This document shows positions 1 through 64,000 of a stretch of DNA of 64,000 nt, piece after piece. Position 1 is the first letter of the stretch, and each line of letters begins with the position of its first letter. The stretch covers positions 62,001-126,000 of the forward strand of contig DATAUW010000005.1 in the NCBI GenBank assembly GCA_036268055.1, read 5' to 3'. The notes beneath the pieces are model-generated. The model was not told the DNA's origin. It did no database searches and saw nothing but the letters and a program-made list of their open reading frames with translations. The translations under genes and the position numbers were made by a program. The DNA is from Verrucomicrobiia bacterium. GTDB taxonomy: Bacteria > Verrucomicrobiota > Verrucomicrobiia > Limisphaerales > Pedosphaeraceae.

Positions 1-840
1 ACGCGCCGCGAACAAATCCTTGAAATGCACCACGCCCAAAGTCTTGTCAAGGTTGCCTCGCTCACACAAGGGCAGCCGGGAATAACGTGATTTTTCCGCC
101 ACCTCAAGGCACTCAGTGATGCTCGCGTCTGTATCCAGCATCACGATCTCCTGCCGTGGCCGCATGACTTCACGCACCTTGCGGCGGCGCAAGTCGAGCG
201 CGTTCAGAACGATGTCACGTCCCAAACGCGTCGCGCCCGAGTGACGCTGCGACGCCGTGATCAAGAGCCGCAACTCTTCCACCGAATGTGCGTGCTCCGC
301 TTCCGTGACCGATTCGATTCCTGCCTGCTTCAATAGCCACATCGCCGATTTGTTCAACAACCACACGAACGGAAACGTGATCCGCGCAAACCATGCCAAC
401 GGTTGCGCCGTCCACAGCGCAACGGGAACCGTCTTACGAATCGCGATGGCTTTGGGTCCAAGTTCGCCAACCACGATCAGCAAAAATGAATTAATAAAAA
501 ATCCCGTAAGGATCGCGACGGTGTGGCGCACCGCTGCTGATTCCACGTGAAATCCGTCAAATACCGGCGCCAATAACGCCTCAAATACCGGTTCCACCAG
601 CATGCCCAATCCCAGGCTCGCCAGAGTGATTCCAAACTGGGTCGCACTGATCGTCGCTTCGAGATTACGCAACAGGAGCCTCACGGTCTTCGCGCGGCGG
701 TTGCCGCCGATGACCATAGTCTCGATTTGCGTATCGCGGATTTTTACCAGAGCCAATTCTGCCGCGACAAAAAAACCGTTCAACAGCACCAGCGCGAACA
801 CGCCAAGCAACCGCATCAAATTGGACATCATCGTTTCCAT
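1..840 (-). CDS. CNNM/CBS-domain membrane protein (hemolysin/CorC family), 3' part outside window
   Basis: The reverse strand is open from an ATG at 840 to the window edge, so about 280 N-terminal residues are present and the C-terminus is missing. The start reads METMMSNLMRLLGVFALVLL, followed by a hydrophobic CNNM (DUF21) transmembrane domain with the family features LNGFFVAAELALVKIR and ATISATQFGITLASLGLG. The first CBS motif follows (VREVMRPRQEIVMLD). Members of this family sit in the inner membrane and are linked to Mg2+/Co2+ efflux or tolerance. It starts 9 bp after the stop of a second CNNM gene, so three paralogues are probably co-transcribed. The transported ion cannot be told from the sequence. 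Confidence 0.88.
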   Translation of the reverse strand, partial: METMMSNLMRLLGVFALVLLNGFFVAAELALVKIRDTQIETMVIGGNRRAKTVRLLLRNLEATISATQFGITLASLGLGMLVEPVFEALLAPVFDGFHVESAAVRHTVAILTGFFINSFLLIVVGELGPKAIAIRKTVPVALWTAQPLAWFARITFPFVWLLNKSAMWLLKQAGIESVTEAEHAHSVEELRLLITASQRHSGATRLGRDIVLNALDLRRRKVREVMRPRQEIVMLDTDASITECLEVAEKSRYSRLPLCERGNLDKTLGVVHFKDLFAAR

Positions 841-849
841 GCGTTCACT

Positions 850-1839
850 CTACAATCGCACCTCGCCGAAAATGACTTTGAGAATATCCTGCAAACTCAC
901 GATGCCCGTCTCGCGTTTGTCGCGTCCCAGCACGATCGCCAGTCGCTGCCCGCTGCGTTGCATTCGTTTCAACGCTGCTTCGAGCCGCATGTCTTCTTCC
1001 AGATAAAGTGCAGGCTTCACATAATCCGCTGCCGATTTTTCCAAATCCAATTCCGCCTGGTACATCACGGCGCGCAAACTTAAGACGCCCACGATTCGCC
1101 GCTGATTTCCTTCCACGCGCCACACTGGCAAGCGCGACACCCGCCGTTCGCGCGCGATTTTCAGAACGTCGCCGATGTGCGTTTGCGTCGTGATCGTTTC
1201 CGCGCGTTCCATCGGAATGGCGACTTCGCGCACTTGAAGATTTTGCAAATCCAGCACGCGATTGATCATTAGGCGTTCGTCCGAGGTCAGCCCCTGCGCG
1301 GATTCCTGCATGACCAGTCGCATTTCCTCGCGGCTGCCGAAAAGTTGCCCCTGAAAAGTTTTGCCATCCGTCCAGCGCGCCAGGCCTTGCGCCAGTTTGG
1401 TCATCAATGCCACCAGCGGCGCGAGCACAAGATGGATGAATCGAAACGGTCCCGCGAGCGCCAGCGTCAACCGATTCGGAAACATGCGAAAGAGCATCTT
1501 CGGCAGCAATTCGCAGAAGGCATAAAACAAAAATACCAGCGCCAAAAAACAAACAAGCCATAATCCCGGCCATTGCCCGAGCCACGCGCGCAACCAGAAC
1601 ACCAGCAAACTCACCGCTCCCAGATTCGCGAGAGTATTGCCGACCAGGATCGTCCACAGAAAATTTTCCGGGCTGTTGAGATACGCCATGAGCACGGTCG
1701 CGCGCGGATCGCCGGTGCGCATCATTTGGCGGATGCGCAGCCGGTTCAAGGCCAGCACGCCCGCTTCCATGCCGGAAAATAAAAACGACAACACCACGCA
1801 AACGAACACTGGCAATACGATGTATAAAATATGTTCCAT
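850..1839 (-). CDS. CNNM/CBS-domain membrane protein, short form
   Basis: This encodes 329 aa. Residues 1 to about 180 form a CNNM transmembrane domain (FLFSGMEAGVLALNRLRIRQ and WTILVGNTLANLGAVSLLVF). A CBS pair follows at about residues 195-325 (VREVAIPMERAETITT; RRIVGVLSLRAVMYQ; ETGIVSLQDILKVIFGE). It stops right after the second CBS domain and lacks the CorC/HlyC C-terminal domain seen in its upstream neighbour. It lies 4 bp downstream of that neighbour and 9 bp upstream of the third paralogue, in one transcription unit. The family is associated with divalent cation transport; its own substrate is unknown. Confidence 0.88.
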   Translation of the reverse strand: MEHILYIVLPVFVCVVLSFLFSGMEAGVLALNRLRIRQMMRTGDPRATVLMAYLNSPENFLWTILVGNTLANLGAVSLLVFWLRAWLGQWPGLWLVCFLALVFLFYAFCELLPKMLFRMFPNRLTLALAGPFRFIHLVLAPLVALMTKLAQGLARWTDGKTFQGQLFGSREEMRLVMQESAQGLTSDERLMINRVLDLQNLQVREVAIPMERAETITTQTHIGDVLKIARERRVSRLPVWRVEGNQRRIVGVLSLRAVMYQAELDLEKSAADYVKPALYLEEDMRLEAALKRMQRSGQRLAIVLGRDKRETGIVSLQDILKVIFGEVRL

Positions 1840-1843
1840 CGAA

Positions 1844-3097
1844 TTATTTTTTCAAAGTCTCCACCAGCACTTCGCGCACGCGCCGCTCGTCGCCCGCCAC
1901 TGCCGTCAATTTCAATCCGGAAAAAATCACCACTTCGCCCACCGCCGGAACCGATTCGCGCTCCGTTAACATCAAGCCCGCCAGCGTATCCACTTCCGGC
2001 ACTTCGCCAAGCGCGGGATATTCGCGGCGAAAATCTTCGAGCCGCATCGTGCCGCTCACGCGCCATTTGCCCTCACCCAATTTCTCCATCACGAATCCCT
2101 GCGCTTCGCTTTCGCCGCGGATGTCGCCTACAACCTGCTCGAGAATATCCTGCATGGTGACCATGCCCGCCGTGCCGCCGAATTCATCCAGCACGACCGC
2201 CACTCCCCGTTGCTGGCGCTGCAAACTTTTCAAGAGTTGCAGCAGATTCATGCTCTCCGGCACGAACGAGGGAAATTCAATCGCATCGGCCAGGTCGAGA
2301 TCGGGTTTAAGCAGTAGCGCGCGCGTATTCAACATGCCCACGATGGTGTCGGGCGTTTCATCATACATCGGCAGACGGCTGTGCTTGAATTTTCGCGCCG
2401 CCGTCAGCATTCCCTCAACCGAAAGATCGTCGGGAATCGCAGCCATTTGCGAACGCGGTTTCATTACGTCCTTCACGGTTTGCCGGTCGAGCCCGATGAT
2501 TTGTAAAATGATTTCCTTTTCCGAGCGCGCCAGCGTGCCTTGCTGAAAGGCCATTTCGAGAAGCTCCTCGTATTCCTCGTCCGACAACACCGTCTGGGGC
2601 TTGAGCGAACGCGGCACCACGGTTTGCAGCAGCGCGGCGTCGAGTTGTTGCGCGATCCGCTGAAACGGTCCAGTCAACCGCTGAACAAACACCATCGTCC
2701 GCGCCACGCGCAAGGCCCATTGTTCCGGCGCGCGCACGGCCAAAGTTTTCGGCGCAACTTCGCAGCCAACCAAAATCAAAATCACCAGCGATGGCAAAAT
2801 GACGAACCACGCCCAATGGCCCCACGGCGCGGCGCACAAAGCGATGGCCATGATGGAGGAATTCGCAATCGTATTTCCCAAAACGATGGTCGCCAGCAGA
2901 TGCTGGGGTTGGGCGAGAAGTCGGGACACCATCTCGCCGCGCACCGGCGCGCGTTCCGCCAACTGGCGCACCTGCCATTTTCCGAGCGAGAAAAGCGCTG
3001 ATTCCGCCAGCGCAAAGAAAAAACTCATGCCGGCAAAACCCAATAGCCCGATCACAGCCAAAAACGGCATCAGCGTCACAAGAGCAGTATTAGGCAA
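1844..3097 (-). CDS. CNNM/CBS/CorC_HlyC-domain membrane protein
   Basis: This encodes 417 aa from a TTG at 3097, or 408 aa from the ATG at 3070; both give an N-terminus that runs into the first membrane helix (PFLAVIGLLGFAGMSFFFAL). The CNNM domain covers about residues 1-190. A CBS pair (VKDVMKPRSQMAAIPDD; GTAGMVTMQDILEQVVGDI) and a C-terminal CorC_HlyC transporter-associated domain (GKWRVSGTMRLEDF; LAGLMLTERESVPAVGEVV) follow. It is the full-length member of the three tandem paralogues and is the first transcribed. It starts just downstream of the ftsZ terminator hairpin. A role in Mg2+/Co2+ homeostasis is likely from the family. Confidence 0.87.
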   Translation of the reverse strand: MPNTALVTLMPFLAVIGLLGFAGMSFFFALAESALFSLGKWQVRQLAERAPVRGEMVSRLLAQPQHLLATIVLGNTIANSSIMAIALCAAPWGHWAWFVILPSLVILILVGCEVAPKTLAVRAPEQWALRVARTMVFVQRLTGPFQRIAQQLDAALLQTVVPRSLKPQTVLSDEEYEELLEMAFQQGTLARSEKEIILQIIGLDRQTVKDVMKPRSQMAAIPDDLSVEGMLTAARKFKHSRLPMYDETPDTIVGMLNTRALLLKPDLDLADAIEFPSFVPESMNLLQLLKSLQRQQRGVAVVLDEFGGTAGMVTMQDILEQVVGDIRGESEAQGFVMEKLGEGKWRVSGTMRLEDFRREYPALGEVPEVDTLAGLMLTERESVPAVGEVVIFSGLKLTAVAGDERRVREVLVETLKK

Positions 3098-3107
3098 TAT
3101 GCCCGGT

Positions 3108-3153
3108 TAAAAAAGCGAAAATTCCCTCCCGCCGAGGAAGGCGAAAGGGAATT
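3108..3153 (-). terminator. Intrinsic terminator after ftsZ
   Basis: The arms AATTCCCT (3120-3127) and AGGGAATT (3146-3153) pair perfectly, with an inner GC stem (CGCC/GGCG). On the reverse strand the hairpin is followed by a T-rich tract (TTTTCGCTTTTTT). It lies 37 bp past the ftsZ stop and probably ends the dcw transcript before the CNNM genes. Confidence 0.75.
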
Positions 3154-3189
3154 GAAGCGCTAATATTTTTGAAAATTAATTCGAGAGGC

Positions 3190-4503
3190 TCAATTCAAAG
3201 CCACGCCGCGCCGGATATACGTCGGCACATCCAAATCTTCGCCTTGATGAATGGTCGGCTCGCTTTTTTCAAAGCGGCCTTTTGAGACGATTTCCAGCGG
3301 CAGTTGACCCTGCCGCATCGGTGAACCTTTTTTGCGGCTGTGCTTGGGATTTTGTTGCACCGTCAAAAGTTGCTCGGCCTGTTCCGGAGTCAGTTGCGGC
3401 GGCGGCGGCACATATCGCGAAGCCGGACGTGGAGCGACAGCGGGCTTTGCTGAATTATAAATTTCATCCACTTGTTCTGGCGTGGCTTGCACCGCAGTTT
3501 TTTGGGCGATCACTTTTTCTTCACGATCATCGAGCAGATTCCGCCGCGACGCCACCAAAGTGACCGACAACCGGCCCGCATAAGATTCCTGCGTCCCCGC
3601 GCCCATGATGATGTGCGCGTTCTCGCACTGCCGATTGATTTGTTCCATCACACGATTGATTTCGGCCATCGTCAAATCCGGGCCGCCCGCGAGGCTCACG
3701 AGCACGGCATCCGCTTCGGCCAGCACTTGTCCGTTTTCCAGGAACGGATGCGAAATTAATTTTTCAATTACTTCGTGCGAACGATTTTCACCCGCCGCTT
3801 CAACCGTCGCAAGCGAACTTTCCCCGTGACGCCCGCGCAACACGGCGCACAGATCGTTGAAATCCACATTGATCATGCTCGTCTGCGTCAGCAGTCGCCA
3901 GATGCCCCGTACGCCCTGCGCCAGCAGTTCGTTCGTGATCTTCAACGCCTCATTCACGCTGGTATTTTCATCAATCAACTTGAAAACTTTTTGATTGGGC
4001 AGACAGATCACGCCGTCGGCCTGCATCTTCAAATCGCGCAATCCCGCGTGCGCCTGTTGCCCGCGGCGCCCGCCTTCAAATTCAAACGGCAAGGTCACTA
4101 TGCCCAGCACCAGCGCTCCGCTTTCCTTCGCGAGGCGCGCCACGACTGGCCCCGCGCCGGTTCCCGTTCCGCCGCCAAGGCCAGCAACGACGCAAACAAT
4201 ATCCGCGCCTTCGCACAGCGAGCGGATTTTCTCAACGTCTTCCTCCGCCGCCGCGCGGCCCATTTGCGGATCGCCGCCCGTGCCAAGACCGCGCGTCAGT
4301 TTCGCTCCCAGCGTCATTTTCTGAGCCACGCCCAGTTGCGAAAGCGCCTGCGCGTCGGTATTGATCGCCATGAAACTCACGCCGTCGAAATCCTGGCGCG
4401 CCATATAATCAATGGCATTGCCGCCCGCGCCGCCCACGCCGAAAACTTTCAGCGAAAATTTCTTGGCCGGCACATTGCTCTCCGGATTTTGGTTCGTTTC
4501 CAT
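3190..4503 (-). CDS. ftsZ: Cell division protein FtsZ
   Basis: This encodes 437 aa of the tubulin-like GTPase that polymerises into the cytoplasmic division ring. The GTP-binding signature GLGGGTGTGAGPVVARLAK is intact, and the N-terminal VFGVGGAGGNAIDYM nucleotide loop is present. The catalytic T7-loop motif keeps its acidic residues (NVDFNDLCAVL), although the sequence around it (GIWRLLTQTSMI) differs from most FtsZ proteins. The C-terminal linker is Pro/Gln-rich and ends in DLDVPTYIRRGVALN, resembling the conserved tail that binds FtsA. It is the last gene of the dcw cluster, 21 bp after ftsA, and is followed by a terminator. The divergence is in keeping with what is known of Verrucomicrobia FtsZ. 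Confidence 0.97.
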   Translation of the reverse strand: METNQNPESNVPAKKFSLKVFGVGGAGGNAIDYMARQDFDGVSFMAINTDAQALSQLGVAQKMTLGAKLTRGLGTGGDPQMGRAAAEEDVEKIRSLCEGADIVCVVAGLGGGTGTGAGPVVARLAKESGALVLGIVTLPFEFEGGRRGQQAHAGLRDLKMQADGVICLPNQKVFKLIDENTSVNEALKITNELLAQGVRGIWRLLTQTSMINVDFNDLCAVLRGRHGESSLATVEAAGENRSHEVIEKLISHPFLENGQVLAEADAVLVSLAGGPDLTMAEINRVMEQINRQCENAHIIMGAGTQESYAGRLSVTLVASRRNLLDDREEKVIAQKTAVQATPEQVDEIYNSAKPAVAPRPASRYVPPPPQLTPEQAEQLLTVQQNPKHSRKKGSPMRQGQLPLEIVSKGRFEKSEPTIHQGEDLDVPTYIRRGVALN

Positions 4504-4524
4504 ATCGTAATGGTTGAATCGTTA

Positions 4525-5745
4525 TTATTTGCGATGGAACATTTCCGACCAGGTTTTCTTGAGCCCTTCGCTGAACGTGGCGGCGCTCCGTTTCTTTTGC
4601 TGGAACGAGCCGAATTTCACGAGGCCGATCGCGGTTGCAAATTCCGGCTGGTCGAGCGCAGACTTGATGCCGCTGATCGAATTGGTTTTTCCCACCGAAG
4701 CCGGCATCTGGAAAACTTTTTCCACGAGCCGCGTGATCTCGGGAATGCGCGCGCCGCCGCCGCAGATAAAAACCCCCGCGCGCAAGTAATCCAGCAAACC
4801 CGCCCGTGCGATGTCTTGCTCAATCAAACACAAAATCTCCTCCACCCGCAGCGCCATCACGCGGCGGAGATGTTCGAGATTGATGGTCTTGAGCGGCAAA
4901 CCCAATTCGTTCGCGATGGTGATGGTCTGGCCCTTCAAACTTTCTTCGACAATCGCTGAGCCGTGTTCAATCTTAAGTTGTTCCGCGCGTCCGAGCGGCA
5001 CTTTCAAACCGTAAGCCAAATCGTTCGAGACATGGTCGCCGCCCACCGCGAGCACGCCCGTGTGCTTGATAATGCCATCGGCATACACCGCGTAATTTGT
5101 CGTGCCGCCGCCGATGTCGAGCACGAGCGCGCCCATTTCTTTTTGCTCGTTCGTCAGCAAGGCGAGTGATGCCGCCAACCCATTGAATACAATCGCCTCA
5201 ACTTCCAACTGCAAACCTTTAACGACGCGAATCGGATTTTGCAGGCGGTTGAAATTTCCGTGCACGACGTGGACATCCACCTCCACTTTTCCGCCGAGCA
5301 TCCCAACGGGATCCACGATGCGATCCTGGCCATCCACCAAAAAATGCTGCCGTACCGCATGGAGCACGTGGTTTTCCGTCGGCAGGTTGATAGCCTTCGC
5401 GTTCTTGATGACGTCCTGGACATCTTCGCGTGTGATTTCGCGGTCGGCGGAGACCACTTGCTGCAAACCGCGATTATTGAACCCGCGAATATGTGCGCCG
5501 GTCACGCCGAGATACACGCTGCGAATTTCCACGTCAGCCATTTGTTCGGCCTCAACGATGGCATTGCGCACGTCTTCCTCGACCGCGGATATGTCCGCGA
5601 TCTCACCCTTGCGCACGCCGCGTGAACGCGCCTGTCCCAGGCCGATCAGATTCAACGCGCCATTGGCGTTGACCTCGCCCACCACCACCACGACTTTCGA
5701 CGTGCCGATTTCCAGCCCGACGATCAATGAAGAAGGTTCAAACAT
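4525..5745 (-). CDS. ftsA: Cell division protein FtsA
   Basis: This encodes 406 aa of the actin-like ATPase that tethers FtsZ to the membrane. The phosphate-binding loops are visible (IVGLEIGTSKVVVVVGE at the N-terminus; ALVLDIGGGTTNYAVYADG in the middle; GVFICGGGARIPEITRLVE near the C-terminus). The SHS2/1C domain lies between the first two. The C-terminus (FSEGLKKTWSEMFHRK) looks like the amphipathic membrane-targeting helix typical of FtsA. The start overlaps the ftsQ stop by 8 bp, which suggests translational coupling, and ftsZ follows directly. Confidence 0.96.
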   Translation of the reverse strand: MFEPSSLIVGLEIGTSKVVVVVGEVNANGALNLIGLGQARSRGVRKGEIADISAVEEDVRNAIVEAEQMADVEIRSVYLGVTGAHIRGFNNRGLQQVVSADREITREDVQDVIKNAKAINLPTENHVLHAVRQHFLVDGQDRIVDPVGMLGGKVEVDVHVVHGNFNRLQNPIRVVKGLQLEVEAIVFNGLAASLALLTNEQKEMGALVLDIGGGTTNYAVYADGIIKHTGVLAVGGDHVSNDLAYGLKVPLGRAEQLKIEHGSAIVEESLKGQTITIANELGLPLKTINLEHLRRVMALRVEEILCLIEQDIARAGLLDYLRAGVFICGGGARIPEITRLVEKVFQMPASVGKTNSISGIKSALDQPEFATAIGLVKFGSFQQKKRSAATFSEGLKKTWSEMFHRK

Positions 5746-6700
5746 TTTTTTTCCGGTTATGTTGAAGGTTTGGATTTCGCGGAGGCACCGCCGGCGCCGC
5801 GCTCGCCTCGATCCACTTCGCGGGAATACTGTTCGGCACGGAAAGGTCGAGCGTGGCGATCACTTTGTTGATGCGCTGCCCCTGGTCGTAAATCTGCCGC
5901 CAGCGGCGCAACTGCCGATCCAGGTCGAGCATCGAAAAAGTGATTTGGCTGCCCTGATTACTCGTGACTTCCAAAATCTGCGGTGAAGCGACATCAATCA
6001 CCTGCAAGTCCACCAATCCCGACATCGGCGAATGATCGAAGGCGGAAACCAGTTGCAACGCCAGCCGTGCTTGCGCCGTATCGAGCCGGTGACCGGGAAC
6101 GGCATCGGCGGGATTGATGCCGGAAATGACCGGCAGCGTGTCATTCGTCACGGCGATGGGAACCGCGCGCTGGCTGGGCTCAATTAAATTCATCACGTAA
6201 CCATCGCCGTCCACGTGCAGGATGCCGAGTTCGGCGGCGCCGTTCGGACGCATTTGAACGACGCGGATTTGCGCCAGCGGTTCGCGCTCGGTGACGCGCA
6301 ATCGCAACGAATGGGGAAGGACGCGTTCGACCGCCACGGTTTTGATCACCGAGACCATTTCCAGATCGCGTTTCACGCGCGCCAGATCGAGGGCAAATAA
6401 ATTTTCACCCGTGCGCACACCCGCCCAGCGGCGCAACTGATCGGGCGCGAGCACGCCATCGGTCTGCACGTCAATTTCAGTAATGGCAAACGCCTTGTTT
6501 TCGTAAATCAAACGGCTGAGCGCAAATTCACCGGTGCGCCACACAAGATAAAATCCGAAGACGGTCGCGAAAATCAGCGCGAGGCTCATGCCGATCAGGC
6601 GCATTCGCGAGGCGCGCACCTGATCGGAGCGCAATTTCACATCGAGCACATGCGTGCGCGTGTGCCGCCGATTTTTCGATTTGCGGTTGAACCAACTCAT
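5738..6700 (-). CDS. ftsQ: Cell division protein FtsQ/DivIB
   Basis: This encodes 320 aa. A basic cytoplasmic N-terminus (NRKSKNRRHTRTH) precedes one membrane helix at about residues 37-57 (MSLALIFATVFGFYLVW). A POTRA domain follows at about 75-145 (FAITEIDVQTDGVL, ENLFALDLARVKRDLE, VERVLPHSLRLRVTEREP), then the FtsQ/DivIB domain. FtsQ links early and late division proteins in the periplasm. Its ATG shares a base with the ddl stop (TAATG) and its end overlaps ftsA. The last 30 residues are Pro/Asn-rich. Identity rests on the POTRA pattern and position, since overall sequence in this family is poorly conserved. Confidence 0.92.
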   Translation of the reverse strand: MSWFNRKSKNRRHTRTHVLDVKLRSDQVRASRMRLIGMSLALIFATVFGFYLVWRTGEFALSRLIYENKAFAITEIDVQTDGVLAPDQLRRWAGVRTGENLFALDLARVKRDLEMVSVIKTVAVERVLPHSLRLRVTEREPLAQIRVVQMRPNGAAELGILHVDGDGYVMNLIEPSQRAVPIAVTNDTLPVISGINPADAVPGHRLDTAQARLALQLVSAFDHSPMSGLVDLQVIDVASPQILEVTSNQGSQITFSMLDLDRQLRRWRQIYDQGQRINKVIATLDLSVPNSIPAKWIEASAAPAVPPRNPNLQHNRKKNV

Positions 6701-7617
6701 TACTTTACCACTCCTGTATCATGCCGGAGCGCGAGGTCCACCATGCGCTGGCATAATTCTGGATAATCAATTCCCGCCGCCGCCGCAGTCTTGGGAAACA
6801 AACTCAACTCGGTCATCCCCGGCAGTGTGTTCACTTCGAGCACGATGGGATCGCCGTTCGGTCGCACCATCACATCCACGCGTCCGTAATCACGCGCGCC
6901 AATGGCGGCGAATGCCCCCAGCGCGGCGGCCTGCACCCGCTTGGTCGTCGCGGCGTCCAGTTGGGCTGGGCAAAAAATTTCGGTTGCACCGGCGGTATAT
7001 TTATTTTTGTAATCGTAACCGCCGCTCTTCGGACGCACTTCCGCTGGCGGAAACGCCTGGCTGCCTAAAATGCCAACCGTCGTTTCGCGCCCAATGATTT
7101 TTTCTTCCATCAAGACTTCCGAACCGTGTTTGAGTGATTCCGCCAAGGCGCTCGGCCAGTCTTCCACGCGTTCGACAAATTGCAGACCGACGCTCGAGCC
7201 CTGTCGCACCGGCTTTAAAATCACCGGCGGCTCCCAGCCGGTGGGCCACTTCGCGGTCGGCGAAGTGAAAATTTCATAGCGCGCTGTCGGCACTCCGGCG
7301 GCAACGCATTTTTGCTTGGTCAGCAATTTATCAAAACCCAGGCGGCTGGCCTCGACATCGCAACCGGTGTAAGGCATATCCATTTCCTCAAGCATCGCCT
7401 GAACGGTACCGTCCTCGCCGAAAGTTCCGTGCAACGCGAGAAATACGACCTGGGTTTGCGGGGGCAATTTCCAGCCGGGATTCTGGGGATCAAGTTCAGT
7501 TACTTCGTGACCGAGTGAACGCAAGGCTTTCGCGACCGATTTTCCCGAGCGCAACGAAACCTCGCGCTCGGCCGAAGGGCCGCCCAACATGACGGTGATA
7601 TGCAGACTCTTTGACAT
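6700..7617 (-). CDS. ddl: D-alanine--D-alanine ligase
   Basis: This encodes 305 aa of the cytoplasmic ATP-grasp enzyme that joins two D-alanines for the peptidoglycan stem peptide. Visible motifs are VMLGGPSAEREVSLRSG at the N-terminus, FLALHGTFGEDGTVQAMLE, VILKPVRQGSSVGLQFVE, and the C-terminal Mg/ATP site PIVLEVNTLPGMTELSLFPK. The ATG at 7617 is preferred over one at 7650, because the latter would overlap murB and adds only a basic stretch with no family match. It lies 16 bp after murB and is joined to ftsQ by a one-base overlap. Confidence 0.96.
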   Translation of the reverse strand: MSKSLHITVMLGGPSAEREVSLRSGKSVAKALRSLGHEVTELDPQNPGWKLPPQTQVVFLALHGTFGEDGTVQAMLEEMDMPYTGCDVEASRLGFDKLLTKQKCVAAGVPTARYEIFTSPTAKWPTGWEPPVILKPVRQGSSVGLQFVERVEDWPSALAESLKHGSEVLMEEKIIGRETTVGILGSQAFPPAEVRPKSGGYDYKNKYTAGATEIFCPAQLDAATTKRVQAAALGAFAAIGARDYGRVDVMVRPNGDPIVLEVNTLPGMTELSLFPKTAAAAGIDYPELCQRMVDLALRHDTGVVK

Positions 7618-7633
7618 CGCTAAATTTTTTCGC

Positions 7634-8554
7634 TCACGTTTCGCCGACAATTTCCACTTCAGTGTGCAACTCGATCCCGCGCTCGGCGCGCACGCGCTGA
7701 CGGATGACTTCGATCAATTCCAAAACATCCTTCGCGCGCGCCTGCCCGTCGTTGATGATAAAGTTTCCGTGTTCCTGCGACACCATGGCATCGCCCACGC
7801 GCATGCCTTTCAAACCAAGTTCGTCAATCAATTTGCCCGCGGGAATCGTCCCGGGATTTTTGAAAATGCAACCGGCGCTCGGCGCGGCGGGTTGCGATTC
7901 CCAGCGCTTCTCACTGAAAGTTTTCATGCGCTTATCCACGACTTCACGCGTTGCCGGATGACCCTTGAGCACCGCGCCGAGAGCGATATTTTCCCGCAGC
8001 AACGGGCAACTGCGATATTCCACTTTCACATTCGCGCCGAGTTCTTCGTGCGATTCGCCGCCAAAATCCATGTAACGAATGGACTCGACCACGTCGAACA
8101 TCCAGCCGCCCATCGCGCCCGCATTCATCCGCAACGCGCCGCCGACCGTGCCCGGGATGCCTTCGAGAAACTCCAACCCGGTCAACTGTCCACGGCGCGC
8201 TTCATTCGCCACGATTTTTAATTTCGCGCCCGCGCCACAATGCATGCGATAACCCATCATCTCAACGCGGCTGAATTCAGGCTGCGCGAGACAGATCACG
8301 ACGCCGCGAATCCCGCCATCGCGAATCAACAGATTGGACCCACGCCCTAGCAGGAAAAACGGCAGCGAAAGTTGCGCGCATAATTTTAAAATTTTCGACA
8401 ATTCGGTTTCCGAAACCGGCTCGACATAAAAATCAGCGCTGCCACCGACACGCAAGGTTGTGCGTTTCGCAAGTATCTCATCCGCGCGCAAAACGGTCTC
8501 GGCGGAAACCGCCGCGCGAAGTTCGGACATTATTTTATCTTTGGACACATCCAT
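7634..8554 (-). CDS. murB: UDP-N-acetylenolpyruvoylglucosamine reductase
   Basis: This encodes 306 aa from the ATG at 8554. The frame is open further upstream to 8791, but that stretch overlaps murG and has no family character. MurB is the FAD enzyme that reduces UDP-GlcNAc-enolpyruvate to UDP-MurNAc with NADPH. The FAD-binding motifs TTLRVGGSADFYVEP and FLLGRGSNLLIRDGGIRG are present, as are GLEFLEGIPGTVGGALRMNAGA and the C-terminal PSAGCIFKNP, which carries the catalytic region of type I enzymes. It sits where murC-murB normally occur, but murC is missing between murG and murB. Confidence 0.95.
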   Translation of the reverse strand: MDVSKDKIMSELRAAVSAETVLRADEILAKRTTLRVGGSADFYVEPVSETELSKILKLCAQLSLPFFLLGRGSNLLIRDGGIRGVVICLAQPEFSRVEMMGYRMHCGAGAKLKIVANEARRGQLTGLEFLEGIPGTVGGALRMNAGAMGGWMFDVVESIRYMDFGGESHEELGANVKVEYRSCPLLRENIALGAVLKGHPATREVVDKRMKTFSEKRWESQPAAPSAGCIFKNPGTIPAGKLIDELGLKGMRVGDAMVSQEHGNFIINDGQARAKDVLELIEVIRQRVRAERGIELHTEVEIVGET

Positions 8555-8637
8555 GTTTCGTTCGCCCAACCTCCCGCGGGAATGTTCGCCCTCCCGCTCA
8601 ATGCCTTCACAGCAATCGGTTGCCGATGTGGGTTGGT

Positions 8638-9813
8638 TCACGTGATCGCGGATTGTTGGTTTTTTAAATGAGTTGCCGCCGGGACAATGATGCCTCCCGC
8701 CGCCGTTCGGCGCGCGGTGATCGCCTGCATGATGCTTTCCGCGATTCGTTCCGCCGCCTGCGGTGAATGCCAAGCCCCAAGCGCAACGCACATCCGTTCG
8801 CGCGACGCCGTTTGTTGCGCCAGTTCGGAAATTTTTAGCGCGAGCATTTCGGCGGACGCGCCGCGTTGCCCGAGCAGAACGGCTGCGCCAGTTTTTTCAA
8901 AGGCGCGCGCGTTGTAAAATTGATGGTTATCTGTGGCCGCCGGAAACGGCACCAGCACGGAAGGCACGCGCATCGCCGCAAATTCCGCCAGCGATGACGC
9001 CCCCGCGCGGCTGATGGTCACGCTGGCTGCGCCAAGCGCCAAGTGCATCTCGCCAAAAAACGGTTTCACGACCGCGTGAATATTATGAGCGGCACAGGCG
9101 CGCTGAACTTTTTCGACATCGGTCGGGCCGGTGAGGTGAAACAACTGCCAACCTGCCAGTTGCTTTGCCAAAAACGGAAGCGTCGCGATCACCAAATCAT
9201 TCAAGCCGCTCGCACCTTGGCTGCCGCCGGTCACGAGCAACACTGGTTTCTGCGGATCTAATCCGAGCGCGGCCCGGCAGGCAGCAAGGTCCATCGGTTG
9301 AAATTGCGGGCGCACGGGTGTGCCGGTGACTTTTACATTGCGCGTATGTAAGCGCGTTGCGGCATCGGAGAATCCGACGAACGCCTCACTCACCACCCAG
9401 GACAGCCAGCGGTTAGCGCGGCCGGGAATGGTGTTGGATTCGTGCAGAAAAGTGGGAACGCCCAGGGATTTGCCCGCCAGCACCGGCGGGGCGCTGGTGA
9501 AACCGCCCATCGCCAAAACCGCCTCGGGCTTTTCCGCGGCGAAAAGTTTTTTGGCGGTGCGATACGATTGCGCGAAACCGCGAGCGAAGGCCAAATATTT
9601 TCCACGGGTCAATCCGATCGCAGGAAGCGTGGCGATTTGCACGCCGGTCGCGCCTTGCACGGCTTTCTGGTCCACCTCCTTGGGCGAGATCAAAAGCGTG
9701 ACCGCGCAGCCGCGCCGTTTCAATTCCTCGGCGACCGCCACGCCGGGAAAGAGATGTCCGCCCGTGCCACCGCATGCGATGGCCACCCGGGGCGCTGAGT
9801 TTTGGCTTTGCAT
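8638..9813 (-). CDS. murG: UDP-GlcNAc:undecaprenyl-PP-MurNAc-pentapeptide GlcNAc transferase
   Basis: This encodes 391 aa of the peripheral membrane glycosyltransferase (GT28) that makes lipid II from lipid I. The glycine-rich motif AIACGGTGGHLFPGVAVAEE is at the N-terminus. Two more conserved stretches are LLVTGGSQGASGLNDLV in the middle and VTISRAGASSLAEFAAMRVPSVLVPFP in the UDP-sugar-binding C-terminal half. The ATG shares a base with the ftsW stop (TGATG). The C-terminus is about 25 residues longer than usual, in a low-complexity stretch. Confidence 0.96.
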   Translation of the reverse strand: MQSQNSAPRVAIACGGTGGHLFPGVAVAEELKRRGCAVTLLISPKEVDQKAVQGATGVQIATLPAIGLTRGKYLAFARGFAQSYRTAKKLFAAEKPEAVLAMGGFTSAPPVLAGKSLGVPTFLHESNTIPGRANRWLSWVVSEAFVGFSDAATRLHTRNVKVTGTPVRPQFQPMDLAACRAALGLDPQKPVLLVTGGSQGASGLNDLVIATLPFLAKQLAGWQLFHLTGPTDVEKVQRACAAHNIHAVVKPFFGEMHLALGAASVTISRAGASSLAEFAAMRVPSVLVPFPAATDNHQFYNARAFEKTGAAVLLGQRGASAEMLALKISELAQQTASRERMCVALGAWHSPQAAERIAESIMQAITARRTAAGGIIVPAATHLKNQQSAIT

Positions 9814-10955
9814 CAGGACAGTTGGGAAACGCCACTTGGTTCCAAGGGGTCCGCGGAAATATCCGTTGCCGGCTGCAAGACGCGCGCGCGCCGTGCGATG
9901 CTCAATAAAATTCCAACGATGGTGAGCATCATGAGCAAATTCGAGCCGCCATAACTGATGAATGGCAGCGGCAAACCTTTATTCGGCAAGGTGCTGGTCA
10001 CGACGCCGATGTTGATGAATGCCTGCAATCCGATGAGGAACGTGATTCCGGTTCCGAGCAATAACCCGAAGTTGTCTTTCGATTTCAATGCGATATACAT
10101 ACCGCAAATCACCAGCAGCACGAACGTCATTACTACCAGCAGCGTGGCGATCAAACCCAATTCCTCGCCGACGATCGCGAAAATAAAATCCGTATTGTGC
10201 TCTGGCAAAAATCCAAGCTTCTCGCGGCTGTTGCCCAGACCCAAACCAGTCCAACCACCCGCGCCGAGGGCGATCATGCCTTGATTGGCTTGATAGCCGA
10301 TGTCCATTTTGTGTTTGTCAGCATCGAGCCAGGCGAGCATGCGTTTGGTGCGCATGGGATCGTGAATCAAAGAAATTAAAAACGCAGCGATGCCCATGAG
10401 CACAGGCGGCACGATGAATTTCCATCGCGCACCCGCGATGAACAACATCCCCGCCGTGACCATCGCCATCAAAATCGTCGTCCCGCGATCGGGCTCAACG
10501 AAAATCAAGGCGAGCACGGCTCCAATGAGCGCGCCGGGATAAAGAAATCCACGTTTCCAACAACCAAGCTGCCGTTGATAACGCTCGCCATACCACGCGA
10601 CTGTGATGATCAAAGCGATCTTGCCAAATTCCGAAGGCTCAAAACGAACACCGTGACCGAGACTGAACCAGCGGCGCGCGCCGTTGATTTTCAGCCCGAC
10701 GTGCGGCACGAGCACCAGCACGAGCAGGAGGACGGCGAAAGCGAGAATCGGCGCGAAATATTTTTTAAGAAGTGTATAATCAATACTGGCCGCCGTCACA
10801 CAACCGGCAAGACCGAGCACGCACCAGATCATCTGGTTTTGAAGATAGTGGCCCTTGTCCGCCATGCTCGAGCTATAAAGCATCACCATCCCCAGGGCCA
10901 GCAGGGAGGCGACACACAAAACCAAAGTTGTGGTGGCGGTTTTCATTTTATCCAA
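9813..10955 (-). CDS. ftsW: Peptidoglycan glycosyltransferase FtsW (SEDS family)
   Basis: This encodes 380 aa with about ten membrane helices. SEDS features include the signature GLGLGNSREKLGFLPEHNTDF followed by FAIVGEELG, and the C-terminal STLPNKGLPLPFISYGGSNL. FtsW polymerises lipid II into septal glycan strands with its partner FtsI, encoded in the same cluster. RodA is the alternative in this family, but position next to murG and within the dcw cluster favours FtsW. It is coupled to murG by a one-base overlap and lies 44 bp after the LysM gene. Confidence 0.95.
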   Translation of the reverse strand: MDKMKTATTTLVLCVASLLALGMVMLYSSSMADKGHYLQNQMIWCVLGLAGCVTAASIDYTLLKKYFAPILAFAVLLLVLVLVPHVGLKINGARRWFSLGHGVRFEPSEFGKIALIITVAWYGERYQRQLGCWKRGFLYPGALIGAVLALIFVEPDRGTTILMAMVTAGMLFIAGARWKFIVPPVLMGIAAFLISLIHDPMRTKRMLAWLDADKHKMDIGYQANQGMIALGAGGWTGLGLGNSREKLGFLPEHNTDFIFAIVGEELGLIATLLVVMTFVLLVICGMYIALKSKDNFGLLLGTGITFLIGLQAFINIGVVTSTLPNKGLPLPFISYGGSNLLMMLTIVGILLSIARRARVLQPATDISADPLEPSGVSQLS

Positions 10956-10999
10956 CCGGACGCCGGGGTGAGGTCACCCGGCGTCCGGCCATATATATA

Positions 11000-11800
11000 T
11001 CAGCGGGCAGCGCCTGAAGCCGGGACCGAGGGAATCGGAGCCGGTGCGGGCATCGGGTTCACTGGAGCCGGGATCGGCGCGGCGGTTGCGGAACTGTCGG
11101 TTGTCGCAGCGGTCGCAGGAGCCGACTTGGCCGGGACTTTCAATTTCTGGCCGACCTTGATTTTATCGGTCTTCAATTCATTCGCGGCGCGGATCAATTT
11201 GATCGTGCTGCCGTGTTCGTGAGCGATCTTCATCAGCGAATCACCCGGTTTCACGGTGACAATATTATCGCTGCCGCTGCTCATATCAGTCGCGTTCGCG
11301 GTGCTCGTGCTGCCCGAACTGCCAGCGGGAACCTGGAGCTTCTGGCCGACTTTCAATTTCGCCGGAGTGACGCCCGGATTTGCGGCTTCGACGTCCTTGA
11401 TCTTCACGTGAAATTTCTTGGCGATGGAATAGAACGAATCACCTTTGGCGACGACGTATTCCTGGCCAACCGGCGCGGGAGGCTCAGGAGGAGCGACTGG
11501 CGGCGGCGGCATTGGCGGCGGCGTGTTGGAAACCACGGCCAGCGGCGCGGAGTTGGAACTCATCGCCGGGACCGGCGGCAAATTCGTGTCAGGCGTCGGA
11601 TTCGTGCTGGTGTCCGACGAAGGCAGCGCGGCGGTGTCCGCCGCCGGCGCTTCCTTTTTGCAACCCTGGATCAGCAGCGGACTGATCACGAGAATGTTGA
11701 TGGCGAAAATCGAAAAAACCGCCACTTTCACGCGGGCGCGTTTTTTATTTTTTTGCTCCAATAGGGAGCCTTGTGGAACGAATGGATTTGGGTTGTTCAT
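11000..11800 (-). CDS. Membrane-anchored protein with two LysM domains
   Basis: This encodes 266 aa. A basic N-terminus (QKNKKRARVKVAV) is followed by a hydrophobic helix ending in a cysteine (FAINILVISPLLIQGC), either a membrane anchor or a weak lipobox. A Pro/Ala/Ser/Thr-rich linker runs to about residue 112. Two LysM domains follow, about 113-160 (EYVVAKGDSFYSIAKKFHVK; KLKVGQKLQVPAG) and 175-222 (VTVKPGDSLMKIAHEHGS; KIKVGQKLKVPAK). LysM binds GlcNAc-containing glycan, so the protein probably contacts the wall. It has no catalytic domain. Its place between murD and ftsW is unusual and suggests a role in wall growth or division, which is inference. Confidence 0.88.
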   Translation of the reverse strand: MNNPNPFVPQGSLLEQKNKKRARVKVAVFSIFAINILVISPLLIQGCKKEAPAADTAALPSSDTSTNPTPDTNLPPVPAMSSNSAPLAVVSNTPPPMPPPPVAPPEPPAPVGQEYVVAKGDSFYSIAKKFHVKIKDVEAANPGVTPAKLKVGQKLQVPAGSSGSTSTANATDMSSGSDNIVTVKPGDSLMKIAHEHGSTIKLIRAANELKTDKIKVGQKLKVPAKSAPATAATTDSSATAAPIPAPVNPMPAPAPIPSVPASGAAR

Positions 11801-11869
11801 TTAGCTTTGGCGCTCTTCAGCGTCCTTTCATTATTTCGAGGTGATGTTTTGGGTTTGGTTTTTTCGCCT

Positions 11870-11894
11870 CGGGTTTTTTCCTCAAAAAAACCCG
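11870..11894. other. Perfect hairpin between murD and the LysM gene
   Basis: A 25-bp inverted repeat has the arms CGGGTTTTTT and AAAAAACCCG. It lies in the 128-bp gap between the murD stop and the LysM gene, the largest gap inside the dcw cluster. On the reverse strand it is not followed by a T-run, so it is not a classic terminator. It could be an attenuator, an RNA-processing site or a transcript-stabilising stem. Confidence 0.5.
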
Positions 11895-11928
11895 GGGCAA
11901 ATTTAAATTTAAAATTTTAGTTTATGAT

Positions 11929-13356
11929 TCAATTTTTTCCGGCGGTTTCGTCCGGAGAAATTGCTTCGGATTTTTCCACGCCGCGCACGCCCGGTAATTG
12001 GTTCACTGCTTCGCGAAATACGTCACCCCGATGCTGGTAATTTCGAAACTGGTCAAAGCTCGGACAGGCTGGTGAAAGCAATATCACATCGCCGGCAACC
12101 GCATTTTTCGCCGCAAGTATGACAGCTTCTAACAACGAATCCGTGGCGGCGCAAGGAGTAAAAAGACTCCACGCCGCACGGATTTTTCCACTGGCTTCGC
12201 CGATGACAAATGCGCCTTTCACACGCTGGGAAATCAGCGGTCCGACGTAATGAAATTCCTGCCGCTTGTCCTTGCCGCCCGCGATCAGCCAGATGTTGGG
12301 ATCGCCGCCCGGCGCGGGCGAAACTGAGAGCAGCGCCTTGTGTAACGCATCCACATTCGTGGCCTTGGAATCGTTGATGTAAGTGACGCCGTTGATCTCC
12401 GCGATTTTTTCGAAGCGATGCGCGGCAGGCGCGTGCTGCTTGAGGACTTCGACCATGCCATCGAGCGGCAGGCGCAGCACATGTCCGGCGGCGAGCGCAG
12501 CCATCATGTTCTCGGCGTTGTGCGAGCCTTGCAAACGGCACTGGCTCATGTCGAGCAGCGGGCCGGACCAATCCGGTAAACGGCTGATGAGCAAACCGCG
12601 ATCGAGAAAAATATCGGCGCGACGATTGTTTGCGCTGAAGGTGATGACCTTCGCGGGAATTTCAATATTCAGCGCGCGCAATTCGGCGAGGGTCTCGCTT
12701 TGAACAATGGCCCAATCGAAAGCTTGCTGGTTCTCAAATAATTTCGCCGTCGCCCGGACATAAGCGGAATGGTTGGGATAACGGTCCAGGTGGTCAGGCG
12801 TGATATTCAAAAGCACCGCAACCGCCGGGCGAAAAAATTGCGTCGTCTCGAGTTGAAACGCATTCAACTGGAAGATGAGAAAATCAACATCGCCAGCCTC
12901 GAGCACGGTGGAGCAGACGGGGCGCGCGCCATGGCCGCACACGACGGTCTTGCGCTGGCTGTGCAAAAGAATTTGTTCGAGCATTTCGCTGGTCGTACCT
13001 TTGCCGTTCGTGCCGGCGATGGCGATGTTCAGGCAGCGGGCGTGTTGATAGCCGAGTTCAAATTCGCCGATGACCGGCACCTGGCGCTTACCGAGTTCAC
13101 GCAGGATGGGAGCAGCGCCGTCCACGGCGGGACTGGTGATGGCAAGACTGAATTCGCCCTTGGGCATTTTGGCCACGCCCAATTTCACTTCAACGCCGAG
13201 TTGGCGAAGCTTGCCCGCTTCGGTGCGCAACTCGGCAGTGTCGGCGAGATCCATAGCGGTGACTTTCGCGCCGTTCTTGCGCAACAGTCCGCACGCGGCG
13301 CGGCCCCGCTGGCCGAGGCCCACCACCAACACGTGTTTGTCTTGTAATTCGTGCAT
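11929..13356 (-). CDS. murD: UDP-N-acetylmuramoyl-L-alanine--D-glutamate ligase
   Basis: This encodes 475 aa of the cytoplasmic Mur ligase that adds D-glutamate. The N-terminal Rossmann-like domain (VLVVGLGQRGRAACGLLRKNG) is followed by the ATP-binding P-loop AIAGTNGKGTTSEMLEQIL. The central motifs LLNITPDHLDRYP and YINDSKATNVDALHKAL are MurD-type, and the C-terminal domain has WLIAGGKDKRQEF and LLSPACPSFDQFRNYQHRG. The last two motifs separate it from MurC, MurE and MurF. It starts 7 bp after the mraY stop. The C-terminal tail (about 20 residues) is extra. Confidence 0.96.
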   Translation of the reverse strand: MHELQDKHVLVVGLGQRGRAACGLLRKNGAKVTAMDLADTAELRTEAGKLRQLGVEVKLGVAKMPKGEFSLAITSPAVDGAAPILRELGKRQVPVIGEFELGYQHARCLNIAIAGTNGKGTTSEMLEQILLHSQRKTVVCGHGARPVCSTVLEAGDVDFLIFQLNAFQLETTQFFRPAVAVLLNITPDHLDRYPNHSAYVRATAKLFENQQAFDWAIVQSETLAELRALNIEIPAKVITFSANNRRADIFLDRGLLISRLPDWSGPLLDMSQCRLQGSHNAENMMAALAAGHVLRLPLDGMVEVLKQHAPAAHRFEKIAEINGVTYINDSKATNVDALHKALLSVSPAPGGDPNIWLIAGGKDKRQEFHYVGPLISQRVKGAFVIGEASGKIRAAWSLFTPCAATDSLLEAVILAAKNAVAGDVILLSPACPSFDQFRNYQHRGDVFREAVNQLPGVRGVEKSEAISPDETAGKN

Positions 13357-13363
13357 CGAAATT

Positions 13364-14512
13364 TTAGCGAATCTTCAAACTGCTCAACGCCACCACCGCG
13401 AACAGCACGCACAAAATATAAAAGCGCGTGACGACCTGCGTTTCATGCCAGTTCTTTTTTTCAAAATGATGATGGATCGGCGCCATTAAAAAAATCCGTT
13501 TGCCCGTGCCATAGCGTTTGCGCGTGTAGCGAAAATAACTGGTTTGCAAAATCACCGAGCCCGCTTCCATGACGAATACGCCGCCCGCGATGACCAGCAC
13601 GAGCGGCTGATGGATAAGCACCGCGACAATTCCCAGCGCGCCACCGAGCGCGAGCGAGCCGGTATCGCCCATGAACACTTGCGCCGGATGGCAGTTGAAC
13701 CATAAAAATCCCAAACCGGCGCCGCAAAGCGCCGCGCAAAAAACCGTTAATTCGCCCGCGCCCGAGACATGCGGGATTTGCAGGTAGGCAGCCATTTTCA
13801 CGTTGCCCGCGACATAGGTCATGATCAAAAACACGAACGACACGATGAGCGTGCAACCGATGGCGAGGCCATCGAGGCCATCGGTCAAGTTCACGGCGTT
13901 CGAGCTGCCCACAATAGTCAGCGCGGTCAGCACGATTCCGATTCCGGTCGCGCCGGTCGCGACGGGATGTTTGTAAAATGGCACCATAATTTCAGTGATC
14001 AACATCTGCGTGGCGGGCGAATACCACAAATAAATTCCGATAAAAAGCGCCAGGGCGATCTGCACCCAAAGTTTGACGCGGGACTTCGCACCCGCGCTGC
14101 TCGCTTTGGTTATCTTCGTATAGTCATCGTAAAATCCCAACGACGCCAGCACCACAACTGACAAAACGGTCAACAACACGGGCGTGTTCCATTGCGCCCA
14201 CAACAGGGTCGTCAAATTCAACGTCAATACGATCAGCAATCCGCCCATCGTCGGCGTGCCAAATTTTTTCGGCTCGCGTCCCGTTAGGTTGCCAGCCACT
14301 TCCGCGCGGTCGCGATAATTTTGGCCGAAGCTCAGTTCCTTCAGCCACGCGATGACCTTCGGCCCGAACCACAAACTTAGCAGCAACGCTGTGACTGCCG
14401 CTCCCGCCGTGCGAAATGTGATGTAGCGAAACAACCGCAACGAGGACAACTCGGATTCCCAAGGCGTGCCTACGGATTTTTCCATCAAGTATTGACTCAA
14501 ATAATAAAGCAT
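13364..14512 (-). CDS. mraY: Phospho-N-acetylmuramoyl-pentapeptide transferase
   Basis: This encodes 382 aa, an integral membrane enzyme with about ten helices that makes lipid I from UDP-MurNAc-pentapeptide and undecaprenyl phosphate. The catalytic and Mg-binding motifs are present: KKFGTPTMGGLLIV, LGFYDDYTKITK, NAVNLTDGLDGLAIG, and the C-terminal MAPIHHHFEKKNWHETQVV. The N-terminus (MLYYLSQYLMEKS) is typical. It lies directly next to murF with no spacer and 7 bp before murD. Confidence 0.97.
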   Translation of the reverse strand: MLYYLSQYLMEKSVGTPWESELSSLRLFRYITFRTAGAAVTALLLSLWFGPKVIAWLKELSFGQNYRDRAEVAGNLTGREPKKFGTPTMGGLLIVLTLNLTTLLWAQWNTPVLLTVLSVVVLASLGFYDDYTKITKASSAGAKSRVKLWVQIALALFIGIYLWYSPATQMLITEIMVPFYKHPVATGATGIGIVLTALTIVGSSNAVNLTDGLDGLAIGCTLIVSFVFLIMTYVAGNVKMAAYLQIPHVSGAGELTVFCAALCGAGLGFLWFNCHPAQVFMGDTGSLALGGALGIVAVLIHQPLVLVIAGGVFVMEAGSVILQTSYFRYTRKRYGTGKRIFLMAPIHHHFEKKNWHETQVVTRFYILCVLFAVVALSSLKIR

Positions 14513-15904
14513 TCAGACCTTCGCTTCGCCGGACGACCGCAACGCTTCCGCGAGCCGCTCCAGGCGCGTGGCGCGAGACGCCTTCAACAGCATCACATCG
14601 CCCGCCTTCAGAAATTGTTTCACTGATTCCACCGCCGTCATCGGGTCACTAAATTCGCCGACATTTTTTAATCCCGCTGTCCGCGCCGCGTGCGCCATGA
14701 CTCCGGCCATTTTTCCCACCGCAAATAACTGTTCGACGCCGGACTCAGCCGCGCGGCGTCCGACTTCTTCGTGGCCAGCCTGGCTGTGCGCGCCCAATTC
14801 GCCCATGTCGCCCAGCACCGCCACCCGCCGTCCCGCGCACGGCATCCGCCGCAAAGTTTCCAATGCCGCCGCCATCGAATCAGCATTGGCGTTATAGGCA
14901 TCATCCAGCACGCAAATACCATTCCAAATCCACGTTTGGAGTCGCATTTTCGCAGGTTTCGCGCCGGCCAAGCCGTGCAAAATTTCTTCCCGCGTCAAAC
15001 CAAGTTCCGCGCCGACCGCCACCGCGAATAACGCATTCACCACCTGGTGATTCCCGAGCAAACTGATGCGGTATTCGCCACTAAATTCTTTCTTCGGCGC
15101 GCCCACCCAAAACCGGCTGCCACTCGCATCCATCTCTATGTCGCTGGCACACCAATCGTTGCCGTTGCTGATGCCGATTCGGACGACACTTGCGGCGCAC
15201 CGTTTTGCGATGGTTTCGGTCCAATCACTGTCGCCATTGATAAAAAGTTTGCCATCGTGCGGCAGCATTTCGGCCAGCGAACCTTCTTCCGCCGCTACCC
15301 CCGCAAGATCATGGAAAAATTCCAGGTGCTCGCGGCCAATGCTCGTAATCACACCGAATCGCGGCTGGATCATGTCAATTAACGGAGCCAATTCGCCCGG
15401 ATGATTCGTTCCTGCTTCCAGCACAGCGGCTTGCGTCATTTGGTCGAGCTTCAACAATGTGACCGGCACACCAATATCATTGTTGAAACTTGCTTCGCTC
15501 CAGACGGTTTTGAATTTTTGACTCAAGACCGATGCCAATAATTCTTTCGTGCTGGTTTTGCCATTCGAGCCACCCACCGCAATCACCGGAAGCTCGAAAT
15601 CTTTCCGGTAACGCGCGGCGAATCTGCCCAGCGCCTGCCGCGTATTGTCCACGGCGATGACACCGCATTTCAAACCACTGGGCACTCGTCCGCGTTCGGC
15701 GACCACCGCCGTCACACCTTTTCCCGCGACTTCCGCCAAAAAATCGTGGCCATCAAATCGCTCGCCCGCGATGGCGAAAAACAAATCGCCCGGCTGCGCG
15801 TGCCGCGAATCGGAACCAACCCGATGCGCGAGTGTCTCGGGCGCCGCGCCGGTGAGTTCACCGCCGCAAGCTTCAGCCACATATTTCAAAGAACGAGAAT
15901 CCAT
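14513..15904 (-). CDS. murF: UDP-N-acetylmuramoyl-tripeptide--D-alanyl-D-alanine ligase
   Basis: This encodes 463 aa. The Mur ligase N-terminal domain (SDSRHAQPGDLFFAIAGERF) precedes the P-loop AVGGSNGKTSTKELLASVLS. The central domain carries EAGTNHPGELAPLIDMIQP and TSIGREHLEFF. LDDAYNANADSMAAALETL is a MurF-type motif, seen just before the C-terminal domain (AVLGDMGELGAHS). The enzyme adds D-Ala-D-Ala to the UDP-MurNAc-tripeptide. murE would normally lie between ftsI and this gene, but only 40 bp separate them. Confidence 0.95.
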   Translation of the reverse strand: MDSRSLKYVAEACGGELTGAAPETLAHRVGSDSRHAQPGDLFFAIAGERFDGHDFLAEVAGKGVTAVVAERGRVPSGLKCGVIAVDNTRQALGRFAARYRKDFELPVIAVGGSNGKTSTKELLASVLSQKFKTVWSEASFNNDIGVPVTLLKLDQMTQAAVLEAGTNHPGELAPLIDMIQPRFGVITSIGREHLEFFHDLAGVAAEEGSLAEMLPHDGKLFINGDSDWTETIAKRCAASVVRIGISNGNDWCASDIEMDASGSRFWVGAPKKEFSGEYRISLLGNHQVVNALFAVAVGAELGLTREEILHGLAGAKPAKMRLQTWIWNGICVLDDAYNANADSMAAALETLRRMPCAGRRVAVLGDMGELGAHSQAGHEEVGRRAAESGVEQLFAVGKMAGVMAHAARTAGLKNVGEFSDPMTAVESVKQFLKAGDVMLLKASRATRLERLAEALRSSGEAKV

Positions 15905-15944
15905 TTTCCATCGCCGAACGATCGGTTGTTCGGCATCGCCAAAA

Positions 15945-17897
15945 TTATTGCATTCGCGCCATCACGGCGTGCGTGGTCGCCTCACTCACGGTCGTCGGAG
16001 CCGACGATGGCGGCGCGGACATTTCCGGCAACCCAGTCGCGTTACCTTTGTCCGGGCGGATGTTCAAATAATTCGCCGCTTGCACTGCGATCTCTTTGAA
16101 GACCGGCGCTGCGGCAATGCCCCCTACGTGCCCGTCATGCGGCGCGTCCAGACCGACATAAATGCAAATCTCGGGATTGTCTGCCGGAAAAAATCCGATG
16201 AACGATGCAAAGAATTTTTCATTGCTGTAAGTGTGGCCATCGTTTTCCTGCGCGGTACCGGTTTTGCCCGCGACGGTATAATTCGTCATCGCCGCGCCGA
16301 TCGCCGTGCCGTCGCTGGTCACCACGCTCTTCAACGCTTCAGTCATGTCACGCGCCGCTTCTTCGCTGATCACGCGGCGGACTTGCTGCGGATAATATTT
16401 CACCGCCACTGTTCCGTCCGATTCCACCAAACGGTCCACCAACATCGGCTGCATCAGCACGCCTTTGTTCGCGACCGCGCTCATCGCCATCGCCATTTGC
16501 AAACAGGTGACGCCGACTTCATGGCCCATCGGAATGCGCGAGATGGAAAGTTTGGTCCAGTTGGTTACGTTGTGCACGATGCCTCGCGATTCGGCCGGCA
16601 ACGGAATGCCCGTCGAAGTTCCAAAACCAAAACCGCGCATATAATCATACACTCGTTGTTCGCCCATCAAAATTCCGATCTTCGCCGCGCCAATGTTGGA
16701 CGACTTCGTGATGATTTCCTTCACCGGAATGATGCCGCAGGTGGTGATGTGATCGTGCAGCCATTTTCCCGCGTAGAAAAATTTCCCGTGCTGGCAGTCG
16801 AATTCGTCCGTGAGCTTGACGGTGTGATCATTCAACGCGCCGGAAACCACGACAATCTTGAAAGTCGAGCCGGGTTCTTCCACGTCGGTGATGATGCGAT
16901 TGTTTCTCGCCGCCACGGGATACGCGCCGGGATTGTTCGGATCATAATTCGGCAGCGTGGCCATCGCCAAAATTTCTCCCGTGCGCGGGCGGATGATCAT
17001 GCCGGAAATGCTCACCGGCGAATGTTTTCTCATGCCGTCTGCGAGTGACGATTCCACGATGCTTTGCAGCACGGAATCAATCGTGAGCACCACATTCAAA
17101 CCGTCGTGCGGCGCGACTTCCTGTTCGCGCAACGTAACCACTTCGCGGTCGCGGCTATCGCGTTCGGTCAAACGCCAGCCGGGAACACCGCGCAACTTGC
17201 CATCGAATTTACGCTCGATGCCATCCACGCCGACCGAGACTTGCTCGCGCACGCCGTTGTTAGTTTCGTCGGCGATGCCCATGTAACCGATAACGTGCGC
17301 GGCGAGCAGGCCGTTGGGATAATTGCGCAACTGATCGTCAACCGGATCGGTGAAAATCGCTTTCGTGCGCAAATCGCGCAGCGCGGCCTGGTCTTTTTTT
17401 GAAAGACGTTTTTCATCCAGGCCGAAGGAAAGATTTGTCATCGTCTCCTGAATTTTTTCCCAGGTGTCGCTGGAAACTTTGCGTTTCAGCAGCACATATT
17501 TGACCGGAATATCTTTTCCATTTTTTACGGATTGAGTGCGCGGCGTGATGCGCTTTTCCAAATCGTTTTCCGGCAACGCGAGCAAAGGCGCGATTGCCTG
17601 CGCCACGGCGGAGACGTGATTGCTGAGCAGCGAAGGATCAGCGCAAACCGTTTTGACGAACACGCTGGTGGCGAGCAGATTGTTTTTGCAATCGAGGATG
17701 TCACCGCGGCGCGGTTCGAGGCGGAAAGTATATTGGGTATTGCTGCGCGCTTCCTTCGACAATTCGCCGTGGCGGACCACCTGCAAGTCCACGAGACGAT
17801 AGCCCAGCCCCGCGAAAGCCATCGCGAGCAGGACGGTCAACCAGACCAGCCGTTTAAATTGCAGTTTCTTTACCATTGTCGAAAAGCTTTTTACCAA
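15945..17897 (-). CDS. ftsI: Septal peptidoglycan transpeptidase FtsI (PBP3)
   Basis: This encodes 650 aa; a second ATG at 17876 gives 643 aa. A single N-terminal helix (LVWLTVLLAMAFAGLGYRLV) anchors it in the membrane. The PBP dimerisation domain starts with FRLEPRRGDILDCKNNLLAT. The class B penicillin-binding domain has the three active-site motifs: STFK with the catalytic Ser (EEPGSTFKIVVV), SSN (ITKSSNIGAAKIG) and KTG (VAGKTGTAQEN). The enzyme cross-links septal peptidoglycan with FtsW. It lies 66 bp after the ftsL-like gene. The C-terminus is Pro/Ser/Thr-rich and there is no PASTA domain. Confidence 0.95.
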   Translation of the reverse strand: MVKSFSTMVKKLQFKRLVWLTVLLAMAFAGLGYRLVDLQVVRHGELSKEARSNTQYTFRLEPRRGDILDCKNNLLATSVFVKTVCADPSLLSNHVSAVAQAIAPLLALPENDLEKRITPRTQSVKNGKDIPVKYVLLKRKVSSDTWEKIQETMTNLSFGLDEKRLSKKDQAALRDLRTKAIFTDPVDDQLRNYPNGLLAAHVIGYMGIADETNNGVREQVSVGVDGIERKFDGKLRGVPGWRLTERDSRDREVVTLREQEVAPHDGLNVVLTIDSVLQSIVESSLADGMRKHSPVSISGMIIRPRTGEILAMATLPNYDPNNPGAYPVAARNNRIITDVEEPGSTFKIVVVSGALNDHTVKLTDEFDCQHGKFFYAGKWLHDHITTCGIIPVKEIITKSSNIGAAKIGILMGEQRVYDYMRGFGFGTSTGIPLPAESRGIVHNVTNWTKLSISRIPMGHEVGVTCLQMAMAMSAVANKGVLMQPMLVDRLVESDGTVAVKYYPQQVRRVISEEAARDMTEALKSVVTSDGTAIGAAMTNYTVAGKTGTAQENDGHTYSNEKFFASFIGFFPADNPEICIYVGLDAPHDGHVGGIAAAPVFKEIAVQAANYLNIRPDKGNATGLPEMSAPPSSAPTTVSEATTHAVMARMQ

Positions 17898-17963
17898 CCG
17901 CCCGCATACCCATCGGTTCCTCGGCCGACGAGCCTTGCGGGCGGCGGTAAAAAAATCGTTGCC

Positions 17964-18347
17964 TCACGGCATGCCCAGCATCTGGGTTTTTCCGGGGATG
18001 AATTCGGCTTCGCGCGTCGCGGGTGCCGGTTCATTCACGGTTTCGGTCAGGCGCCAGATTTGATTGGGCTGGGGCGGGCCAAGGCCGAGTTTCAATTCTC
18101 TCGCGCGCGCCTCGAGGGACGCCGGCGAAAGGAGAGTGGCCAGTTGGCGTTTCAACTTTTCATTTTTGTCGCGCACATCCGTGAGGTGCCGCTCACCGGT
18201 GCGGATCTGCTGCGAAAGTTCGGCGATCTGTTTTTTCTGCCAGACATAGCCGACGCAGCAGACCACGATGAAAAAACAGATGAGCGACGCCTTGAGCGCC
18301 GGTCCAAAGAGAAAGGCCGCCGACTGATTTTTGCGATTCCGTGCCAT
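17964..18347 (-). CDS. ftsL: FtsL-like division protein
   Basis: This encodes 127 aa with a short cytoplasmic N-terminus (MARNRKNQSAAFLFGPALK). One membrane helix follows at about residues 20-37 (ASLICFFIVVCCVGYVW), then a coiled-coil segment (KKQIAELSQQIRTGERHLTD, KNEKLKRQLATLL). This is the bitopic layout of FtsL, which forms the periplasmic FtsQLB complex activating FtsWI. The sequence is poorly conserved, so identity comes mainly from topology and its place between rsmH (1 bp away) and ftsI. Confidence 0.8.
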   Translation of the reverse strand: MARNRKNQSAAFLFGPALKASLICFFIVVCCVGYVWQKKQIAELSQQIRTGERHLTDVRDKNEKLKRQLATLLSPASLEARARELKLGLGPPQPNQIWRLTETVNEPAPATREAEFIPGKTQMLGMP

Positions 18348-18348
18348 G

Positions 18349-19278
18349 CTAAATTTTTTCCATCACCCGCAACTGCGCGCTCCGGCTGCGAGGATTTTCC
18401 GCCAATTCCACCGCACCCGGCTTGATTGCCTTGCGCTGCACCCAAATTAATTCCGCCTTCCGGGGACGCCGCAATTCCGGCACGTCCACCGGCCCGTCAA
18501 ATTCATATTCGCGAGTAAGTTCGCGCCCGAATTCTTTCACCACTCTGTCTTCCAGCGAATGAAACGTGATGACCGCGAGCCGCCCGCCCGCCTTCAACGC
18601 TTTCACCGCCGCTGTCAAACCCCGCCGCACCGAACCGAGTTCATCGTTCACCGCCATTCGCAACGCCTGGAAAACCTGCGTGGCCGGATGCGTCCGTTTT
18701 CCGTGGCGCGGTGCCAGGCGCTCGATCAAATCCGCCAACTGTTTCGTCGTGGTGAAGGGACGCTGCTTGCGGTCTTGCTCGATCGCCCGCGCGAACCTTC
18801 GCGATTGCGTCTCGCCGCCGAGTTGAAAAAAAATGTCCGCCAACTCATCCGCCTCGAGCCCGTTCACCAGCTCCGCCGCCGTGACGCTCTGCCGCGTGTC
18901 CATGCGCATGTCGAGCGGACCATCCTGCTGAAAGCTGAACCCCCGCTCCGCCTCGTCCAACTGTGGCGAACTCACGCCCAGGTCCAGCAACACGCCGTCA
19001 TAACTTCCTGGCTCCAACAATCGCGCCCATTCTGCAAAATTCGCGCGCACTATCTCAAAACGCCCCGCAAAATCTTTCAACCGCTCAGCCGCCGCCTCAA
19101 CCGCGACGCCATCGCGATCGCATCCAGACACGCATCCATTCGGCGCGCTCGCTGCCAAAATGGCTGCCGCGTGTCCAGCCCCACCGAGCGTCCCGTCGGC
19201 GTACCGTCCGCCCGGCTTCACTCTTAGCGCGGACAGAACTTCCGCCACCATCACTGGATTGTGGTTGTAGTTTGGCAC
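18349..19278 (-). CDS. rsmH: 16S rRNA (cytosine-1402-N4)-methyltransferase RsmH
   Basis: This encodes 309 aa of the SAM-dependent methyltransferase (formerly MraW) acting on the ribosomal P-site nucleotide C1402. Family motifs are HNPVMVAEVLSAL, the SAM-binding ADGTLGGAGHAAAILA, LLDLGVSSPQLDEAERGFSF, DGPLDMRMD and VITFHSLEDRVVKEF. It ends 1 bp before ftsL and begins 12 bp after an unidentified gene that separates it from mraZ; these two are usually adjacent. Confidence 0.97.
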   Translation of the reverse strand: MPNYNHNPVMVAEVLSALRVKPGGRYADGTLGGAGHAAAILAASAPNGCVSGCDRDGVAVEAAAERLKDFAGRFEIVRANFAEWARLLEPGSYDGVLLDLGVSSPQLDEAERGFSFQQDGPLDMRMDTRQSVTAAELVNGLEADELADIFFQLGGETQSRRFARAIEQDRKQRPFTTTKQLADLIERLAPRHGKRTHPATQVFQALRMAVNDELGSVRRGLTAAVKALKAGGRLAVITFHSLEDRVVKEFGRELTREYEFDGPVDVPELRRPRKAELIWVQRKAIKPGAVELAENPRSRSAQLRVMEKI

Positions 19279-19290
19279 CGCGCATGTTGG

Positions 19291-20034
19291 TCAGACTTGA
19301 GGTTGGCCCGCGCCAAAGAACCGCGACGTCAACCGGCCCAACGCCGTCTCCTCGGTTCTGGCTGCGGGTTGTAACCTGGGAGCAGGGTTCTCCGGTTTCC
19401 CCGCCAGTTTCGCGGGAATGACTTCCAGGTCAGTATCGCTCAAATCGTTTCTAACAACTTTTACTCGTTCCAATGAAAGTTCGGTTTGCACCGCGGTCCG
19501 AGGACGCGCAGGCTTAACCGCTTCCCGCGCAGGCAAATAAGCCAGCGGGTTCACTTTTTTCATCAACCCCGAAAACATCGGAGCCTTGGGCGTAACCGGC
19601 GCAACTGGCGCGACCTTCGCCACCGGTTGAAGTTCCAAAGTTTGCGGAATAACCTCGGCCGGCGCAGCCATATTCAAAGCCACTTCCTCTTTTGCCACTG
19701 GAACGGATTCCACTGCTTGAACCTCTTTAACAATCACCGGAACGACCGCCGGTTGAGCTTGGTCATCGAACAAAAATTCCGTTGGCATCACCGTCGGAGC
19801 CGGCTTGATCTCAGGCGCGACCACCAACACTGGCAATTCCGGCGCCGCGACGATTGTTGCCGAATCCGTTTTTGCGGGCGCGACCGTTTGCGACGCCTTC
19901 GTTGAATGTGCGAAAGGATTTTTGGCCGACTCGAATTTCGGCAGCAGGTTCTCCGTGCGCATGCGGTAAGGGCTGTGGGTATTGCGCATCCCGATCATGC
20001 TTTTTCCCGTGGCCAGCAATTTTGAAAAGTTCAT
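19291..20034 (-). CDS. Uncharacterised protein between mraZ and rsmH
   Basis: This encodes 247 aa that I do not recognise. Much of it (about residues 40-150) is low-complexity and rich in Ala, Pro, Val, Glu and Lys, suggesting disorder. Two more ordered basic patches flank it: the N-terminus (KLLATGKSMIGMRNTHSPYR) and a C-terminal stretch (APMFSGLMKKVNPLAYLP, then VQTELSLERVKVVRNDLSD). There is no signal peptide or membrane helix. Tight spacing (6 bp after mraZ, 12 bp before rsmH) and codon use like its neighbours make it a real gene of the dcw operon. A cytoplasmic scaffold or regulatory role in division is possible but unproven. Confidence 0.8.
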   Translation of the reverse strand: MNFSKLLATGKSMIGMRNTHSPYRMRTENLLPKFESAKNPFAHSTKASQTVAPAKTDSATIVAAPELPVLVVAPEIKPAPTVMPTEFLFDDQAQPAVVPVIVKEVQAVESVPVAKEEVALNMAAPAEVIPQTLELQPVAKVAPVAPVTPKAPMFSGLMKKVNPLAYLPAREAVKPARPRTAVQTELSLERVKVVRNDLSDTDLEVIPAKLAGKPENPAPRLQPAARTEETALGRLTSRFFGAGQPQV

Positions 20035-20040
20035 AGTTGT

Positions 20041-20508
20041 TTAGATCAGTCCGATTGCGTCGCCGCTCAGAGCTTCGTCCGCCTGCATCACTGCCGCGTG
20101 ACGATCGGGGTCCCAGACCCCGAAACAGTCCACCATTCCGACAAACTCAACTTCTTTCTTCAAACCCGCGAGGCTCGCCATCGCCTCGGGAATGCAAACC
20201 CGCCCGGCCTTGTCCACCGTGACACCTGCCGACTTGCTGCCGATCAATCGCCGGAGCGCCTCGGCCCGCGGATCGCCCAACTGCATCGCGCTCAACTTTT
20301 CCGCCAGCGCCGCCATCCGGCTCGGCGGCAAAACCAAAAGACTTACGGCCCCGGGAATCGTCCGGCTCGGCCACGGGATGAGGGTCAACTCCGCCTCGGG
20401 CTGCGAGGGACGCCATCTGGCCGGCACTTGCACGCGCCTTTTGTCATCGAGGCCATGACGAAAAGTGCCCGTGTAATGCGTTTTTTCATTTATAGCGTTT
20501 TCGGCCAT
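20041..20508 (-). CDS. mraZ: Transcriptional regulator MraZ
   Basis: This encodes 155 aa from the ATG at 20508 (MAENAINEKTHYTG); an earlier in-frame ATG at 20532 adds eight residues that fit the family less well. MraZ has two SpoVT-AbrB/MraZ domains. The first is visible in YTGTFRHGLDDKRRVQVPAR and the second in TVDKAGRVCIPEAMASLAGL with VEFVGMVDCFGVWDPDRH. It is a DNA-binding protein that usually controls its own dcw operon from the upstream region. Here it is the first gene of the cluster. It is near the normal length, with a slightly long C-terminus. Confidence 0.93.
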   Translation of the reverse strand: MAENAINEKTHYTGTFRHGLDDKRRVQVPARWRPSQPEAELTLIPWPSRTIPGAVSLLVLPPSRMAALAEKLSAMQLGDPRAEALRRLIGSKSAGVTVDKAGRVCIPEAMASLAGLKKEVEFVGMVDCFGVWDPDRHAAVMQADEALSGDAIGLI

Positions 20509-20538
20509 TTTCCACATCGGGCACAACTTCACCCTTAG

Positions 20539-20547
20539 TTATCCACA
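20539..20547 (+). promoter_or_regulatory. DnaA box, perfect consensus
   Basis: TTATCCACA matches the consensus DnaA box exactly. It lies 31 bp upstream of the mraZ start and overlaps the expected transcription start of the candidate mraZ promoter. Confidence 0.5.
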
Positions 20548-20555
20548 ACGCGACT

Positions 20556-20586
20556 ATTTAAGCCATTTTGCCCCACCAACTGTCAA
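20556..20586 (-). promoter_or_regulatory. Candidate mraZ/dcw promoter
   Basis: On the reverse strand a perfect -35 TTGACA (20581-20586) is followed after 19 bp by TTAAAT (20556-20561) as a -10. This predicts a start near 20549 and a leader of about 40 bases before the mraZ ATG. The spacer contains GTTGGTGGGG, one TGGG core of the kind MraZ binds, but the usual tandem set of three was not seen. Confidence 0.5.
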
Positions 20587-20617
20587 TAAATTAATCCGAA
20601 TAAATGTTATTCAAGAG

Positions 20618-20626
20618 TTATTCACA
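20618..20626 (+). promoter_or_regulatory. DnaA box variant
   Basis: TTATTCACA fits the degenerate DnaA box TTWTNCACA. It is on the same strand as the perfect box, 70 bp to its right, in AT-rich DNA upstream of mraZ. Confidence 0.35.
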
Positions 20627-20877
20627 TTTTGGCATCCTTTGGGGAAAAGTCAAAATCGGGTCAATCTTATTTTTTAATTGATAAACCCCAATGAATACGG
20701 GCTCATTTTGAATTCACTCTTTCCTGTGAAGGATTTTATCTCCCCAGCTATTCACGTTCCGTGTAGGCCAAATACCGACACGAAAAAACCGGGGTTTTTC
20801 CCAGTGGATTTTTTACTTACTCGCCCCACTTCAATTTTCGCACCAATTCCTCCCTGCCGAGAAACTCACCTTGACCG

Positions 20878-21672
20878 ATGCCAAAGACGTCATCACCATC
20901 ACCTTCCGTAAGGATTGTGAAACGCTTATTTTCCATCCGTTCGCCCCGGCAATCGGCGTTCTCGCTGATTGAATTGATCGCCGTGATCGCGGTCATCGCG
21001 ATTCTGGCGGCGTTGCTTTTCCCTGCCCTATCCCGAGCCAGGGCGCGGGCCTCGCGGACGGCGTGCCTGAATAACCTAAAGCAACTAAATCTGGCAACTC
21101 ATCTCTACGCGGATGACCACAATGATCTCCCGCCGGACAACGGCATCGCCTCCTACAATACTTACAGGGAACTTATCAACAGCTATGTGAATCAAAAGAC
21201 CTCATCTACTTCTCACGATCGTATCTTCACGTGTCCTCGCGACTCCTTTTATTTCGACGAATCCACTGGGGCCTATTCGCCTAAAGGCCATCATGAACAA
21301 GCCATGTATGATTATACGAGTTACTCCTTTAATGGACTTAATGGAATTACTAATTTCCCCGCCGCCAGGAGCGGGGTGGTTCTTCACGGGCTCCGCGGCC
21401 AGCGTCTGATAACGGTAAAAAATTCCTCTAAAACTGTTTTAATTCTCGAAGCCGCTGGCTTCTTTCCCTATTCCTGGCACGACGTCGCGGCCCCTGCCAG
21501 CGCGAACCCCGCTGTGAATGACGCTCTGGACATGGTCAGTTTTGTGGATGGCCATGTTAGCTATATTAAAATGTATTGGAATGTTGCCGCCGTCTATCCC
21601 GATGGAATCCACTCTCTATCTGCTTACTATGATCCTCCGGAGGGTTATGATTATAAGTGGAGTGGTGATTAG
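20878..21672 (+). CDS. Prepilin-type N-terminal methylation domain protein (pseudopilin-like)
   Basis: This encodes 264 aa. After a basic leader of about 27 residues comes the type IV prepilin motif [20 protein letters not shown], in which cleavage is expected just before the F and the Glu at +5 is conserved. The rest resembles the H-X9-DG type of secreted proteins that are abundant in Verrucomicrobia and Planctomycetes ([20 protein letters not shown]; later [16 protein letters not shown] with its DG box). No other pilus or type II secretion genes are nearby. It is probably an extracytoplasmic protein processed by a prepilin peptidase encoded elsewhere; function unknown. Confidence 0.87.
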
Positions 21673-21751
21673 CTCTCTATATACTTGCTTATAGCTTGGG
21701 TCTTACTCTATTCATGCGATACCTCCACGCATCGCCAATTACTAATCACAA

Positions 21752-22828
21752 ATGCGCACCGAAGATTTCGATTTTATTTTGCCGCCTGAGCTGATCGCGC
21801 AAACGCCCGTTGCCGAGCGCGATCAGTCGCGGTTGTTGGTTCTCCATCGCGACACGCGAAAAATCGAACATAAAACTTTTCGCGACTTCACTGATTTCCT
21901 GCGCTCAGGCGACGTCCTTGTGCTGAATAATTCCCGTGTCATTCCCGCCCGCCTGCGCGGAGCGAATGCAAAAAGTGGCGGCCAATTCGAAATTTTGTTG
22001 CTCGAGGAAAATGCCCGCAATGATTGGTGGGTGATGTTACGGCCCGGAAAACGTGCGCGCATCGGCGCTGAAATCATTTTACGCGATCCAGCCGGTAATT
22101 CCACTTCGATTCGATCAACTGTGACCGCCGTTAACGATGAAGGACATCGGCGATTGAGCTTTTCCGGTATTGCGGACATTCGAGATTCCCTCGATACCTT
22201 GGGTGAAATCCCGCTGCCTCCTTATATCACGCGCGAAAATTCCGGCGAACTTGCTACCGACAAGCTCCGTTATCAAACTGTTTACGCGAATCCCGCCGGA
22301 TCAGTGGCCGCGCCAACTGCCGGTTTGCATTTCACTCCGAAATTGCTCGACGAAATTCGCGCGCGCGGTGTGACGGTTTGTTTTGTAACGCTTCACGTTG
22401 GCCTCGGCACCTTCGCTCCGGTCAAGGCCGACACGCTCGAGGCCCACACGATGCACGAGGAGCGTTTTGAAGTCAGCGAAGAGACTGCGCAAATCGTCAC
22501 CGATGCGAAAGCGAACGGCCGGCGGGTCATCGCCGTCGGCACGACCAGTGTGCGCGTGCTCGAAAGTGTCGCCGCGCAACATCACGGCCGGCTCATCGCG
22601 GGAAACGGACGCACGCGCATTTTTATTTATCCGCCGCGCGCCTTTGCCATCGTGGACGCCTTGCTGACGAATTTTCATTTGCCGCGTTCGACCTTGCTGA
22701 TGCTCGTGAGCGCCTTTGCCGCGCCGGGTGAAAGTCACGGACGCGAATTTGTTTTAACGGCCTATGCGGAAGCGATTCGCGAGCGCTATCGTTTTTTCAG
22801 TTACGGCGATGCGATGCTGCTCGTTTGA
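21752..22828 (+). CDS. queA: S-adenosylmethionine:tRNA ribosyltransferase-isomerase
   Basis: This encodes 358 aa, normal for QueA. The enzyme transfers the ribosyl part of SAM to 7-aminomethyl-7-deazaguanine in tRNA, forming epoxyqueuosine. Family motifs are FDFILPPELIAQTPVAERDQ, VLVLNNSRVIPARL, IPLPPYITR, YQTVYANPAGSVAAPTAGLH, HVGLGTFAPVK, VIAVGTTSVRVLES and LLTNFHLPRSTLLMLVSAFA. It stands alone and is convergent with the adenosyltransferase gene, with only 24 bp between their stops. Confidence 0.97.
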   Translation: MRTEDFDFILPPELIAQTPVAERDQSRLLVLHRDTRKIEHKTFRDFTDFLRSGDVLVLNNSRVIPARLRGANAKSGGQFEILLLEENARNDWWVMLRPGKRARIGAEIILRDPAGNSTSIRSTVTAVNDEGHRRLSFSGIADIRDSLDTLGEIPLPPYITRENSGELATDKLRYQTVYANPAGSVAAPTAGLHFTPKLLDEIRARGVTVCFVTLHVGLGTFAPVKADTLEAHTMHEERFEVSEETAQIVTDAKANGRRVIAVGTTSVRVLESVAAQHHGRLIAGNGRTRIFIYPPRAFAIVDALLTNFHLPRSTLLMLVSAFAAPGESHGREFVLTAYAEAIRERYRFFSYGDAMLLV

Positions 22829-22852
22829 GAAAGAAATTATTGCGCCGCGGAT

Positions 22853-23386
22853 TTACTCAAGTTTCGTCTCCACCCACCGCGCCTGAAGCCAGAGCAAATC
22901 CGCCAGGCGATTGAGATAAACGATGATGTGCGAATTCTGTAATTGCTTCGACTCATGCAATTCACAAACCCGCCGCTCGGCCCGGCGGCAAACCGTTCGT
23001 GCGACATCCAGCGCCGCCGAATTCACGCATGCACCCGGCGTCGCCCAGCCTTTGAACGTCACCTTCTGCGCTTCGATTTCAGCCACCACTTGATCAAGCT
23101 TCACGGTCATTTCGGGGGTGACGAGAGAATAACCGTCCTGCACATAACGCGAAAGATGCTCGACCGACGTGGCCAATTCCCCCATCAACACGACCAAATC
23201 CTTTTGCACGCTCAAGATGGTTTCGCGAATGAAGTCATGTTCCGTGGTGGCGCGGGCCATGCCGAGCGCGGTATTCAATTCATCCACGCAGCCGTAAGCT
23301 TCGACGCGCGGATGACACTTCGAGACCCGCCGGTTATACATCAATCCCGTCGTCCCTTCATCGCCTGTTTTGGTAACAATACTCAT
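22853..23386 (-). CDS. Cob(I)alamin adenosyltransferase, PduO type
   Basis: This encodes 177 aa of the ATP:corrinoid adenosyltransferase that makes adenosylcobalamin. The N-terminus has the ATP-binding pattern TKTGDEGTTGLMYNRRVSKC, then RVEAYGCVDELNTALGMAR. The C-terminal helix has the conserved RTVCRRAERRVCELHES and IVYLNRLADLLWLQAR. Length is normal for single-domain PduO/MMAB enzymes. No B12-dependent enzyme is seen in this window, and the microcompartment at 31-38 kb appears B12-independent, so its client enzyme lies elsewhere. Confidence 0.92.
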   Translation of the reverse strand: MSIVTKTGDEGTTGLMYNRRVSKCHPRVEAYGCVDELNTALGMARATTEHDFIRETILSVQKDLVVLMGELATSVEHLSRYVQDGYSLVTPEMTVKLDQVVAEIEAQKVTFKGWATPGACVNSAALDVARTVCRRAERRVCELHESKQLQNSHIIVYLNRLADLLWLQARWVETKLE

Positions 23387-23540
23387 CGCAAAATTCTTCC
23401 TGATGGACCGCGCGCAGCAACTCCCGCCAATCGTGCCGCCCGCGCCTCATCCGCGGCGTGAAAACAACCAAAGCTTCCGCTCCAAAAGTTTTCCCAAAAT
23501 CCTCATCAAACCTGACACGGCTTTCCCATTTCGCACTGCT

Positions 23541-23557
23541 GCGGGCCAAAGACCCGC
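23541..23557. repeat. Dispersed palindromic repeat, copy 1 (single palindrome)
   Basis: GCGGGCCAAAGACCCGC is a 17-bp imperfect palindrome with 7-bp arms (one mismatch) and an AAA loop. It matches the right-hand palindrome of the copies near 25203 and 62670, including flanking bases (CTGCT before; GGTCCGTTTCG after, compared with GCTCCGTTCGG at 62687). It lies in the 265-bp gap upstream of the adenosyltransferase gene. Confidence 0.6.
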
Positions 23558-23651
23558 GGTCCGTTTCGAAATTGTCACGCCACGACTCGTCCTAGTCAAC
23601 ACCGCCATTGACGCTCCGCGTCCCCTTCCCTAGCCTCAGCTCCGTTGACCT

Positions 23652-23894
23652 ATGAACGCAAAGGTAATTCTCAAAACCATTTTTCTCATCGTTGTGCTGC
23701 TCCTGCTCGTGTTGATGGGTATGCACAATCAAACGACGATCACTTTCACGCTGCCACCGCTGCTCACGAAAACCATCAGCCAACCCGCCGCGCTCATGTA
23801 TTTTGGATTTTTCGCGGTGGGCGTTTTGACGGGAACAATTCTTACGGTGGGCGGCGGAAAACGCGGCGGTGGCGGGAAATCAAAAGGCGATTGA
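23652..23894 (+). CDS. Small membrane protein, LapA/DUF1049-like
   Basis: This encodes 80 aa with two hydrophobic helices (residues about 6-23, ILKTIFLIVVLLLLVLMGMH, and about 46-66, AALMYFGFFAVGVLTGTIL). Between them is a short NQTTITFTLPPLL segment like that of LapA-domain proteins, and the tail is Gly/Lys-rich and basic. This layout matches the lipopolysaccharide assembly protein A family only loosely. It is not obviously in an operon: it converges with the amidase gene 21 bp away. Confidence 0.7.
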   Translation: MNAKVILKTIFLIVVLLLLVLMGMHNQTTITFTLPPLLTKTISQPAALMYFGFFAVGVLTGTILTVGGGKRGGGGKSKGD

Positions 23895-23915
23895 TATTCG
23901 CCATCACAAATTTTT

Positions 23916-24938
23916 CTAGTGAGAAGTTTGAGGACGCTTCACCGGTTGCGGTTGCTCCACTTTGTCTTTGTACGCGATCACGCCCGCAACAATCGCCTGC
24001 GCCATCTGTGTCCGAAAATTCGCGTCGTAAATGCGGCGGGCATCTGACGGATTGGACATAAAACCTCCCTCGATCAACACCGCTGGCATCTCCGCGTCGC
24101 GCAACACTTCAAACCGCGCGCGCCGCACCCCGCGATCTTCCACATTCAAATGTTGGATGAGCGAATGCTGCAATTCATACGCCAGCAGCATGTTTTTTTC
24201 ATCGTTGCGATTCCCCACTTTGCGACTCGCGCCGATGACTTCGCCACCGGCATTGCTGGAACTCGCGCCCACCGGCGTCATGCAAAAAGTTTGCGCGCCG
24301 GAAACGGAACTATTTCCCGGAAGTTCGTTCCAGTGAAGGCTGATGAACAAATCCGCGCCGCGCCGCCGCGCAATGTCCGGCCGCACCGGCAAATCAATGA
24401 ACGTATCGGTGGTGCGGGTGAGAGATGTTTTAAATCCCGCGCGGCTTAATTGCCTGGCGACTTCTTCGGCTAAAAGAAGCGTGTATTTTTTCTCCTGATG
24501 CGAACCCAGTTGATTTCCCGGATCTTTGCCGCCGTGGCCAGGATCAATGACAATATTTTTTACCGCGCCGGGCCGCAAATTTTTTGACGGGTAAAGCACC
24601 GGCGCTACGGCCGTCTCCAAATCCACTTGTGCGATGCATCCCGCGCCGTCACGCACCAGCATCGGATACGACAGGCAGACACCGATGCCGTTGACCTGTG
24701 CCTCACGGGAATCTTTGCGAAAAAGCAAACGTGTTAGATGATTACTAAGCTGGATTTCATCGCCCGCTTTCGACCATTGAACAGAGAAATTATTGACCCG
24801 CGCCCATTCATTCAGGCGCGCATAATTGCGCCCGGAAATTTCGACGTGAGTGGCTCGGGGTTTTGCGCTGGGGGACATTGCCGCCGCTTGCGCACTCGCG
24901 CTCGCGAGCAGCAAAGACAAAATAACTGCGGCCTTCAT
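23916..24938 (-). CDS. N-acetylmuramoyl-L-alanine amidase (Amidase_3)
   Basis: This encodes 340 aa from the ATG at 24938, which begins a clear signal peptide (MKAAVILSLLLASASAQAAA). An in-frame ATG at 25007 would bury that signal and is not favoured. The zinc-dependent Amidase_3 domain starts at VIDPGHGGKDPGN (first Zn His), followed by LLLAEEVARQL (Zn Glu) and LFISLHWNE (second His). It ends with MPAVLIEGGFMSNPSDARRI, containing the catalytic Glu. About 100 residues before it may form an AMIN-like or copper amine oxidase-like fold. The enzyme cleaves the bond between MurNAc and the stem peptide, typically in daughter-cell separation. Confidence 0.93.
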   Translation of the reverse strand: MKAAVILSLLLASASAQAAAMSPSAKPRATHVEISGRNYARLNEWARVNNFSVQWSKAGDEIQLSNHLTRLLFRKDSREAQVNGIGVCLSYPMLVRDGAGCIAQVDLETAVAPVLYPSKNLRPGAVKNIVIDPGHGGKDPGNQLGSHQEKKYTLLLAEEVARQLSRAGFKTSLTRTTDTFIDLPVRPDIARRRGADLFISLHWNELPGNSSVSGAQTFCMTPVGASSSNAGGEVIGASRKVGNRNDEKNMLLAYELQHSLIQHLNVEDRGVRRARFEVLRDAEMPAVLIEGGFMSNPSDARRIYDANFRTQMAQAIVAGVIAYKDKVEQPQPVKRPQTSH

Positions 24939-25382
24939 TGTCGGCAATTTGCAGTTGGTCAACGAGGGATACAAGTTATTTTCACGTTGCCTGGCGCACT
25001 CGCGCAATCATAAACCGCTAAAAAACGCCATCTTAACGGATCGCGGGTATATGACCCGCAGCAAGGTTCATAAGGTCAAGCCGCATTCGACTTAGTCCCC
25101 CGACCCGCGTGAGTCCATCCGCGCCGCATCATCGCAAAAGCTGGGATTATAGTTTCAAAATTCCTGCCCAATCGAAAGCGGCAATCTTCGCGCGGGTCGC
25201 CGCGGGTCGCAGACCCGTGCTCTCTACGGATTGGCGCTTATGCGCCATCAAGTTATTTTCCCAAATAGATACGCCGCTGCCAAAATTCGTGAATTCCGTT
25301 GACGCATCCTAAGACGTTACTTAGATTGACTTCTTAAATTTTTTTACGAAATTTCGCTGTTTAAAAACGATTAATAAAATCC
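24939..25382. other. Intergenic region amidase / gltA with repeat element
   Basis: This 444-bp stretch between divergent genes holds a composite repeat (palindromes at 25043-25059 and 25203-25217). The last 60 bp before gltA are strongly AT-rich and must contain its promoter, but no pair of hexamers was convincing. No coding sequence was found. Confidence 0.6.
25043..25217. repeat. Dispersed palindromic repeat, copy 2 (composite)
   Basis: The left palindrome is GCGGGTATATGACCCGC (25043-25059), followed by AGCAA. Next comes a conserved GCGGCAATCTT (25178-25188), then a right palindrome CGGGTCGCAGACCCG (25203-25217) and TGCTC. The copy at 62587-62686 has the same parts in the same order. A 10-bp direct duplication CGCGGGTCGC (25191-25210) precedes the right palindrome. 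No transposase is nearby. Confidence 0.65.
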
Positions 25383-26519
25383 ATGACCACACCCGCCGTA
25401 CCCTCTCCCGCTAAAGGTCTCGAAGGCGTCGTCGCCGCGATTTCACGGCTCAGCGACGTCCAGGGCGAAGCCGGCCGCTTGATTTATTGCGGCTACGATA
25501 TTGATGAACTTGCCGGCAACGTCACGTTTGAAGAAGTCATCTATTTGCTGCACCACGCGCATCTTCCCAATCGCAAAGAATTGCAGGACCTCAAAGAGCG
25601 CCTCGCCGCCGCGCGTGAATTGCCCGCCGGAGTCATTCAAATCATCAAGCTTTTGCCGAAGGACACGCCCCCGATGCACGCCATCCGCACCGCGATTTCC
25701 GCGCTCGGCTGTTTCGACACCACTTCCGACGACGACTCGATGGATGCGCAACGGCAAAAGGCGATTCGCCTGATCGCGCGCATGCCCATCGTGACCGCCT
25801 ATTTTCATTGCGCGCGCCAGGGCAAACCCTTGCTCCCGCCCGACCCCACGCTCGGTGAAGCCGCGAACTTCCTTTACCTCATTGACGGCGTGAAACCTTC
25901 CGCCGAAAAAGAGAAAACCCTGGACATGTGCTACGTCCTCCACGCGGACCACGGCATGAACGCCTCGACCTTCAGCGCGCGCGTGACCATCGCCACCTTG
26001 AGCGACATGTATTCCGCGATCACCACCGCCATCGGCACGCTCAAAGGTCCCTTGCACGGCGGCGCCAACGAAGGCGTGATCAAGATGCTCCAGGAAATCG
26101 GCTCGCTCGACCGCGTGGATGACTACGTCGCTGAATGCCTTGAGCAAAAGAAAAAAATCATGGGCATCGGCCATCGCGTTTACAAAACACTCGACCCGCG
26201 CGCGCCCCATCTCAAGCGCATGGCGCAAATATTGAGCGCGCAACTCGGCGAACCCAAGTGGATCCAGATGAGCGAACGCATCGCCGCGCTGATGCTCGAG
26301 AAAAAACATCTCCACGCGAACGTGGATTTCTATTCCGCCACCGTTTATTTCTCGCTCGGCATCCCGACCGATTTGTTCACGCCCATCTTCGCGATCTCGC
26401 GCGTCTCCGGCTGGACCGCGCAAGTGCTCGAACAGCTTGCCGACAATCGCCTCATCCGCCCGCAAAGCGTTTACATCGGACCGACCGGTTTGAAAGTCGT
26501 GCCGATTGACAAACGATAA
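25383..26519 (+). CDS. gltA: Citrate synthase
   Basis: This encodes 378 aa, the size of the shorter citrate/2-methylcitrate synthase type. It condenses acetyl-CoA and oxaloacetate at the entry of the TCA cycle. Active-site stretches are LHADHGMNASTFSARVT, KGPLHGGANEGVIKML (catalytic His), IMGIGHRVYKTLDPRAPHL (second His) and VDFYSATVYFSLGIP (catalytic Asp). The N-terminus (LEGVVAAISRLSDVQGEAG, LIYCGYDIDELA) is typical. 2-methylcitrate synthase is the main alternative; sucC starting 117 bp downstream favours a TCA role. Confidence 0.94.
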   Translation: MTTPAVPSPAKGLEGVVAAISRLSDVQGEAGRLIYCGYDIDELAGNVTFEEVIYLLHHAHLPNRKELQDLKERLAAARELPAGVIQIIKLLPKDTPPMHAIRTAISALGCFDTTSDDDSMDAQRQKAIRLIARMPIVTAYFHCARQGKPLLPPDPTLGEAANFLYLIDGVKPSAEKEKTLDMCYVLHADHGMNASTFSARVTIATLSDMYSAITTAIGTLKGPLHGGANEGVIKMLQEIGSLDRVDDYVAECLEQKKKIMGIGHRVYKTLDPRAPHLKRMAQILSAQLGEPKWIQMSERIAALMLEKKHLHANVDFYSATVYFSLGIPTDLFTPIFAISRVSGWTAQVLEQLADNRLIRPQSVYIGPTGLKVVPIDKR

Positions 26520-26636
26520 TTCGCGGCTGATCTTCGAGTCTAAAGTTCAAATCTGTTTTGAGCTTTGGACTTTTGTCCGGCTTGTCAGCCAATAAAATCT
26601 TTTAACCTCACGCCTCACCCCCTAAACTCCTTTTTG

Positions 26637-27842
26637 ATGAATATTCACGAATATCAAGCCAAACAACTCCTCGCTCAATACGGCGTGGCCGTGCCCGCGG
26701 GCGACGTCTGCAGCACCGCCGAAGAAGCCAAAGCGATTTCGGAAAAACTTTTTGCCAAGGGCGAAAAACTTGTGGTGGTGAAATCGCAGATCCACGCGGG
26801 CGGACGCGGCAAAGGCACTTTCAAAAGCGGATTCCAGGGCGGCGTGAAATTGTGCAAAACCGCGGATGACGTTTACGAAAAAGCCAAGGCCATGCTCGGC
26901 CAGGTGCTCGTGACCAAACAGACCGGCGCCGAAGGACGGCTCGTCAGCAAACTGCTTGTCGCCGGTGCGCCCGCCATCAAGAAGGAACTTTATCTCGCGG
27001 TCTTGCTGGATCGCGCGACGTCGCGGCCCTTGATCATGGTCAGCACCGAGGGCGGTGTGGACATCGAGGAAGTTGCCGAAAAGACACCGGAAAAAATCGT
27101 CAAGGAAACCATTGACCCCGCCGTCGGCATGATGGCCTACCAGGGCCGCAAACTTGCCGTGGCGCTCGGACTCAAAGGCGATTTGATCGCTCAAGGCGCG
27201 AAGCTGCTCATGGGCGTTTACAAAACCTGGTGGGAATGCGATGCCGCGATGGTGGAGATCAATCCGCTGTGCATCGTCGAAGGCCCGGACGGCAAAGACA
27301 CCCTCTCCGCCGTGGACGCCAAAATCGGCCTCGACGACAACGCGCTCTATCGCCACAAAAATATCATGGACATGCGCGACCTCGCCGAGGAAGCGCCGCT
27401 CGAAACTGAGGCGAGCAAGTTCAGCCTCAATTATATCAAGCTCGACGGCAACATCGCCTGCCTCGTCAACGGCGCCGGCCTCGCGATGGCCACCATGGAC
27501 ATCATCCAGCATTTCGGGGGCAGCCCGGCAAACTTCCTCGACGTCGGCGGCGGCGCGAGCAAAGACCAGGTCACCGCGGCCTTCCGCATCATCCTCAGTG
27601 ATGCCAACGTCAAAGGCATCATGGTGAATATTTTCGGCGGCATCATGGATTGCAATATCATCGCCACCGGCATCGTCGCCGCCGTCCGCGAAACCGGTTT
27701 GAAACTCCCGCTCGTCGTCCGCCTCGAAGGCAACAACGTCGCCGCCGGGAAAAAAACCCTCGCCGAATCTGGCTTGACCATCATCAGCGGCGATTCCATG
27801 GCCGACGCGGCGCAAAAAGTTGTGAAAGCCGTTGGGAAATAA
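26637..27842 (+). CDS. sucC: Succinyl-CoA synthetase beta subunit
   Basis: This encodes 401 aa from the ATG at 26637 ([20 protein letters not shown]); an upstream in-frame start at 26565 adds a segment with no family match. The ATP-grasp domain includes [19 protein letters not shown] and [20 protein letters not shown]. The C-terminal CoA-ligase domain contains [20 protein letters not shown] and [13 protein letters not shown], then [20 protein letters not shown]. With SucD it converts succinyl-CoA to succinate with ATP or GTP formation. Unusually, two small genes lie between it and sucD. Confidence 0.96.
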
Positions 27843-27866
27843 TAATTTAAAACTCCCATAGATTTT

Positions 27867-28235
27867 ATGCTGAAGATCACCGAAATCGCCTTTAGTTGCT
27901 ACGCCGTCACCGACATGCCGCGCGCCCGCAAATTTTATGAAGGCGTGCTCGGTCTCAAGCCCACGACCGTCCACGATTCCGAACACGGTCACTGGGTTGA
28001 GTACGAAATCGGTCCTCACGCGCTCGCTCTCGGCTCGTCGCCCATGTTCAAGCCCAGCCCTGATGGCTGCTCCGTCGCCCTCGAAGTCGAGGATTTCGCT
28101 GCCGCCACCGCCCAACTCCGCGCGAACAACGTAAAATTCCGCATCGAACCCATGGACACCCCCGTCTGCCAAATGGCCATGTTCTTCGATCCGGATGGCA
28201 ACAGCGTTTGCATTCATAAACGGAAAAAATCGTGA
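27867..28235 (+). CDS. VOC-family (glyoxalase-like) protein
   Basis: This encodes 122 aa, a single vicinal-oxygen-chelate domain built of two beta-alpha-beta-beta-beta repeats. The first is AFSCYAVTDMPRARKFYEGVLGL and the second starts at CSVALEVEDFAAATAQLRANN. It ends with MAMFFDPDGNSVCIHKRKKS, typical of the family. Possible metal ligands include the final Glu/His positions, but they are not clearly conserved, so the reaction is unknown. It sits 24 bp after sucC and overlaps the next gene by 4 bp, splitting sucC from sucD. Confidence 0.85.
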   Translation: MLKITEIAFSCYAVTDMPRARKFYEGVLGLKPTTVHDSEHGHWVEYEIGPHALALGSSPMFKPSPDGCSVALEVEDFAAATAQLRANNVKFRIEPMDTPVCQMAMFFDPDGNSVCIHKRKKS

Positions 28236-28507
28236 GCGTGAATTATAATTTTCCCCTTTGGAAGCCGAGTCGGCCTTATGTGTGCCCAGCCAACGCTGGT
28301 CCGTCATGGCATGAAGCGTTTGAGTCCGGGATGGATATGGCTGAGCTTGAAGACAATCTCAAACTATCGCCTTGGGAACGCATGGTAAAACACGATCAAA
28401 TATTGAACGACTTTCTGCAACGCGAAGAGTTTTTTAACTTTATGCAACGAGGCCGTGAATTTGTGAATCGAGTCGAAGCCAATCGAAATCTTCAGTCAAA
28501 AATTTAA
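28232..28507 (+). CDS. Small uncharacterised protein between sucC and sucD
   Basis: This encodes 91 aa from a GTG that overlaps the stop of the VOC gene (GTGA), a typical coupled arrangement. I do not recognise it. It is soluble, with an aromatic N-terminal third (NYNFPLWKPSRPYVCPAN) and a charged helical remainder (MAELEDNLKLSPWERMVKHD; FFNFMQRGREFVNRVEANRN). Third codon positions look more AT-rich than in the neighbouring sucC and sucD, which hints at a later arrival. sucD begins 16 bp downstream. Confidence 0.65.
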   Translation: MSVNYNFPLWKPSRPYVCPANAGPSWHEAFESGMDMAELEDNLKLSPWERMVKHDQILNDFLQREEFFNFMQRGREFVNRVEANRNLQSKI

Positions 28508-28523
28508 CAATTAATTTTTTTCC

Positions 28524-29414
28524 ATGTCCATCCTCATCACCCCCGAAACCAAAATCCTCGTCCAAGGCATCACCGGCAGCTTTGGCGCGCGCCACACCCA
28601 ACTCAGCCTTGCTTACGGCACGAAAGTCGTCGCCGGTGTCACGCCCGGAAAAGGCGGCCAACTTTTTGAAAACACCGTCCCCATCTTCGATACCGTCGCC
28701 GAAGCCGCGAAACAAACCGGCGCGACCGTCTCCGCGATTTTTGTCCCCCCGCCCTTCGCCGCCGACGCCATCCTTGAAGCCGTTGACGCCAACCTCGATC
28801 TCGCCGTCTGCATCACCGAAGGCATTCCCGTCAACGACATGGTGAAAGTAAAACGCGCCATGCTCGGCCGGAAAACCCGCCTCATCGGCCCCAACTGCCC
28901 CGGCGTCGTCACACCCGGCACGGGCAAAGATTCTCACGGCGGCTGCCGCATCGGCATTGCGCCCGGCTACATTCATAAAAAAGGAAATATCGGCGTCGTC
29001 TCCCGCAGCGGCACGTTGACCTACGAAGCAGTCTGGCAACTCACCTGTCGCGGTGTCGGCCAATCCACCTGCGTCGGCATCGGCGGCGATCCCGTCAACG
29101 GCACTTCGCACCTCGACATCATTAAGATGTTCAACGACGACCCCGAAACCACCGGCATCATCATGATCGGTGAAATCGGCGGTTCCGCTGAAGAAGAAGC
29201 GGCCGAATGGATCAAGTTGAATTGCAAAAAACCCGTCGCCGGTTTCATCGCGGGCGCGACTGCGCCACCCGGACGCCGCATGGGCCACGCCGGCGCGATT
29301 GTTAGCGGCGGCAAAGGCACCGCAGCCGCCAAGATCGCGGCCTTTCGCGACGCGGGCATCGGCATCGCCGCCACACCTTCCGAAATGGCGGACACGCTGC
29401 TCAAAATGATGTAG
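28524..29414 (+). CDS. sucD: Succinyl-CoA synthetase alpha subunit
   Basis: This encodes 296 aa. The CoA-binding N-terminal domain has [20 protein letters not shown] and [14 protein letters not shown]. The ligase half includes [48 protein letters not shown] and the active-site His region [20 protein letters not shown]. The alpha subunit is phosphorylated on this His during the reaction. It is the partner of SucC at 26637, with which it normally overlaps or abuts; here 681 bp separate them. Confidence 0.96.
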
Positions 29415-29504
29415 CCGCGCGATGCGTTCGAGTTGCGCGCGTGATGGCTTGACAGCGCGTTCGATTTCTTGCTCTTTGGTGCATGGCCGCAACCTTCGAG
29501 GGCA

Positions 29505-30359
29505 ATGGCGCTTCTTGATTTCATTTTAAACCTGGCAGCCCTGCTGCTCTGGTTGAATTGGCTTTCGATCCACTCGGACCCATTGGCGCGGGCTTCGGCG
29601 GCGTCGCTCATCGGCACCTTGAAAAAAGCCGATTCTTCCGGACCGCGCCGCTGGAAATCACTGGTTGGCCTCGTGCTGCTTCTGGGTTTTCGCGCCGTCA
29701 TTTATTGGCAACTTAGCCCGACGGTGCATTGGTCGCCGACCTTGAGCCTGGGCGTCATCGTGCTTTCTTTTCGCGGAGATTTTTTCACCCACGTCCTGTT
29801 GTTCTCGGTGATGAGTTTCCTCTTTGCGCTCGCGACATTTTATTTCTGGCTCGTCCTCCTGTCTGTCGTGAACACCAGCGTGCCCGACAAGGATCCGCTT
29901 CAAAAATTAGTGCGCCTCCATTTCCGCTGGCTGGAGCGCTGGCCCGCGCCTATCAAACTCCTTCTGCCATTTTTATTCGGCGCGCTCTTTTGGGTTTCGT
30001 TCCACCCATTGCTCGCCTTTCTGGACATAACCCCCGGCATCAAATCCACCGCGCAACTCTTCCGCCAATCCGCGATCATCGGCCTCGCCGCCTATCTCGC
30101 CTGGAAATTTCTCGTGGTGGGTGTCCTCCTGCTCCATCTGCTCAATAGTTACGTCTATCTCGGCAACCATTCGTTTTGGAATTTCATCAATGCCACCGCT
30201 CGCAATATGTTGTTCCTCCTGCGCTGGCTCCCGTTGCGTTTGGGCAAGATGGATTTCGTCCCGGTGATCGGGATCGCGCTGGTGTTTTTAGTCTGCGAAA
30301 CTTTTTCCCGCCTGACCGTGTGGCTGCCGCCGCGCTTCTATCATCTGCTGCCGTTTTAA
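29505..30359 (+). CDS. Membrane protein, YggT-like
   Basis: This encodes 284 aa from the ATG at 29505; a TTG at 29469 would add 12 residues. At least six hydrophobic helices are present. Two halves each resemble the YggT unit. The second is the clearer: a long helix (LAAYLAWKFLVVGVLLLHLL), then NHSFWNFINATARNMLFLLR, a basic turn (WLPLRLGKMDFVPVIGIAL) and a last helix. YggT proteins are linked to membrane integrity and division in some bacteria; the exact role is unknown. It lies 90 bp after sucD. Confidence 0.7.
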   Translation: MALLDFILNLAALLLWLNWLSIHSDPLARASAASLIGTLKKADSSGPRRWKSLVGLVLLLGFRAVIYWQLSPTVHWSPTLSLGVIVLSFRGDFFTHVLLFSVMSFLFALATFYFWLVLLSVVNTSVPDKDPLQKLVRLHFRWLERWPAPIKLLLPFLFGALFWVSFHPLLAFLDITPGIKSTAQLFRQSAIIGLAAYLAWKFLVVGVLLLHLLNSYVYLGNHSFWNFINATARNMLFLLRWLPLRLGKMDFVPVIGIALVFLVCETFSRLTVWLPPRFYHLLPF

Positions 30360-30373
30360 AAACGGCCGGCGAA

Positions 30374-31465
30374 TCACGCCAGCGGTAATTTCACCACCAC
30401 CGTCGTCCCCGCGCCGAGTTCGCTTTCAAGCGCAAGGCTGCCCCCGTGCAATTCCGTCAACCGTTTTGAAATCACCAATCCCAACCCGAGCCCCTGCTGC
30501 TCGTGTTGCTTGCGGTCGAATTGCATGTAAGCGCCCAGTTTTCGGATATGATCCGGATGCATCCCGCGCCCACGATCGGCAATGTTCAAGGTCAATTCCT
30601 TGTCTGAAGGCGCCATCGTGATCACGACCTGGGTGCCGCCATTTGAAAACTTAAAAGCATTGTGAGTCAATTCATCCACGATCTTGGTGAGATATTCCTC
30701 GGAGATCGCCACGGGCTTGTCCTGCAAATAGAGCTTCAGATCCTGTGTGCGTCCGACCGAGTCCGCCTGGCTCATCGCACTGGCTTCCACGATTTTCTTT
30801 GGCGACGTCGTTTGTTTTTTCCGCAAAGCGGCGATGCGCAATGGGTCTGCTCCAAGCAATTCAATCTGCGAATAAATCAAAAAGTTCTCGATCAATCGCT
30901 CAAGGCGTTTGCCGGATTCGTGGATGATTTGTCCCATCTCAGCGATTTCCGCCGGCGGCAAAGTCGCGGCGTCCGTCGAAAGGATTTCGCCATAAGCCAG
31001 AATTCCGTTCAGGGGCGTGCGCAATTCGTGAGGCAACATCAAGCTGATGTTGTCGCGCAAGTCAGCCATTTTTTTCTCCGCTTCATCGCGCAACGCCTGG
31101 GATTTTTTCAACCGCGCTTCGACTGCGCCATAGAGCGCCTCAATGGTGAAAGGTTTCGCGAGATAATCGTCCGCGCCCAGTTCCATGCCGTGGCGCATGC
31201 CCGCGTTGTCGGCCAGGCCCGTCATTAAAATAAAAGGAATCGCCGCCGTCGCTGGCTGGCTGCGCAGCGATGAAAGTGTCAGGTAACCGTCCACCTTGCC
31301 CATGTTGACGTCGCAAAGAATGATGTCCGGCAAAGTTTTTTGGGCTTTTTCAATGCCTACCTCGCCGTTTTCGGCCTCAACAACTTCATAACCCTTTTGG
31401 CGGAGCGCCAGTTGGATCATCTCCCTCAACCACTCTTCATCATCTATGACGAGGACTTTTTTCAT
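30374..31465 (-). CDS. Response regulator receiver fused to histidine kinase
   Basis: This encodes 363 aa. Residues 1-120 form a receiver domain (KKVLVIDDEEWLREMI; phospho-acceptor Asp52 in IILCDVNMG; Lys104 in YLAKPF). A HisKA domain follows with His146 (SLMLPHELRTPLNG). The HATPase domain is at about 250-362 (ELTHNAFKFSNGG, LNIADRGRGMHPDHI, GLGLGLVISKRLTELHGG). No membrane helix, sensor domain or DNA-binding output is visible, so it is probably a cytoplasmic relay in which the receiver controls the kinase. No partner gene is adjacent; it converges with the YggT-like gene 14 bp away. Confidence 0.93.
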   Translation of the reverse strand: MKKVLVIDDEEWLREMIQLALRQKGYEVVEAENGEVGIEKAQKTLPDIILCDVNMGKVDGYLTLSSLRSQPATAAIPFILMTGLADNAGMRHGMELGADDYLAKPFTIEALYGAVEARLKKSQALRDEAEKKMADLRDNISLMLPHELRTPLNGILAYGEILSTDAATLPPAEIAEMGQIIHESGKRLERLIENFLIYSQIELLGADPLRIAALRKKQTTSPKKIVEASAMSQADSVGRTQDLKLYLQDKPVAISEEYLTKIVDELTHNAFKFSNGGTQVVITMAPSDKELTLNIADRGRGMHPDHIRKLGAYMQFDRKQHEQQGLGLGLVISKRLTELHGGSLALESELGAGTTVVVKLPLA

Positions 31466-31805
31466 CGCTCTTTCTCGGACGTTATTAAAATTTATCGGCT
31501 GCCAGACAACGCAATTTCCACGCCGGAGACGTCACTTATGATGACTCACCCGCCCCGCGCTGGTTCACGAGCATAACATGTCGCAAAACCGGCAACCTTC
31601 AAGCTCTTTCCCAAAAGTATAAATCCGCCTCCGCCTTGTCGAGCACTTATAAATCTTTGTAGTTACTGGCGTAACTCTATGTCCATAACTGGTGCATTCT
31701 TGTCCCACCTTGATACAAAAAATTTCGCGCCCGGATTCGTTGGAATTCCGTGGCGCGAAATGTGAAATCGCCTTTTAAAAATTAACCTGGCCGCCGCGAA
31801 CCTGC
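31466..31805. other. Intergenic region between kinase gene and microcompartment operon
   Basis: This 340-bp gap carries the microcompartment operon terminator at its left-gene-distal end (31716-31761) and must also hold the promoter of the kinase gene. No coding sequence or further repeat was seen. Confidence 0.55.
31716..31761 (-). terminator. Intrinsic terminator of the microcompartment operon
   Basis: The perfect 10-bp arms ATTTCGCGCC (31722-31731) and GGCGCGAAAT (31752-31761) enclose a 20-base loop that can extend the stem with CGGA/TCCG pairing. On the reverse strand the hairpin is followed by a run of Ts. It lies 45 bp past the aldolase stop. Confidence 0.85.
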
Positions 31806-32888
31806 TTACTTCAACTGCGACATGATCTGGTCCGTGATCGCCTGCACCGCCGCTTCCGCATCGGCATCAAAACTCGGCGAACCGCTTCCCTTGGACGATG
31901 TTTGCGTCAGCGCGCATGCCACGCCCGGACGCCATTCATCGTTATCGCACAATTCACATTCCTTGAGTCCGTGACGCGGGTCGGGAATGCCAAGACTCTG
32001 TTTGATCTTTAGCAAATCCTGGAGTTGCGCTGCCGTCATCGTTTTTGCCGGACGTCCGAGTTGCGCCGTCACGAGCACGGTGCGGCAATACGCTTCCAAA
32101 ATTTCCATTTTGAAATACGCGTCCTCGACATTGTTGTGACTCCACGAAACCACGCCGTGGTTCGCCATCAAAATCGTGTTGTGTTTGTCCACGAGTTCCG
32201 CGACCAGCTTGCCCATCTCGGGTGTGCCGGGCGTGCGGTACGGCGCGATCGCCACCGACGAAAAAACTTCATACTCCGGAATCATGCACGTCGGCGGATT
32301 GATGCCCGCAACCGCGAAGCCCGTGCTGTACGGCGGATGACAATGCACCGTCGCCACCGCGCGCGGCTGCCGCTTCATGATTTGCAAGTGCATCAGGATT
32401 TCGCTGGTGCGCTTTTTCACGCCGCAATATTGATTGCCCTCAAAATCCACGAGGCACATGTCTTCCGGCTTCATGAAGCCCTTGCTCACCAGCGTCGGGG
32501 TGCAAAGCGCGATGTCTTCGCCTACGCGAATCGCGATGTTGCCGCCATTGCCGTCCACATATTCGCGCTGCCACAAGCGGCGGCCAATATCACAAAGCTG
32601 TTCTTTCAACGATTGGCAATATGGCGAATTAAAAAACGCTTCGAGTTCGCTCTTCGAACTTTTTGAAGTCAAAGTTTTTCCCGGAGCAGACACCTCTCCA
32701 TTTAATTTTGGCGCGACGGCAGACGAAGCCGCCGCCTCGCCATTCGTCTTGATGACGCGGCGATTTTCGATGTCGCGCAACAAGTCCTGCGCCGACGGCG
32801 TGATGATCGCATCTTCCGGCAGGCTGTTCAGGTCGCCGCCGCTATTCAGTAATTGCTCGATGTCCCGCGCACTAATGACAGTTCTCAT
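31806..32888 (-). CDS. Microcompartment class II aldolase (L-fuculose/L-rhamnulose-phosphate type)
   Basis: This encodes 360 aa, much longer than free FucA (about 215 aa). The aldolase core spans about residues 80-290. It has the catalytic Glu in RTSEILMHLQIMKRQP, zinc ligands in ATVHCHPPYSTGFAVAG, and the third His in LMANHGVVSWSHNN. Such enzymes cleave deoxyketose phosphates to DHAP and lactaldehyde. An N-terminal extension of about 80 residues (TVISARDIEQLLNSGG) and a C-terminal amphipathic helix (EAAVQAITDQIMSQLK) both look like encapsulation peptides. A Cys pair (ECELCDNDEW) lies near the end. It overlaps the preceding BMC-P gene by 4 bp and is the last gene of the operon. Confidence 0.92.
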   Translation of the reverse strand: MRTVISARDIEQLLNSGGDLNSLPEDAIITPSAQDLLRDIENRRVIKTNGEAAASSAVAPKLNGEVSAPGKTLTSKSSKSELEAFFNSPYCQSLKEQLCDIGRRLWQREYVDGNGGNIAIRVGEDIALCTPTLVSKGFMKPEDMCLVDFEGNQYCGVKKRTSEILMHLQIMKRQPRAVATVHCHPPYSTGFAVAGINPPTCMIPEYEVFSSVAIAPYRTPGTPEMGKLVAELVDKHNTILMANHGVVSWSHNNVEDAYFKMEILEAYCRTVLVTAQLGRPAKTMTAAQLQDLLKIKQSLGIPDPRHGLKECELCDNDEWRPGVACALTQTSSKGSGSPSFDADAEAAVQAITDQIMSQLK

Positions 32889-33190
32889 TTATTAAAAGGA
32901 TTGTAAAAAATTTCGTCCACCAGCGCCGCGTTGATCGCGTCAATGGGCGCCAATTTCGCCAGCGGTTGCGCCGCCTCGCGGCCCTCGACATAACCGATTG
33001 TCTGTCCCACGCCGCCGCCCAAATCGTCATACACCACCAGGCTCGGATCTTTGCTCAAACCCGCGGGCGTCTCCGTGCCGTTCTGATAATGCTCGCGCGT
33101 GAATGGCGAAACGATCAGCCAGCGCCCGCCTTCGAGCGATTCCAGCGTCTTGCTCAACGTCACCCGGCCAATCACGGAACCCAGTTTCAT
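32885..33190 (-). CDS. Microcompartment vertex protein, BMC-P (EutN/CcmL family) 1
   Basis: This encodes 101 aa from the ATG at 33190 (MKLGSVIGRVTLSKTLESLE); a longer reading from 33238 overlaps the next BMC-P gene region and lacks family match. The EutN/CcmL fold forms pentamers that close the vertices of the polyhedral shell. Typical stretches are GGRWLIVSPFTREHY, LVVYDDLGGGVGQTIGYVEG and the hydrophobic end APIDAINAALVDEIFY. It is one of three BMC-P genes in the operon. Confidence 0.9.
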   Translation of the reverse strand: MKLGSVIGRVTLSKTLESLEGGRWLIVSPFTREHYQNGTETPAGLSKDPSLVVYDDLGGGVGQTIGYVEGREAAQPLAKLAPIDAINAALVDEIFYNPFNK

Positions 33191-33209
33191 TTCGTCGTAA
33201 AAATTTTTG

Positions 33210-33488
33210 TCAAACCGGAACGCCCGGTTCGATTTCATCCACCACGCCCAGTACCATCCAACGCGCCGGGCTTTTATCGTCGCCCATGGCTTTGCGGGCT
33301 GCCGAACCGTCCGAAGAAATCACCACGCGCTGGTGCATGCCCGCGCCATGACAATCAATCGCCACCTGCGGCGCGCCTTCCGGCTCGCCCGCGTTGTTGA
33401 TCGGCTGGCAAATCACGAAACGCCATCCCGTAAAACTCGGATGTTTCCGGGTCGCCGTGACATTGCCTTCAACCCGCGCCAATAACAT
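33210..33488 (-). CDS. Microcompartment vertex protein, BMC-P 2
   Basis: This encodes 92 aa of the EutN/CcmL family. The start MLLARVEGNVTATRKHPSF and WRFVICQPINNAGEPEG are characteristic, followed by VAIDCHGAGMHQRVVISSDG and WMVLGVVDEIEPG. It forms shell vertices. It starts 2 bp after the aldehyde dehydrogenase stop, so the two are co-translated. Confidence 0.92.
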   Translation of the reverse strand: MLLARVEGNVTATRKHPSFTGWRFVICQPINNAGEPEGAPQVAIDCHGAGMHQRVVISSDGSAARKAMGDDKSPARWMVLGVVDEIEPGVPV

Positions 33489-33490
33489 GC

Positions 33491-34996
33491 TCAGTAAATT
33501 TTAAGGTTATCCACCATCACGCAACGCCGCGTGCGCGTGAACGTCCGCGGATTCGTCACACCTTCACCGGTCGGCGTGGCGATCGAATAGCTCAAATAGC
33601 CTTCCCCGCCCAGCCCCAGTCCCGCCATGCTCGCCCCGTTCTTGATGAACAACGTCGTATCGAGCGCGCGCCCCATTTCCGTCATCGCTTCGATGTCGTG
33701 CGAATGAATGATCGCGGTATGTTTGTAACCATGCTCGGCTTCGAGCGAGCTTTGCACGCCTTCCTCCAAACTTTTCACACGCACGATCGGCAGGAAAGGC
33801 ATCATCTGTTCTTCAACAACGAACGGATGATTTGCGTCCGTCTCGGCGAATAATAACTGCGTTCCCGCCGGCAAATTCACCCCCGCCGCTGTGGCGAGCA
33901 CACTCGGGTCTTTGCCGATAAAATCGCGATTCACCGAAGCGTGTGCGCAGCCGCCGCCTTGTCCTTCTTTAAAAGTAAACGCCGCCTTCGTTAGCGCGTC
34001 GAGCTGCGCTGAATTCAGTTTCACTGCGCCGTGCTTTTCCATTTCGCCCATCAATTTTCCGGCGATGCCGTCTAGCGCGAAAACTTCCTTCTCGCCAATG
34101 CACAATAAATTATTGTCGTACGCCGCGCCGCTGATAATGGCTTTGGCCGCGCGTTTCATGCACGCCGTGTCGTCCACGTACACCGGCGGATTTCCTGGGC
34201 CCGCGCAAATCGCGCGCTTGCCGGTTTGCATCGCCGCCTTCACCACGGCAGGTCCGCCGGTCACGAGCAGGATGCGAATTGCTTCGTGTTTGCAGATCGC
34301 CGCGAAACTTTCCATCGTCGGCTTCTCGATCAGGCACGCGATATTTTCAATGCCCGTTTCGCGATAAATCGCTTCGTTATAAGCGCGCACGGCGACCGCC
34401 GCGCAACGCACCGCCGAAGGATGCGCGTTGAACACCACCGCATTTCCCGCCGCGACGATGTTCACAATATTGCCGCTCAAGGTCGGAATGGAATGCGTGC
34501 TCGGTGTCACCGCTCCAACGACGCCAAACGGTGTATATTCTTCCAGCGTGATTCCGTGATCACCACTGCGCGCATCGGGTCGAAGCCAATCCACACCCGG
34601 CACGAGTTTGATGATTTTTAGCTTCTCGATTTTGTGGTCGAGCCGCCCGATTTTTGTTTCATCAAATTCGATGCGGCCCCATTGCTCCGCGTTTTTTTCC
34701 GCCAGCGATTTTACGATCTCCTCAATTTTCCGCCGCGCCGCCACGCCTTTCGCTTGCAACTGGCGAAACGATTCCTGTGCCGCCGCGCACGCTTCATTCG
34801 CGTCCTGAAAAACCCCGTACTTGCCGCGCAAGGCCGGCGCGCTGCTCTTCGCTTTGCCGCCGCAACCGCATTCATGCTCGGCCGCTTTCGCGGGAGCCGC
34901 AGCTTGCGCCGGCCTCGCCATCGCGCCGCCATTCAAACGCGCCAACGCTTCGGCTACCACGTCCCGCACCAACGCTTCATTTATGATTGTGCTCAT
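33491..34996 (-). CDS. Microcompartment CoA-acylating aldehyde dehydrogenase (PduP-like)
   Basis: This encodes 501 aa. An N-terminal amphipathic helix (INEALVRDVVAEALARL) is a typical encapsulation peptide, joined by an Ala/Lys linker with a CGCGGK patch at about residues 43-48. The dehydrogenase domain starts near residue 60. It shows GVVGAVTPSTHSIPTLSGNI (cofactor site), CAGPGNPPVYVDDTAC, and the catalytic Cys in YDNNLLCIGEKEV. These enzymes oxidise an aldehyde to acyl-CoA with NAD+. In this operon the likely substrate is lactaldehyde from the aldolase. Confidence 0.93.
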   Translation of the reverse strand: MSTIINEALVRDVVAEALARLNGGAMARPAQAAAPAKAAEHECGCGGKAKSSAPALRGKYGVFQDANEACAAAQESFRQLQAKGVAARRKIEEIVKSLAEKNAEQWGRIEFDETKIGRLDHKIEKLKIIKLVPGVDWLRPDARSGDHGITLEEYTPFGVVGAVTPSTHSIPTLSGNIVNIVAAGNAVVFNAHPSAVRCAAVAVRAYNEAIYRETGIENIACLIEKPTMESFAAICKHEAIRILLVTGGPAVVKAAMQTGKRAICAGPGNPPVYVDDTACMKRAAKAIISGAAYDNNLLCIGEKEVFALDGIAGKLMGEMEKHGAVKLNSAQLDALTKAAFTFKEGQGGGCAHASVNRDFIGKDPSVLATAAGVNLPAGTQLLFAETDANHPFVVEEQMMPFLPIVRVKSLEEGVQSSLEAEHGYKHTAIIHSHDIEAMTEMGRALDTTLFIKNGASMAGLGLGGEGYLSYSIATPTGEGVTNPRTFTRTRRCVMVDNLKIY

Positions 34997-35008
34997 GTTC
35001 GATTCCGC

Positions 35009-35320
35009 TTATGTGCGCGCGTTGTAAATTTGTTTTCCCAAAACATCCACGGCATCCACGATGCCGATAACCACCGCGTCCACGGGCGCTTCCTTCAACC
35101 CCGCCGCGAGCCGCGCGGAACTGCCCTGGCAAAATAAAACGAGTTCACCCAGTCCCGCGCCCACGCTGTCCACTGAGACAATCGTGTTCATACCCGGGCG
35201 AAATTTCGTCGGGTCCTTGTCATCCACGAGTTGCGGACGCAGCAGCAGCAGTTTTCTGCCGCCCATCGCCGCGTCTTTTTTCGTGGAGACCACCGTGCCT
35301 TCGACTCTTGCCAGGAACAT
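35009..35320 (-). CDS. Microcompartment vertex protein, BMC-P 3
   Basis: This encodes 103 aa of the EutN/CcmL family, the clearest of the three: MFLARVEGTVVSTKKDAAMG, RKLLLLRPQLVDDKD, IVSVDSVGAGLGELVLFCQG, and PVDAVVIGIVDAVDVLG. It forms pentameric vertices. It lies 12 bp before the aldehyde dehydrogenase start and 39 bp after the BMC-H gene at 35360. Confidence 0.95.
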   Translation of the reverse strand: MFLARVEGTVVSTKKDAAMGGRKLLLLRPQLVDDKDPTKFRPGMNTIVSVDSVGAGLGELVLFCQGSSARLAAGLKEAPVDAVVIGIVDAVDVLGKQIYNART

Positions 35321-35359
35321 AATTTTATTTGGCGCTCGCGAACTTCGCGAACGGTCCGT

Positions 35360-35644
35360 TTATTTTTTCTTGGGCAAAACCTGTTCGACTTCGCTGTGCG
35401 GGCGCGCGATGACATGCACGCTGACGAGGTCGCCCTTGATGGCCTTGACCGCCTGCGCGCCGGCATCCGTCGCCGCCTTCACCGCCGCGACGTCGCCGAC
35501 GACCACTGCCGTCACGAGCGCGTTGCCGACTTGCGTCATCGGGCCGGCCAGTTCCACGTTCGCCGCCTTGAGCATCGCGTCCGTCGCTTCGACCAGCGCG
35601 ACGAGTCCGCGGGTTTCGATTAATCCAATTGCTTGTTGTGCCAT
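35360..35644 (-). CDS. Microcompartment shell protein, BMC-H 1
   Basis: This encodes 94 aa, a single BMC domain forming hexameric facet tiles. The N-terminus AQQAIGLIETRGLVALVEAT and [19 protein letters not shown] are typical, as is VSVHVIARPHSEVEQVLP. The loop that lines the hexamer pore reads QVGNALV (residues 38-44) and lacks the usual GSG or GGG, so its pore should differ from those of the two other BMC-H paralogues. It starts 4 bp after the acetate kinase stop. Confidence 0.95.
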   Translation of the reverse strand: MAQQAIGLIETRGLVALVEATDAMLKAANVELAGPMTQVGNALVTAVVVGDVAAVKAATDAGAQAVKAIKGDLVSVHVIARPHSEVEQVLPKKK

Positions 35645-35648
35645 AATC

Positions 35649-36893
35649 TTAATTCACTGTTGATGGTTGAGGTTTAAATTCACTTTCAAATTGTTTCGGC
35701 GCTCGCGCATTTTCTTTTTCGAGCAACCGCTTCACTTCACGCGCCACAACTAATTCTTCATTCGCCGGAATCACCAAAATCTTCACGCGCGAATTCGCCG
35801 AACTGATAACCTTTTCCTGCGCGCGCGTCTGACTATTCAAAGCCGCGTCCAATTCGATGCCCAACTGGTCCAGGTTCGCGCAAACTGCCGAGCGCACGAG
35901 CGCATCGTTCTCACCAATGCCCGCCGTGAACACCAGCGCATCTGCGCCATTTAATTGCGCCAGGCTCGCGCCGATCCAATGCCGCGCGCTCGCCACAAAA
36001 ACATCCAGCGCAAGTTTCGCCTTCGCATTCCCTTGCGCCGCCGCCGCGCCGACGTCGCGAATGTCATTTGACACTTCGCTCAAGCCTTTCAATCCCGATT
36101 CCTTGCACAGTTGCCGCTCGGCTTCTTCGAGCGAAATATTCAACGCCTGCATCGCGAACGGAACTGCGAGGCTGTCCAAATCTCCGACGCGATTATTCTG
36201 TGGCAAACCGGATTGCGGACTGAGCCCCATGCTCGTCTCCATCGAGACGCCATTCAAAATCGCGCAAACACTCGAACTGCCGCCGAGGTGGCATGAGATC
36301 ACGCGCAAATTAGGACCGGAAATTTTGGTCGCACCATCGTCGAGATAAAGATTTTGTGCGCGCCGGGCGATATCTTCGCGGCCGAGCAGTTGCGCGCTGC
36401 GTTCGGCAATAAATTTATGGCTCGCGCCGTGAAATCCCTGACGCCGCACGCCCGCGCGATGCCACGCTTCCGGAACCGCATAACGCTGCACCGCCTCGGG
36501 CGAGTATTGATGAAACGCCGTCTCAAACAAACCGATCAGCGGCACGCCGGGCAATCGCTTTGCAAACAATCGGATGCCGGTGATGTAAGGCGGATTGTGC
36601 GCCGGTGCGATGCCGTTATAACCCGCCATCGCTTCCAAAACTCTTTCGTCGAGTGGCACGCAACCTGTCACGCCCTTGGCCGCGACCGTCTTGAAACCAA
36701 TTCCCGCCAGGTCGCGTTCGCTGGTGATCATGCCCGCGTCGCGCAAAGCGGCGAGACATTCCTCAATCGCCTTCACATAATCCGTCACGCGCTCGAAACC
36801 GCCCTTGTGAAGCATCTGCTCGCGACCATTCGACAAATCGAACAGCCGCCATTTCAGCGAGGTCGTTCCAAGATTGGCGACGAGAACCTTCAC
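35649..36893 (-). CDS. Acetate kinase family protein, divergent, microcompartment-linked
   Basis: This encodes 414 aa of the acetate/propionate kinase fold (ASKHA). Asn7 (VLVANLGTTSLKW), the His in APAHNPPYITG, GFHGASHKFIAERSAQ, the Arg in NNRVGDLD, FTAGIGENDALVRSAV and the final Glu in IPANEELVVAREV are kept. Other sites differ from well-studied enzymes. The catalytic Asp of FDTAFH is Glu124 (FETAFH), the Arg of GHRVVHGG is apparently Lys68 (GFKTVAAKG), and HLGNGAS reads HLGGSSS. It probably phosphorylates ADP from the acyl phosphate made by PduL, perhaps lactyl phosphate. No encapsulation peptide is evident. Confidence 0.88.
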   Translation of the reverse strand: MKVLVANLGTTSLKWRLFDLSNGREQMLHKGGFERVTDYVKAIEECLAALRDAGMITSERDLAGIGFKTVAAKGVTGCVPLDERVLEAMAGYNGIAPAHNPPYITGIRLFAKRLPGVPLIGLFETAFHQYSPEAVQRYAVPEAWHRAGVRRQGFHGASHKFIAERSAQLLGREDIARRAQNLYLDDGATKISGPNLRVISCHLGGSSSVCAILNGVSMETSMGLSPQSGLPQNNRVGDLDSLAVPFAMQALNISLEEAERQLCKESGLKGLSEVSNDIRDVGAAAAQGNAKAKLALDVFVASARHWIGASLAQLNGADALVFTAGIGENDALVRSAVCANLDQLGIELDAALNSQTRAQEKVISSANSRVKILVIPANEELVVAREVKRLLEKENARAPKQFESEFKPQPSTVN

Positions 36894-36944
36894 AATTTTT
36901 TACTGTAGCGGCGATCTATGACCGTCGAATTGTTTGCGCGCAAA

Positions 36945-37223
36945 TTATTGCAGCCACTTGCCCAATGCGCTCAATCCGTCGTGCGGACGAGGAATCACCT
37001 GCACGCTCACGACCTGGCCGACTTGCGCCGCTGCCGCCGCGCCGGCATCCGTCGCCGCTTTTACGCTCGCCACATCGCCGCGAAAAAACACTGTGACATA
37101 GCCGCTGCCGACTTTTTCCCAGCCCGTGAAGGTGACATTCGCCGCCTTGAGCGCAGCATCAGCCGCTTCAAACGAGGCGCAGAGCCCCTTAGTCTCGATC
37201 ATCCCGATTGCTTGTTGTGCCAT
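36945..37223 (-). CDS. Microcompartment shell protein, BMC-H 2
   Basis: This encodes 92 aa, a single BMC domain. [20 protein letters not shown] starts it, and [20 protein letters not shown] and [17 protein letters not shown] follow. The pore loop is KVGSGYV (residues 37-43), close to the classical GSG motif. It lies between the acetate kinase gene and a third BMC-H gene, 24 bp from the latter. Confidence 0.95.
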
Positions 37224-37247
37224 ATAGATTTTGGAGTTGAGTTGAAA

Positions 37248-37538
37248 TTATTTTTTCGCCGCAGCCGCTTCACCGAGAAAGCCCTTGAGCAAATCTTCGT
37301 GCGGGCGCGCGATGACGTGCGACGCCACAAGTTCGCCAGTCTTGGTCGCGGCCTTCGAACCGGCGTCCACGGCCGCCTTCACGCTCGCCACGTCGCCGCG
37401 GCAGATGACGGTGATTAAGCCGCCGCCGATGGGGACGGTTCGGGAAATAGTGATGTTCGCGGCCTTGGCCATCGCGTCGGTCGCTTCGACGCTGGCGGTA
37501 AAGCCCTTGGTTTCGATCATGCCGATTGCTTCGCTCAT
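37248..37538 (-). CDS. Microcompartment shell protein, BMC-H 3
   Basis: This encodes 96 aa, a single BMC domain: [39 protein letters not shown] and VASHVIARPHEDLLKGF. The pore loop is PIGGGLI (residues 36-42). The tail ends in Ala/Lys. It is the second gene of the operon, 36 bp after pduL. Confidence 0.95.
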   Translation of the reverse strand: MSEAIGMIETKGFTASVEATDAMAKAANITISRTVPIGGGLITVICRGDVASVKAAVDAGSKAATKTGELVASHVIARPHEDLLKGFLGEAAAAKK

Positions 37539-37574
37539 AATTATTTTGGTTTTGTTTTAGATTTAAGAGTTAAA

Positions 37575-38252
37575 TTATTTCGTTAATTCGCAGGGAGTAT
37601 TTGGCTGAAGATCACAGGCATTGCCTTCGTCCGTGTCAATGTGGACCTCGAGCTTGAAACTCTTGTCCACCCGCACGAGCAATTCATCCAGGCTGATCGC
37701 GCACGGCCCGCCGATCTTCAGCCGCATCCGGTCGCCATTTTTCACGCGATAAAATTCCGCGTTCGCCGGGCTCATGTGAACGTGCCGCGCCGCGCGGATC
37801 ACGCCTTCCTTCATTTCAAAAAATCCTTCTGGCCCCATCAGCATGCAACCTGGCGTGCCCGCGATGTTTCCCGACGGCCGCAAGGGAATATCGAACCCGA
37901 GCGCAATGGCGTCGGTATAGGCGAGTTCGATCTGATTAAAATTGCGGCACGGACCGAGAATGCGAAGATTGGAAATGACCCGGCTGCGCGGCCCGATGAG
38001 CGTCAGCGTTTCTTTCGCCGCGAATTGCCCCTCCTGATAAAGCCATTTGTGTGGCTGCAACTGATGGCCTTTGCCAAACAATACCTCGACCGCTTCCTGC
38101 GTCAGGTGGCAATGTCGCGCACTGATATTTACCACGAGCGGATCGGTGCCGGTAGCCTGACGGGGCAAAGTTTTACCCAACCGGTCGTAAACCAGTTGCC
38201 GAACCATGTGTTCGACCACCGCGCGATGGACATTGCGTGTATCCAAACTCAT
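37575..38252 (-). CDS. pduL: Phosphate acyltransferase PduL, microcompartment type
   Basis: This encodes 225 aa from the ATG at 38252; a longer reading to 38330 would run through the operator repeats. PduL swaps CoA for phosphate on an acyl-CoA, releasing CoA inside the shell. Zinc-binding motifs are visible: VVNISARHCHLTQEA near residue 45 and AARHVHMSPANAEFY in the second half. The N-terminal helix (NVHRAVVEHMVRQLVYDRLG) is a likely encapsulation peptide. It is the first gene of the operon, immediately downstream of the repeats shared with the divergent DeoR gene. Confidence 0.95.
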   Translation of the reverse strand: MSLDTRNVHRAVVEHMVRQLVYDRLGKTLPRQATGTDPLVVNISARHCHLTQEAVEVLFGKGHQLQPHKWLYQEGQFAAKETLTLIGPRSRVISNLRILGPCRNFNQIELAYTDAIALGFDIPLRPSGNIAGTPGCMLMGPEGFFEMKEGVIRAARHVHMSPANAEFYRVKNGDRMRLKIGGPCAISLDELLVRVDKSFKLEVHIDTDEGNACDLQPNTPCELTK

Positions 38253-38268
38253 AACGTATTCTGAACTA

Positions 38269-38330
38269 TATCTACCAAGATTAACCAAGTCGTCAATAAA
38301 AATCTTGCAATATCTATCAATATCTTCCAT
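38269..38330. promoter_or_regulatory. Operator-like array of 10-bp repeats between pduL and the DeoR gene
   Basis: Five 10-bp units occur: TATCTACCAA (38269-38278), GATTAACCAA (38279-38288), AATCTTGCAA (38301-38310), TATCTATCAA (38311-38320) and TATCTTCCAT (38321-38330). Units are directly adjacent except for a 12-bp gap. The consensus is about TATCTANCAA, so each unit falls on the same face of the helix. On the plus strand TTGCAA (38305-38310), 17 bp and CATAAT (38328-38333) could form the regulator's promoter, inside the repeats. The likely binder is the DeoR-type protein encoded next door. Confidence 0.65.
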
Positions 38331-38340
38331 AATGATTGAA

Positions 38341-39273
38341 ATGAAGGCCGAAGAGCGCCAAAAACGAATTGAAGAATATCTTCAAAAGGCTGAATTCGCG
38401 TCTCTCGAAGAGCTTGCCAGGCACGTAGATACATCCATTTCAACCGTTCGCCGTGATGTCACAGCTTTGGAAACCGCTGGAAATGTGCGCCGAACCCATG
38501 GCGGAGCGCGATTAATCAATCCGCAATCGAATGAATTCGTCTTTTCCCTGCGCGACACGCTGCAACTCCCGGAAAAAGAGGCGATTGGCCTTGCTTGTGC
38601 GAACCTCATTCCGCCCGGGCAGAGCGTGATTATTGATTCCGGCACCACGGTCTTTCACGCCGCGCAACATCTCGAAGACCATGCGCTCCACGTCATCACC
38701 AATTCCCTTCCCGTCGCGAATCTTTTCGCCTCGTCACAACACATCGAAGTCATGGTCAGCGGTGGGGTGATTTATCCGCGCCTTGGCGTCTTGGTGGGAC
38801 CGCTCGCGGTGGATGCCTTCACGAAAATCAATGCCGATGTCGCCATCATGAGCGGCGGCGGCATCACGCTCGATGGCATCACTAATTCTCACGCGCTGCT
38901 CATTGATATTCAGCAGGCGATGATTCGGGCGGCGAGCAAGGTGATTTTTTGCCTCGACCACACGAAATTCGGACGCCGCTCGGTGGCGCATCTTTGCGAT
39001 CTCTCAATCATTGATTGTGTTGTCACCGATGCTGGTGCGCCGCCCGACCTCGTCCAGGCGTTGCGAAATCGCGGACTCGAAGTAATCGTAGCTCCCCAAG
39101 CCATCAGCCCCATTTCCATGCCGGATGTTCCCTCCCCTGCTCCAATTCCCAAACGCGCGTCGCCTTTAAAAAAGCTCACGCCGATTAATGCTCCGCGCCC
39201 TGCTCCAGCGACTGAAAAAAATATTTCTGACCCAGCTCCTGAATCCAGCGACAGCCGCATGGGGTGGGATTGA
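38341..39273 (+). CDS. DeoR-family transcriptional regulator of the microcompartment operon
   Basis: This encodes 310 aa from the ATG at 38341; an ATG at 38332 adds three residues but overlaps the candidate -10. The N-terminal winged helix-turn-helix is clear (ERQKRIEEYLQKAEFASLEE; HVDTSISTVRRDV). The DeoR effector domain follows (DTLQLPEKEAIGLACANLIP; VIIDSGTTVFHAAQHL; ADVAIMSGGGITLDG; DHTKFGRRSVAHLCDL). These proteins usually repress sugar operons and respond to a sugar phosphate. The last 60 residues form a Pro/Ser-rich tail not usual in the family. It is divergent from pduL, which implies control of that operon and of itself. Confidence 0.93.
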   Translation: MKAEERQKRIEEYLQKAEFASLEELARHVDTSISTVRRDVTALETAGNVRRTHGGARLINPQSNEFVFSLRDTLQLPEKEAIGLACANLIPPGQSVIIDSGTTVFHAAQHLEDHALHVITNSLPVANLFASSQHIEVMVSGGVIYPRLGVLVGPLAVDAFTKINADVAIMSGGGITLDGITNSHALLIDIQQAMIRAASKVIFCLDHTKFGRRSVAHLCDLSIIDCVVTDAGAPPDLVQALRNRGLEVIVAPQAISPISMPDVPSPAPIPKRASPLKKLTPINAPRPAPATEKNISDPAPESSDSRMGWD

Positions 39274-39311
39274 CAGAGTTTCGTTAAATTTTGCGAACGG
39301 AATTTTTCGCT

Positions 39312-40244
39312 TCACGCGCGATCCAGCAACTCCTCGAGATTACGCATGACCACCGCCACCGAGAGATGTTCCAACCCTTGCGAGTCCCGCAAAATGGTCA
39401 TTTCCTGCGCGCGCGGACGCCATATTTCTTCAACCGTATCGCCCCACAAAATCAACGACGGCAATCTCACCGCCGCTGCGAGATGAGAAATTCCCGAATC
39501 ATGCCCGACAAATCCCACGCACGCCGCGAGCCATTTTGCCAGTTCGGACAAAGGGGCGTTGCGCATGAGTTTGATGCGAGTCGGCGGAAGGACGGCGGCC
39601 AATTCCTCCAACCGGCCACGCTCCGCTTCTCCACCGACAAGTAATAAATGCAGCGTGGTGGTCTTGATCAATTCGCGCAACAACTCCAGCCATTTCGCGG
39701 TAGGCCAATTCTTTTTTTCGCTGCCGCTACCAGGATGCACCGCAAGCCAGCGTCCGCTGCCCGCCGTGGTCTCGAATGCTTTTTCCACTTCGAGGCGCGG
39801 GGTGGCGTCGGCCTGAAAAATGGCAAGTTGTTCAAGCGGCTTGAGAAAAACTTCCGTCGCGTGAACCGGAACATTTTCATCGGGACGATGCGGCGCGGTG
39901 ATGAATTGCGCCTGGCTGCAGCGGCGGACGTTGGTTTTGAAAATTTGATCAGGGTCGTAGAGATACGAGATGATCAGATCGAATTCCGAAAAATAATCCG
40001 CCAAGTCTTGCGAAAGATCGCCATTGCGCGCAAAAAAACCGGCGAGCGCGCGAGCCTCAATGGATTGTACGCGGCGGGCCAAACCGCCCGCGAGGGCAAG
40101 TTGGGCAATGTGCGGGTAGCCAAGGACTTCGAGTTCAGTGTGGGGAAATTGCTGGCGCAAGGCAGCCATCGCCGGGAGCGTCAGGATGAAATCCCCGATG
40201 GCGCCGCCGCGGATGACAAGTATCTTTGCCTGCAATTTGGTCAC
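39312..40244 (-). CDS. Glycosyltransferase family 9 (heptosyltransferase-like)
   Basis: This encodes 310 aa with the GT-B fold of ADP-heptose:LPS heptosyltransferases. The N-terminus has ILVIRGGAIGDFILTLPAMA with HTELEVLGYPHIAQLA. The nucleotide-sugar half shows WLAVHPGSGSEKKNWPTAKW, LLLVGGEAERGRLEEL and GFVGHDSGISHLAAAVRLPS. The true donor is unknown. It probably acts on a cell-envelope glycan at the cytoplasmic face. It converges with the DeoR gene across 38 bp. Confidence 0.88.
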   Translation of the reverse strand: MTKLQAKILVIRGGAIGDFILTLPAMAALRQQFPHTELEVLGYPHIAQLALAGGLARRVQSIEARALAGFFARNGDLSQDLADYFSEFDLIISYLYDPDQIFKTNVRRCSQAQFITAPHRPDENVPVHATEVFLKPLEQLAIFQADATPRLEVEKAFETTAGSGRWLAVHPGSGSEKKNWPTAKWLELLRELIKTTTLHLLLVGGEAERGRLEELAAVLPPTRIKLMRNAPLSELAKWLAACVGFVGHDSGISHLAAAVRLPSLILWGDTVEEIWRPRAQEMTILRDSQGLEHLSVAVVMRNLEELLDRA

Positions 40245-40319
40245 GAGGAAATATACACAGGAAGTGGCATCGGGCCAGCGCGGGCACGAGAAAAATTCCG
40301 GCGGCCTGGACCGGCCACG

Positions 40320-40874
40320 TCACGAGTTCCGATAAACTGTCACGCCAAGCACGGCGACGAACAAACCGAACGCCAGCCGCGCCGCGCTTAACATCCGCGT
40401 GCGCTGGTCATTCGCCGTGGACCAATTCAGCGCATCGCGCAGATGCCACGGATAAAGCGTGAACCAGAAGCCCGCGATCACCAGAGCGTATGCCCACGTG
40501 ATGACGACCAGCCGCCATTCGGTGTCCACCCAGCGCGCGGTGTCCACCATTAATTTCGCCAGCAACAATAGAACGACCGCCAGACCGCGCACCGCCAAAA
40601 AGTCCTGCACGAAGAAACACGAAGCGATTCCCACACCGGCGAAGCCCACCAGCAGAATTGGTTTATACACCGCAAAATCAGAAATGGATTCCTGGTTGAG
40701 ATACCACACGAACCAGCCTGTGCCCAGCAACATCAGCGCAATTCCCCACGGCAGCGACCGCGGAAATCTCCGCACGCTCACCGCGAACGCCGCCGGTTTC
40801 AGCACGCCATAAATTTGCGGCACGGCAAGACCCAGTCCCAGCAACACCGCCAACGTCGAAAGCTTCAATTCCAT
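40320..40874 (-). CDS. Uncharacterised membrane protein
   Basis: This encodes 184 aa with about five or six hydrophobic helices (LAVLLGLGLAVPQIYGVL; GIALMLLGTGWFVWYL; PILLVGFAGVGIASCFFV; AVVLLLLAKLMVDT; ITWAYALVIAGFWFTLYPW; a last helix at LAFGLFVAVLGVTV). I recognise no known family motif. It lies between miaB (72 bp upstream) and the glycosyltransferase gene (75 bp downstream), all on the same strand. Confidence 0.75.
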   Translation of the reverse strand: MELKLSTLAVLLGLGLAVPQIYGVLKPAAFAVSVRRFPRSLPWGIALMLLGTGWFVWYLNQESISDFAVYKPILLVGFAGVGIASCFFVQDFLAVRGLAVVLLLLAKLMVDTARWVDTEWRLVVITWAYALVIAGFWFTLYPWHLRDALNWSTANDQRTRMLSAARLAFGLFVAVLGVTVYRNS

Positions 40875-40946
40875 AATCTAATCCTTAATTTCCAGACCAG
40901 CGCCTAACGCTAAACCATCTTGCCGATACGAAAAGTTCTTTTTTGC

Positions 40947-42302
40947 TCACAGGTTGAGGATGGCCGGGTCGCCGTAAAGCGTGAATGAGCCGGTGCGATT
41001 TATTTTCACGTCCATCAGTTGACCGCGATGCCGCTCCGCGCCGTCGAAAACCACGATTTTGTTACAGCGCGTACGGCCCATCATCGTCGCCGGATTTTTT
41101 TTGCTGCGGCCTTCGACGAGAATTTCCGTCTGTTGCCCAACATAACTGTCATAATGCCGCGCCCCGATTTCATTGATCAGATTCAACAGGCGCGCGTTGC
41201 GTTCCTCTTTGATTTCCAGGGGCAACTGGCCGTCCATTTCCGCGGCCGGAGTGTCTTTGCGCGGCGAATATTTGAAAATGAAAGCGTTATCGAATTCGAT
41301 TTGGCGCGCGAGTGAAAGCGTGGCTTCGAAATCTTCTTCGGTCTCACCAGGAAAGCCCACGATGATGTCCGTGGTGATGCCCATGCCGGGACGCACGTGG
41401 CGTAATTTTTCGATGATGCCCGCGAAGCGTTCGCTCGTGTAACCGCGGTGCATGATTTTCAACAGGCGGTCGCTCCCGCTCTGCAATGGCAAATGCGCGC
41501 TCTCGACCAGCTTGGGCAATTCTCCATAAGCCGCGACCAAATCCTCGCCGTAACCTTTCGGATGCGGTGAGGTAAATCGAATGCGTTCCAAGCCTTCAAT
41601 CGCATGCACCGCCTCGAGCAACTGCACAAACGCGCTTTTGCCATTCTTCAACGGAATATCGCGCTTGCCGTAACTCGTTACGATTTGACCGAGCAGCGTA
41701 ATTTCTTTTACGCCGCGCGAAACCAATTCGCGGCATTCGGCGACGATGCCTTCGATGCTGCGGCTGCGTTCTTCACCGCGCGTGTAAGGCACGATACAGA
41801 AGGTGCAATATTGATTGCAGCCTTGCATGATGCTCACGAAACCGGTCACGGATTTCGCCGAGGTATTGCCATCGAGGATATGCTCCTTGATCGCGGCCTC
41901 GCTGCCGGCTTCTTCGGCGACGTCCACAACTTTGTCACGGCGTCCGGCAAGCAGGTCGTCAATGTAATCCGCGGCGCGATGAAATTTTTGCGTGCCGATG
42001 ACGAGGTCCACGTCGGGCAGTTTATCAATTAACTGCTGTCCGCGGCTCTGCGCCATGCAACCCATGAAACCAAGCACGACATTTGGCCGGTTCTTGCGCA
42101 CGTCAGCGGCGAGGTTTTGCATCTTGCCGATGGCCTTTTGCTCCGCCGCATCGCGCACGCTGCAAGTGTTCAGCAGAATCACGTCCGCGCGCGCCTCCGA
42201 TGGCGCGAGAGTGTAGCCCTTCGCCACGAGCTGCGCGGCGACGGCTTCCGAGTCGCGCTCGTTCATCTGGCATCCGTAGGTCTTGATAAAAACACTGGGC
42301 AT
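40947..42302 (-). CDS. miaB: tRNA-2-methylthio-N6-dimethylallyladenosine synthase MiaB
   Basis: This encodes 451 aa from the ATG at 42302 (MPSVFIKTYGCQMNERDSEA); a GTG at 42311 would add three residues. MiaB is a radical-SAM methylthiotransferase acting on A37 of tRNAs reading UNN codons. The N-terminal domain has three cluster Cys (TYGCQMN; LLNTCSVRDAAEQKA; GFMGCMAQ). The radical-SAM motif CNQYCTFCIVPYTRGEERSR follows. GITTDIIVGFPGETEEDFEA and a C-terminal TRAM domain (TEILVEGRSKKNP; LMDVKINRTGSFTLYG) complete it. It starts 5 bp after the toxin gene. Confidence 0.96.
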   Translation of the reverse strand: MPSVFIKTYGCQMNERDSEAVAAQLVAKGYTLAPSEARADVILLNTCSVRDAAEQKAIGKMQNLAADVRKNRPNVVLGFMGCMAQSRGQQLIDKLPDVDLVIGTQKFHRAADYIDDLLAGRRDKVVDVAEEAGSEAAIKEHILDGNTSAKSVTGFVSIMQGCNQYCTFCIVPYTRGEERSRSIEGIVAECRELVSRGVKEITLLGQIVTSYGKRDIPLKNGKSAFVQLLEAVHAIEGLERIRFTSPHPKGYGEDLVAAYGELPKLVESAHLPLQSGSDRLLKIMHRGYTSERFAGIIEKLRHVRPGMGITTDIIVGFPGETEEDFEATLSLARQIEFDNAFIFKYSPRKDTPAAEMDGQLPLEIKEERNARLLNLINEIGARHYDSYVGQQTEILVEGRSKKNPATMMGRTRCNKIVVFDGAERHRGQLMDVKINRTGSFTLYGDPAILNL

Positions 42303-42307
42303 AATGC

Positions 42308-42564
42308 TCACCGATAAATCTCACGACGATGGCCCAACGCCAATAAATAAATTTCCCGTTTCGCGGTATCGAATTTGTAAATGACTCGATAATCTCCCAC
42401 CCGCAGTCTATAGCGGTCGCTTCCCGTCATCCGATAATGAGAAAAGTTTTCGAGACGCGCGCCCATTTCATCAATTCGATTTTCAATGCGGCGCTGGATT
42501 TCCAAGGGAGTTTGTAAAACGTGGAATCGAATCCAGAAAAATAGACTTGAAGCGCCCGGCTCAC
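42308..42564 (-). pseudogene. RelE/ParE-type toxin gene, apparently frameshifted
   Basis: The C-terminal 65 codons from 42505 encode a clear RelE-type fold end (EIQRRIENRIDEMGARLENF; RYRLRVGDYRVIYKFDTAKR; IYLLALGHRREIYR). That frame has no good start upstream. A different frame opens at a GTG (42564) overlapping the antitoxin stop (GTGA) and reads MSRALQVYFSGFDSTFYKLP, a plausible missing N-terminus. The two join near 42510 if one base is restored in the CCC run. So it looks like a one-base deletion, unless the short form from TTG 42505 is used. A toxin of this class would cleave mRNA on ribosomes or block gyrase. Confidence 0.6.
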
Positions 42565-42749
42565 GACTGGCGAAGCCGGGGGCGTTTACCCTCGGTCATT
42601 TCACGTTCGGAGGTTTCGATCTGCCCCTTGAATTCTTCTTTCAACTCGAGTTGATCTTCCATGAAATTCTCCAGCCAATCATGGATTTCGCGCATCTCCA
42701 ACTTGGATAATTGTTGGATGGCGCGCTCGATTTCCTGTACTGTGCTCAC
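42561..42749 (-). CDS. Antitoxin of a RelE/ParE-type toxin-antitoxin module
   Basis: This encodes 62 aa: TVQEIERAIQQLSKLEMREI, then HDWLENFMEDQLELKEEF and a basic tail (REMTEGKRPRLRQS). The arrangement of a helical N-terminus, WLE box and charged C-terminus is like small antitoxins paired with RelE-type toxins in Verrucomicrobia and cyanobacteria. Its stop overlaps the toxin GTG start (GTGA), the normal coupled order of antitoxin then toxin. Confidence 0.8.
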   Translation of the reverse strand: MSTVQEIERAIQQLSKLEMREIHDWLENFMEDQLELKEEFKGQIETSEREMTEGKRPRLRQS

Positions 42750-42845
42750 GGCTTGACGTTAGAACAAAGATGCCCCGAAATCAAGTTTCTTGTACAAAAG
42801 CATTAGATTTTTCGCTGGTTTTCGGCCATTTTTGACATTGGCGGG

Positions 42846-44126
42846 TTATTCGTACCGTAATGATTCGATCGGATCCAGATTCGCCGCTTTGTAAGCCGGA
42901 TAGGTTCCAAAAATAATTCCTACCAGCGAGCAAATAAAGAGTCCCAGGAAAACCCAGTCAAAAGGAATCACCGGCGGCATGTGCATCAGGTGTGCGCCGA
43001 TGTCTCCGCCGGCCACGCCGAGGATCACGCCGATGATGCCGCCGACTTCGCACAACACCACCGCTTCCAAAATAAATTGCGTCATGATGTTACGCTTCTT
43101 CGCGCCGATGGCGCGGCGGATGCCGATCTCGCGCGTGCGTTCGGTTACCGACACGAGCATGATGTTCATGATGCCGATTCCCGCCGCGATCAGGGCGATG
43201 GAACTGATCGCCGCCACCCCCATGCGCACGGCGAAGGTGAACGCATTGATGGATGCCATCACCGAGTCCGGTGAATTGATTTCAAAATCATCTTCATCGC
43301 CCGGCTGCACTTTCCGGATTGTGCGCAACGCCGAACGCACCTGATCCTGGGTGTCTTCAAAAGTCGAGTGGTCGGTCGCCTGGACGAGGATGCTGATGCT
43401 CTGCCAGCGGCTGCCGTAGCGATTCAACGCCGTCGTGATCGGTACGATGACGAAATTATCCTGGTTGCCGCCCTGCATCGCGCCGCGTTCTTCGAGCATG
43501 CCGACAACGCGATATTTGATGCTGTCAATTTTGATTTCCTCATCCACGGGCGAACCGAAAGGAAATAAATCTTTCGCCATTTTGCTGCCGAGCACGCACA
43601 CGTTTCGCGCGTCGTCCACGTCCGAATCGCGCAAGATGCGGCCGTCGTCAATCGTCCAGTTCTGCGTGGCAAAACTTCCCGGCGTTTCGCCCAGCATGGA
43701 AAAATTCGGCGCGGCCTTGCCATGCACCGAAGTGATTTCGTCAGGCTCAAAGCCCGCTTCCAGTCCGATGTAACGCGCCAGCGTGGCGCGTTTTTGGAGT
43801 TCGCGGCCCTGCTGCAAGGTGATGTCTTTTCGCCGGCGATACTTCGCGGAATCTTTCACCGTGAAGCCCGGCCATTTTTGCACGACGAAGGTTTCGCCGC
43901 CAAGCTGATGCAGGTTGGTCTCAATGAAATGCTGCATCGCGCGCATGGTGGTCATCACGACGATGATCGAGAACACGCCCACCAGAACTCCAAGCAACGT
44001 CAACGCTGAGCGAAGCTTGTGCACCGCCAGCGAATTCGCCGCCATGAAAAAACTTTCTTTCAACTCGGCTTGGAAAACACCGAACGATTTCTTCCGCGAA
44101 CTCATGGGCGAATTTTCGTTACTCAT
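42846..44126 (-). CDS. MacB-type ABC transporter permease 1
   Basis: This encodes 426 aa. A first membrane helix (ALTLLGVLVGVFSIIVVMTT) is followed by a large periplasmic MacB_PCD domain (residues about 60-290) and an FtsX domain of three helices ([54 protein letters not shown]). It ends in NLDPIESLRYE, typical of the family. No ATPase is fused; the ATPase is the separate gene at 45348. Its start overlaps the preceding permease by 8 bp. Confidence 0.92.
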   Translation of the reverse strand: MSNENSPMSSRKKSFGVFQAELKESFFMAANSLAVHKLRSALTLLGVLVGVFSIIVVMTTMRAMQHFIETNLHQLGGETFVVQKWPGFTVKDSAKYRRRKDITLQQGRELQKRATLARYIGLEAGFEPDEITSVHGKAAPNFSMLGETPGSFATQNWTIDDGRILRDSDVDDARNVCVLGSKMAKDLFPFGSPVDEEIKIDSIKYRVVGMLEERGAMQGGNQDNFVIVPITTALNRYGSRWQSISILVQATDHSTFEDTQDQVRSALRTIRKVQPGDEDDFEINSPDSVMASINAFTFAVRMGVAAISSIALIAAGIGIMNIMLVSVTERTREIGIRRAIGAKKRNIMTQFILEAVVLCEVGGIIGVILGVAGGDIGAHLMHMPPVIPFDWVFLGLFICSLVGIIFGTYPAYKAANLDPIESLRYE

Positions 44127-45351
44127 TGCGCAATGCCTCCACCGGGTCCATCCGTGCCGCGCGCCAGGCCGGCAAAAATCCCGAAACCACTCCAGTCAAC
44201 AATGAAACCAAAATCGCCAGTCCCATTATCGGCAGCGACATGTTCATTTCAATTAGCAGTTGCGAAATCGCCAACGTCGCTCCGTACGTGAGCACCAGTC
44301 CCACGAGTCCGCCGAGCAAACAGATCGTCGCCGCCTCGATCAAAAATTGCAGCAGTATCGTCCGGCGCTTCGCGCCGATGGCTTTGCGCACGCCGATCTC
44401 GCGGGTGCGTTCCGCCACCGAGACGAACATGATATTCATGATGCCAATCCCGCCGACAAACAGCGACAAACCCGTGATGACCAATCCCACCGCCGCGATC
44501 GTGCCCGCCACACTATTGAACAGGCTCACGAATTGTTCCTGGCGATTGATGGTGAAATCATCGGGCTCGCCCGGCGCGATGTGCCGTACCTTGCGCATGA
44601 TGCCGCGCAACTCTTCCTCCTCATTGTCCATTTCCGCCACGTTGTTCACCTTCGCCTGGATCGAGAAATCCGGGTCGCGCCAGTAACCAATCATGAGTTG
44701 CTGAACGGGAATGATGACTTCGTTATCCAGGCTCTCGAGACCGAGAAAGGTCCCCTGCTTTTCCAACACGCCGATGACTTCCAGCTTGCGCGCGCCTATT
44801 CGCAACGTCTTGCCCAACGGCGATTCCGTCGCAAAAAAATTCGTCGCCACGTCGAGCCCGATAATACAGACCGGCCGTCCGCCTTGCGCCTCGGCTGGAG
44901 AAATAAATCGTCCCTCGCCAATGGAAAAACTGCTGATCGCCAGAAACTGGTCAGTCGTGCCGATGACATGCACTCCAGACGCAGTCTTGTCCTTGTAACG
45001 AACCGTCTGGGTGATGTCCACGCGCGGCGCCACTCCGCGTACACCGGTCATTTGGGTTTCCACCGCCCGCGCCTGCTCGCGAGTGATGGACGGGCGCCGC
45101 AACATCTTCTGCCAATCCACTTCTGAATTCATGATCCAGCCGATGCGATTCACGAACAGTGTGTCCACGCCGATGACGGCGATATTTTTATGGAACGCCT
45201 TGTTCATGCTGTCAATCGCCGTGCCCATCAACGTCACCGTGACGATGCCGATGATGATGCCGAGCGTCGTCAGCAGCGAACGCATTTTGTTTGCGCGAAT
45301 CGCATCCCACGCGATGGCCAGTCCCTCCTTCAATTCAGTGAAGAAGTTCAT
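44119..45351 (-). CDS. MacB-type ABC transporter permease 2
   Basis: This encodes 410 aa with the same layout as the neighbouring permease: [20 protein letters not shown] as the first helix, a MacB_PCD periplasmic domain, then [40 protein letters not shown] and the ending [11 protein letters not shown]. The ATG overlaps the ATPase stop by 4 bp. With the other permease it probably forms a heterodimer in the inner membrane, coupled to the MacA-like adaptor. Confidence 0.92.
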
Positions 45352-46031
45352 CGGTTCGGTTCGTCGCTGGCGATCAAGCCATCGCGGATGCGGATGATGC
45401 GGCGCGCGTGGCGGGCGACGTCTTCCTCATGCGTGACCACGAAAATCGTGTTGCCTTTGTCCGAGAGCGCCTGCAACAGCGTCATGATTTCGTCACCGGT
45501 TTTGGAATCGAGATTGCCGGTGGGTTCGTCGGCGAGAATGATTGAAGGATTATTCACCAGCGCCCGGGCGATGGCGACACGTTGACGCTGGCCGCCGGAC
45601 ATTTCGTTCGGCTTATGATGCACGCGATCGGCAAGGCCCACGCTGGCGAGACAATCCAACGCCGCCTGCCGGCGTTCGCCCGAATCCATTCCCGAATAGA
45701 TCAACGGCAACTCGACATTGCGCAAGGCGTTCGAGCGCGGCAACAAATTGAACGTCTGAAAAACAAAACCGATTTCGCGATTGCGGATTTCGGCGAGTTC
45801 ATTTTCGTCCATCTCGCTCACGTTCGTGCCGTTCAATTCGTAAAGGCCCGAGGTCGGCGTATCGAGACAGCCGAGCAGATTCATCAAGGTGGATTTTCCC
45901 GAACCGGACGGCCCCATGATCGCCACATATTCGCCGCGCTGGATTTCAAGCGACACATCGCGCAAGGCATGGATGGTCTCCGCGCCCATCTGATAGCGGC
46001 GGGTGATATTTTGCAGCCGGATCAGGCTCAT
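45348..46031 (-). CDS. MacB/LolD-type ABC transporter ATPase
   Basis: This encodes 227 aa. Walker A ([17 protein letters not shown]), signature ([16 protein letters not shown]), Walker B ([15 protein letters not shown]) and the switch His ([14 protein letters not shown]) are all present. It energises the two permeases downstream (4-bp overlap). The closest families are MacB and LolD, and the MacA-like gene 2 bp upstream favours MacB. Confidence 0.95.
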
Positions 46032-46033
46032 GG

Positions 46034-47335
46034 CTAACTTCCGCCAGTCTTGGCGGTTTCAGTTTTTGGCGCGACGATCACTTTTTTGCCGTCCTCCAAA
46101 TCGCGATTGATCGCGCGGTAGCTGCCGGTCACGACTTCCTGGCCTTCGGTCAAACCCTGTGTGATCTCGACATAATTCTCATCACTGATGCCGCGCTTCA
46201 CCGGAGTGGCTTTAACCCGGTCGCCATTCACGACGAACACCACCTCCACTGCCTTCGCGGGTTCGTCGAATTTCTTTTTGACTTCATTCGTGCTCGCGAG
46301 CGAAACTAAATTGGTATCGCCCGCCTTGGGCACGCGCGTGGTGACGCATTGAATGGGAATCGTGAGAACATTCGTGCGTGAGCGTGTTTCGATTTCCGCG
46401 GTAACGGACATGCCGGGTAAAAATAATTCCTTCGCCTTGACGCGAATTTTCACTTGGAACTTCGTGGCTTCCTGACTGCTGGTCGAGCTGGCCGCCGTCG
46501 TGCTGGTGTCATTGTTTTTGGCGGAGTTGGCGATGTCCGTGACGATGCCTTCAAATTTGCGGTCCTTGAACGCGTCCACTTCCAGCCGCGCTTTCTGGCC
46601 GACGGCGATCAGCACCACGTCGTCCTCGCCGATGTCCACGCGCGCCTCAATTTCGCTCAAGTCCGAGACAGTCATGATTTCGGTGCCGGCCATCATGGCC
46701 GTGCCGACGACGCGTTCGCCCACTTGCGAGCCGAGCTTGGTGACCCGTCCCGCGAGCGGCGAAAATATTTTCGTCTTCGACAAATCGGACTCGGCAGATT
46801 GAAGTGAAGCCGCCGCCATGCCGACTTGTTCGACGGCGCCGTCCAAGGTCGCCTTCGCCACATCGTAGGCCGTTTTGGCGGTCAGATAATCGGAATCGGA
46901 AATCAACTTCGTTTTGTAAAGTTCCTGGTTGCGCTGATATTCCAGCAGCGCTTTTTCCAAACTCGCCGCTGCATTGTTGGAATTGGCGAGTGAATATTTA
47001 TAATTCGCCAGCGATGAATTGCGAGTAGCCACATAATTATCCGGCCGGATGCTCACCAGCAAATCGCCTTTCTTGACATCCTCGCCCTCTTTGTAGGGCA
47101 ACTCCAAAATCTCACCGCTGACTTCGGGGCTGATCTTGACCTGGGTCACCGGCTGGATTTTTCCGTTGGCCACGACCAATTCCGTTATATTCCGGCGCGT
47201 GACTTTTTCCTTTTGTATGCCGATGACGACTTCTTTTTTCTTCACAATGGCAACTGCGGTGACCGCCGCGAGCACCAGCACTATTACTGAAAAAACGATT
47301 ATTTTTCTGCCCTTCCGAGATTTGACTTTCGCCAT
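46034..47335 (-). CDS. MacA-like periplasmic adaptor (membrane fusion protein)
   Basis: This encodes 433 aa from the ATG at 47335; a longer reading to 47473 overlaps the Yip1 gene. An N-terminal helix ([20 protein letters not shown]) anchors it. The biotinyl-lipoyl and hairpin region follows ([40 protein letters not shown], with a long coiled coil). The beta-barrel domain is next ([40 protein letters not shown]). It bridges the inner-membrane transporter to an outer-membrane channel, which is not in this window. Confidence 0.92.
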
Positions 47336-47337
47336 TA

Positions 47338-48114
47338 TTATTGTCCTCCTCCAAAAATTACTGCGGGCCCTACGCGGATCACCGCCCAGATGCCAAAACC
47401 CCAAATTGCCGATACGACAAAACTTCTTCCGGTGAATCGCGATAGCGCAATGGATAATACCGTCAGCGACCAAATCGAACCGATGTCCAAGGTCGAAAGC
47501 ACACGATCAAGCCGGCTGGCGCTGTCGAAATGGCCGACTAACAATATGGGGCTGGCGGTCATGCCAATGTTCCCATAGATGACTGCCAGTAACATGGCGA
47601 GCAATCCGCAGGGGATCGTCACAGTACTGGCCAGGCCAACTGCCTCCACGGCTTTCATATAAGGAAAATTCCCACCTAACGCATATTTTCCGACGAGCCA
47701 AACCACCAGCGCCATCACAAACAAAACTATCGGCAGCATAATCGCGCTGCCAAGGATGCCGAAGATTTTGAGCACCTGTTCGCTCATAAATTTCTCGACC
47801 ATCTCCAGTTGTTGGTCCGCCTGCTGGCGCGTCAATTTGCCGCTGTCCACCATTTGCTGAAATTTCTTTTCCACCGGCATGCGCATTGCCTGAAGGATTG
47901 TCGGCTGCGAAAAGACCACCATCGTATAGATGAACGCGACGACAATGGACAGCGAGAGCGGCACGATCCAGTTCGCCATCGCCGGCGGACTTACTTTGAC
48001 ACTGTCAAAAACCTCGCCCGGCGCGACAAATATATTCGCCAACCGCGCGGCCAGCGACATCGGGGGCGCGTCGTTCAGTTCGGGACTTTCGGATAATTCT
48101 TCAGGTGTCGTCAC
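47338..48114 (-). CDS. Yip1-family membrane protein
   Basis: This encodes 258 aa. A soluble N-terminus with the Yip1 entry motif (LANIFVAPGEVFDSVKVSPP) precedes five membrane helices, for example WIVPLSLSIVVAFIYTMVVF and MLPIVLFVMALVVWLVG. A charged segment (VEKKFQQMVDSGKLTRQQAD) lies between helices one and two. The Yip1 domain in bacteria has no fixed role. It ends 2 bp before the MacA-like gene and starts the efflux operon. Confidence 0.8.
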   Translation of the reverse strand: MTTPEELSESPELNDAPPMSLAARLANIFVAPGEVFDSVKVSPPAMANWIVPLSLSIVVAFIYTMVVFSQPTILQAMRMPVEKKFQQMVDSGKLTRQQADQQLEMVEKFMSEQVLKIFGILGSAIMLPIVLFVMALVVWLVGKYALGGNFPYMKAVEAVGLASTVTIPCGLLAMLLAVIYGNIGMTASPILLVGHFDSASRLDRVLSTLDIGSIWSLTVLSIALSRFTGRSFVVSAIWGFGIWAVIRVGPAVIFGGGQ

Positions 48115-48276
48115 AATAGTATCATGTTGTTGTTGCGTTCTGTCCTTCCTCCATTAACCGACTACAAGGTGCAACTTGGCGAAATACGGCGGGAAAGTCA
48201 AGGCATGTTCCTGCCGCAGATTCCATTGACATGGCTGCGGAAAGGCCGTTGAATTCATTAGAGCCAAATTATTTCA

Positions 48277-48555
48277 ATGGAAGATTTCGTAAATCCTGTT
48301 GGCCTGCTCAACAGCATGAATGGCGCGCTCGTCCTCGGAATCGCCGGGGGGATCGGCGCGGTGTTTGTGCTGGTGGTCGTCATTGACGCCATCTTGCGCA
48401 AGCGTGCGGACCGGAAGAAACCGGGCCGCGGCACACATCACCGGTCAGCGGAACGGGGCTTTTTCAAAAGTATTTCACTTTTCTCCCAGCAGTTCAAAAA
48501 GGAAATGGGCCGCCGCCGCCGCCATCGTGAACGCGCTCGCGACCGGGAGCGTTGA
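48277..48555 (+). CDS. Small uncharacterised membrane protein
   Basis: This encodes 92 aa with one hydrophobic helix at about residues 17-38 (ALVLGIAGGIGAVFVLVVVI) followed by a long, highly basic tail (LRKRADRKKPGRGTHH; KKEMGRRRRHRERARDRER). I recognise no family. The tail would be cytoplasmic and could bind nucleic acid or phospholipid. It stands alone on the plus strand, ending 14 bp from the terminator of the pseudopilin gene. Confidence 0.6.
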   Translation: MEDFVNPVGLLNSMNGALVLGIAGGIGAVFVLVVVIDAILRKRADRKKPGRGTHHRSAERGFFKSISLFSQQFKKEMGRRRRHRERARDRER

Positions 48556-48568
48556 CCGCCTCAATCCG

Positions 48569-48609
48569 CAAAAAAAAAAAGAAGCCGCCACCTTGCGATG
48601 ACGGCTTCA
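48569..48609 (-). terminator. Intrinsic terminator of the pseudopilin gene
   Basis: The stem GAAGCCG (48581-48587) and CGGCTTC (48602-48608) has a 14-base loop. On the reverse strand it is followed by 11 Ts (A-run 48570-48580). It lies just past the stop of the pseudopilin gene. Confidence 0.9.
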
Positions 48610-48627
48610 AAGTATTGGGTGTGTCGC

Positions 48628-49002
48628 TTAATTATAAACGTGCAAGTCTGGAACGACCTGGCACGTCGGGGGCGCTCCCAGCGTATTAATGCTGTAACTC
48701 GTGGTGAACGAGGAACTGGTATCTGCCGGGCAGAACGGCAATCCGCCGTTGGAACCACGACCCATATACATTTGGATGGCGCTGGAGGCTGGAGTGCTGG
48801 TGGTGTCCGTATGATTGTCGAGACCCCAATTTTGTTTCGCGCCATCAATCTGGCGGAGGTTATAGATGCAAGCGTTTTGCTGCGAGTTTGTGCGGGCATG
48901 CACGAAGTTGGGAATCGCAATCGCGGCGAGCAGACCGATGATGGCCACTACGATCATGATTTCAATCAGCGTGAAGCCCATTTTTTTGGACTTATTTTTC
49001 AT
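48628..49002 (-). CDS. Type II secretion pseudopilin-like protein (GspG-like)
   Basis: This encodes 124 aa from the ATG at 49002. After the short leader MKNKSKKMG comes the prepilin motif FTLIEIMIVVAIIGLLAAIA, cleaved between G and F, with the conserved Glu at +5. Then come IPNFVHARTNSQQNACIYNL and RQIDGAKQNWGLDNHTDTTS. The C-terminal part is short, with two Cys that may pair (FCPAD; TCQVV). The length matches the small major pseudopilins. No other secretion or pilus genes are adjacent. Confidence 0.9.
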   Translation of the reverse strand: MKNKSKKMGFTLIEIMIVVAIIGLLAAIAIPNFVHARTNSQQNACIYNLRQIDGAKQNWGLDNHTDTTSTPASSAIQMYMGRGSNGGLPFCPADTSSSFTTSYSINTLGAPPTCQVVPDLHVYN

Positions 49003-49357
49003 AACTGCTTGTACTTTCACTAGCGGCCTGAACACGACAATCGGCAGTTATTAGTATTATTATGATTACGAGCGATTGTTCAAAATTTGCCGAATGTCAA
49101 CCGCGCCTGCATATAAGCATGCGAAATGCCGTCCGTACTTCTTCTGATGCCTACAATCTTGCTAACTGCAAATCTTTGGTTTCGCTATATTTTGCCGGTA
49201 AGCTGCCAAATGTGGCCGTCCCGTGTGTCTCGAAATCACCGGCGGTGTCTTCTTGTGAGACAGTTTTTGATTGACCGCCGTTGATACTTTTGTCCCATTA
49301 CTTCGTCAGTTCTTGACCCGAATCGCTCCCTCGAACATCTTTGCATCACTATTATAT
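49003..49357. other. Intergenic region pseudopilin / glcD
   Basis: This 355-bp divergent gap should contain the promoters of both flanking genes. I saw no coding sequence, clear hexamer pair or strong hairpin; the 60 bp next to the pseudopilin are AT-rich. Confidence 0.5.
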
Positions 49358-50740
49358 ATGCCGCTTGGCGAAAATATCCTGTCCACGCTCCGCCAAATTG
49401 TCGGACGCGAAAACGTCCTGACCGAACGCGAAGACCTCATTCCTTATTCCTTTGACGGGACCGCCGCGCTCCAGCAGATGCCCGGTTGCGTGGTGTTCGC
49501 TTTGTCCACGGCGCACGTCGTGGCGGTAGTGAAGCTCGCCAATGAAGCTAAGTTGTCCGTCGTCACCCGCGGATCAGGCACGGGCTTGAGCGGCGGGAGT
49601 TTGCCGAACCGCGATTGCATCGTCCTTTGTACCGTGCGCATGGATAAAATCCTCGAGCTTGATCGCGCGAATCTCACGTTGCTGACCGAGCCGGGTGTGA
49701 CAACCTTGCGCATCGCCGATGCCGCGACAGACGCAAATTTATTTTACCCACCCGACCCGGGCTCGATGAAAATTTCCACCATCGGCGGGAACGTCGCGGA
49801 AAATTCCGGCGGTTTGCGCGGCTTGAAATATGGTGTGACGCGCAATTACGTCATGGGCATGGAAGTGGTTTTGCCGAACGGCGAAGTCATGTGGCTGGGA
49901 AATAAATGCGTGAAGGATGTGGCGGGTTATTCGCTCAAGGATTTGTTCATCGGCTCGGAAGGCACGCTCGGCGTGATCACAAAAGTTTTGTTGCGGCTCA
50001 TTCCCAAACCGACGGCGAAGAAAACGATGGTCGCCACCTTCTCGCAAATGGATCACGCGGCCGAGGCTGTCTCTGCGATCATCGCGGCGCAGATCATTCC
50101 GTGCACGCTTGAATTTCTCGACCGCATGACGATTCATTGCGTCGAGGATTATGCGAAGATTGGCTTGCCGCTCGATTGCGAGGCATTACTGCTCATGGAA
50201 ACCGACGGTCACCCGGCGGTCGTCGCCGATGAAGCCACGCGCATGGAAAAATGCTGCCGGGATTGCGGCTGTCTCGAAGTTCGCGTTGCCCAGGACGAAA
50301 CCGAAGCCAACAAACTCGCCAGCGCGCGCCGTTCCGCTTTTTCCGCGCTCGCCCGCGTCGCGCCCACTACCATCCTCGAAGATGCCACCGTGCCCCGCAG
50401 TGAACTGGCGCGCATGATCCGTTTCGTCGCCGCCATCGCGAAAAAATACGACCTCAAGATCGGCACGTTCGGGCACATGGGCGACGGCAATTTGCACCCC
50501 ACATTTTTAACCGACGAACGCAATCACGCCGAAATGCATCGCATCGAAGAAGCCTTCAAGGAAATTTTCGCCGAAGCCATTCGCCTCGGCGGCACGATCA
50601 CCGGCGAACACGGCATTGGTCTTGCGAAAAAATCTTTTCTTCCCGGTTTCCTGGGCGATGCGCAGATGCGGGTCCTTCGCGAACTTCGCCGCGCGCTCGA
50701 TCCCAACGGCATTCTCAACCCCGGCAAAATGTTCGATTAA
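49358..50740 (+). CDS. glcD: Glycolate oxidase-type FAD-linked oxidase, GlcD
   Basis: This encodes 460 aa from the ATG at 49358; an in-frame start at 49271 adds residues outside the family. The FAD-binding (PCMH) domain shows LSVVTRGSGTGLSGGSLPNR, DPGSMKISTIGGNVAENSGG and RGLKYGVTRNYVMGMEVVLP. The C-terminal oxidase domain has KIGTFGHMGDGNLHPTFLTD and GGTITGEHGIGLAKKSFLP, typical of GlcD and D-lactate dehydrogenases. It oxidises a 2-hydroxy acid such as glycolate or lactate. glcF follows 15 bp later, but there is no glcE. Confidence 0.92.
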   Translation: MPLGENILSTLRQIVGRENVLTEREDLIPYSFDGTAALQQMPGCVVFALSTAHVVAVVKLANEAKLSVVTRGSGTGLSGGSLPNRDCIVLCTVRMDKILELDRANLTLLTEPGVTTLRIADAATDANLFYPPDPGSMKISTIGGNVAENSGGLRGLKYGVTRNYVMGMEVVLPNGEVMWLGNKCVKDVAGYSLKDLFIGSEGTLGVITKVLLRLIPKPTAKKTMVATFSQMDHAAEAVSAIIAAQIIPCTLEFLDRMTIHCVEDYAKIGLPLDCEALLLMETDGHPAVVADEATRMEKCCRDCGCLEVRVAQDETEANKLASARRSAFSALARVAPTTILEDATVPRSELARMIRFVAAIAKKYDLKIGTFGHMGDGNLHPTFLTDERNHAEMHRIEEAFKEIFAEAIRLGGTITGEHGIGLAKKSFLPGFLGDAQMRVLRELRRALDPNGILNPGKMFD

Positions 50741-50755
50741 TCGCCGTTCTATTTC

Positions 50756-52090
50756 ATGCCCACCACTTCGCCATCGCCCCGGCCACCCGGCGCGCACTCG
50801 CATTTGAAAGACCTCGATTACTCGGTCGTTCAACAATGTATGCACTGCGGCTTGTGCCTGCCCACCTGCCCCACCTACGATGCCACCAAGATCGAGCGCA
50901 ATAGCCCGCGCGGACGCATCGCGCTCATGCGCGCCATCGCCGATGACCGCCTTGAACCCACCGCCGCCTTCGCCGACGAAATGTATTTCTGTCTCGGCTG
51001 CCTCGCGTGCATGACCGCCTGCCCTGCCGGGGTGAATTACGCCGAGCTTTTCGAGCACGCCCGCGCCGAGGCCGAGCAAAGCGGCGTGCTGAACGCGCCC
51101 CGGCGCACCGCGATTCGCAAGTTCACTTTGGAATGGCTTTTCATGGACCAGCGCCGCTTGCAATGGGTCGGCGCGGCAATGCGCCTGTATCAACAACTCG
51201 GTTTGCAAACGCTTGTTCGCAAAAGCGGCGTGCTGCATCTATTTCCCAAACGCCTGCGCGAACTCGAAGTGATGACGCCCGCGATCCAGTCGAAATTTTC
51301 CGACGAATTGATCAGTCCCGTCACGCCGCCCGTTGGCCCCAAAAAATATCGCGTCGCGATGCTTACCGGCTGCGCGCAGGATCTGATTTTTAGCGACGTG
51401 AACCGCGACACCGTCGAAGTCCTCGCTCGCAACGGCTGTGAAGTCGTCACGCCGCCCGAACAACTTTGCTGCGGCTCGCTGCACGCGCACAATGGCGAAT
51501 GGGAACTCGCCCAACAACTCGCGCGCAAACAGATTAATCAATTTCCGCCGGAAAAATTCGACGCCATCATCACCAATGCCGCCGGTTGCGGATCGCACCT
51601 CAAGCATTACGCCAAATTGCTCGCGGGCGATCCCGCCTATGAAAAGCGCGCGCATTTGTGGGATGACAAATTGAAGGACATCCACGAATGGCTCGCGCAT
51701 ATCGGCATCGCGCCGGTCGCGAACAATGCCGCGCCGCCGCAAGTCGTCACGTACCACGAGGCCTGCCATCTTTGCCACGGCCAAAAAATCACCGCGCAAC
51801 CGCGCCAGGTTTTGCGCGCGATTCCCAATCTCAAACTCGTTGAGTTGCCAGAAAGCACCTGGTGTTGCGGCAGCGCGGGCATTTACAATTTGATCCAGCC
51901 GGAGATGGCGAATGACCTGCTCGACCGCAAGATGAAACACATCCGTTCGACGCGCGTGAAGATTGTCGCCACCGCCAATCCCGGCTGCCTCCTGCAAATC
52001 ATCAATGGCGCCAAACGCGAAAATCTTCCGCTGCGCGTCGCTCATCCAATCACGCTGCTCGCCGAGGCCTATCGCCAGTCGCCATCGTAA
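50756..52090 (+). CDS. glcF: Glycolate oxidase-type iron-sulfur subunit, GlcF
   Basis: This encodes 444 aa. Two 4Fe-4S motifs lie in the first 100 residues (MHCGLCLPTCPTYDATK; FCLGCLACMTACPAGVNYAE). Two CCG domains follow: VAMLTGCAQDLIFSDVN with EQLCCGSLHAHNGEWEL, and VTYHEACHLCHGQKITAQPR with ESTWCCGSAGIYNLIQPE. It passes electrons from GlcD towards the quinone pool. Start and spacing fit an operon with glcD. Lactate or glycolate use are both possible. Confidence 0.92.
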   Translation: MPTTSPSPRPPGAHSHLKDLDYSVVQQCMHCGLCLPTCPTYDATKIERNSPRGRIALMRAIADDRLEPTAAFADEMYFCLGCLACMTACPAGVNYAELFEHARAEAEQSGVLNAPRRTAIRKFTLEWLFMDQRRLQWVGAAMRLYQQLGLQTLVRKSGVLHLFPKRLRELEVMTPAIQSKFSDELISPVTPPVGPKKYRVAMLTGCAQDLIFSDVNRDTVEVLARNGCEVVTPPEQLCCGSLHAHNGEWELAQQLARKQINQFPPEKFDAIITNAAGCGSHLKHYAKLLAGDPAYEKRAHLWDDKLKDIHEWLAHIGIAPVANNAAPPQVVTYHEACHLCHGQKITAQPRQVLRAIPNLKLVELPESTWCCGSAGIYNLIQPEMANDLLDRKMKHIRSTRVKIVATANPGCLLQIINGAKRENLPLRVAHPITLLAEAYRQSPS

Positions 52091-52111
52091 CATCAATTAT
52101 ATTTCTGCCGC

Positions 52112-52738
52112 ATGAGTTCATCCAACTACCGTGTGCGCCGCGCCACTGTGGATGACCTTCCCCATTTACTCGCGCTCTGGTCGGCGATGAATTTTCCCAC
52201 CGCCGATCTCGAACGCCATCTCACCGAATTCCAGTTGGTCGAGTCGGACGACGGCGGCATCGCCGGCGCGCTCGGCATCGAAATTGTCAACCGCTACGGA
52301 CGCCTTCACAGCGAAGCCTTCCACGATTTTTCCCACGCTAATATTTTTCGCGACCTGCTTTGGGAACGCATGCAATCCGTGGCCGCCAATCATGGGCTCG
52401 TGCGCCTGTGGACCAGCGAGACCGCGCCCTTCTGGAAAACCAATGGCTTCCAGCCCGCGCCGTCTGAAGTGCTCAAGAAACTGCCGCAGCATTGGGCCTT
52501 GCAAACCTCCGATTGGCTCACGCTCCCCTTGCGCGATGAGGACGCGTTGCAAGCCTCGCTCGCCACCGATTTTTCCGCGCTCAACCAGGAGGAACGCCAG
52601 CGCACCGAACAGCTCTTGCAGCGCGCGCGAACCGCAAAATGGGTGGGCATCGCCATCGCCGTCCTCGTCGCGATCGCGGGAATTTTTATCTCCGTTTATC
52701 TGATCATGCGCAACTCGAACGCCCTGCGGCGCTGGTGA
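52112..52738 (+). CDS. GNAT-like protein with C-terminal membrane anchor
   Basis: This encodes 208 aa. The first 115 residues resemble an N-acetyltransferase (YRVRRATVDDLPHLLALWSA; GALGIEIVNRYGRLHSEAFH), with a region like the acetyl-CoA site (ERMQSVAANHGLVRLWTSET; FWKTNGFQPAP). A charged linker (NQEERQRTEQLLQRART) leads to a single helix at about residues 180-202 (WVGIAIAVLVAIAGIFISVY) near the C-terminus. It follows glcF by 21 bp on the same strand. The substrate is unknown. Confidence 0.72.
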   Translation: MSSSNYRVRRATVDDLPHLLALWSAMNFPTADLERHLTEFQLVESDDGGIAGALGIEIVNRYGRLHSEAFHDFSHANIFRDLLWERMQSVAANHGLVRLWTSETAPFWKTNGFQPAPSEVLKKLPQHWALQTSDWLTLPLRDEDALQASLATDFSALNQEERQRTEQLLQRARTAKWVGIAIAVLVAIAGIFISVYLIMRNSNALRRW

Positions 52739-52755
52739 CGCAAAGTGGTTTCGGC

Positions 52756-54495
52756 TTACTCGCCCTCTCGCGTGACCGTCAGCAGAATGCGCTGCTCGCG
52801 TTGCTCCAGCAATTCGCCCAGGCTGTTGAACGTGAGCACGTAGAGCAACATTGCGATACCCAGCAAACCCGCTGAGACGATTCCATCCACCAGCGGCCCC
52901 GGCCACCAGCCCATTTTTGAAGACAAAAATCCGAGCAGCGGCGCCAGGAAAATCGGCAGCATCACCAGCGGATACAACATCTGGGTCAGCATCATCAACA
53001 GCACCACCTTGATCGGCGGCTTGGTTGGTTTCAGCGAACCGGCGGTGATGCGGTACGGCACGCAAATTGAAATCCAGTTGCCCGCTATGCACATTAAAAT
53101 GAAAACCGCGCCCAATTTCAGCACGCTCGCCGCCACCGCCATCCCCCCCAAATGAACCATTACCGTAAACACCACCAGCATGCCGCCGCCCAGGCCGAAG
53201 ACAATCGGCATCATTGAAATATTTTTCGCGAGCAAAACATTTTTTCGCGCCGCCGGTGACAAAACCAGCGAACGAAATCCGTCCCGGTCATAACCAAAGA
53301 CATTGAACATGAGCGGCAGCATACCGAAAAACGTAAATCCCACCGCGCCGGTCGCATAAAACAGTCGCGCGGTTTCACTCGCCGTCTGTGAAAATCTGAA
53401 CAGCATCATCGGCACAAAAACCAGCAGCAAAACAAAATTGCTGAAAAGCGTGATTCGCACTTCCGGCGCGCGCGTGAGCGATCGGAAAAATGCCAGCGCC
53501 ATCCCGGCCGATTCTTCGGCAACGAACGGCAAATCGCGCTCCAGGAAATTGCCGCGCGTGATACCCGTCTTTTTCTCCAGCGGCTTCGCTTGCACGGTAC
53601 CGCTCGTGTCCTGACCGCGATAAAAGCGAACCGTCGAACGATACGCCCGCGCCAGCCCCGCGATGCCCAAAAGAAAGCCCGCCGCCGTTCCCAGCATCGC
53701 GGGCAGGACATCTCCCGTAGCCAGGCCCATCGCGCCGCGTGGCAGCCAGAACACCGGCACATAATCCTGAGCGGCGGTCAATCCCTCCGGCACCGCCTGT
53801 TCCCATTTCGCCGCTCCATTTGCCTGCGCGGGAGCATCGTGTATTTTCTGCTCCATTTGCTTCATGTGTTTTGGCAGAAAGAAATGGATGTAGAGATTCG
53901 GCAGTTGACCGGCGAGCACGATGGCAAGCGTGAGCATGCCCATCACCGTGCGGCGTCGGCGCGGGTTGACCATCAGGCTTATCAACCAGCCGCGCAGGCA
54001 ATACGTCCAGGCCGATACCAGAAAAATGAAACTGAACATCAGCGGAAAAAGCAGGAGCATTATCATTCCCTTGGCCCACACCAACCCCGCGCACAGCCCT
54101 ATCAGCATCGGCAGGAAAAAAATGATGCCCAGCGTGAAATGCGACGCCACGAAATTCATCACAAAAATTCCCGCCAAGGAAACCGGCAAATGCAGCATGC
54201 GCGCCAGGTCAATGCTCTCCGAGCGTTGCAACTCGACCAGCACTCCCAGCATCCAGAAAAAGAGAAACACGCAAACGATACTGTCCCACGCCAGCATCGT
54301 AGCCGTCGGCGACAATTCGGGCAGACCAGTCATTCCCCCAATGAATCCACCGATCCCTGCGCCGATGATCAGGCACACCATGAAGACCACCCCGATGATG
54401 GCGAGCACGGCGTTGAATTTTCCGGCGCGGGCGAATTGATTTCGCGTCAACCGCCAGCGCAGCCAGAGGATCGTGCTGAGTTGGTTCCAGTTCAT
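52756..54495 (-). CDS. ABC transporter permease (ABC-2 type exporter)
   Basis: This encodes 579 aa with about 12 hydrophobic helices in two halves, separated by a cytoplasmic stretch (RFYRGQDTSGTVQAKPLEKK). The first helix lies at about residues 29-55 (AVLAIIGVVFMVCLIIGAGI). The fold resembles large ABC-2 permeases. It is encoded 4 bp downstream of its ATPase. The substrate cannot be deduced; lipid or antibiotic export are typical of the class. Confidence 0.85.
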   Translation of the reverse strand: MNWNQLSTILWLRWRLTRNQFARAGKFNAVLAIIGVVFMVCLIIGAGIGGFIGGMTGLPELSPTATMLAWDSIVCVFLFFWMLGVLVELQRSESIDLARMLHLPVSLAGIFVMNFVASHFTLGIIFFLPMLIGLCAGLVWAKGMIMLLLFPLMFSFIFLVSAWTYCLRGWLISLMVNPRRRRTVMGMLTLAIVLAGQLPNLYIHFFLPKHMKQMEQKIHDAPAQANGAAKWEQAVPEGLTAAQDYVPVFWLPRGAMGLATGDVLPAMLGTAAGFLLGIAGLARAYRSTVRFYRGQDTSGTVQAKPLEKKTGITRGNFLERDLPFVAEESAGMALAFFRSLTRAPEVRITLFSNFVLLLVFVPMMLFRFSQTASETARLFYATGAVGFTFFGMLPLMFNVFGYDRDGFRSLVLSPAARKNVLLAKNISMMPIVFGLGGGMLVVFTVMVHLGGMAVAASVLKLGAVFILMCIAGNWISICVPYRITAGSLKPTKPPIKVVLLMMLTQMLYPLVMLPIFLAPLLGFLSSKMGWWPGPLVDGIVSAGLLGIAMLLYVLTFNSLGELLEQREQRILLTVTREGE

Positions 54496-54499
54496 GAAA

Positions 54500-55255
54500 T
54501 CATAGCCAGCTTAATTTTTGGCTCTCGTGCTGATCGCCGCCCACCGCCTTGATGAACATTTCCTCCAGCGACCCTCCCTCGCGCGCGCGTTCCATCGTTC
54601 CCTGATAAACCAGTTTGCCCTTCGCGATGATGCCCACGTCCGTGCAAAGTTTCTCCACAATCTCCAGCACGTGCGACGTGAGAAAAACCGTCGCGCCGCG
54701 CTCAACGCATTGTTTCAACACGTCGCGCAACACCCGCGAAGCCACTGCGTCCACGCCCTCAAACGGTTCGTCGAGAAACAGCAGTTCGGGATGGGGAATC
54801 AGCGCGGCCGCCAGCGCGAGTTTTTTCTTCATGCCGTGGGAATATTCCATCGTGAGCTTCTTCTCTTCGTTTTCCAGGCTCATGATGCGCAGCAATTCTT
54901 CCGAACGCTCGCGCACGATCACCTTGGGCAAAAGATACATGCGGCCGACGAAAGTAAGATATTCGCGCGCCGTCAGGTTTTCGAACAACGCCAGATTTTC
55001 CGGCACCACGCCGATGCGGCGCTTGATTTCCCGCGCCTTTTTAACATCACGCGCATCGCCTCCGAGAATCGTCATCGCGCCGTCCGTAGGCGCGAGCAAG
55101 CCCGTCAGCATTTTGATGGTCGTGGATTTGCCCGCGCCGTTGGGGCCGAGAAAGCCGTAGAATTTTCCCCGCTCAACTTGGAGGTCAAGTCCGTCCACCG
55201 CGCAAACTGATCCAAACCTCCGTGTCAGCCCTTTCGTCTCAATGGCCAGGTTCAT
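54500..55255 (-). CDS. ABC transporter ATPase (ABC-2 exporter)
   Basis: This encodes 251 aa. Walker A (FLGPNGAGKSTTIKMLTGLL), Q-loop (RRIGVVPENLALFENLTARE), a variant signature (EYSHGMKKKLALAAALI), Walker B (ELLFLDEPFEGVDAVA) and the switch His (VFLTSHVLEIVEKL) are visible. The signature is SHGM rather than SGGQ, which occurs in some ABC-2 ATPases. It forms an operon with the permease downstream. Confidence 0.94.
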   Translation of the reverse strand: MNLAIETKGLTRRFGSVCAVDGLDLQVERGKFYGFLGPNGAGKSTTIKMLTGLLAPTDGAMTILGGDARDVKKAREIKRRIGVVPENLALFENLTAREYLTFVGRMYLLPKVIVRERSEELLRIMSLENEEKKLTMEYSHGMKKKLALAAALIPHPELLFLDEPFEGVDAVASRVLRDVLKQCVERGATVFLTSHVLEIVEKLCTDVGIIAKGKLVYQGTMERAREGGSLEEMFIKAVGGDQHESQKLSWL

Positions 55256-55403
55256 GTGCGCCGACCCTACCGCATGCTTCCCGCGAGTGCGAGCCGATAA
55301 TTTCTTCCGGACCGTTGCGTTGCCTCGCCGATGCAGTTCCCGCGTCCTGATAAATCACCCTCGCTATTGTGCTGCCGCGTAAAATCGCTATAATCCGCCG
55401 CGC

Positions 55404-56924
55404 ATGGTCCAATTACCAACCGCGGCTAATGATTTGATCGCGCTGCTGTCCCTGCCGGGGCTGTATTGCCTCATGCTATTATTTGGCCGCTGGCTCAAAC
55501 GCAGCCACGGCGTCCGGCTGAATTGGTCCTATCATCTTTTTTCCTTCTGCATCGCGATCTATTTTCTCGCGGACCTCTTCGATTGGAAGCTGACCTACAC
55601 CTGGCATGGGCAGGAGTATGAATACCACCGCGAATTGTTTGCGCTGGTCTGCATTCTCGGCGCTATTTTTATCATTTCACTCATTGATCGTTACATCTGG
55701 GATTTGTATTTCCGGCAAAAGCACCGCGTAAAAATTCCCAAGTTCGTCAGCGAGGTCGTCACGCTCTGCATCATCCTTATCAGCCTCGTCGTGATCATTC
55801 GGTTCGGCTACAACAAGCATATCGAGGGCCTCGTCATCGCGCCCAGCGTGCTTGCCGTCGTCGCCGGTCTCGCGATGCAAAACCTCCTCGGCAATATCAT
55901 CGCCGGCCTCGCGCTGCAATTCGGGAAGAATTTCAAGGACGGCGACTGGCTCTTCGTGGACAACAAATACGCGCAGGTGATTGACATCAACTGGCGTTCC
56001 ACCCGTCTGCGCACGGTGGACGATGTCTCCGTGGACATTCCGAACCTCGACATGTCCAAGTCGGTCATCGTCAATTTGAATCTGCCGCATCGTTTACACG
56101 CGATGCGCCTGTCAGTGTCCGTGGATTATGCCGCGCCGCCCACGCGCGTGAAAGATGTCCTGCTGCACGCCACATCGAACGCCAAGGGCGTTTCACCCGA
56201 GCATCGGCCCAGTGTTTTTCTCAAGAACTTCGCCGACTACGCCGTCGAATACGAAGTCAAGTTCTGGATGGATAACCACGACCACTACGATGATACCTGC
56301 GATGCCATCCGCACAAATATTTGGTACAGCTTCCAGCGCCACGGCATTCGCATTCCCTTTCCCATCCGCACCGTCCAGGTCGAGCGACCCGCGCGCAAAA
56401 AAGAAGAGGAAATCCAGACGACCGCGCGCATCATCCTGCGGCAGCATCCCCTGTTCAAGACGCTCACCGACGAGCAACTCGACGGCCTGCTGCCGCGCGG
56501 AAAATTGGTGCACTTCGGCCGCGGCGAAAAATTGATCGAGCAAGGCGACGAAGGCGAATCCATGTTCATCCTCGTCTCCGGCGAGGCGAACGTCGTCGTC
56601 CAAACCAATAACACTCCCGTGCATGTGGCGAGTTTGCGCAGCGGGGATTGCTTCGGAGAAATGTCCCTGCTGACCGGCGAACGGCGCAGCGCGACCATCC
56701 TGGCGCATACCGATTGTGAAGTCGTCGAGATCGGCAAGCCGGTTCTCGCGCGCAACCTCAAGGAAAATCCCGAACTGCTCGAGAAGCTGGGCGACTTGCT
56801 CGCCACCCGGCAAATGCACACCGAAGGCATCGTCGCCGCCAACACCCCCGAAGAAGTCACCGCCACCCAAATCATTTACACGAATACCTTCATGGATAAA
56901 TTGAAGGTGTTCTTCGAACTCTAA
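55404..56924 (+). CDS. Mechanosensitive channel with cyclic-nucleotide-binding domain
   Basis: This encodes 506 aa. Three or four membrane helices occupy the first 160 residues, followed by the MscS core (APSVLAVVAGLAMQNLLGNI; ALQFGKNFKDGDWLFVDNKY; VIDINWRSTRLRTVDD). The MscS cytoplasmic domain runs to about residue 335. A cNMP-binding domain follows at about 345-460 (GRGEKLIEQGDEGESMFILV; DCFGEMSLLTGERRSATI, the phosphate-binding cassette). The RSAT part matches the cassettes of cAMP/cGMP-responsive proteins. It resembles the bCNG group, in which the ligand may gate the channel. Confidence 0.92.
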   Translation: MVQLPTAANDLIALLSLPGLYCLMLLFGRWLKRSHGVRLNWSYHLFSFCIAIYFLADLFDWKLTYTWHGQEYEYHRELFALVCILGAIFIISLIDRYIWDLYFRQKHRVKIPKFVSEVVTLCIILISLVVIIRFGYNKHIEGLVIAPSVLAVVAGLAMQNLLGNIIAGLALQFGKNFKDGDWLFVDNKYAQVIDINWRSTRLRTVDDVSVDIPNLDMSKSVIVNLNLPHRLHAMRLSVSVDYAAPPTRVKDVLLHATSNAKGVSPEHRPSVFLKNFADYAVEYEVKFWMDNHDHYDDTCDAIRTNIWYSFQRHGIRIPFPIRTVQVERPARKKEEEIQTTARIILRQHPLFKTLTDEQLDGLLPRGKLVHFGRGEKLIEQGDEGESMFILVSGEANVVVQTNNTPVHVASLRSGDCFGEMSLLTGERRSATILAHTDCEVVEIGKPVLARNLKENPELLEKLGDLLATRQMHTEGIVAANTPEEVTATQIIYTNTFMDKLKVFFEL

Positions 56925-57237
56925 AGCGTTCGCTAAACCCAGCGCAGGGCAGAGCTGCTGGTCAGGGCGCATCTCAGTTTCTTGCAACCCGGAGGGTTGC
57001 CGGGCATTAGCCGGGGATAGCATCCCCGGAAGGACATCCAAACAAAATAATCCGCCCCGTCAGGGACGGCGGATCTCACCACAAATATGACTTAAATGCG
57101 TTGAGGCCATGATTTTCCCGCGCCCTTTCAGGGCGCTGATATAGTTTAAACGATTTACCGGGGATGTGATCCTAGCTAATGTCGCCGCCCCAGAAATTCA
57201 TATTTCATCCATGTCCGCGCACCGCTAAACTTTTCCC
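56925..57237. other. Intergenic region with hairpin cluster
   Basis: This 313-bp gap between the channel gene and the L,D-transpeptidase gene is dominated by the hairpins listed at 56984-57136. A CCGGGGAT fragment recurs at 57159 after the last hairpin. No coding sequence was seen. Confidence 0.6.
56984..57136. repeat. Cluster of four perfect or near-perfect hairpins
   Basis: The hairpins are GCAACCC-GGA-GGGTTGC (56984-57000), CCGGGGAT-AGC-ATCCCCGG (57011-57029), TCCGCC with GGCGGA (57051-57056 and 57068-57073), and GCGCCCT-TTC-AGGGCGC (57120-57136). They follow each other without coding sequence. From memory, such arrays recur in Verrucomicrobia and Planctomycetes genomes as dispersed elements, but I cannot confirm copies here. 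Confidence 0.55.
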
Positions 57238-58365
57238 GTGCCGACCAAATATCGCCTGCCCAACTCTCCGAAAAAGAGTCATCCGATATACTGGCTTTTA
57301 GTCATTGTCTTCCTTGCCGCGCTCGGCTGGCTTTGGTGGCAGCCCGCCAAAAACAATCCGCGCCGCGCCTCAAATAAAATCGTCGCCACCAAACTCCCGC
57401 CCGTCACGAATGTCATTCGCCTCGCTAATTCCTCATCGCCCAAACAAAAAAATATTTCTCCGGGCTCAACGGCCACCACCAACACCGTTATCTCCAACGG
57501 CCAATTTCCCCGTCCAGTGCATGATGTCTTTGAAGCGCAAGTCGCATTGATCGGCCAGGGTATTTCTTCAGGCTCGCTCGATGGCGCGCTCGGCTCGCAA
57601 ACGCACGCGGCGCTGGCCGCGTTTCAAAAACAGGAAGGCTTGCCGATGACCGGCGTGCTGGACGCCGCCACCAAAACCAAACTCGCCCTCGAAGAACCGC
57701 CGCTCACCACCTACACGATCACCAGCAATGATCTCGCGCGCTTGCAACCCATTGCCCCCACTTGGCTCGGCAAATCCCAGCAAACCGCCCTCGACTTTGA
57801 AAATATTCTCGAACTCGTCGCCGAAAAAAGTTTTGCGCATCCCAACCTGATCCGGCATTTGAATCCGGGCATCAACTGGAGCAACGTCGTCGCCGGCACG
57901 ATGGTGCAAGTTCCCAACGCTGCCTTCCCGGAAAACCCCGATCCCGCCGCGTGGATTACGATTCATCTCGCCGCAAAAACGCTCGAGGCTTTTGATTCGC
58001 AAACCAACCTGCTCGTGCATTTCCCGTGCAGCATCGCGCGGCGCGTCGAAAAACGCCCCATCGGTTTGCTGCATGTCGAAGTCATCGCGCCGAATCCGAA
58101 TTACACGTTTGATCCCGAAGTGTTCCCCGAATCCGCGGAAGCCAAATTGATCAAGCGCAAACTCATCCTGCCGCCCGGTCCGAACAATCCCGTCGGCGTC
58201 GCCTGGATCGGACTCGACCGGCCCGGTTACGGCATGCACGGCACTCCGCATCCCGAAGAAGTGGGTCGCACGGAATCGCACGGATGCTTCCGCCTGGCGA
58301 ATTGGAACGCGGAATATCTCGTGCGTATCGTGCGCGTGGGAACACCAGTCTATGTCGTCAATTAA
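57238..58365 (+). CDS. L,D-transpeptidase (YkuD) with peptidoglycan-binding domain
   Basis: This encodes 375 aa from a GTG at 57238. A membrane helix (YWLLVIVFLAALGWLWW) is near the N-terminus. A PG_binding_1 domain follows at about 105-150 (GSLDGALGSQTHAALAAFQK; MTGVLDAATKTKLALEE). A LysM-like segment comes next (FAHPNLIRHLNPGINWSNVV). The YkuD domain starts near residue 240 (WITIHLAAKTLEAFDSQTNL) and has the active site YGMHGTPHPEEVG with the catalytic Cys in RTESHGCFRLANWNAEYL. It forms 3-3 cross-links or attaches proteins to peptidoglycan. Confidence 0.93.
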   Translation: MPTKYRLPNSPKKSHPIYWLLVIVFLAALGWLWWQPAKNNPRRASNKIVATKLPPVTNVIRLANSSSPKQKNISPGSTATTNTVISNGQFPRPVHDVFEAQVALIGQGISSGSLDGALGSQTHAALAAFQKQEGLPMTGVLDAATKTKLALEEPPLTTYTITSNDLARLQPIAPTWLGKSQQTALDFENILELVAEKSFAHPNLIRHLNPGINWSNVVAGTMVQVPNAAFPENPDPAAWITIHLAAKTLEAFDSQTNLLVHFPCSIARRVEKRPIGLLHVEVIAPNPNYTFDPEVFPESAEAKLIKRKLILPPGPNNPVGVAWIGLDRPGYGMHGTPHPEEVGRTESHGCFRLANWNAEYLVRIVRVGTPVYVVN

Positions 58366-58425
58366 CGCGCCGCGCGAATACGGACATTGAATCGTGACGG
58401 CCTGATATGTTATGTAATCAACCGC

Positions 58426-59022
58426 ATGAACCAACCTAACTGCCTCCCGGTTTATTTTGCTTTGATTTTTTCGTGCTTCGCGGCCGGTTGTGCTTCAGCT
58501 CCGAAGAAATTGAACCCGGTCGTTTACACTGAGCAGGCGCTCGCCGCGACCGATGTATCAAAGGTAGGCCGGTTGGAAAAAGGTTCCGCAGCCGAGCAAA
58601 AAGCCATCGAGCAATTTAAGACTTTCAATTCCGATTTCTCCACAAACAACATCATCAACAACACGAAATTGGTCTATGCTCAGGATCTTTACTTCCGCGA
58701 CCCGTTCAAGGAAATCCACGACGAAAAGGAATTTGAGGCGTACCTGTTGCGCGGCAGTTCCGCCGTGGCCGAATTTTCCATGCAATGGCTCGATGTGAGC
58801 GAACACGACGGCAATTATTATTTCCGCTGGATCATGTCCGTGAAACTGCATCGCGACGCGCAGGACAAACCCGCCAGCCGCACCACCGGCATCAGCCACG
58901 TGCGTTTCGGCCAGGACGGCAAGGTTATTTTCCATCAGGATTATTTCGACGGCGCCGCCTTCATCTACGAAAAAATCCCCGTGCTCGGCGCGGAGATTCG
59001 TTTCATCAAAAAGCGCTTGTAA
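58426..59022 (+). CDS. Lipoprotein with SnoaL/NTF2-like fold (probable)
   Basis: This encodes 198 aa from the ATG at 58426, which starts a lipoprotein signal (MNQPNCLPVYFALIFSCFAA, lipobox AAGC at residues 18-21). The mature part resembles NTF2/SnoaL-like proteins (LVYAQDLYFRDPFKEIHDEK; YFRWIMSVKLHRDAQDKP; VRFGQDGKVIFHQDYFDG). No catalytic residues were identified. It would be anchored in a membrane on the periplasmic side. An upstream ATG at 58387 would destroy the signal. Confidence 0.78.
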   Translation: MNQPNCLPVYFALIFSCFAAGCASAPKKLNPVVYTEQALAATDVSKVGRLEKGSAAEQKAIEQFKTFNSDFSTNNIINNTKLVYAQDLYFRDPFKEIHDEKEFEAYLLRGSSAVAEFSMQWLDVSEHDGNYYFRWIMSVKLHRDAQDKPASRTTGISHVRFGQDGKVIFHQDYFDGAAFIYEKIPVLGAEIRFIKKRL

Positions 59023-59028
59023 TCGTTC

Positions 59029-59547
59029 ATGGTGATCGCGAAGTGCCATTTCGAACACGCGCCGGAAATACTCGCGATTTTCAACGAAGCCATCGCGAAC
59101 TCCACCGCGCTATACGACTACAAACCCCGCACCATGAAAACCATGGAAGCATGGTTTGAAACCAAGAGCCGCGGAAATTTTCCCGTGCTCGGCATCTTCG
59201 ACGACAGTGGCGAACTTGCCGGTTTCTCAAGCTATGGATCTTTCCGAGCATTTCCCGCGTACAAATATTCCGCCGAGCATTCAATCTACATCCGCAAAGA
59301 CAAACGCGGCCTCGGCCTCGGAAAACTTTTGCTCGAAGAAATAATCCAAACCGCGCAATGCCAGGATTATCACATGCTGATTGGAGGCATTGACTCAAGC
59401 AATGCGGCCAGCATTCGCCTCCACCAGAGCGCCGGTTTTTCGCACTGCGCCAGCATCAAGCAGGCTGGATTCAAATTCGGACGCTGGCTGGACCTGGAAT
59501 TTTATCAGCTCATTTTGACAACCCCGGCCCATCCGAACGAAGAATAA
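59029..59547 (+). CDS. GNAT N-acetyltransferase (phosphinothricin acetyltransferase-like)
   Basis: This encodes 172 aa. CHFEHAPEILAIFNEAIANS begins it, typical of the Pat/bar group. Acetyl-CoA binding is seen in SIYIRKDKRGLGLGKLLLEE (motif A), and GGIDSSNAASIRLHQSAGFS follows. The end has FKFGRWLDLEFYQLIL. It starts 6 bp after the lipoprotein gene. The substrate, perhaps an amino acid analogue or a small amine, is unknown. Confidence 0.92.
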   Translation: MVIAKCHFEHAPEILAIFNEAIANSTALYDYKPRTMKTMEAWFETKSRGNFPVLGIFDDSGELAGFSSYGSFRAFPAYKYSAEHSIYIRKDKRGLGLGKLLLEEIIQTAQCQDYHMLIGGIDSSNAASIRLHQSAGFSHCASIKQAGFKFGRWLDLEFYQLILTTPAHPNEE

Positions 59548-59668
59548 AGCCGGCACCACTCTGTGCCGCGCCGTTCTTTTGCCCTTGCCACGTCAAAATT
59601 GCCCACGACTCAAAAATCCACCCCCAATTTTGTCGGATTTCCATTTCAGCGCCGATATACTTGTGAAA

Positions 59669-61204
59669 ATGACGATTAGCGACCTTGATTTGCTGCGGCA
59701 ATACACCCGCAAAAACTCCGAAACGGCCTTTGCGGAGCTGGTCAGCCGTCATTTAAATCTCGTGTATTCGGCTGCCTTGCGGCAAGTCAGGTCGCCGCAA
59801 CTCGCTGAGGAAGTTGCCCAATCCACCTTCACTGATCTTGCTCAAAATGCCACCCGCCTCGCGGCGGACACCGTCCTCAGCGCTTGGCTTTATCAGGTGA
59901 GCCATCGCACCGCCATTGATGTCGTGCGGCGCGAAGCCCGCCGGCAGCTGCGCGAACAAATCGCCACGGAGATGAACAGCATGAACGCCACCGACGCCGA
60001 CTGGACCGCCATCGCCCCCTTGCTCGACGACGCCATGCACGCGCTCGACGAAACTGATCGCACCGCCATTCTCCTGCGCTATTTCGAGAACAAATCCTTG
60101 CGCGAAGTCGGCCTCGCCCTCGGCACTTCGGACGACGCCGCGCAAAAACGCGTCAGCCGCGCCGTGGAACGTCTCCGTGAATTTTTCTCCCAGCGCGGCG
60201 TAGTTGCGGGCGCGAGCGCGCTCGCGATAATACTTTCCGCCAACGCCGTGCAAGCCGCACCCACCGGACTATCCACGACCATCGCCACCACCGCCGTCGC
60301 CGGGACTGCTTTGGCAACCGCCACCGCAACTACTACTGTCGCCGCTAAAATCGCCATGACTACCATCCAAAAAGCACTTGTCACCGCCGTCATCATCGTC
60401 GCCGTGGGCGCAGGAATTCACCAGGCGCAACGAGCCGCGAAACTTCAAACCCAGCTCGACACCTTGCAACAGCAACAGGACACCGCCGCTTCAGCTGGCA
60501 ACGACGCGCTCGCTTCGTTGCGCTCGCAAATTGATTCTCTCACGAGCCAGAACGCGGATCTCACCCGCTCGATTGCGCAGGCCAATGCTGACAAATCTCG
60601 CCTCGAAACCGAACGCCAACAGGCGCTCCACGGCGAGGCCGTTTTCAAGGAACTCGCCAGTGAATCGAACGACAAAAATTCCACCAACGAATATCCTACC
60701 GCCCGGCATGTGGCAGTGGGTTTCGGCCGGCTGGTGCGCACCTACGTCGCACTGACCAACGTGGATGTAAGCAAACTTTCCGACGAAGAAAAGATGGCCA
60801 ATGAAATGGCGAGGATGGATCTGGCCGGGCAGACCGTCGCTCTCATGAAGGCCATGAAACAGTTCGACGCAACAAAACCGCCCGGCGAAAAGGAAGATGG
60901 CGCGGACACTGCCGCATGCCTGCTTTATGGCGCATTAGACCTCAATGAGGAACAGTTCGGCCAGATTTACAGTTTGATGCAAAAATACCGCCAGCAAACC
61001 GATCTCGTAGACTTGTCCGATGACAAAGTAACCCCGGAAGCCACCGCCGCAATCAACCAAATAGATCAGGCTGCGAAACAAGAAATTAACGCCGTCCTCA
61101 CGCCGGAACAGGCGCAAATGTTCGGTCAAATGACCAACAATTTTACACTTCTTCACGGCCACGGCCAAACCGGCCGTTTTTCATTCAACTTCGACGGGCG
61201 ATAG
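59669..61204 (+). CDS. ECF sigma factor fused to a membrane segment and large C-terminal domain
   Basis: This encodes 511 aa from the ATG at 59669. Residues about 10-170 are a normal ECF sigma-70. Region 2 is AFAELVSRHLNLVYSAALRQ with EEVAQSTFTDLAQNATRL, and region 4 is TAILLRYFENKSLREVGLAL with AQKRVSRAVERLREFF. An Ala/Thr-rich stretch with one or two hydrophobic helices follows (VVAGASALAIILSANAVQAA; ALVTAVIIVAVGAGI). A coiled coil comes next (about 255-320) and then a domain of about 170 residues of unknown function. Such extended ECF factors are known in Verrucomicrobia and Planctomycetes. The factor is probably membrane-tethered and released or activated by a signal. Confidence 0.9.
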   Translation: MTISDLDLLRQYTRKNSETAFAELVSRHLNLVYSAALRQVRSPQLAEEVAQSTFTDLAQNATRLAADTVLSAWLYQVSHRTAIDVVRREARRQLREQIATEMNSMNATDADWTAIAPLLDDAMHALDETDRTAILLRYFENKSLREVGLALGTSDDAAQKRVSRAVERLREFFSQRGVVAGASALAIILSANAVQAAPTGLSTTIATTAVAGTALATATATTTVAAKIAMTTIQKALVTAVIIVAVGAGIHQAQRAAKLQTQLDTLQQQQDTAASAGNDALASLRSQIDSLTSQNADLTRSIAQANADKSRLETERQQALHGEAVFKELASESNDKNSTNEYPTARHVAVGFGRLVRTYVALTNVDVSKLSDEEKMANEMARMDLAGQTVALMKAMKQFDATKPPGEKEDGADTAACLLYGALDLNEEQFGQIYSLMQKYRQQTDLVDLSDDKVTPEATAAINQIDQAAKQEINAVLTPEQAQMFGQMTNNFTLLHGHGQTGRFSFNFDGR

Positions 61205-61231
61205 CAGCCGTGAGATGGCTTGTTCAGATTC

Positions 61232-62518
61232 TCACAGCGCCTTCGCCGCAATATCTCTTCGAAACTGCGCTCCTTCAAAATGGATTTTCTCCACCGCCGC
61301 GTACGCCGCCGCCTGCGCTGACTTCAAATCCTTCGCCCATGAAGTCACTCCCAGCACGCGTCCGCCGTTCGTGACGATTTGCTCGCCCGACTGCACCGTT
61401 CCCGCGTGAAAAACTTTTGTATTCGGCAATCGCGCTGCCTCATCCAAGCCGTGAATCACTTTGCCTTTCGCGTACGCGCCCGGATAGCCACCCGACGCCA
61501 TCACCACGCACACCGAAGCCAGCGCGCTCCATTTCAATTCGATTTTTTCCAGCGTCCCCCCTGCGCTCGCTTCGAGCAATTCCACCAAATCATTTTCAAG
61601 CCGCGTCAAATAAACCTGCGTCTCCGGATCGCCGAAACGCGCGTTGAACTCGATCACCCGCGGCCCGTTCGCCGTCAGCATCACGCCCGGATAAATGATA
61701 CCGCGAAAATCAATTCCCTCCGCCGCACAACCCTTAAGCCACGGATTCAAAATCTGCCGGCCCACGTCCGCCAATTCTGCGTCGTTCAAAAACGGCGCGG
61801 GCGAATAAGTTCCCATGCCACCGGTATTCAGACCTTGGTCGCCGTCCAGCGCGCGTTTGTGGTCCTGCGCCGTCGGAAAAAGTTTCGCAACTTTTCCATC
61901 GCACAAGGCGTGCAACGAAATCTCCATCCCCTCCAAAAATTCCTGGATGACAATCTGCGCCCCCGCCGTGCCAAACGCCTTGCTCACAAGAATCTCATCA
62001 ATCGCTTTTTCTGCGTCCGTAATATTTTGGCAAACCAAAACTCCTTTGCCGAGCGCCAGTCCATCTGCCTTCACTGCGCACCGTCCATTAAGAGATGCCG
62101 CAAATTTTTTTGCCTCGCGTGCGTCTGAGAAAGTTCCCGCGCGCGCCGTGGGAATGCCATGACGCTCCATGAAGTCCTGCGAAAAAGCCTTGGAAGATTC
62201 AAACTGCGCCGCCTTTTGGTTCGCCCCCCAGATCCGCATTCCTTCGCGCAAAAATAAATCCACGACTCCGAGCGCCAGCGGATTGTCCGGCCCGACCACG
62301 GTAAAATCCACCCGCTGTTCCCGTGCGAAAGCCAGCAGTCCCGGCAAATCCTCCGCGCCCACTGGCACGCAGCGCACCAACTCGCCATTCGCCAGCCGCT
62401 CTTGTGCGATGCCCGCATTGCCCGGCGCGCACCACAACTCCCGCACCTGCGGCGACTGCGCCAGTTTCCACACCAGCGCGTGCTCGCGTCCCCCCGATCC
62501 AATGACCAGCAATTTCAT
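61232..62518 (-). CDS. purD: Phosphoribosylamine--glycine ligase
   Basis: This encodes 428 aa of the ATP-grasp enzyme for the second step of purine synthesis. KLLVIGSGGREHALVWKLAQ starts it, and VVGPDNPLALGVVDLFLREG, RCAVKADGLALGKGVLVCQN, TGGMGTYSPAPFLNDAELA, YPGVMLTANGPRVIEFNARF and GDPETQVYLTRLENDLVELL follow. Length is normal. It ends 27 bp from the sigma factor gene, convergent with it. Confidence 0.97.
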   Translation of the reverse strand: MKLLVIGSGGREHALVWKLAQSPQVRELWCAPGNAGIAQERLANGELVRCVPVGAEDLPGLLAFAREQRVDFTVVGPDNPLALGVVDLFLREGMRIWGANQKAAQFESSKAFSQDFMERHGIPTARAGTFSDAREAKKFAASLNGRCAVKADGLALGKGVLVCQNITDAEKAIDEILVSKAFGTAGAQIVIQEFLEGMEISLHALCDGKVAKLFPTAQDHKRALDGDQGLNTGGMGTYSPAPFLNDAELADVGRQILNPWLKGCAAEGIDFRGIIYPGVMLTANGPRVIEFNARFGDPETQVYLTRLENDLVELLEASAGGTLEKIELKWSALASVCVVMASGGYPGAYAKGKVIHGLDEAARLPNTKVFHAGTVQSGEQIVTNGGRVLGVTSWAKDLKSAQAAAYAAVEKIHFEGAQFRRDIAAKAL

Positions 62519-62749
62519 TCCAGCAAGATTGAATCAGTAATGTGCAGAATCAGAAGAAAATTATGCGCGTATCATCCCCGCGGACCGCGGGTCTATGACC
62601 CGCAGCAATGGAGTTCGGCCAGGCCGCTCTCGAATCAGCCTAATGCGGCAATCTTAATTGTGAGTTGCTGCGGATCACAGATCCGCGCTCCGTTCGGAAC
62701 AACAAAACTCTGTCCGCTCGCAATTCAATTCGAGCTTACGCTCCGCAAA
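62519..62749. other. Intergenic region purD / ilvC with repeat element
   Basis: This 231-bp gap is mostly filled by the third copy of the palindromic repeat (62587-62686). The purD promoter must lie between the repeat and 62519 but could not be placed. Confidence 0.5.
62587..62686. repeat. Dispersed palindromic repeat, copy 3 (composite)
   Basis: The left palindrome GCGGGTCTATGACCCGC (62587-62603) is followed by AGCAA. Then come GCGGCAATCTT (62645-62655) and the right palindrome GCGGATCACAGATCCGC (62670-62686) with GCTC after it. Order and flanks match the copy at 25043-25217, but the two palindromes are closer together here. In the right palindrome the arms vary together (GGATC/GATCC here, GGGTC/GACCC in the other), which keeps the pairing. 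Confidence 0.7.
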
Positions 62750-63775
62750 TTAATAAGAAGCCTGCACGCCTTTGATCGTGCGCTTCTTCATCCACGGCAT
62801 CAAACCGCGCAGGCGCGCACCGACTTTTTCGATCGAGTGCTGCTCGCCTTTTTTCAGCAAGGCATTGTATTTCTTATAGCCGCCTTTGTATTCAGCCACC
62901 CAGCCTTTGGCGAATTTGCCAGACTGAATATCCTTCAGCGCCGCCTGCATGCGCTTCTTGACCGACGCATCCACGATCTTCGGGCCGACGCTCACATCGC
63001 CCCATTTCGCCGTTTCGGAAATGGAGAAACGCATGCCGCTGATGCCCGCTTCGTTCATCAAATCCACGATCAACTTCAACTCATGCAAACATTCGAAGTA
63101 AGCCATCTCCGGCTGATAACCGGCCTCGACCAGCACTTCGTAGCCCGCCTGCACCAGCGCGCTCGCGCCGCCGCACAGCACCGTCTGTTCGCCGAACAGA
63201 TCCGTTTCGGTTTCTTCCTTGAAGGTCGTTTCGATCACGCCCGCGCGCGTTCCGCCGACACCCTTGGCCCAGGCGAGCGCGATCTTCTTCGCGTCCTTGC
63301 CGGGGTTTTGATAAACCGCGATCAAGGCCGGCACGCCTTTGCCTTCAGTATATTGGCGGCGCACGATGTGACCCGGGCCTTTCGGCGCGACGAGGATTAC
63401 GTTCACATTCTTCGGCGGGACGACGGTCTTGAAATGAATCGCGAAGCCGTGCGAGAACAGCAACGTCTTGCCCTTGGTCAAATTCGGCGCGATGTCTTTT
63501 TCATACGCGGCAGGCTGCTTGGTGTCCGGCAACGCCACAAAAATCACATCCGCGCGGCGCACCGCTTCCGCGGTCGGATACACTTCAAACCCGCGCTCCT
63601 TGGCGATCGGGATGGACTTGCTGCCTTCGTAGAGGCCGATGATGACATTGAGGCCGCTCTCTTTAAGATTGAGCGCGTGGGCGTGGCCTTGCGAGCCGAA
63701 GCCGAGCACCGCGAGCGTTTTGCCTTTCAGCACGTTTAAGTCAGCGTCTTTATCCGAATACACTTTTGCAGGCAT
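62750..63775 (-). CDS. ilvC: Ketol-acid reductoisomerase (NADP+)
   Basis: This encodes 341 aa, class I length. It converts acetolactate to dihydroxyisovalerate in branched-chain amino-acid synthesis. The NADP(H)-binding motif is [20 protein letters not shown], followed by [20 protein letters not shown] and [20 protein letters not shown]. Mg-binding and active-site residues are in [20 protein letters not shown] and [19 protein letters not shown]. It lies downstream of the ilvN end, 86 bp away, in the same direction. Confidence 0.97.
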
Positions 63776-63861
63776 GATTAATGGGAGGTTGAGGGTTCGA
63801 TTAAATTAGTTGGGAAATAAATTAATTTTAAATGGCAGTCGCTGGAAAGGTTTGCCAAAAA

Positions 63862-64000
63862 TTATTTTCGCGGCAAAGCGACTTTGCCGGTGCGGGTCAA
63901 ATCCAGCACGCCAAACGTCTTCATCAACGTCAGGAACTTGCCGATCTTGCTCTCGTTGCCGGTGATTTCAATGGTCAGGCTCTTGGGCTGCACGTCCACG
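63862..64000 (-). CDS. ilvN: Acetolactate synthase small subunit, C-terminal end only
   Basis: The window ends inside this gene. The last 45 codons read VDVQPKSLTIEITGNESKIG, then KFLTLMKTFGVLDLTRTGKV and ALPRK, and stop at 63862. This matches the C-terminal ACT-type part of the IlvN/IlvH regulatory subunit (EITGNESKI and FGVLDLTRTG are characteristic). The regulatory subunit gives valine feedback control. It precedes ilvC in the usual ilvBNC order; ilvB would lie beyond the window. Confidence 0.85.
   Translation of the reverse strand, partial: VDVQPKSLTIEITGNESKIGKFLTLMKTFGVLDLTRTGKVALPRK

Follow-up and report, generated by a model that had tools for sequence, protein, structure and literature searches.

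A 10-bp direct-repeat array between pduL and a DeoR-family regulator gene, a candidate operator of a verrucomicrobial microcompartment locus

In the iol divergon of Bacillus subtilis, the DeoR-family repressor IolR acts on tandem direct repeats of about 11 bp. The predicted operators of DeoR-family rhamnose regulators, as described in the available part of PMC3870299, are, for four groups, imperfect direct repeats with a periodicity of 10–11 bp; one such regulator, Chloroflexus RhaR, bound in vitro a 38-bp fragment with four tandem units upstream of rhaR and was released by L-rhamnulose (same source). DeoR-family proteins form tetramers or octamers (PMC10991401, available part). A DeoR-family regulator is also part of the PVM type of bacterial microcompartment locus, which serves rhamnose/fucose degradation (PMC4207490, available part), and the PvmA promoter/regulator pair of Planctopirus limnophila is rhamnose-inducible (PMC11958385, available part). 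The available text of PMC11958385 contains no operator definition for pvmA, we found no operator detail in that of PMC3750489, and among the matches listed in a search of the open-access literature there was no described binding site for a verrucomicrobial microcompartment DeoR. Here we analyse a repeat array found in a 64,000-nucleotide stretch of DNA (the window) from a Verrucomicrobiia bacterium (assembly GCA_036268055.1, contig DATAUW010000005.1, positions 62,001 to 126,000).

The deoR–pduL gap and its repeat array

The genes that flank the array are divergently transcribed, as follows.

31806-37538, minus strand: remaining presumed microcompartment operon (BMC shell genes, acetate kinase, EutN/CcmL vertex genes, aldehyde dehydrogenase, class II aldolase)
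37575-38252, minus strand: pduL, phosphate propanoyltransferase, first gene of the microcompartment operon (Pfam PTAC, 6.7e-70; start taken from orthologues)
38341-39273, plus strand: deoR, DeoR-family regulator with HTH_DeoR and DeoRC domains, 310 aa (Pfam; start matches orthologues)

The class II aldolase, found together with a DeoR regulator, acetate kinase and shell genes, marks this as a PVM-type locus. The regulator belongs to the DeoR family by its matches to PF08220 (9.4e-16) and PF00455 (5.8e-45), each of which exceeds the gathering score. It matched 11 NCBIfam families of named DeoR-family repressors (SrlR, GlpR, AgaR, UlaR and others), and since none of the curated cut-offs is reached (the top score is 157 bits for SrlR, against a cut-off of 350) we leave it without a specific name. 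The closest solved chain by sequence, 7l6l_A, covers the DeoR effector domain only, so we present no DNA-bound model. The window protein has a proline-rich C-terminal tail and is 310 aa long, against a median of 259 aa among 91 orthologues.

Mechanical calling of the pduL open reading frame places its start at an ATG at 38330, within the array. We compared this start in 75 relatives with pduL (none was detected in 4 others of the 79 aligned loci described below). An ATG lies 40–42 codons ahead of the VNxSARH motif in 73 of the 75, at the position of 38252 in the window; 50 have an in-frame stop between the pduL start and the far side of the array, and in the other 25 the frame is open beyond the array, while in the window it is open to 38330. 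The start at 38330 was rejected, as the orthologues put it at 38252. With deoR starting at 38341 the array is therefore intergenic, in a gap of 88 bp, and is composed as follows.

38269-38278, plus strand: decamer unit 1, TATCTACCAA, block 1 (11.6 bits; relatives have a weaker ANTTTGNCA in the same register, columns -36 to -28)
38279-38288, plus strand: decamer unit 2, GATTAACCAA, block 1 (weak, score -1.4)
38289-38300: inter-block gap of 12 bp (direct reading)
38301-38310, plus strand: decamer unit 3, AATCTTGCAA, block 2 (direct reading, relatives' columns and unit score)
38311-38320, plus strand: decamer unit 4, TATCTATCAA, block 2 (CA core, with C and A each in 77 of 79 relatives)
38321-38330, plus strand: decamer unit 5, TATCTTCCAT, block 2 (C in 77 and A in 78 of 79 relatives)

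An earlier note on this DNA had described five units in two blocks, with 10-bp steps and a 12-bp gap, lying between the DeoR-type gene and pduL on one face of the helix. Direct reading agrees in each respect, with the qualification that 38269-38330 holds four strong TATCTANCAA-like decamers and one weak one (38279); the starts at 38341 and 38252 flank the array, and on a helix of 10.5 bp per turn the five units stay within 17 degrees of a single face. The unit consensus, AATCTTCCAA, comes from a matrix built on the relatives (79 training sequences, including the window itself), and because that matrix was trained at 10-bp spacing it is partly circular. By this measure the four strong units score 10.2–11.6 bits, values equalled by 0.005–0.011% of window 10-mers on both strands; 2% of window 10-mers reach the -1.4 bits of the unit at 38279, which may be unbound.

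When the 88-bp gap was shuffled, three units at exact 10-bp spacing never arose in 200,000 trials, and two units did so 108 times; the search expression had been picked after the site was known. Up to two mismatches to TCTWNCAANATCTWNCA gave four matches in the window, all in the array, where 0.77 were expected and 1 of 100 shuffles reached four. With at most one mismatch the array was the sole site in the 5.1-Mb genome (two overlapping matches), and the reversed control gave three matches. The pattern GTCAA-N8-TTGCA occurs once in the window against 0.19 expected, and 18 of 100 shuffles equalled this, so it is unremarkable alone; its weight derives from the relatives. A search of 37900-38700 against Rfam at the gathering threshold gave no match.

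Conservation of the array and its linkage to pduL and deoR

For comparison we used 102 deoR loci, namely 22 of 29 (the weak paralogues L023-L029 were left out) and the best 80 of 152; 91 of these are non-redundant. GTCAA-N8-TTGCA is present upstream of deoR in 79 of the 91. By eye, the other 12 comprise six with other spacing (L010, L022, L061, L067, L072 and L107), three that carry the element 1.2–2.2 kb away (L054, L057 and L058), one with undetermined bases at the junction (L063), one that is rearranged (L078) and one that has no TTGCA (L015). The invariance of GTCAA and TTGCA in the 79 is by construction, because both served as the selection rule. Of the two decamers that follow TTGCA, each keeps its CA core in at least 77 of the 79, and alignment columns -60 to -50 of the same loci hold at most 0.19 bits. 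The phasing is also seen in the spacing of CT..CA pairs, a test that is less circular than the unit matrix, although its motif was likewise chosen after the consensus had been seen: 98 upstream regions gave 87 pairs at 10 bp and 61 at 20 bp, the next spacing having 10, and the coding controls gave no pair at 10 bp inside deoR (11 matches) and one inside pduL (48 matches). Two loci, L005 and L110, continue the decamers at 10-bp spacing past the -35/-10 pair of the putative deoR promoter. Family f51 (L157-L161), judged by eye, has a variant layout that retains GTCAACAA.TTCTTGCA, has a middle decamer that is weak or absent, and carries extra decamers upstream on the pduL side. The earlier note had proposed comparing this gap in related genomes and had named absence of the repeats from close relatives as the outcome that would speak against its reading; the 10-bp array proved to be kept within the order, and a few class members outside it have it too.

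The full 38-bp pattern was found in 35 of 384 genomes of the class, one copy in each, and the reversed pattern in none. All 35 fall among the 82 of 384 that encode DeoR at E<=1e-50, and none of the other 302 has the pattern (the draws for pattern and for DeoR were taken as the same 384 genomes, from their equal count and handles). The deoR start lies less than 150 bp from the pattern in 33 of the 35, as judged by eye from coordinates. A phylum-wide draw of 387 genomes gave five pattern matches, four of them in members of the class and the fifth in G622, where a crude motif test detected neither deoR nor pduL beside the pattern; this fifth match is probably due to chance.

The linkage survey covered 125 distinct loci, of which 98 have a divergent pduL, 24 do not, and 3 have too little upstream sequence. 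It took in 39 of the 47 pattern-less DeoR genomes and the second DeoR of G093 (34 of these 40 loci were new), and "without pduL" means that none was found on the upstream side (within 900 nt in this survey and about 2.4 kb for paralogues, less at contig ends). Loci that have either the array or GTCAA..TTGCA number 95 of the 98 with divergent pduL, 1 of the 24 without and 3 of the 3 with short upstream sequence. Among the 98, 86 pass the decamer test and 92 the GTCAA..TTGCA test; nine have GTCAA..TTGCA and fail the strict decamer test, and three have neither motif (L015, L063 with its undetermined bases, and L156). The DeoR paralogues L162-L181, for which no pduL was found upstream, have no decamer array. 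A similar S[LV]ST forms the recognition segment in 19 of these 20 loci, so the presence of the array cannot be read from the recognition helix.

Three of the 24 loci without adjoining pduL, L054, L057 and L058, have no repeats in the upstream region of deoR; in them the array lies at about 4.1, 3.8 and 4.8 kb of the locus, respectively, beside pduL and 1.2–2.2 kb from deoR; the DNA between array and deoR holds complete frames of 348 aa (L054) and 586 aa (L057), the longest in L058 being 157 aa. That the array stays with pduL in these loci argues that its function belongs to the microcompartment operon and goes beyond that of a deoR core promoter.

In family f58, G093 and G194 (loci L184 and L183) have array, pduL and a DeoR at E of about 1e-121 to 1e-123. 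In the remaining f58 genomes with a match the only DeoR is a distant one (about 1e-64 to 1e-74), and G093 has both. This distribution suggests that the locus in G093 and G194 was acquired by horizontal transfer.

Putative divergent promoters and the predicted deoR leader

Promoter-like hexamers on both strands lie within and beside the decamers.

38305-38310, plus strand: -35-like TTGCAA of the putative deoR promoter, inside unit 3
38328-38333, plus strand: -10-like CATAAT of the same promoter, extending out of the end of unit 5 (63 of 79 relatives retain A2 and T6)
38291-38296, minus strand: -35-like TTGACG of the putative pduL promoter (plus-strand GTCAA, 8 nt before TTGCA in 79 of 91 regions)
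38269-38274, minus strand: -10-like TAGATA of the same promoter, 16 nt from TTGACG (CAAANT-like in relatives, A2 and T6 in 37 of 79; moderate support)

The two -35 boxes, TTGACG on the minus and TTGCAA on the plus strand, stand back to back 8 bp apart. TTGCAA-17-CATAAT (38305-38333) is the sole promoter match in a 401-bp scan, where 0.5 were expected. Three loci with decamers past the promoter (L110, L005 and L150, the last two from the same genus) have a CANANT-like hexamer 17 nt after TTGCAA, and L094 has one at 18 nt. Because the T conserved in the deoR -10 recurs in step with that of the decamers (columns 8, 18 and 28), it cannot count as separate proof of a promoter. On the pduL side the -10 is poorly conserved (37 of 79); the pduL start lies 37–41 nt from the minus-strand TTGAC in 50 of 75 relatives and 44 nt in the window. 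To judge from the sequence, the operator units overlap the hexamers of both putative promoters, as had been claimed earlier, and the fixed TTGCA (plus) and TTGAC (minus) of the relatives support this overlap.

The -10 and the deoR start codon are 7 nt apart in the window, 6–9 nt in 65 of the 79 relatives, 10–12 nt in nine and 15–36 nt in five. Our initial rule for choosing start codons leaned to the expected distance, and a repeat without that rule left the 65 of 79 unchanged. Transcription usually starts 7–9 nt after a -10 element, and a spacing of 6–9 nt thus predicts that the deoR leader is probably 0–3 nt long in these 65 cases. The claim of the earlier note that the deoR mRNA would be leaderless can therefore be kept in a weaker form, as plausible here and not universal among the relatives. 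A second in-frame deoR ATG at 38332, 9 nt upstream of the first, overlaps the -10 and would precede the predicted transcription start; an ATG at this position is present in two of the 79 aligned loci, the window counted. A Shine-Dalgarno-like motif precedes 2 of 79 deoR starts, a scarcity that is weak evidence, because just 55 of 433 other ORF starts have one as well. Leaderlessness as a general habit of these genomes was rejected, since TANNNT ahead of the 433 ORF starts, crudely chosen as these were, shows no clear peak (9 at -14 and 0–6 elsewhere from -30 to -4). In the open-access literature we found no paper joining leaderless mRNA, Verrucomicrobia and transcription start sites, and the available text of PMC3160421 (Zheng 2011) does not contain "Verrucomicrob-". 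The near-fixed distance from promoter to start codon makes a case for testing leaderless translation in Verrucomicrobiota.

A proposed operator and its known counterparts

Since the same layout recurs in many relatives and lies on both promoters, the array is very probably the docking site of the neighbouring regulator. We consider it highly likely that it is the operator of the adjacent DeoR, which would bind it cooperatively and keep both divergent promoters repressed, rather than activated, for as long as no rhamnose/fucose intermediate releases it. When inducer is absent, several DeoR subunits would lie side by side on one helix face, one per decamer, and would cover the -35 and -10 elements of the two back-to-back promoters, so repressing the microcompartment operon (from pduL onwards) and deoR itself. 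An intermediate of L-rhamnose or L-fucose breakdown would then bind the DeoRC domain and release DeoR, and the rightward transcript would begin no more than about 3 nt from the deoR start codon.

The conserved sequence might consist of divergent core promoters only, with the repeats a by-product that no regulator reads; the most strongly fixed letters, GTCAA and TTGCA, do resemble two -35 boxes, an invariance that selection of the loci imposed. Decamer 4 and most of decamer 5, however, sit in the 17-bp spacer, which is free to vary in core promoters, and yet spacer letters are kept (in 77 of 79 for both the CA in decamer 4 and the column-20 T in decamer 5); moreover, the extended 10-bp spacing in L005 and L110 runs beyond the promoter elements altogether. 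We therefore find a core-promoter origin very unlikely. Phased short A-tracts could bend the DNA with no need of a sequence-specific protein, and the consensus of the relatives does have AAA every 10 bp (columns 5-7 and 15-17), but the T..CA letters are more conserved (74–78 of 79) than the A runs (53–67 of 79), and the window has lost most of its A runs (TATCTATCAATATC) and still keeps the CT..CA letters, so that bending of this kind is an extremely improbable account.

The array might instead bind a different regulator, global or local. The deoR genes of L054, L057 and L058 have no adjoining array of their own, which speaks for this; a single copy per genome speaks against a global site, every one of the 35 pattern genomes has this DeoR and the pattern is missing from the 302 others, and tandem 10–11 bp repeats are a format described for DeoR-family rhamnose regulators (PMC3870299, available part). 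Another regulator is thus quite unlikely. That the stretch codes for an N-terminal PduL extension from the ATG at 38330 has a negligible probability: the open frame in the window and in a third of the relatives fits it, but the in-frame stops of the other 50 and the near-constant ATG ahead of VNxSARH do not.

With binding by the adjacent DeoR as the preferred reading, we tentatively suggest, as a possibility that we think doubtful at present, that the order maintains a divergon whose two promoters take their sigma hexamers from the regulator's decamers, with back-to-back -35 boxes 8 bp apart, and that the regulator mRNA mostly has a leader of about zero length. If this were true, repressor, RNA polymerase and initiating ribosome would compete for the same 60–70 bp, and translation of the regulator would be coupled to clearance of its own operator. 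For the DeoR of the verrucomicrobial rhamnose/fucose microcompartment the array offers an operator sequence that can be put to the test, and it supplies a motif for annotating PVM loci, perhaps also for rhamnose-inducible promoters.

Compared with Bacillus subtilis IolR, both motif and pathway differ. Planctopirus limnophila PvmA has in common with the present protein that it is a DeoR-family regulator of a rhamnose/fucose microcompartment locus; there, however, pvmA stands ahead of pvmB with a 46-bp gap and may share its operon, whereas here deoR is divergent from pduL (PMC11958385, available part). Cooperative binding by DeoR would fit, by analogy, the published DeoR-family operators (PMC3870299) and oligomers (PMC10991401), each as described in the available text. 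The nearest likeness is to the operators of DeoR-family RhaR proteins, which share with this locus a DeoR-family deoxyhexose regulator (here a presumed one) and direct repeats of 10–11 bp (PMC3870299, available part). Like them, the array is made of imperfect direct repeats of that periodicity at a promoter that would be regulated, and it is conserved with its cognate regulator (35 of 35 pattern genomes and 95 of 98 pduL-linked loci). The unit sequence differs, TCGAAA in Chloroflexus RhaR against TCTNNCA here, and the array consensus does not match the former. The likeness is one of repeat format, and here five units in two blocks are spread over two divergent microcompartment promoters. From its sequence, the predicted operator is somewhat unusual in its compactness and belongs to a known type of DeoR-family tandem operator.
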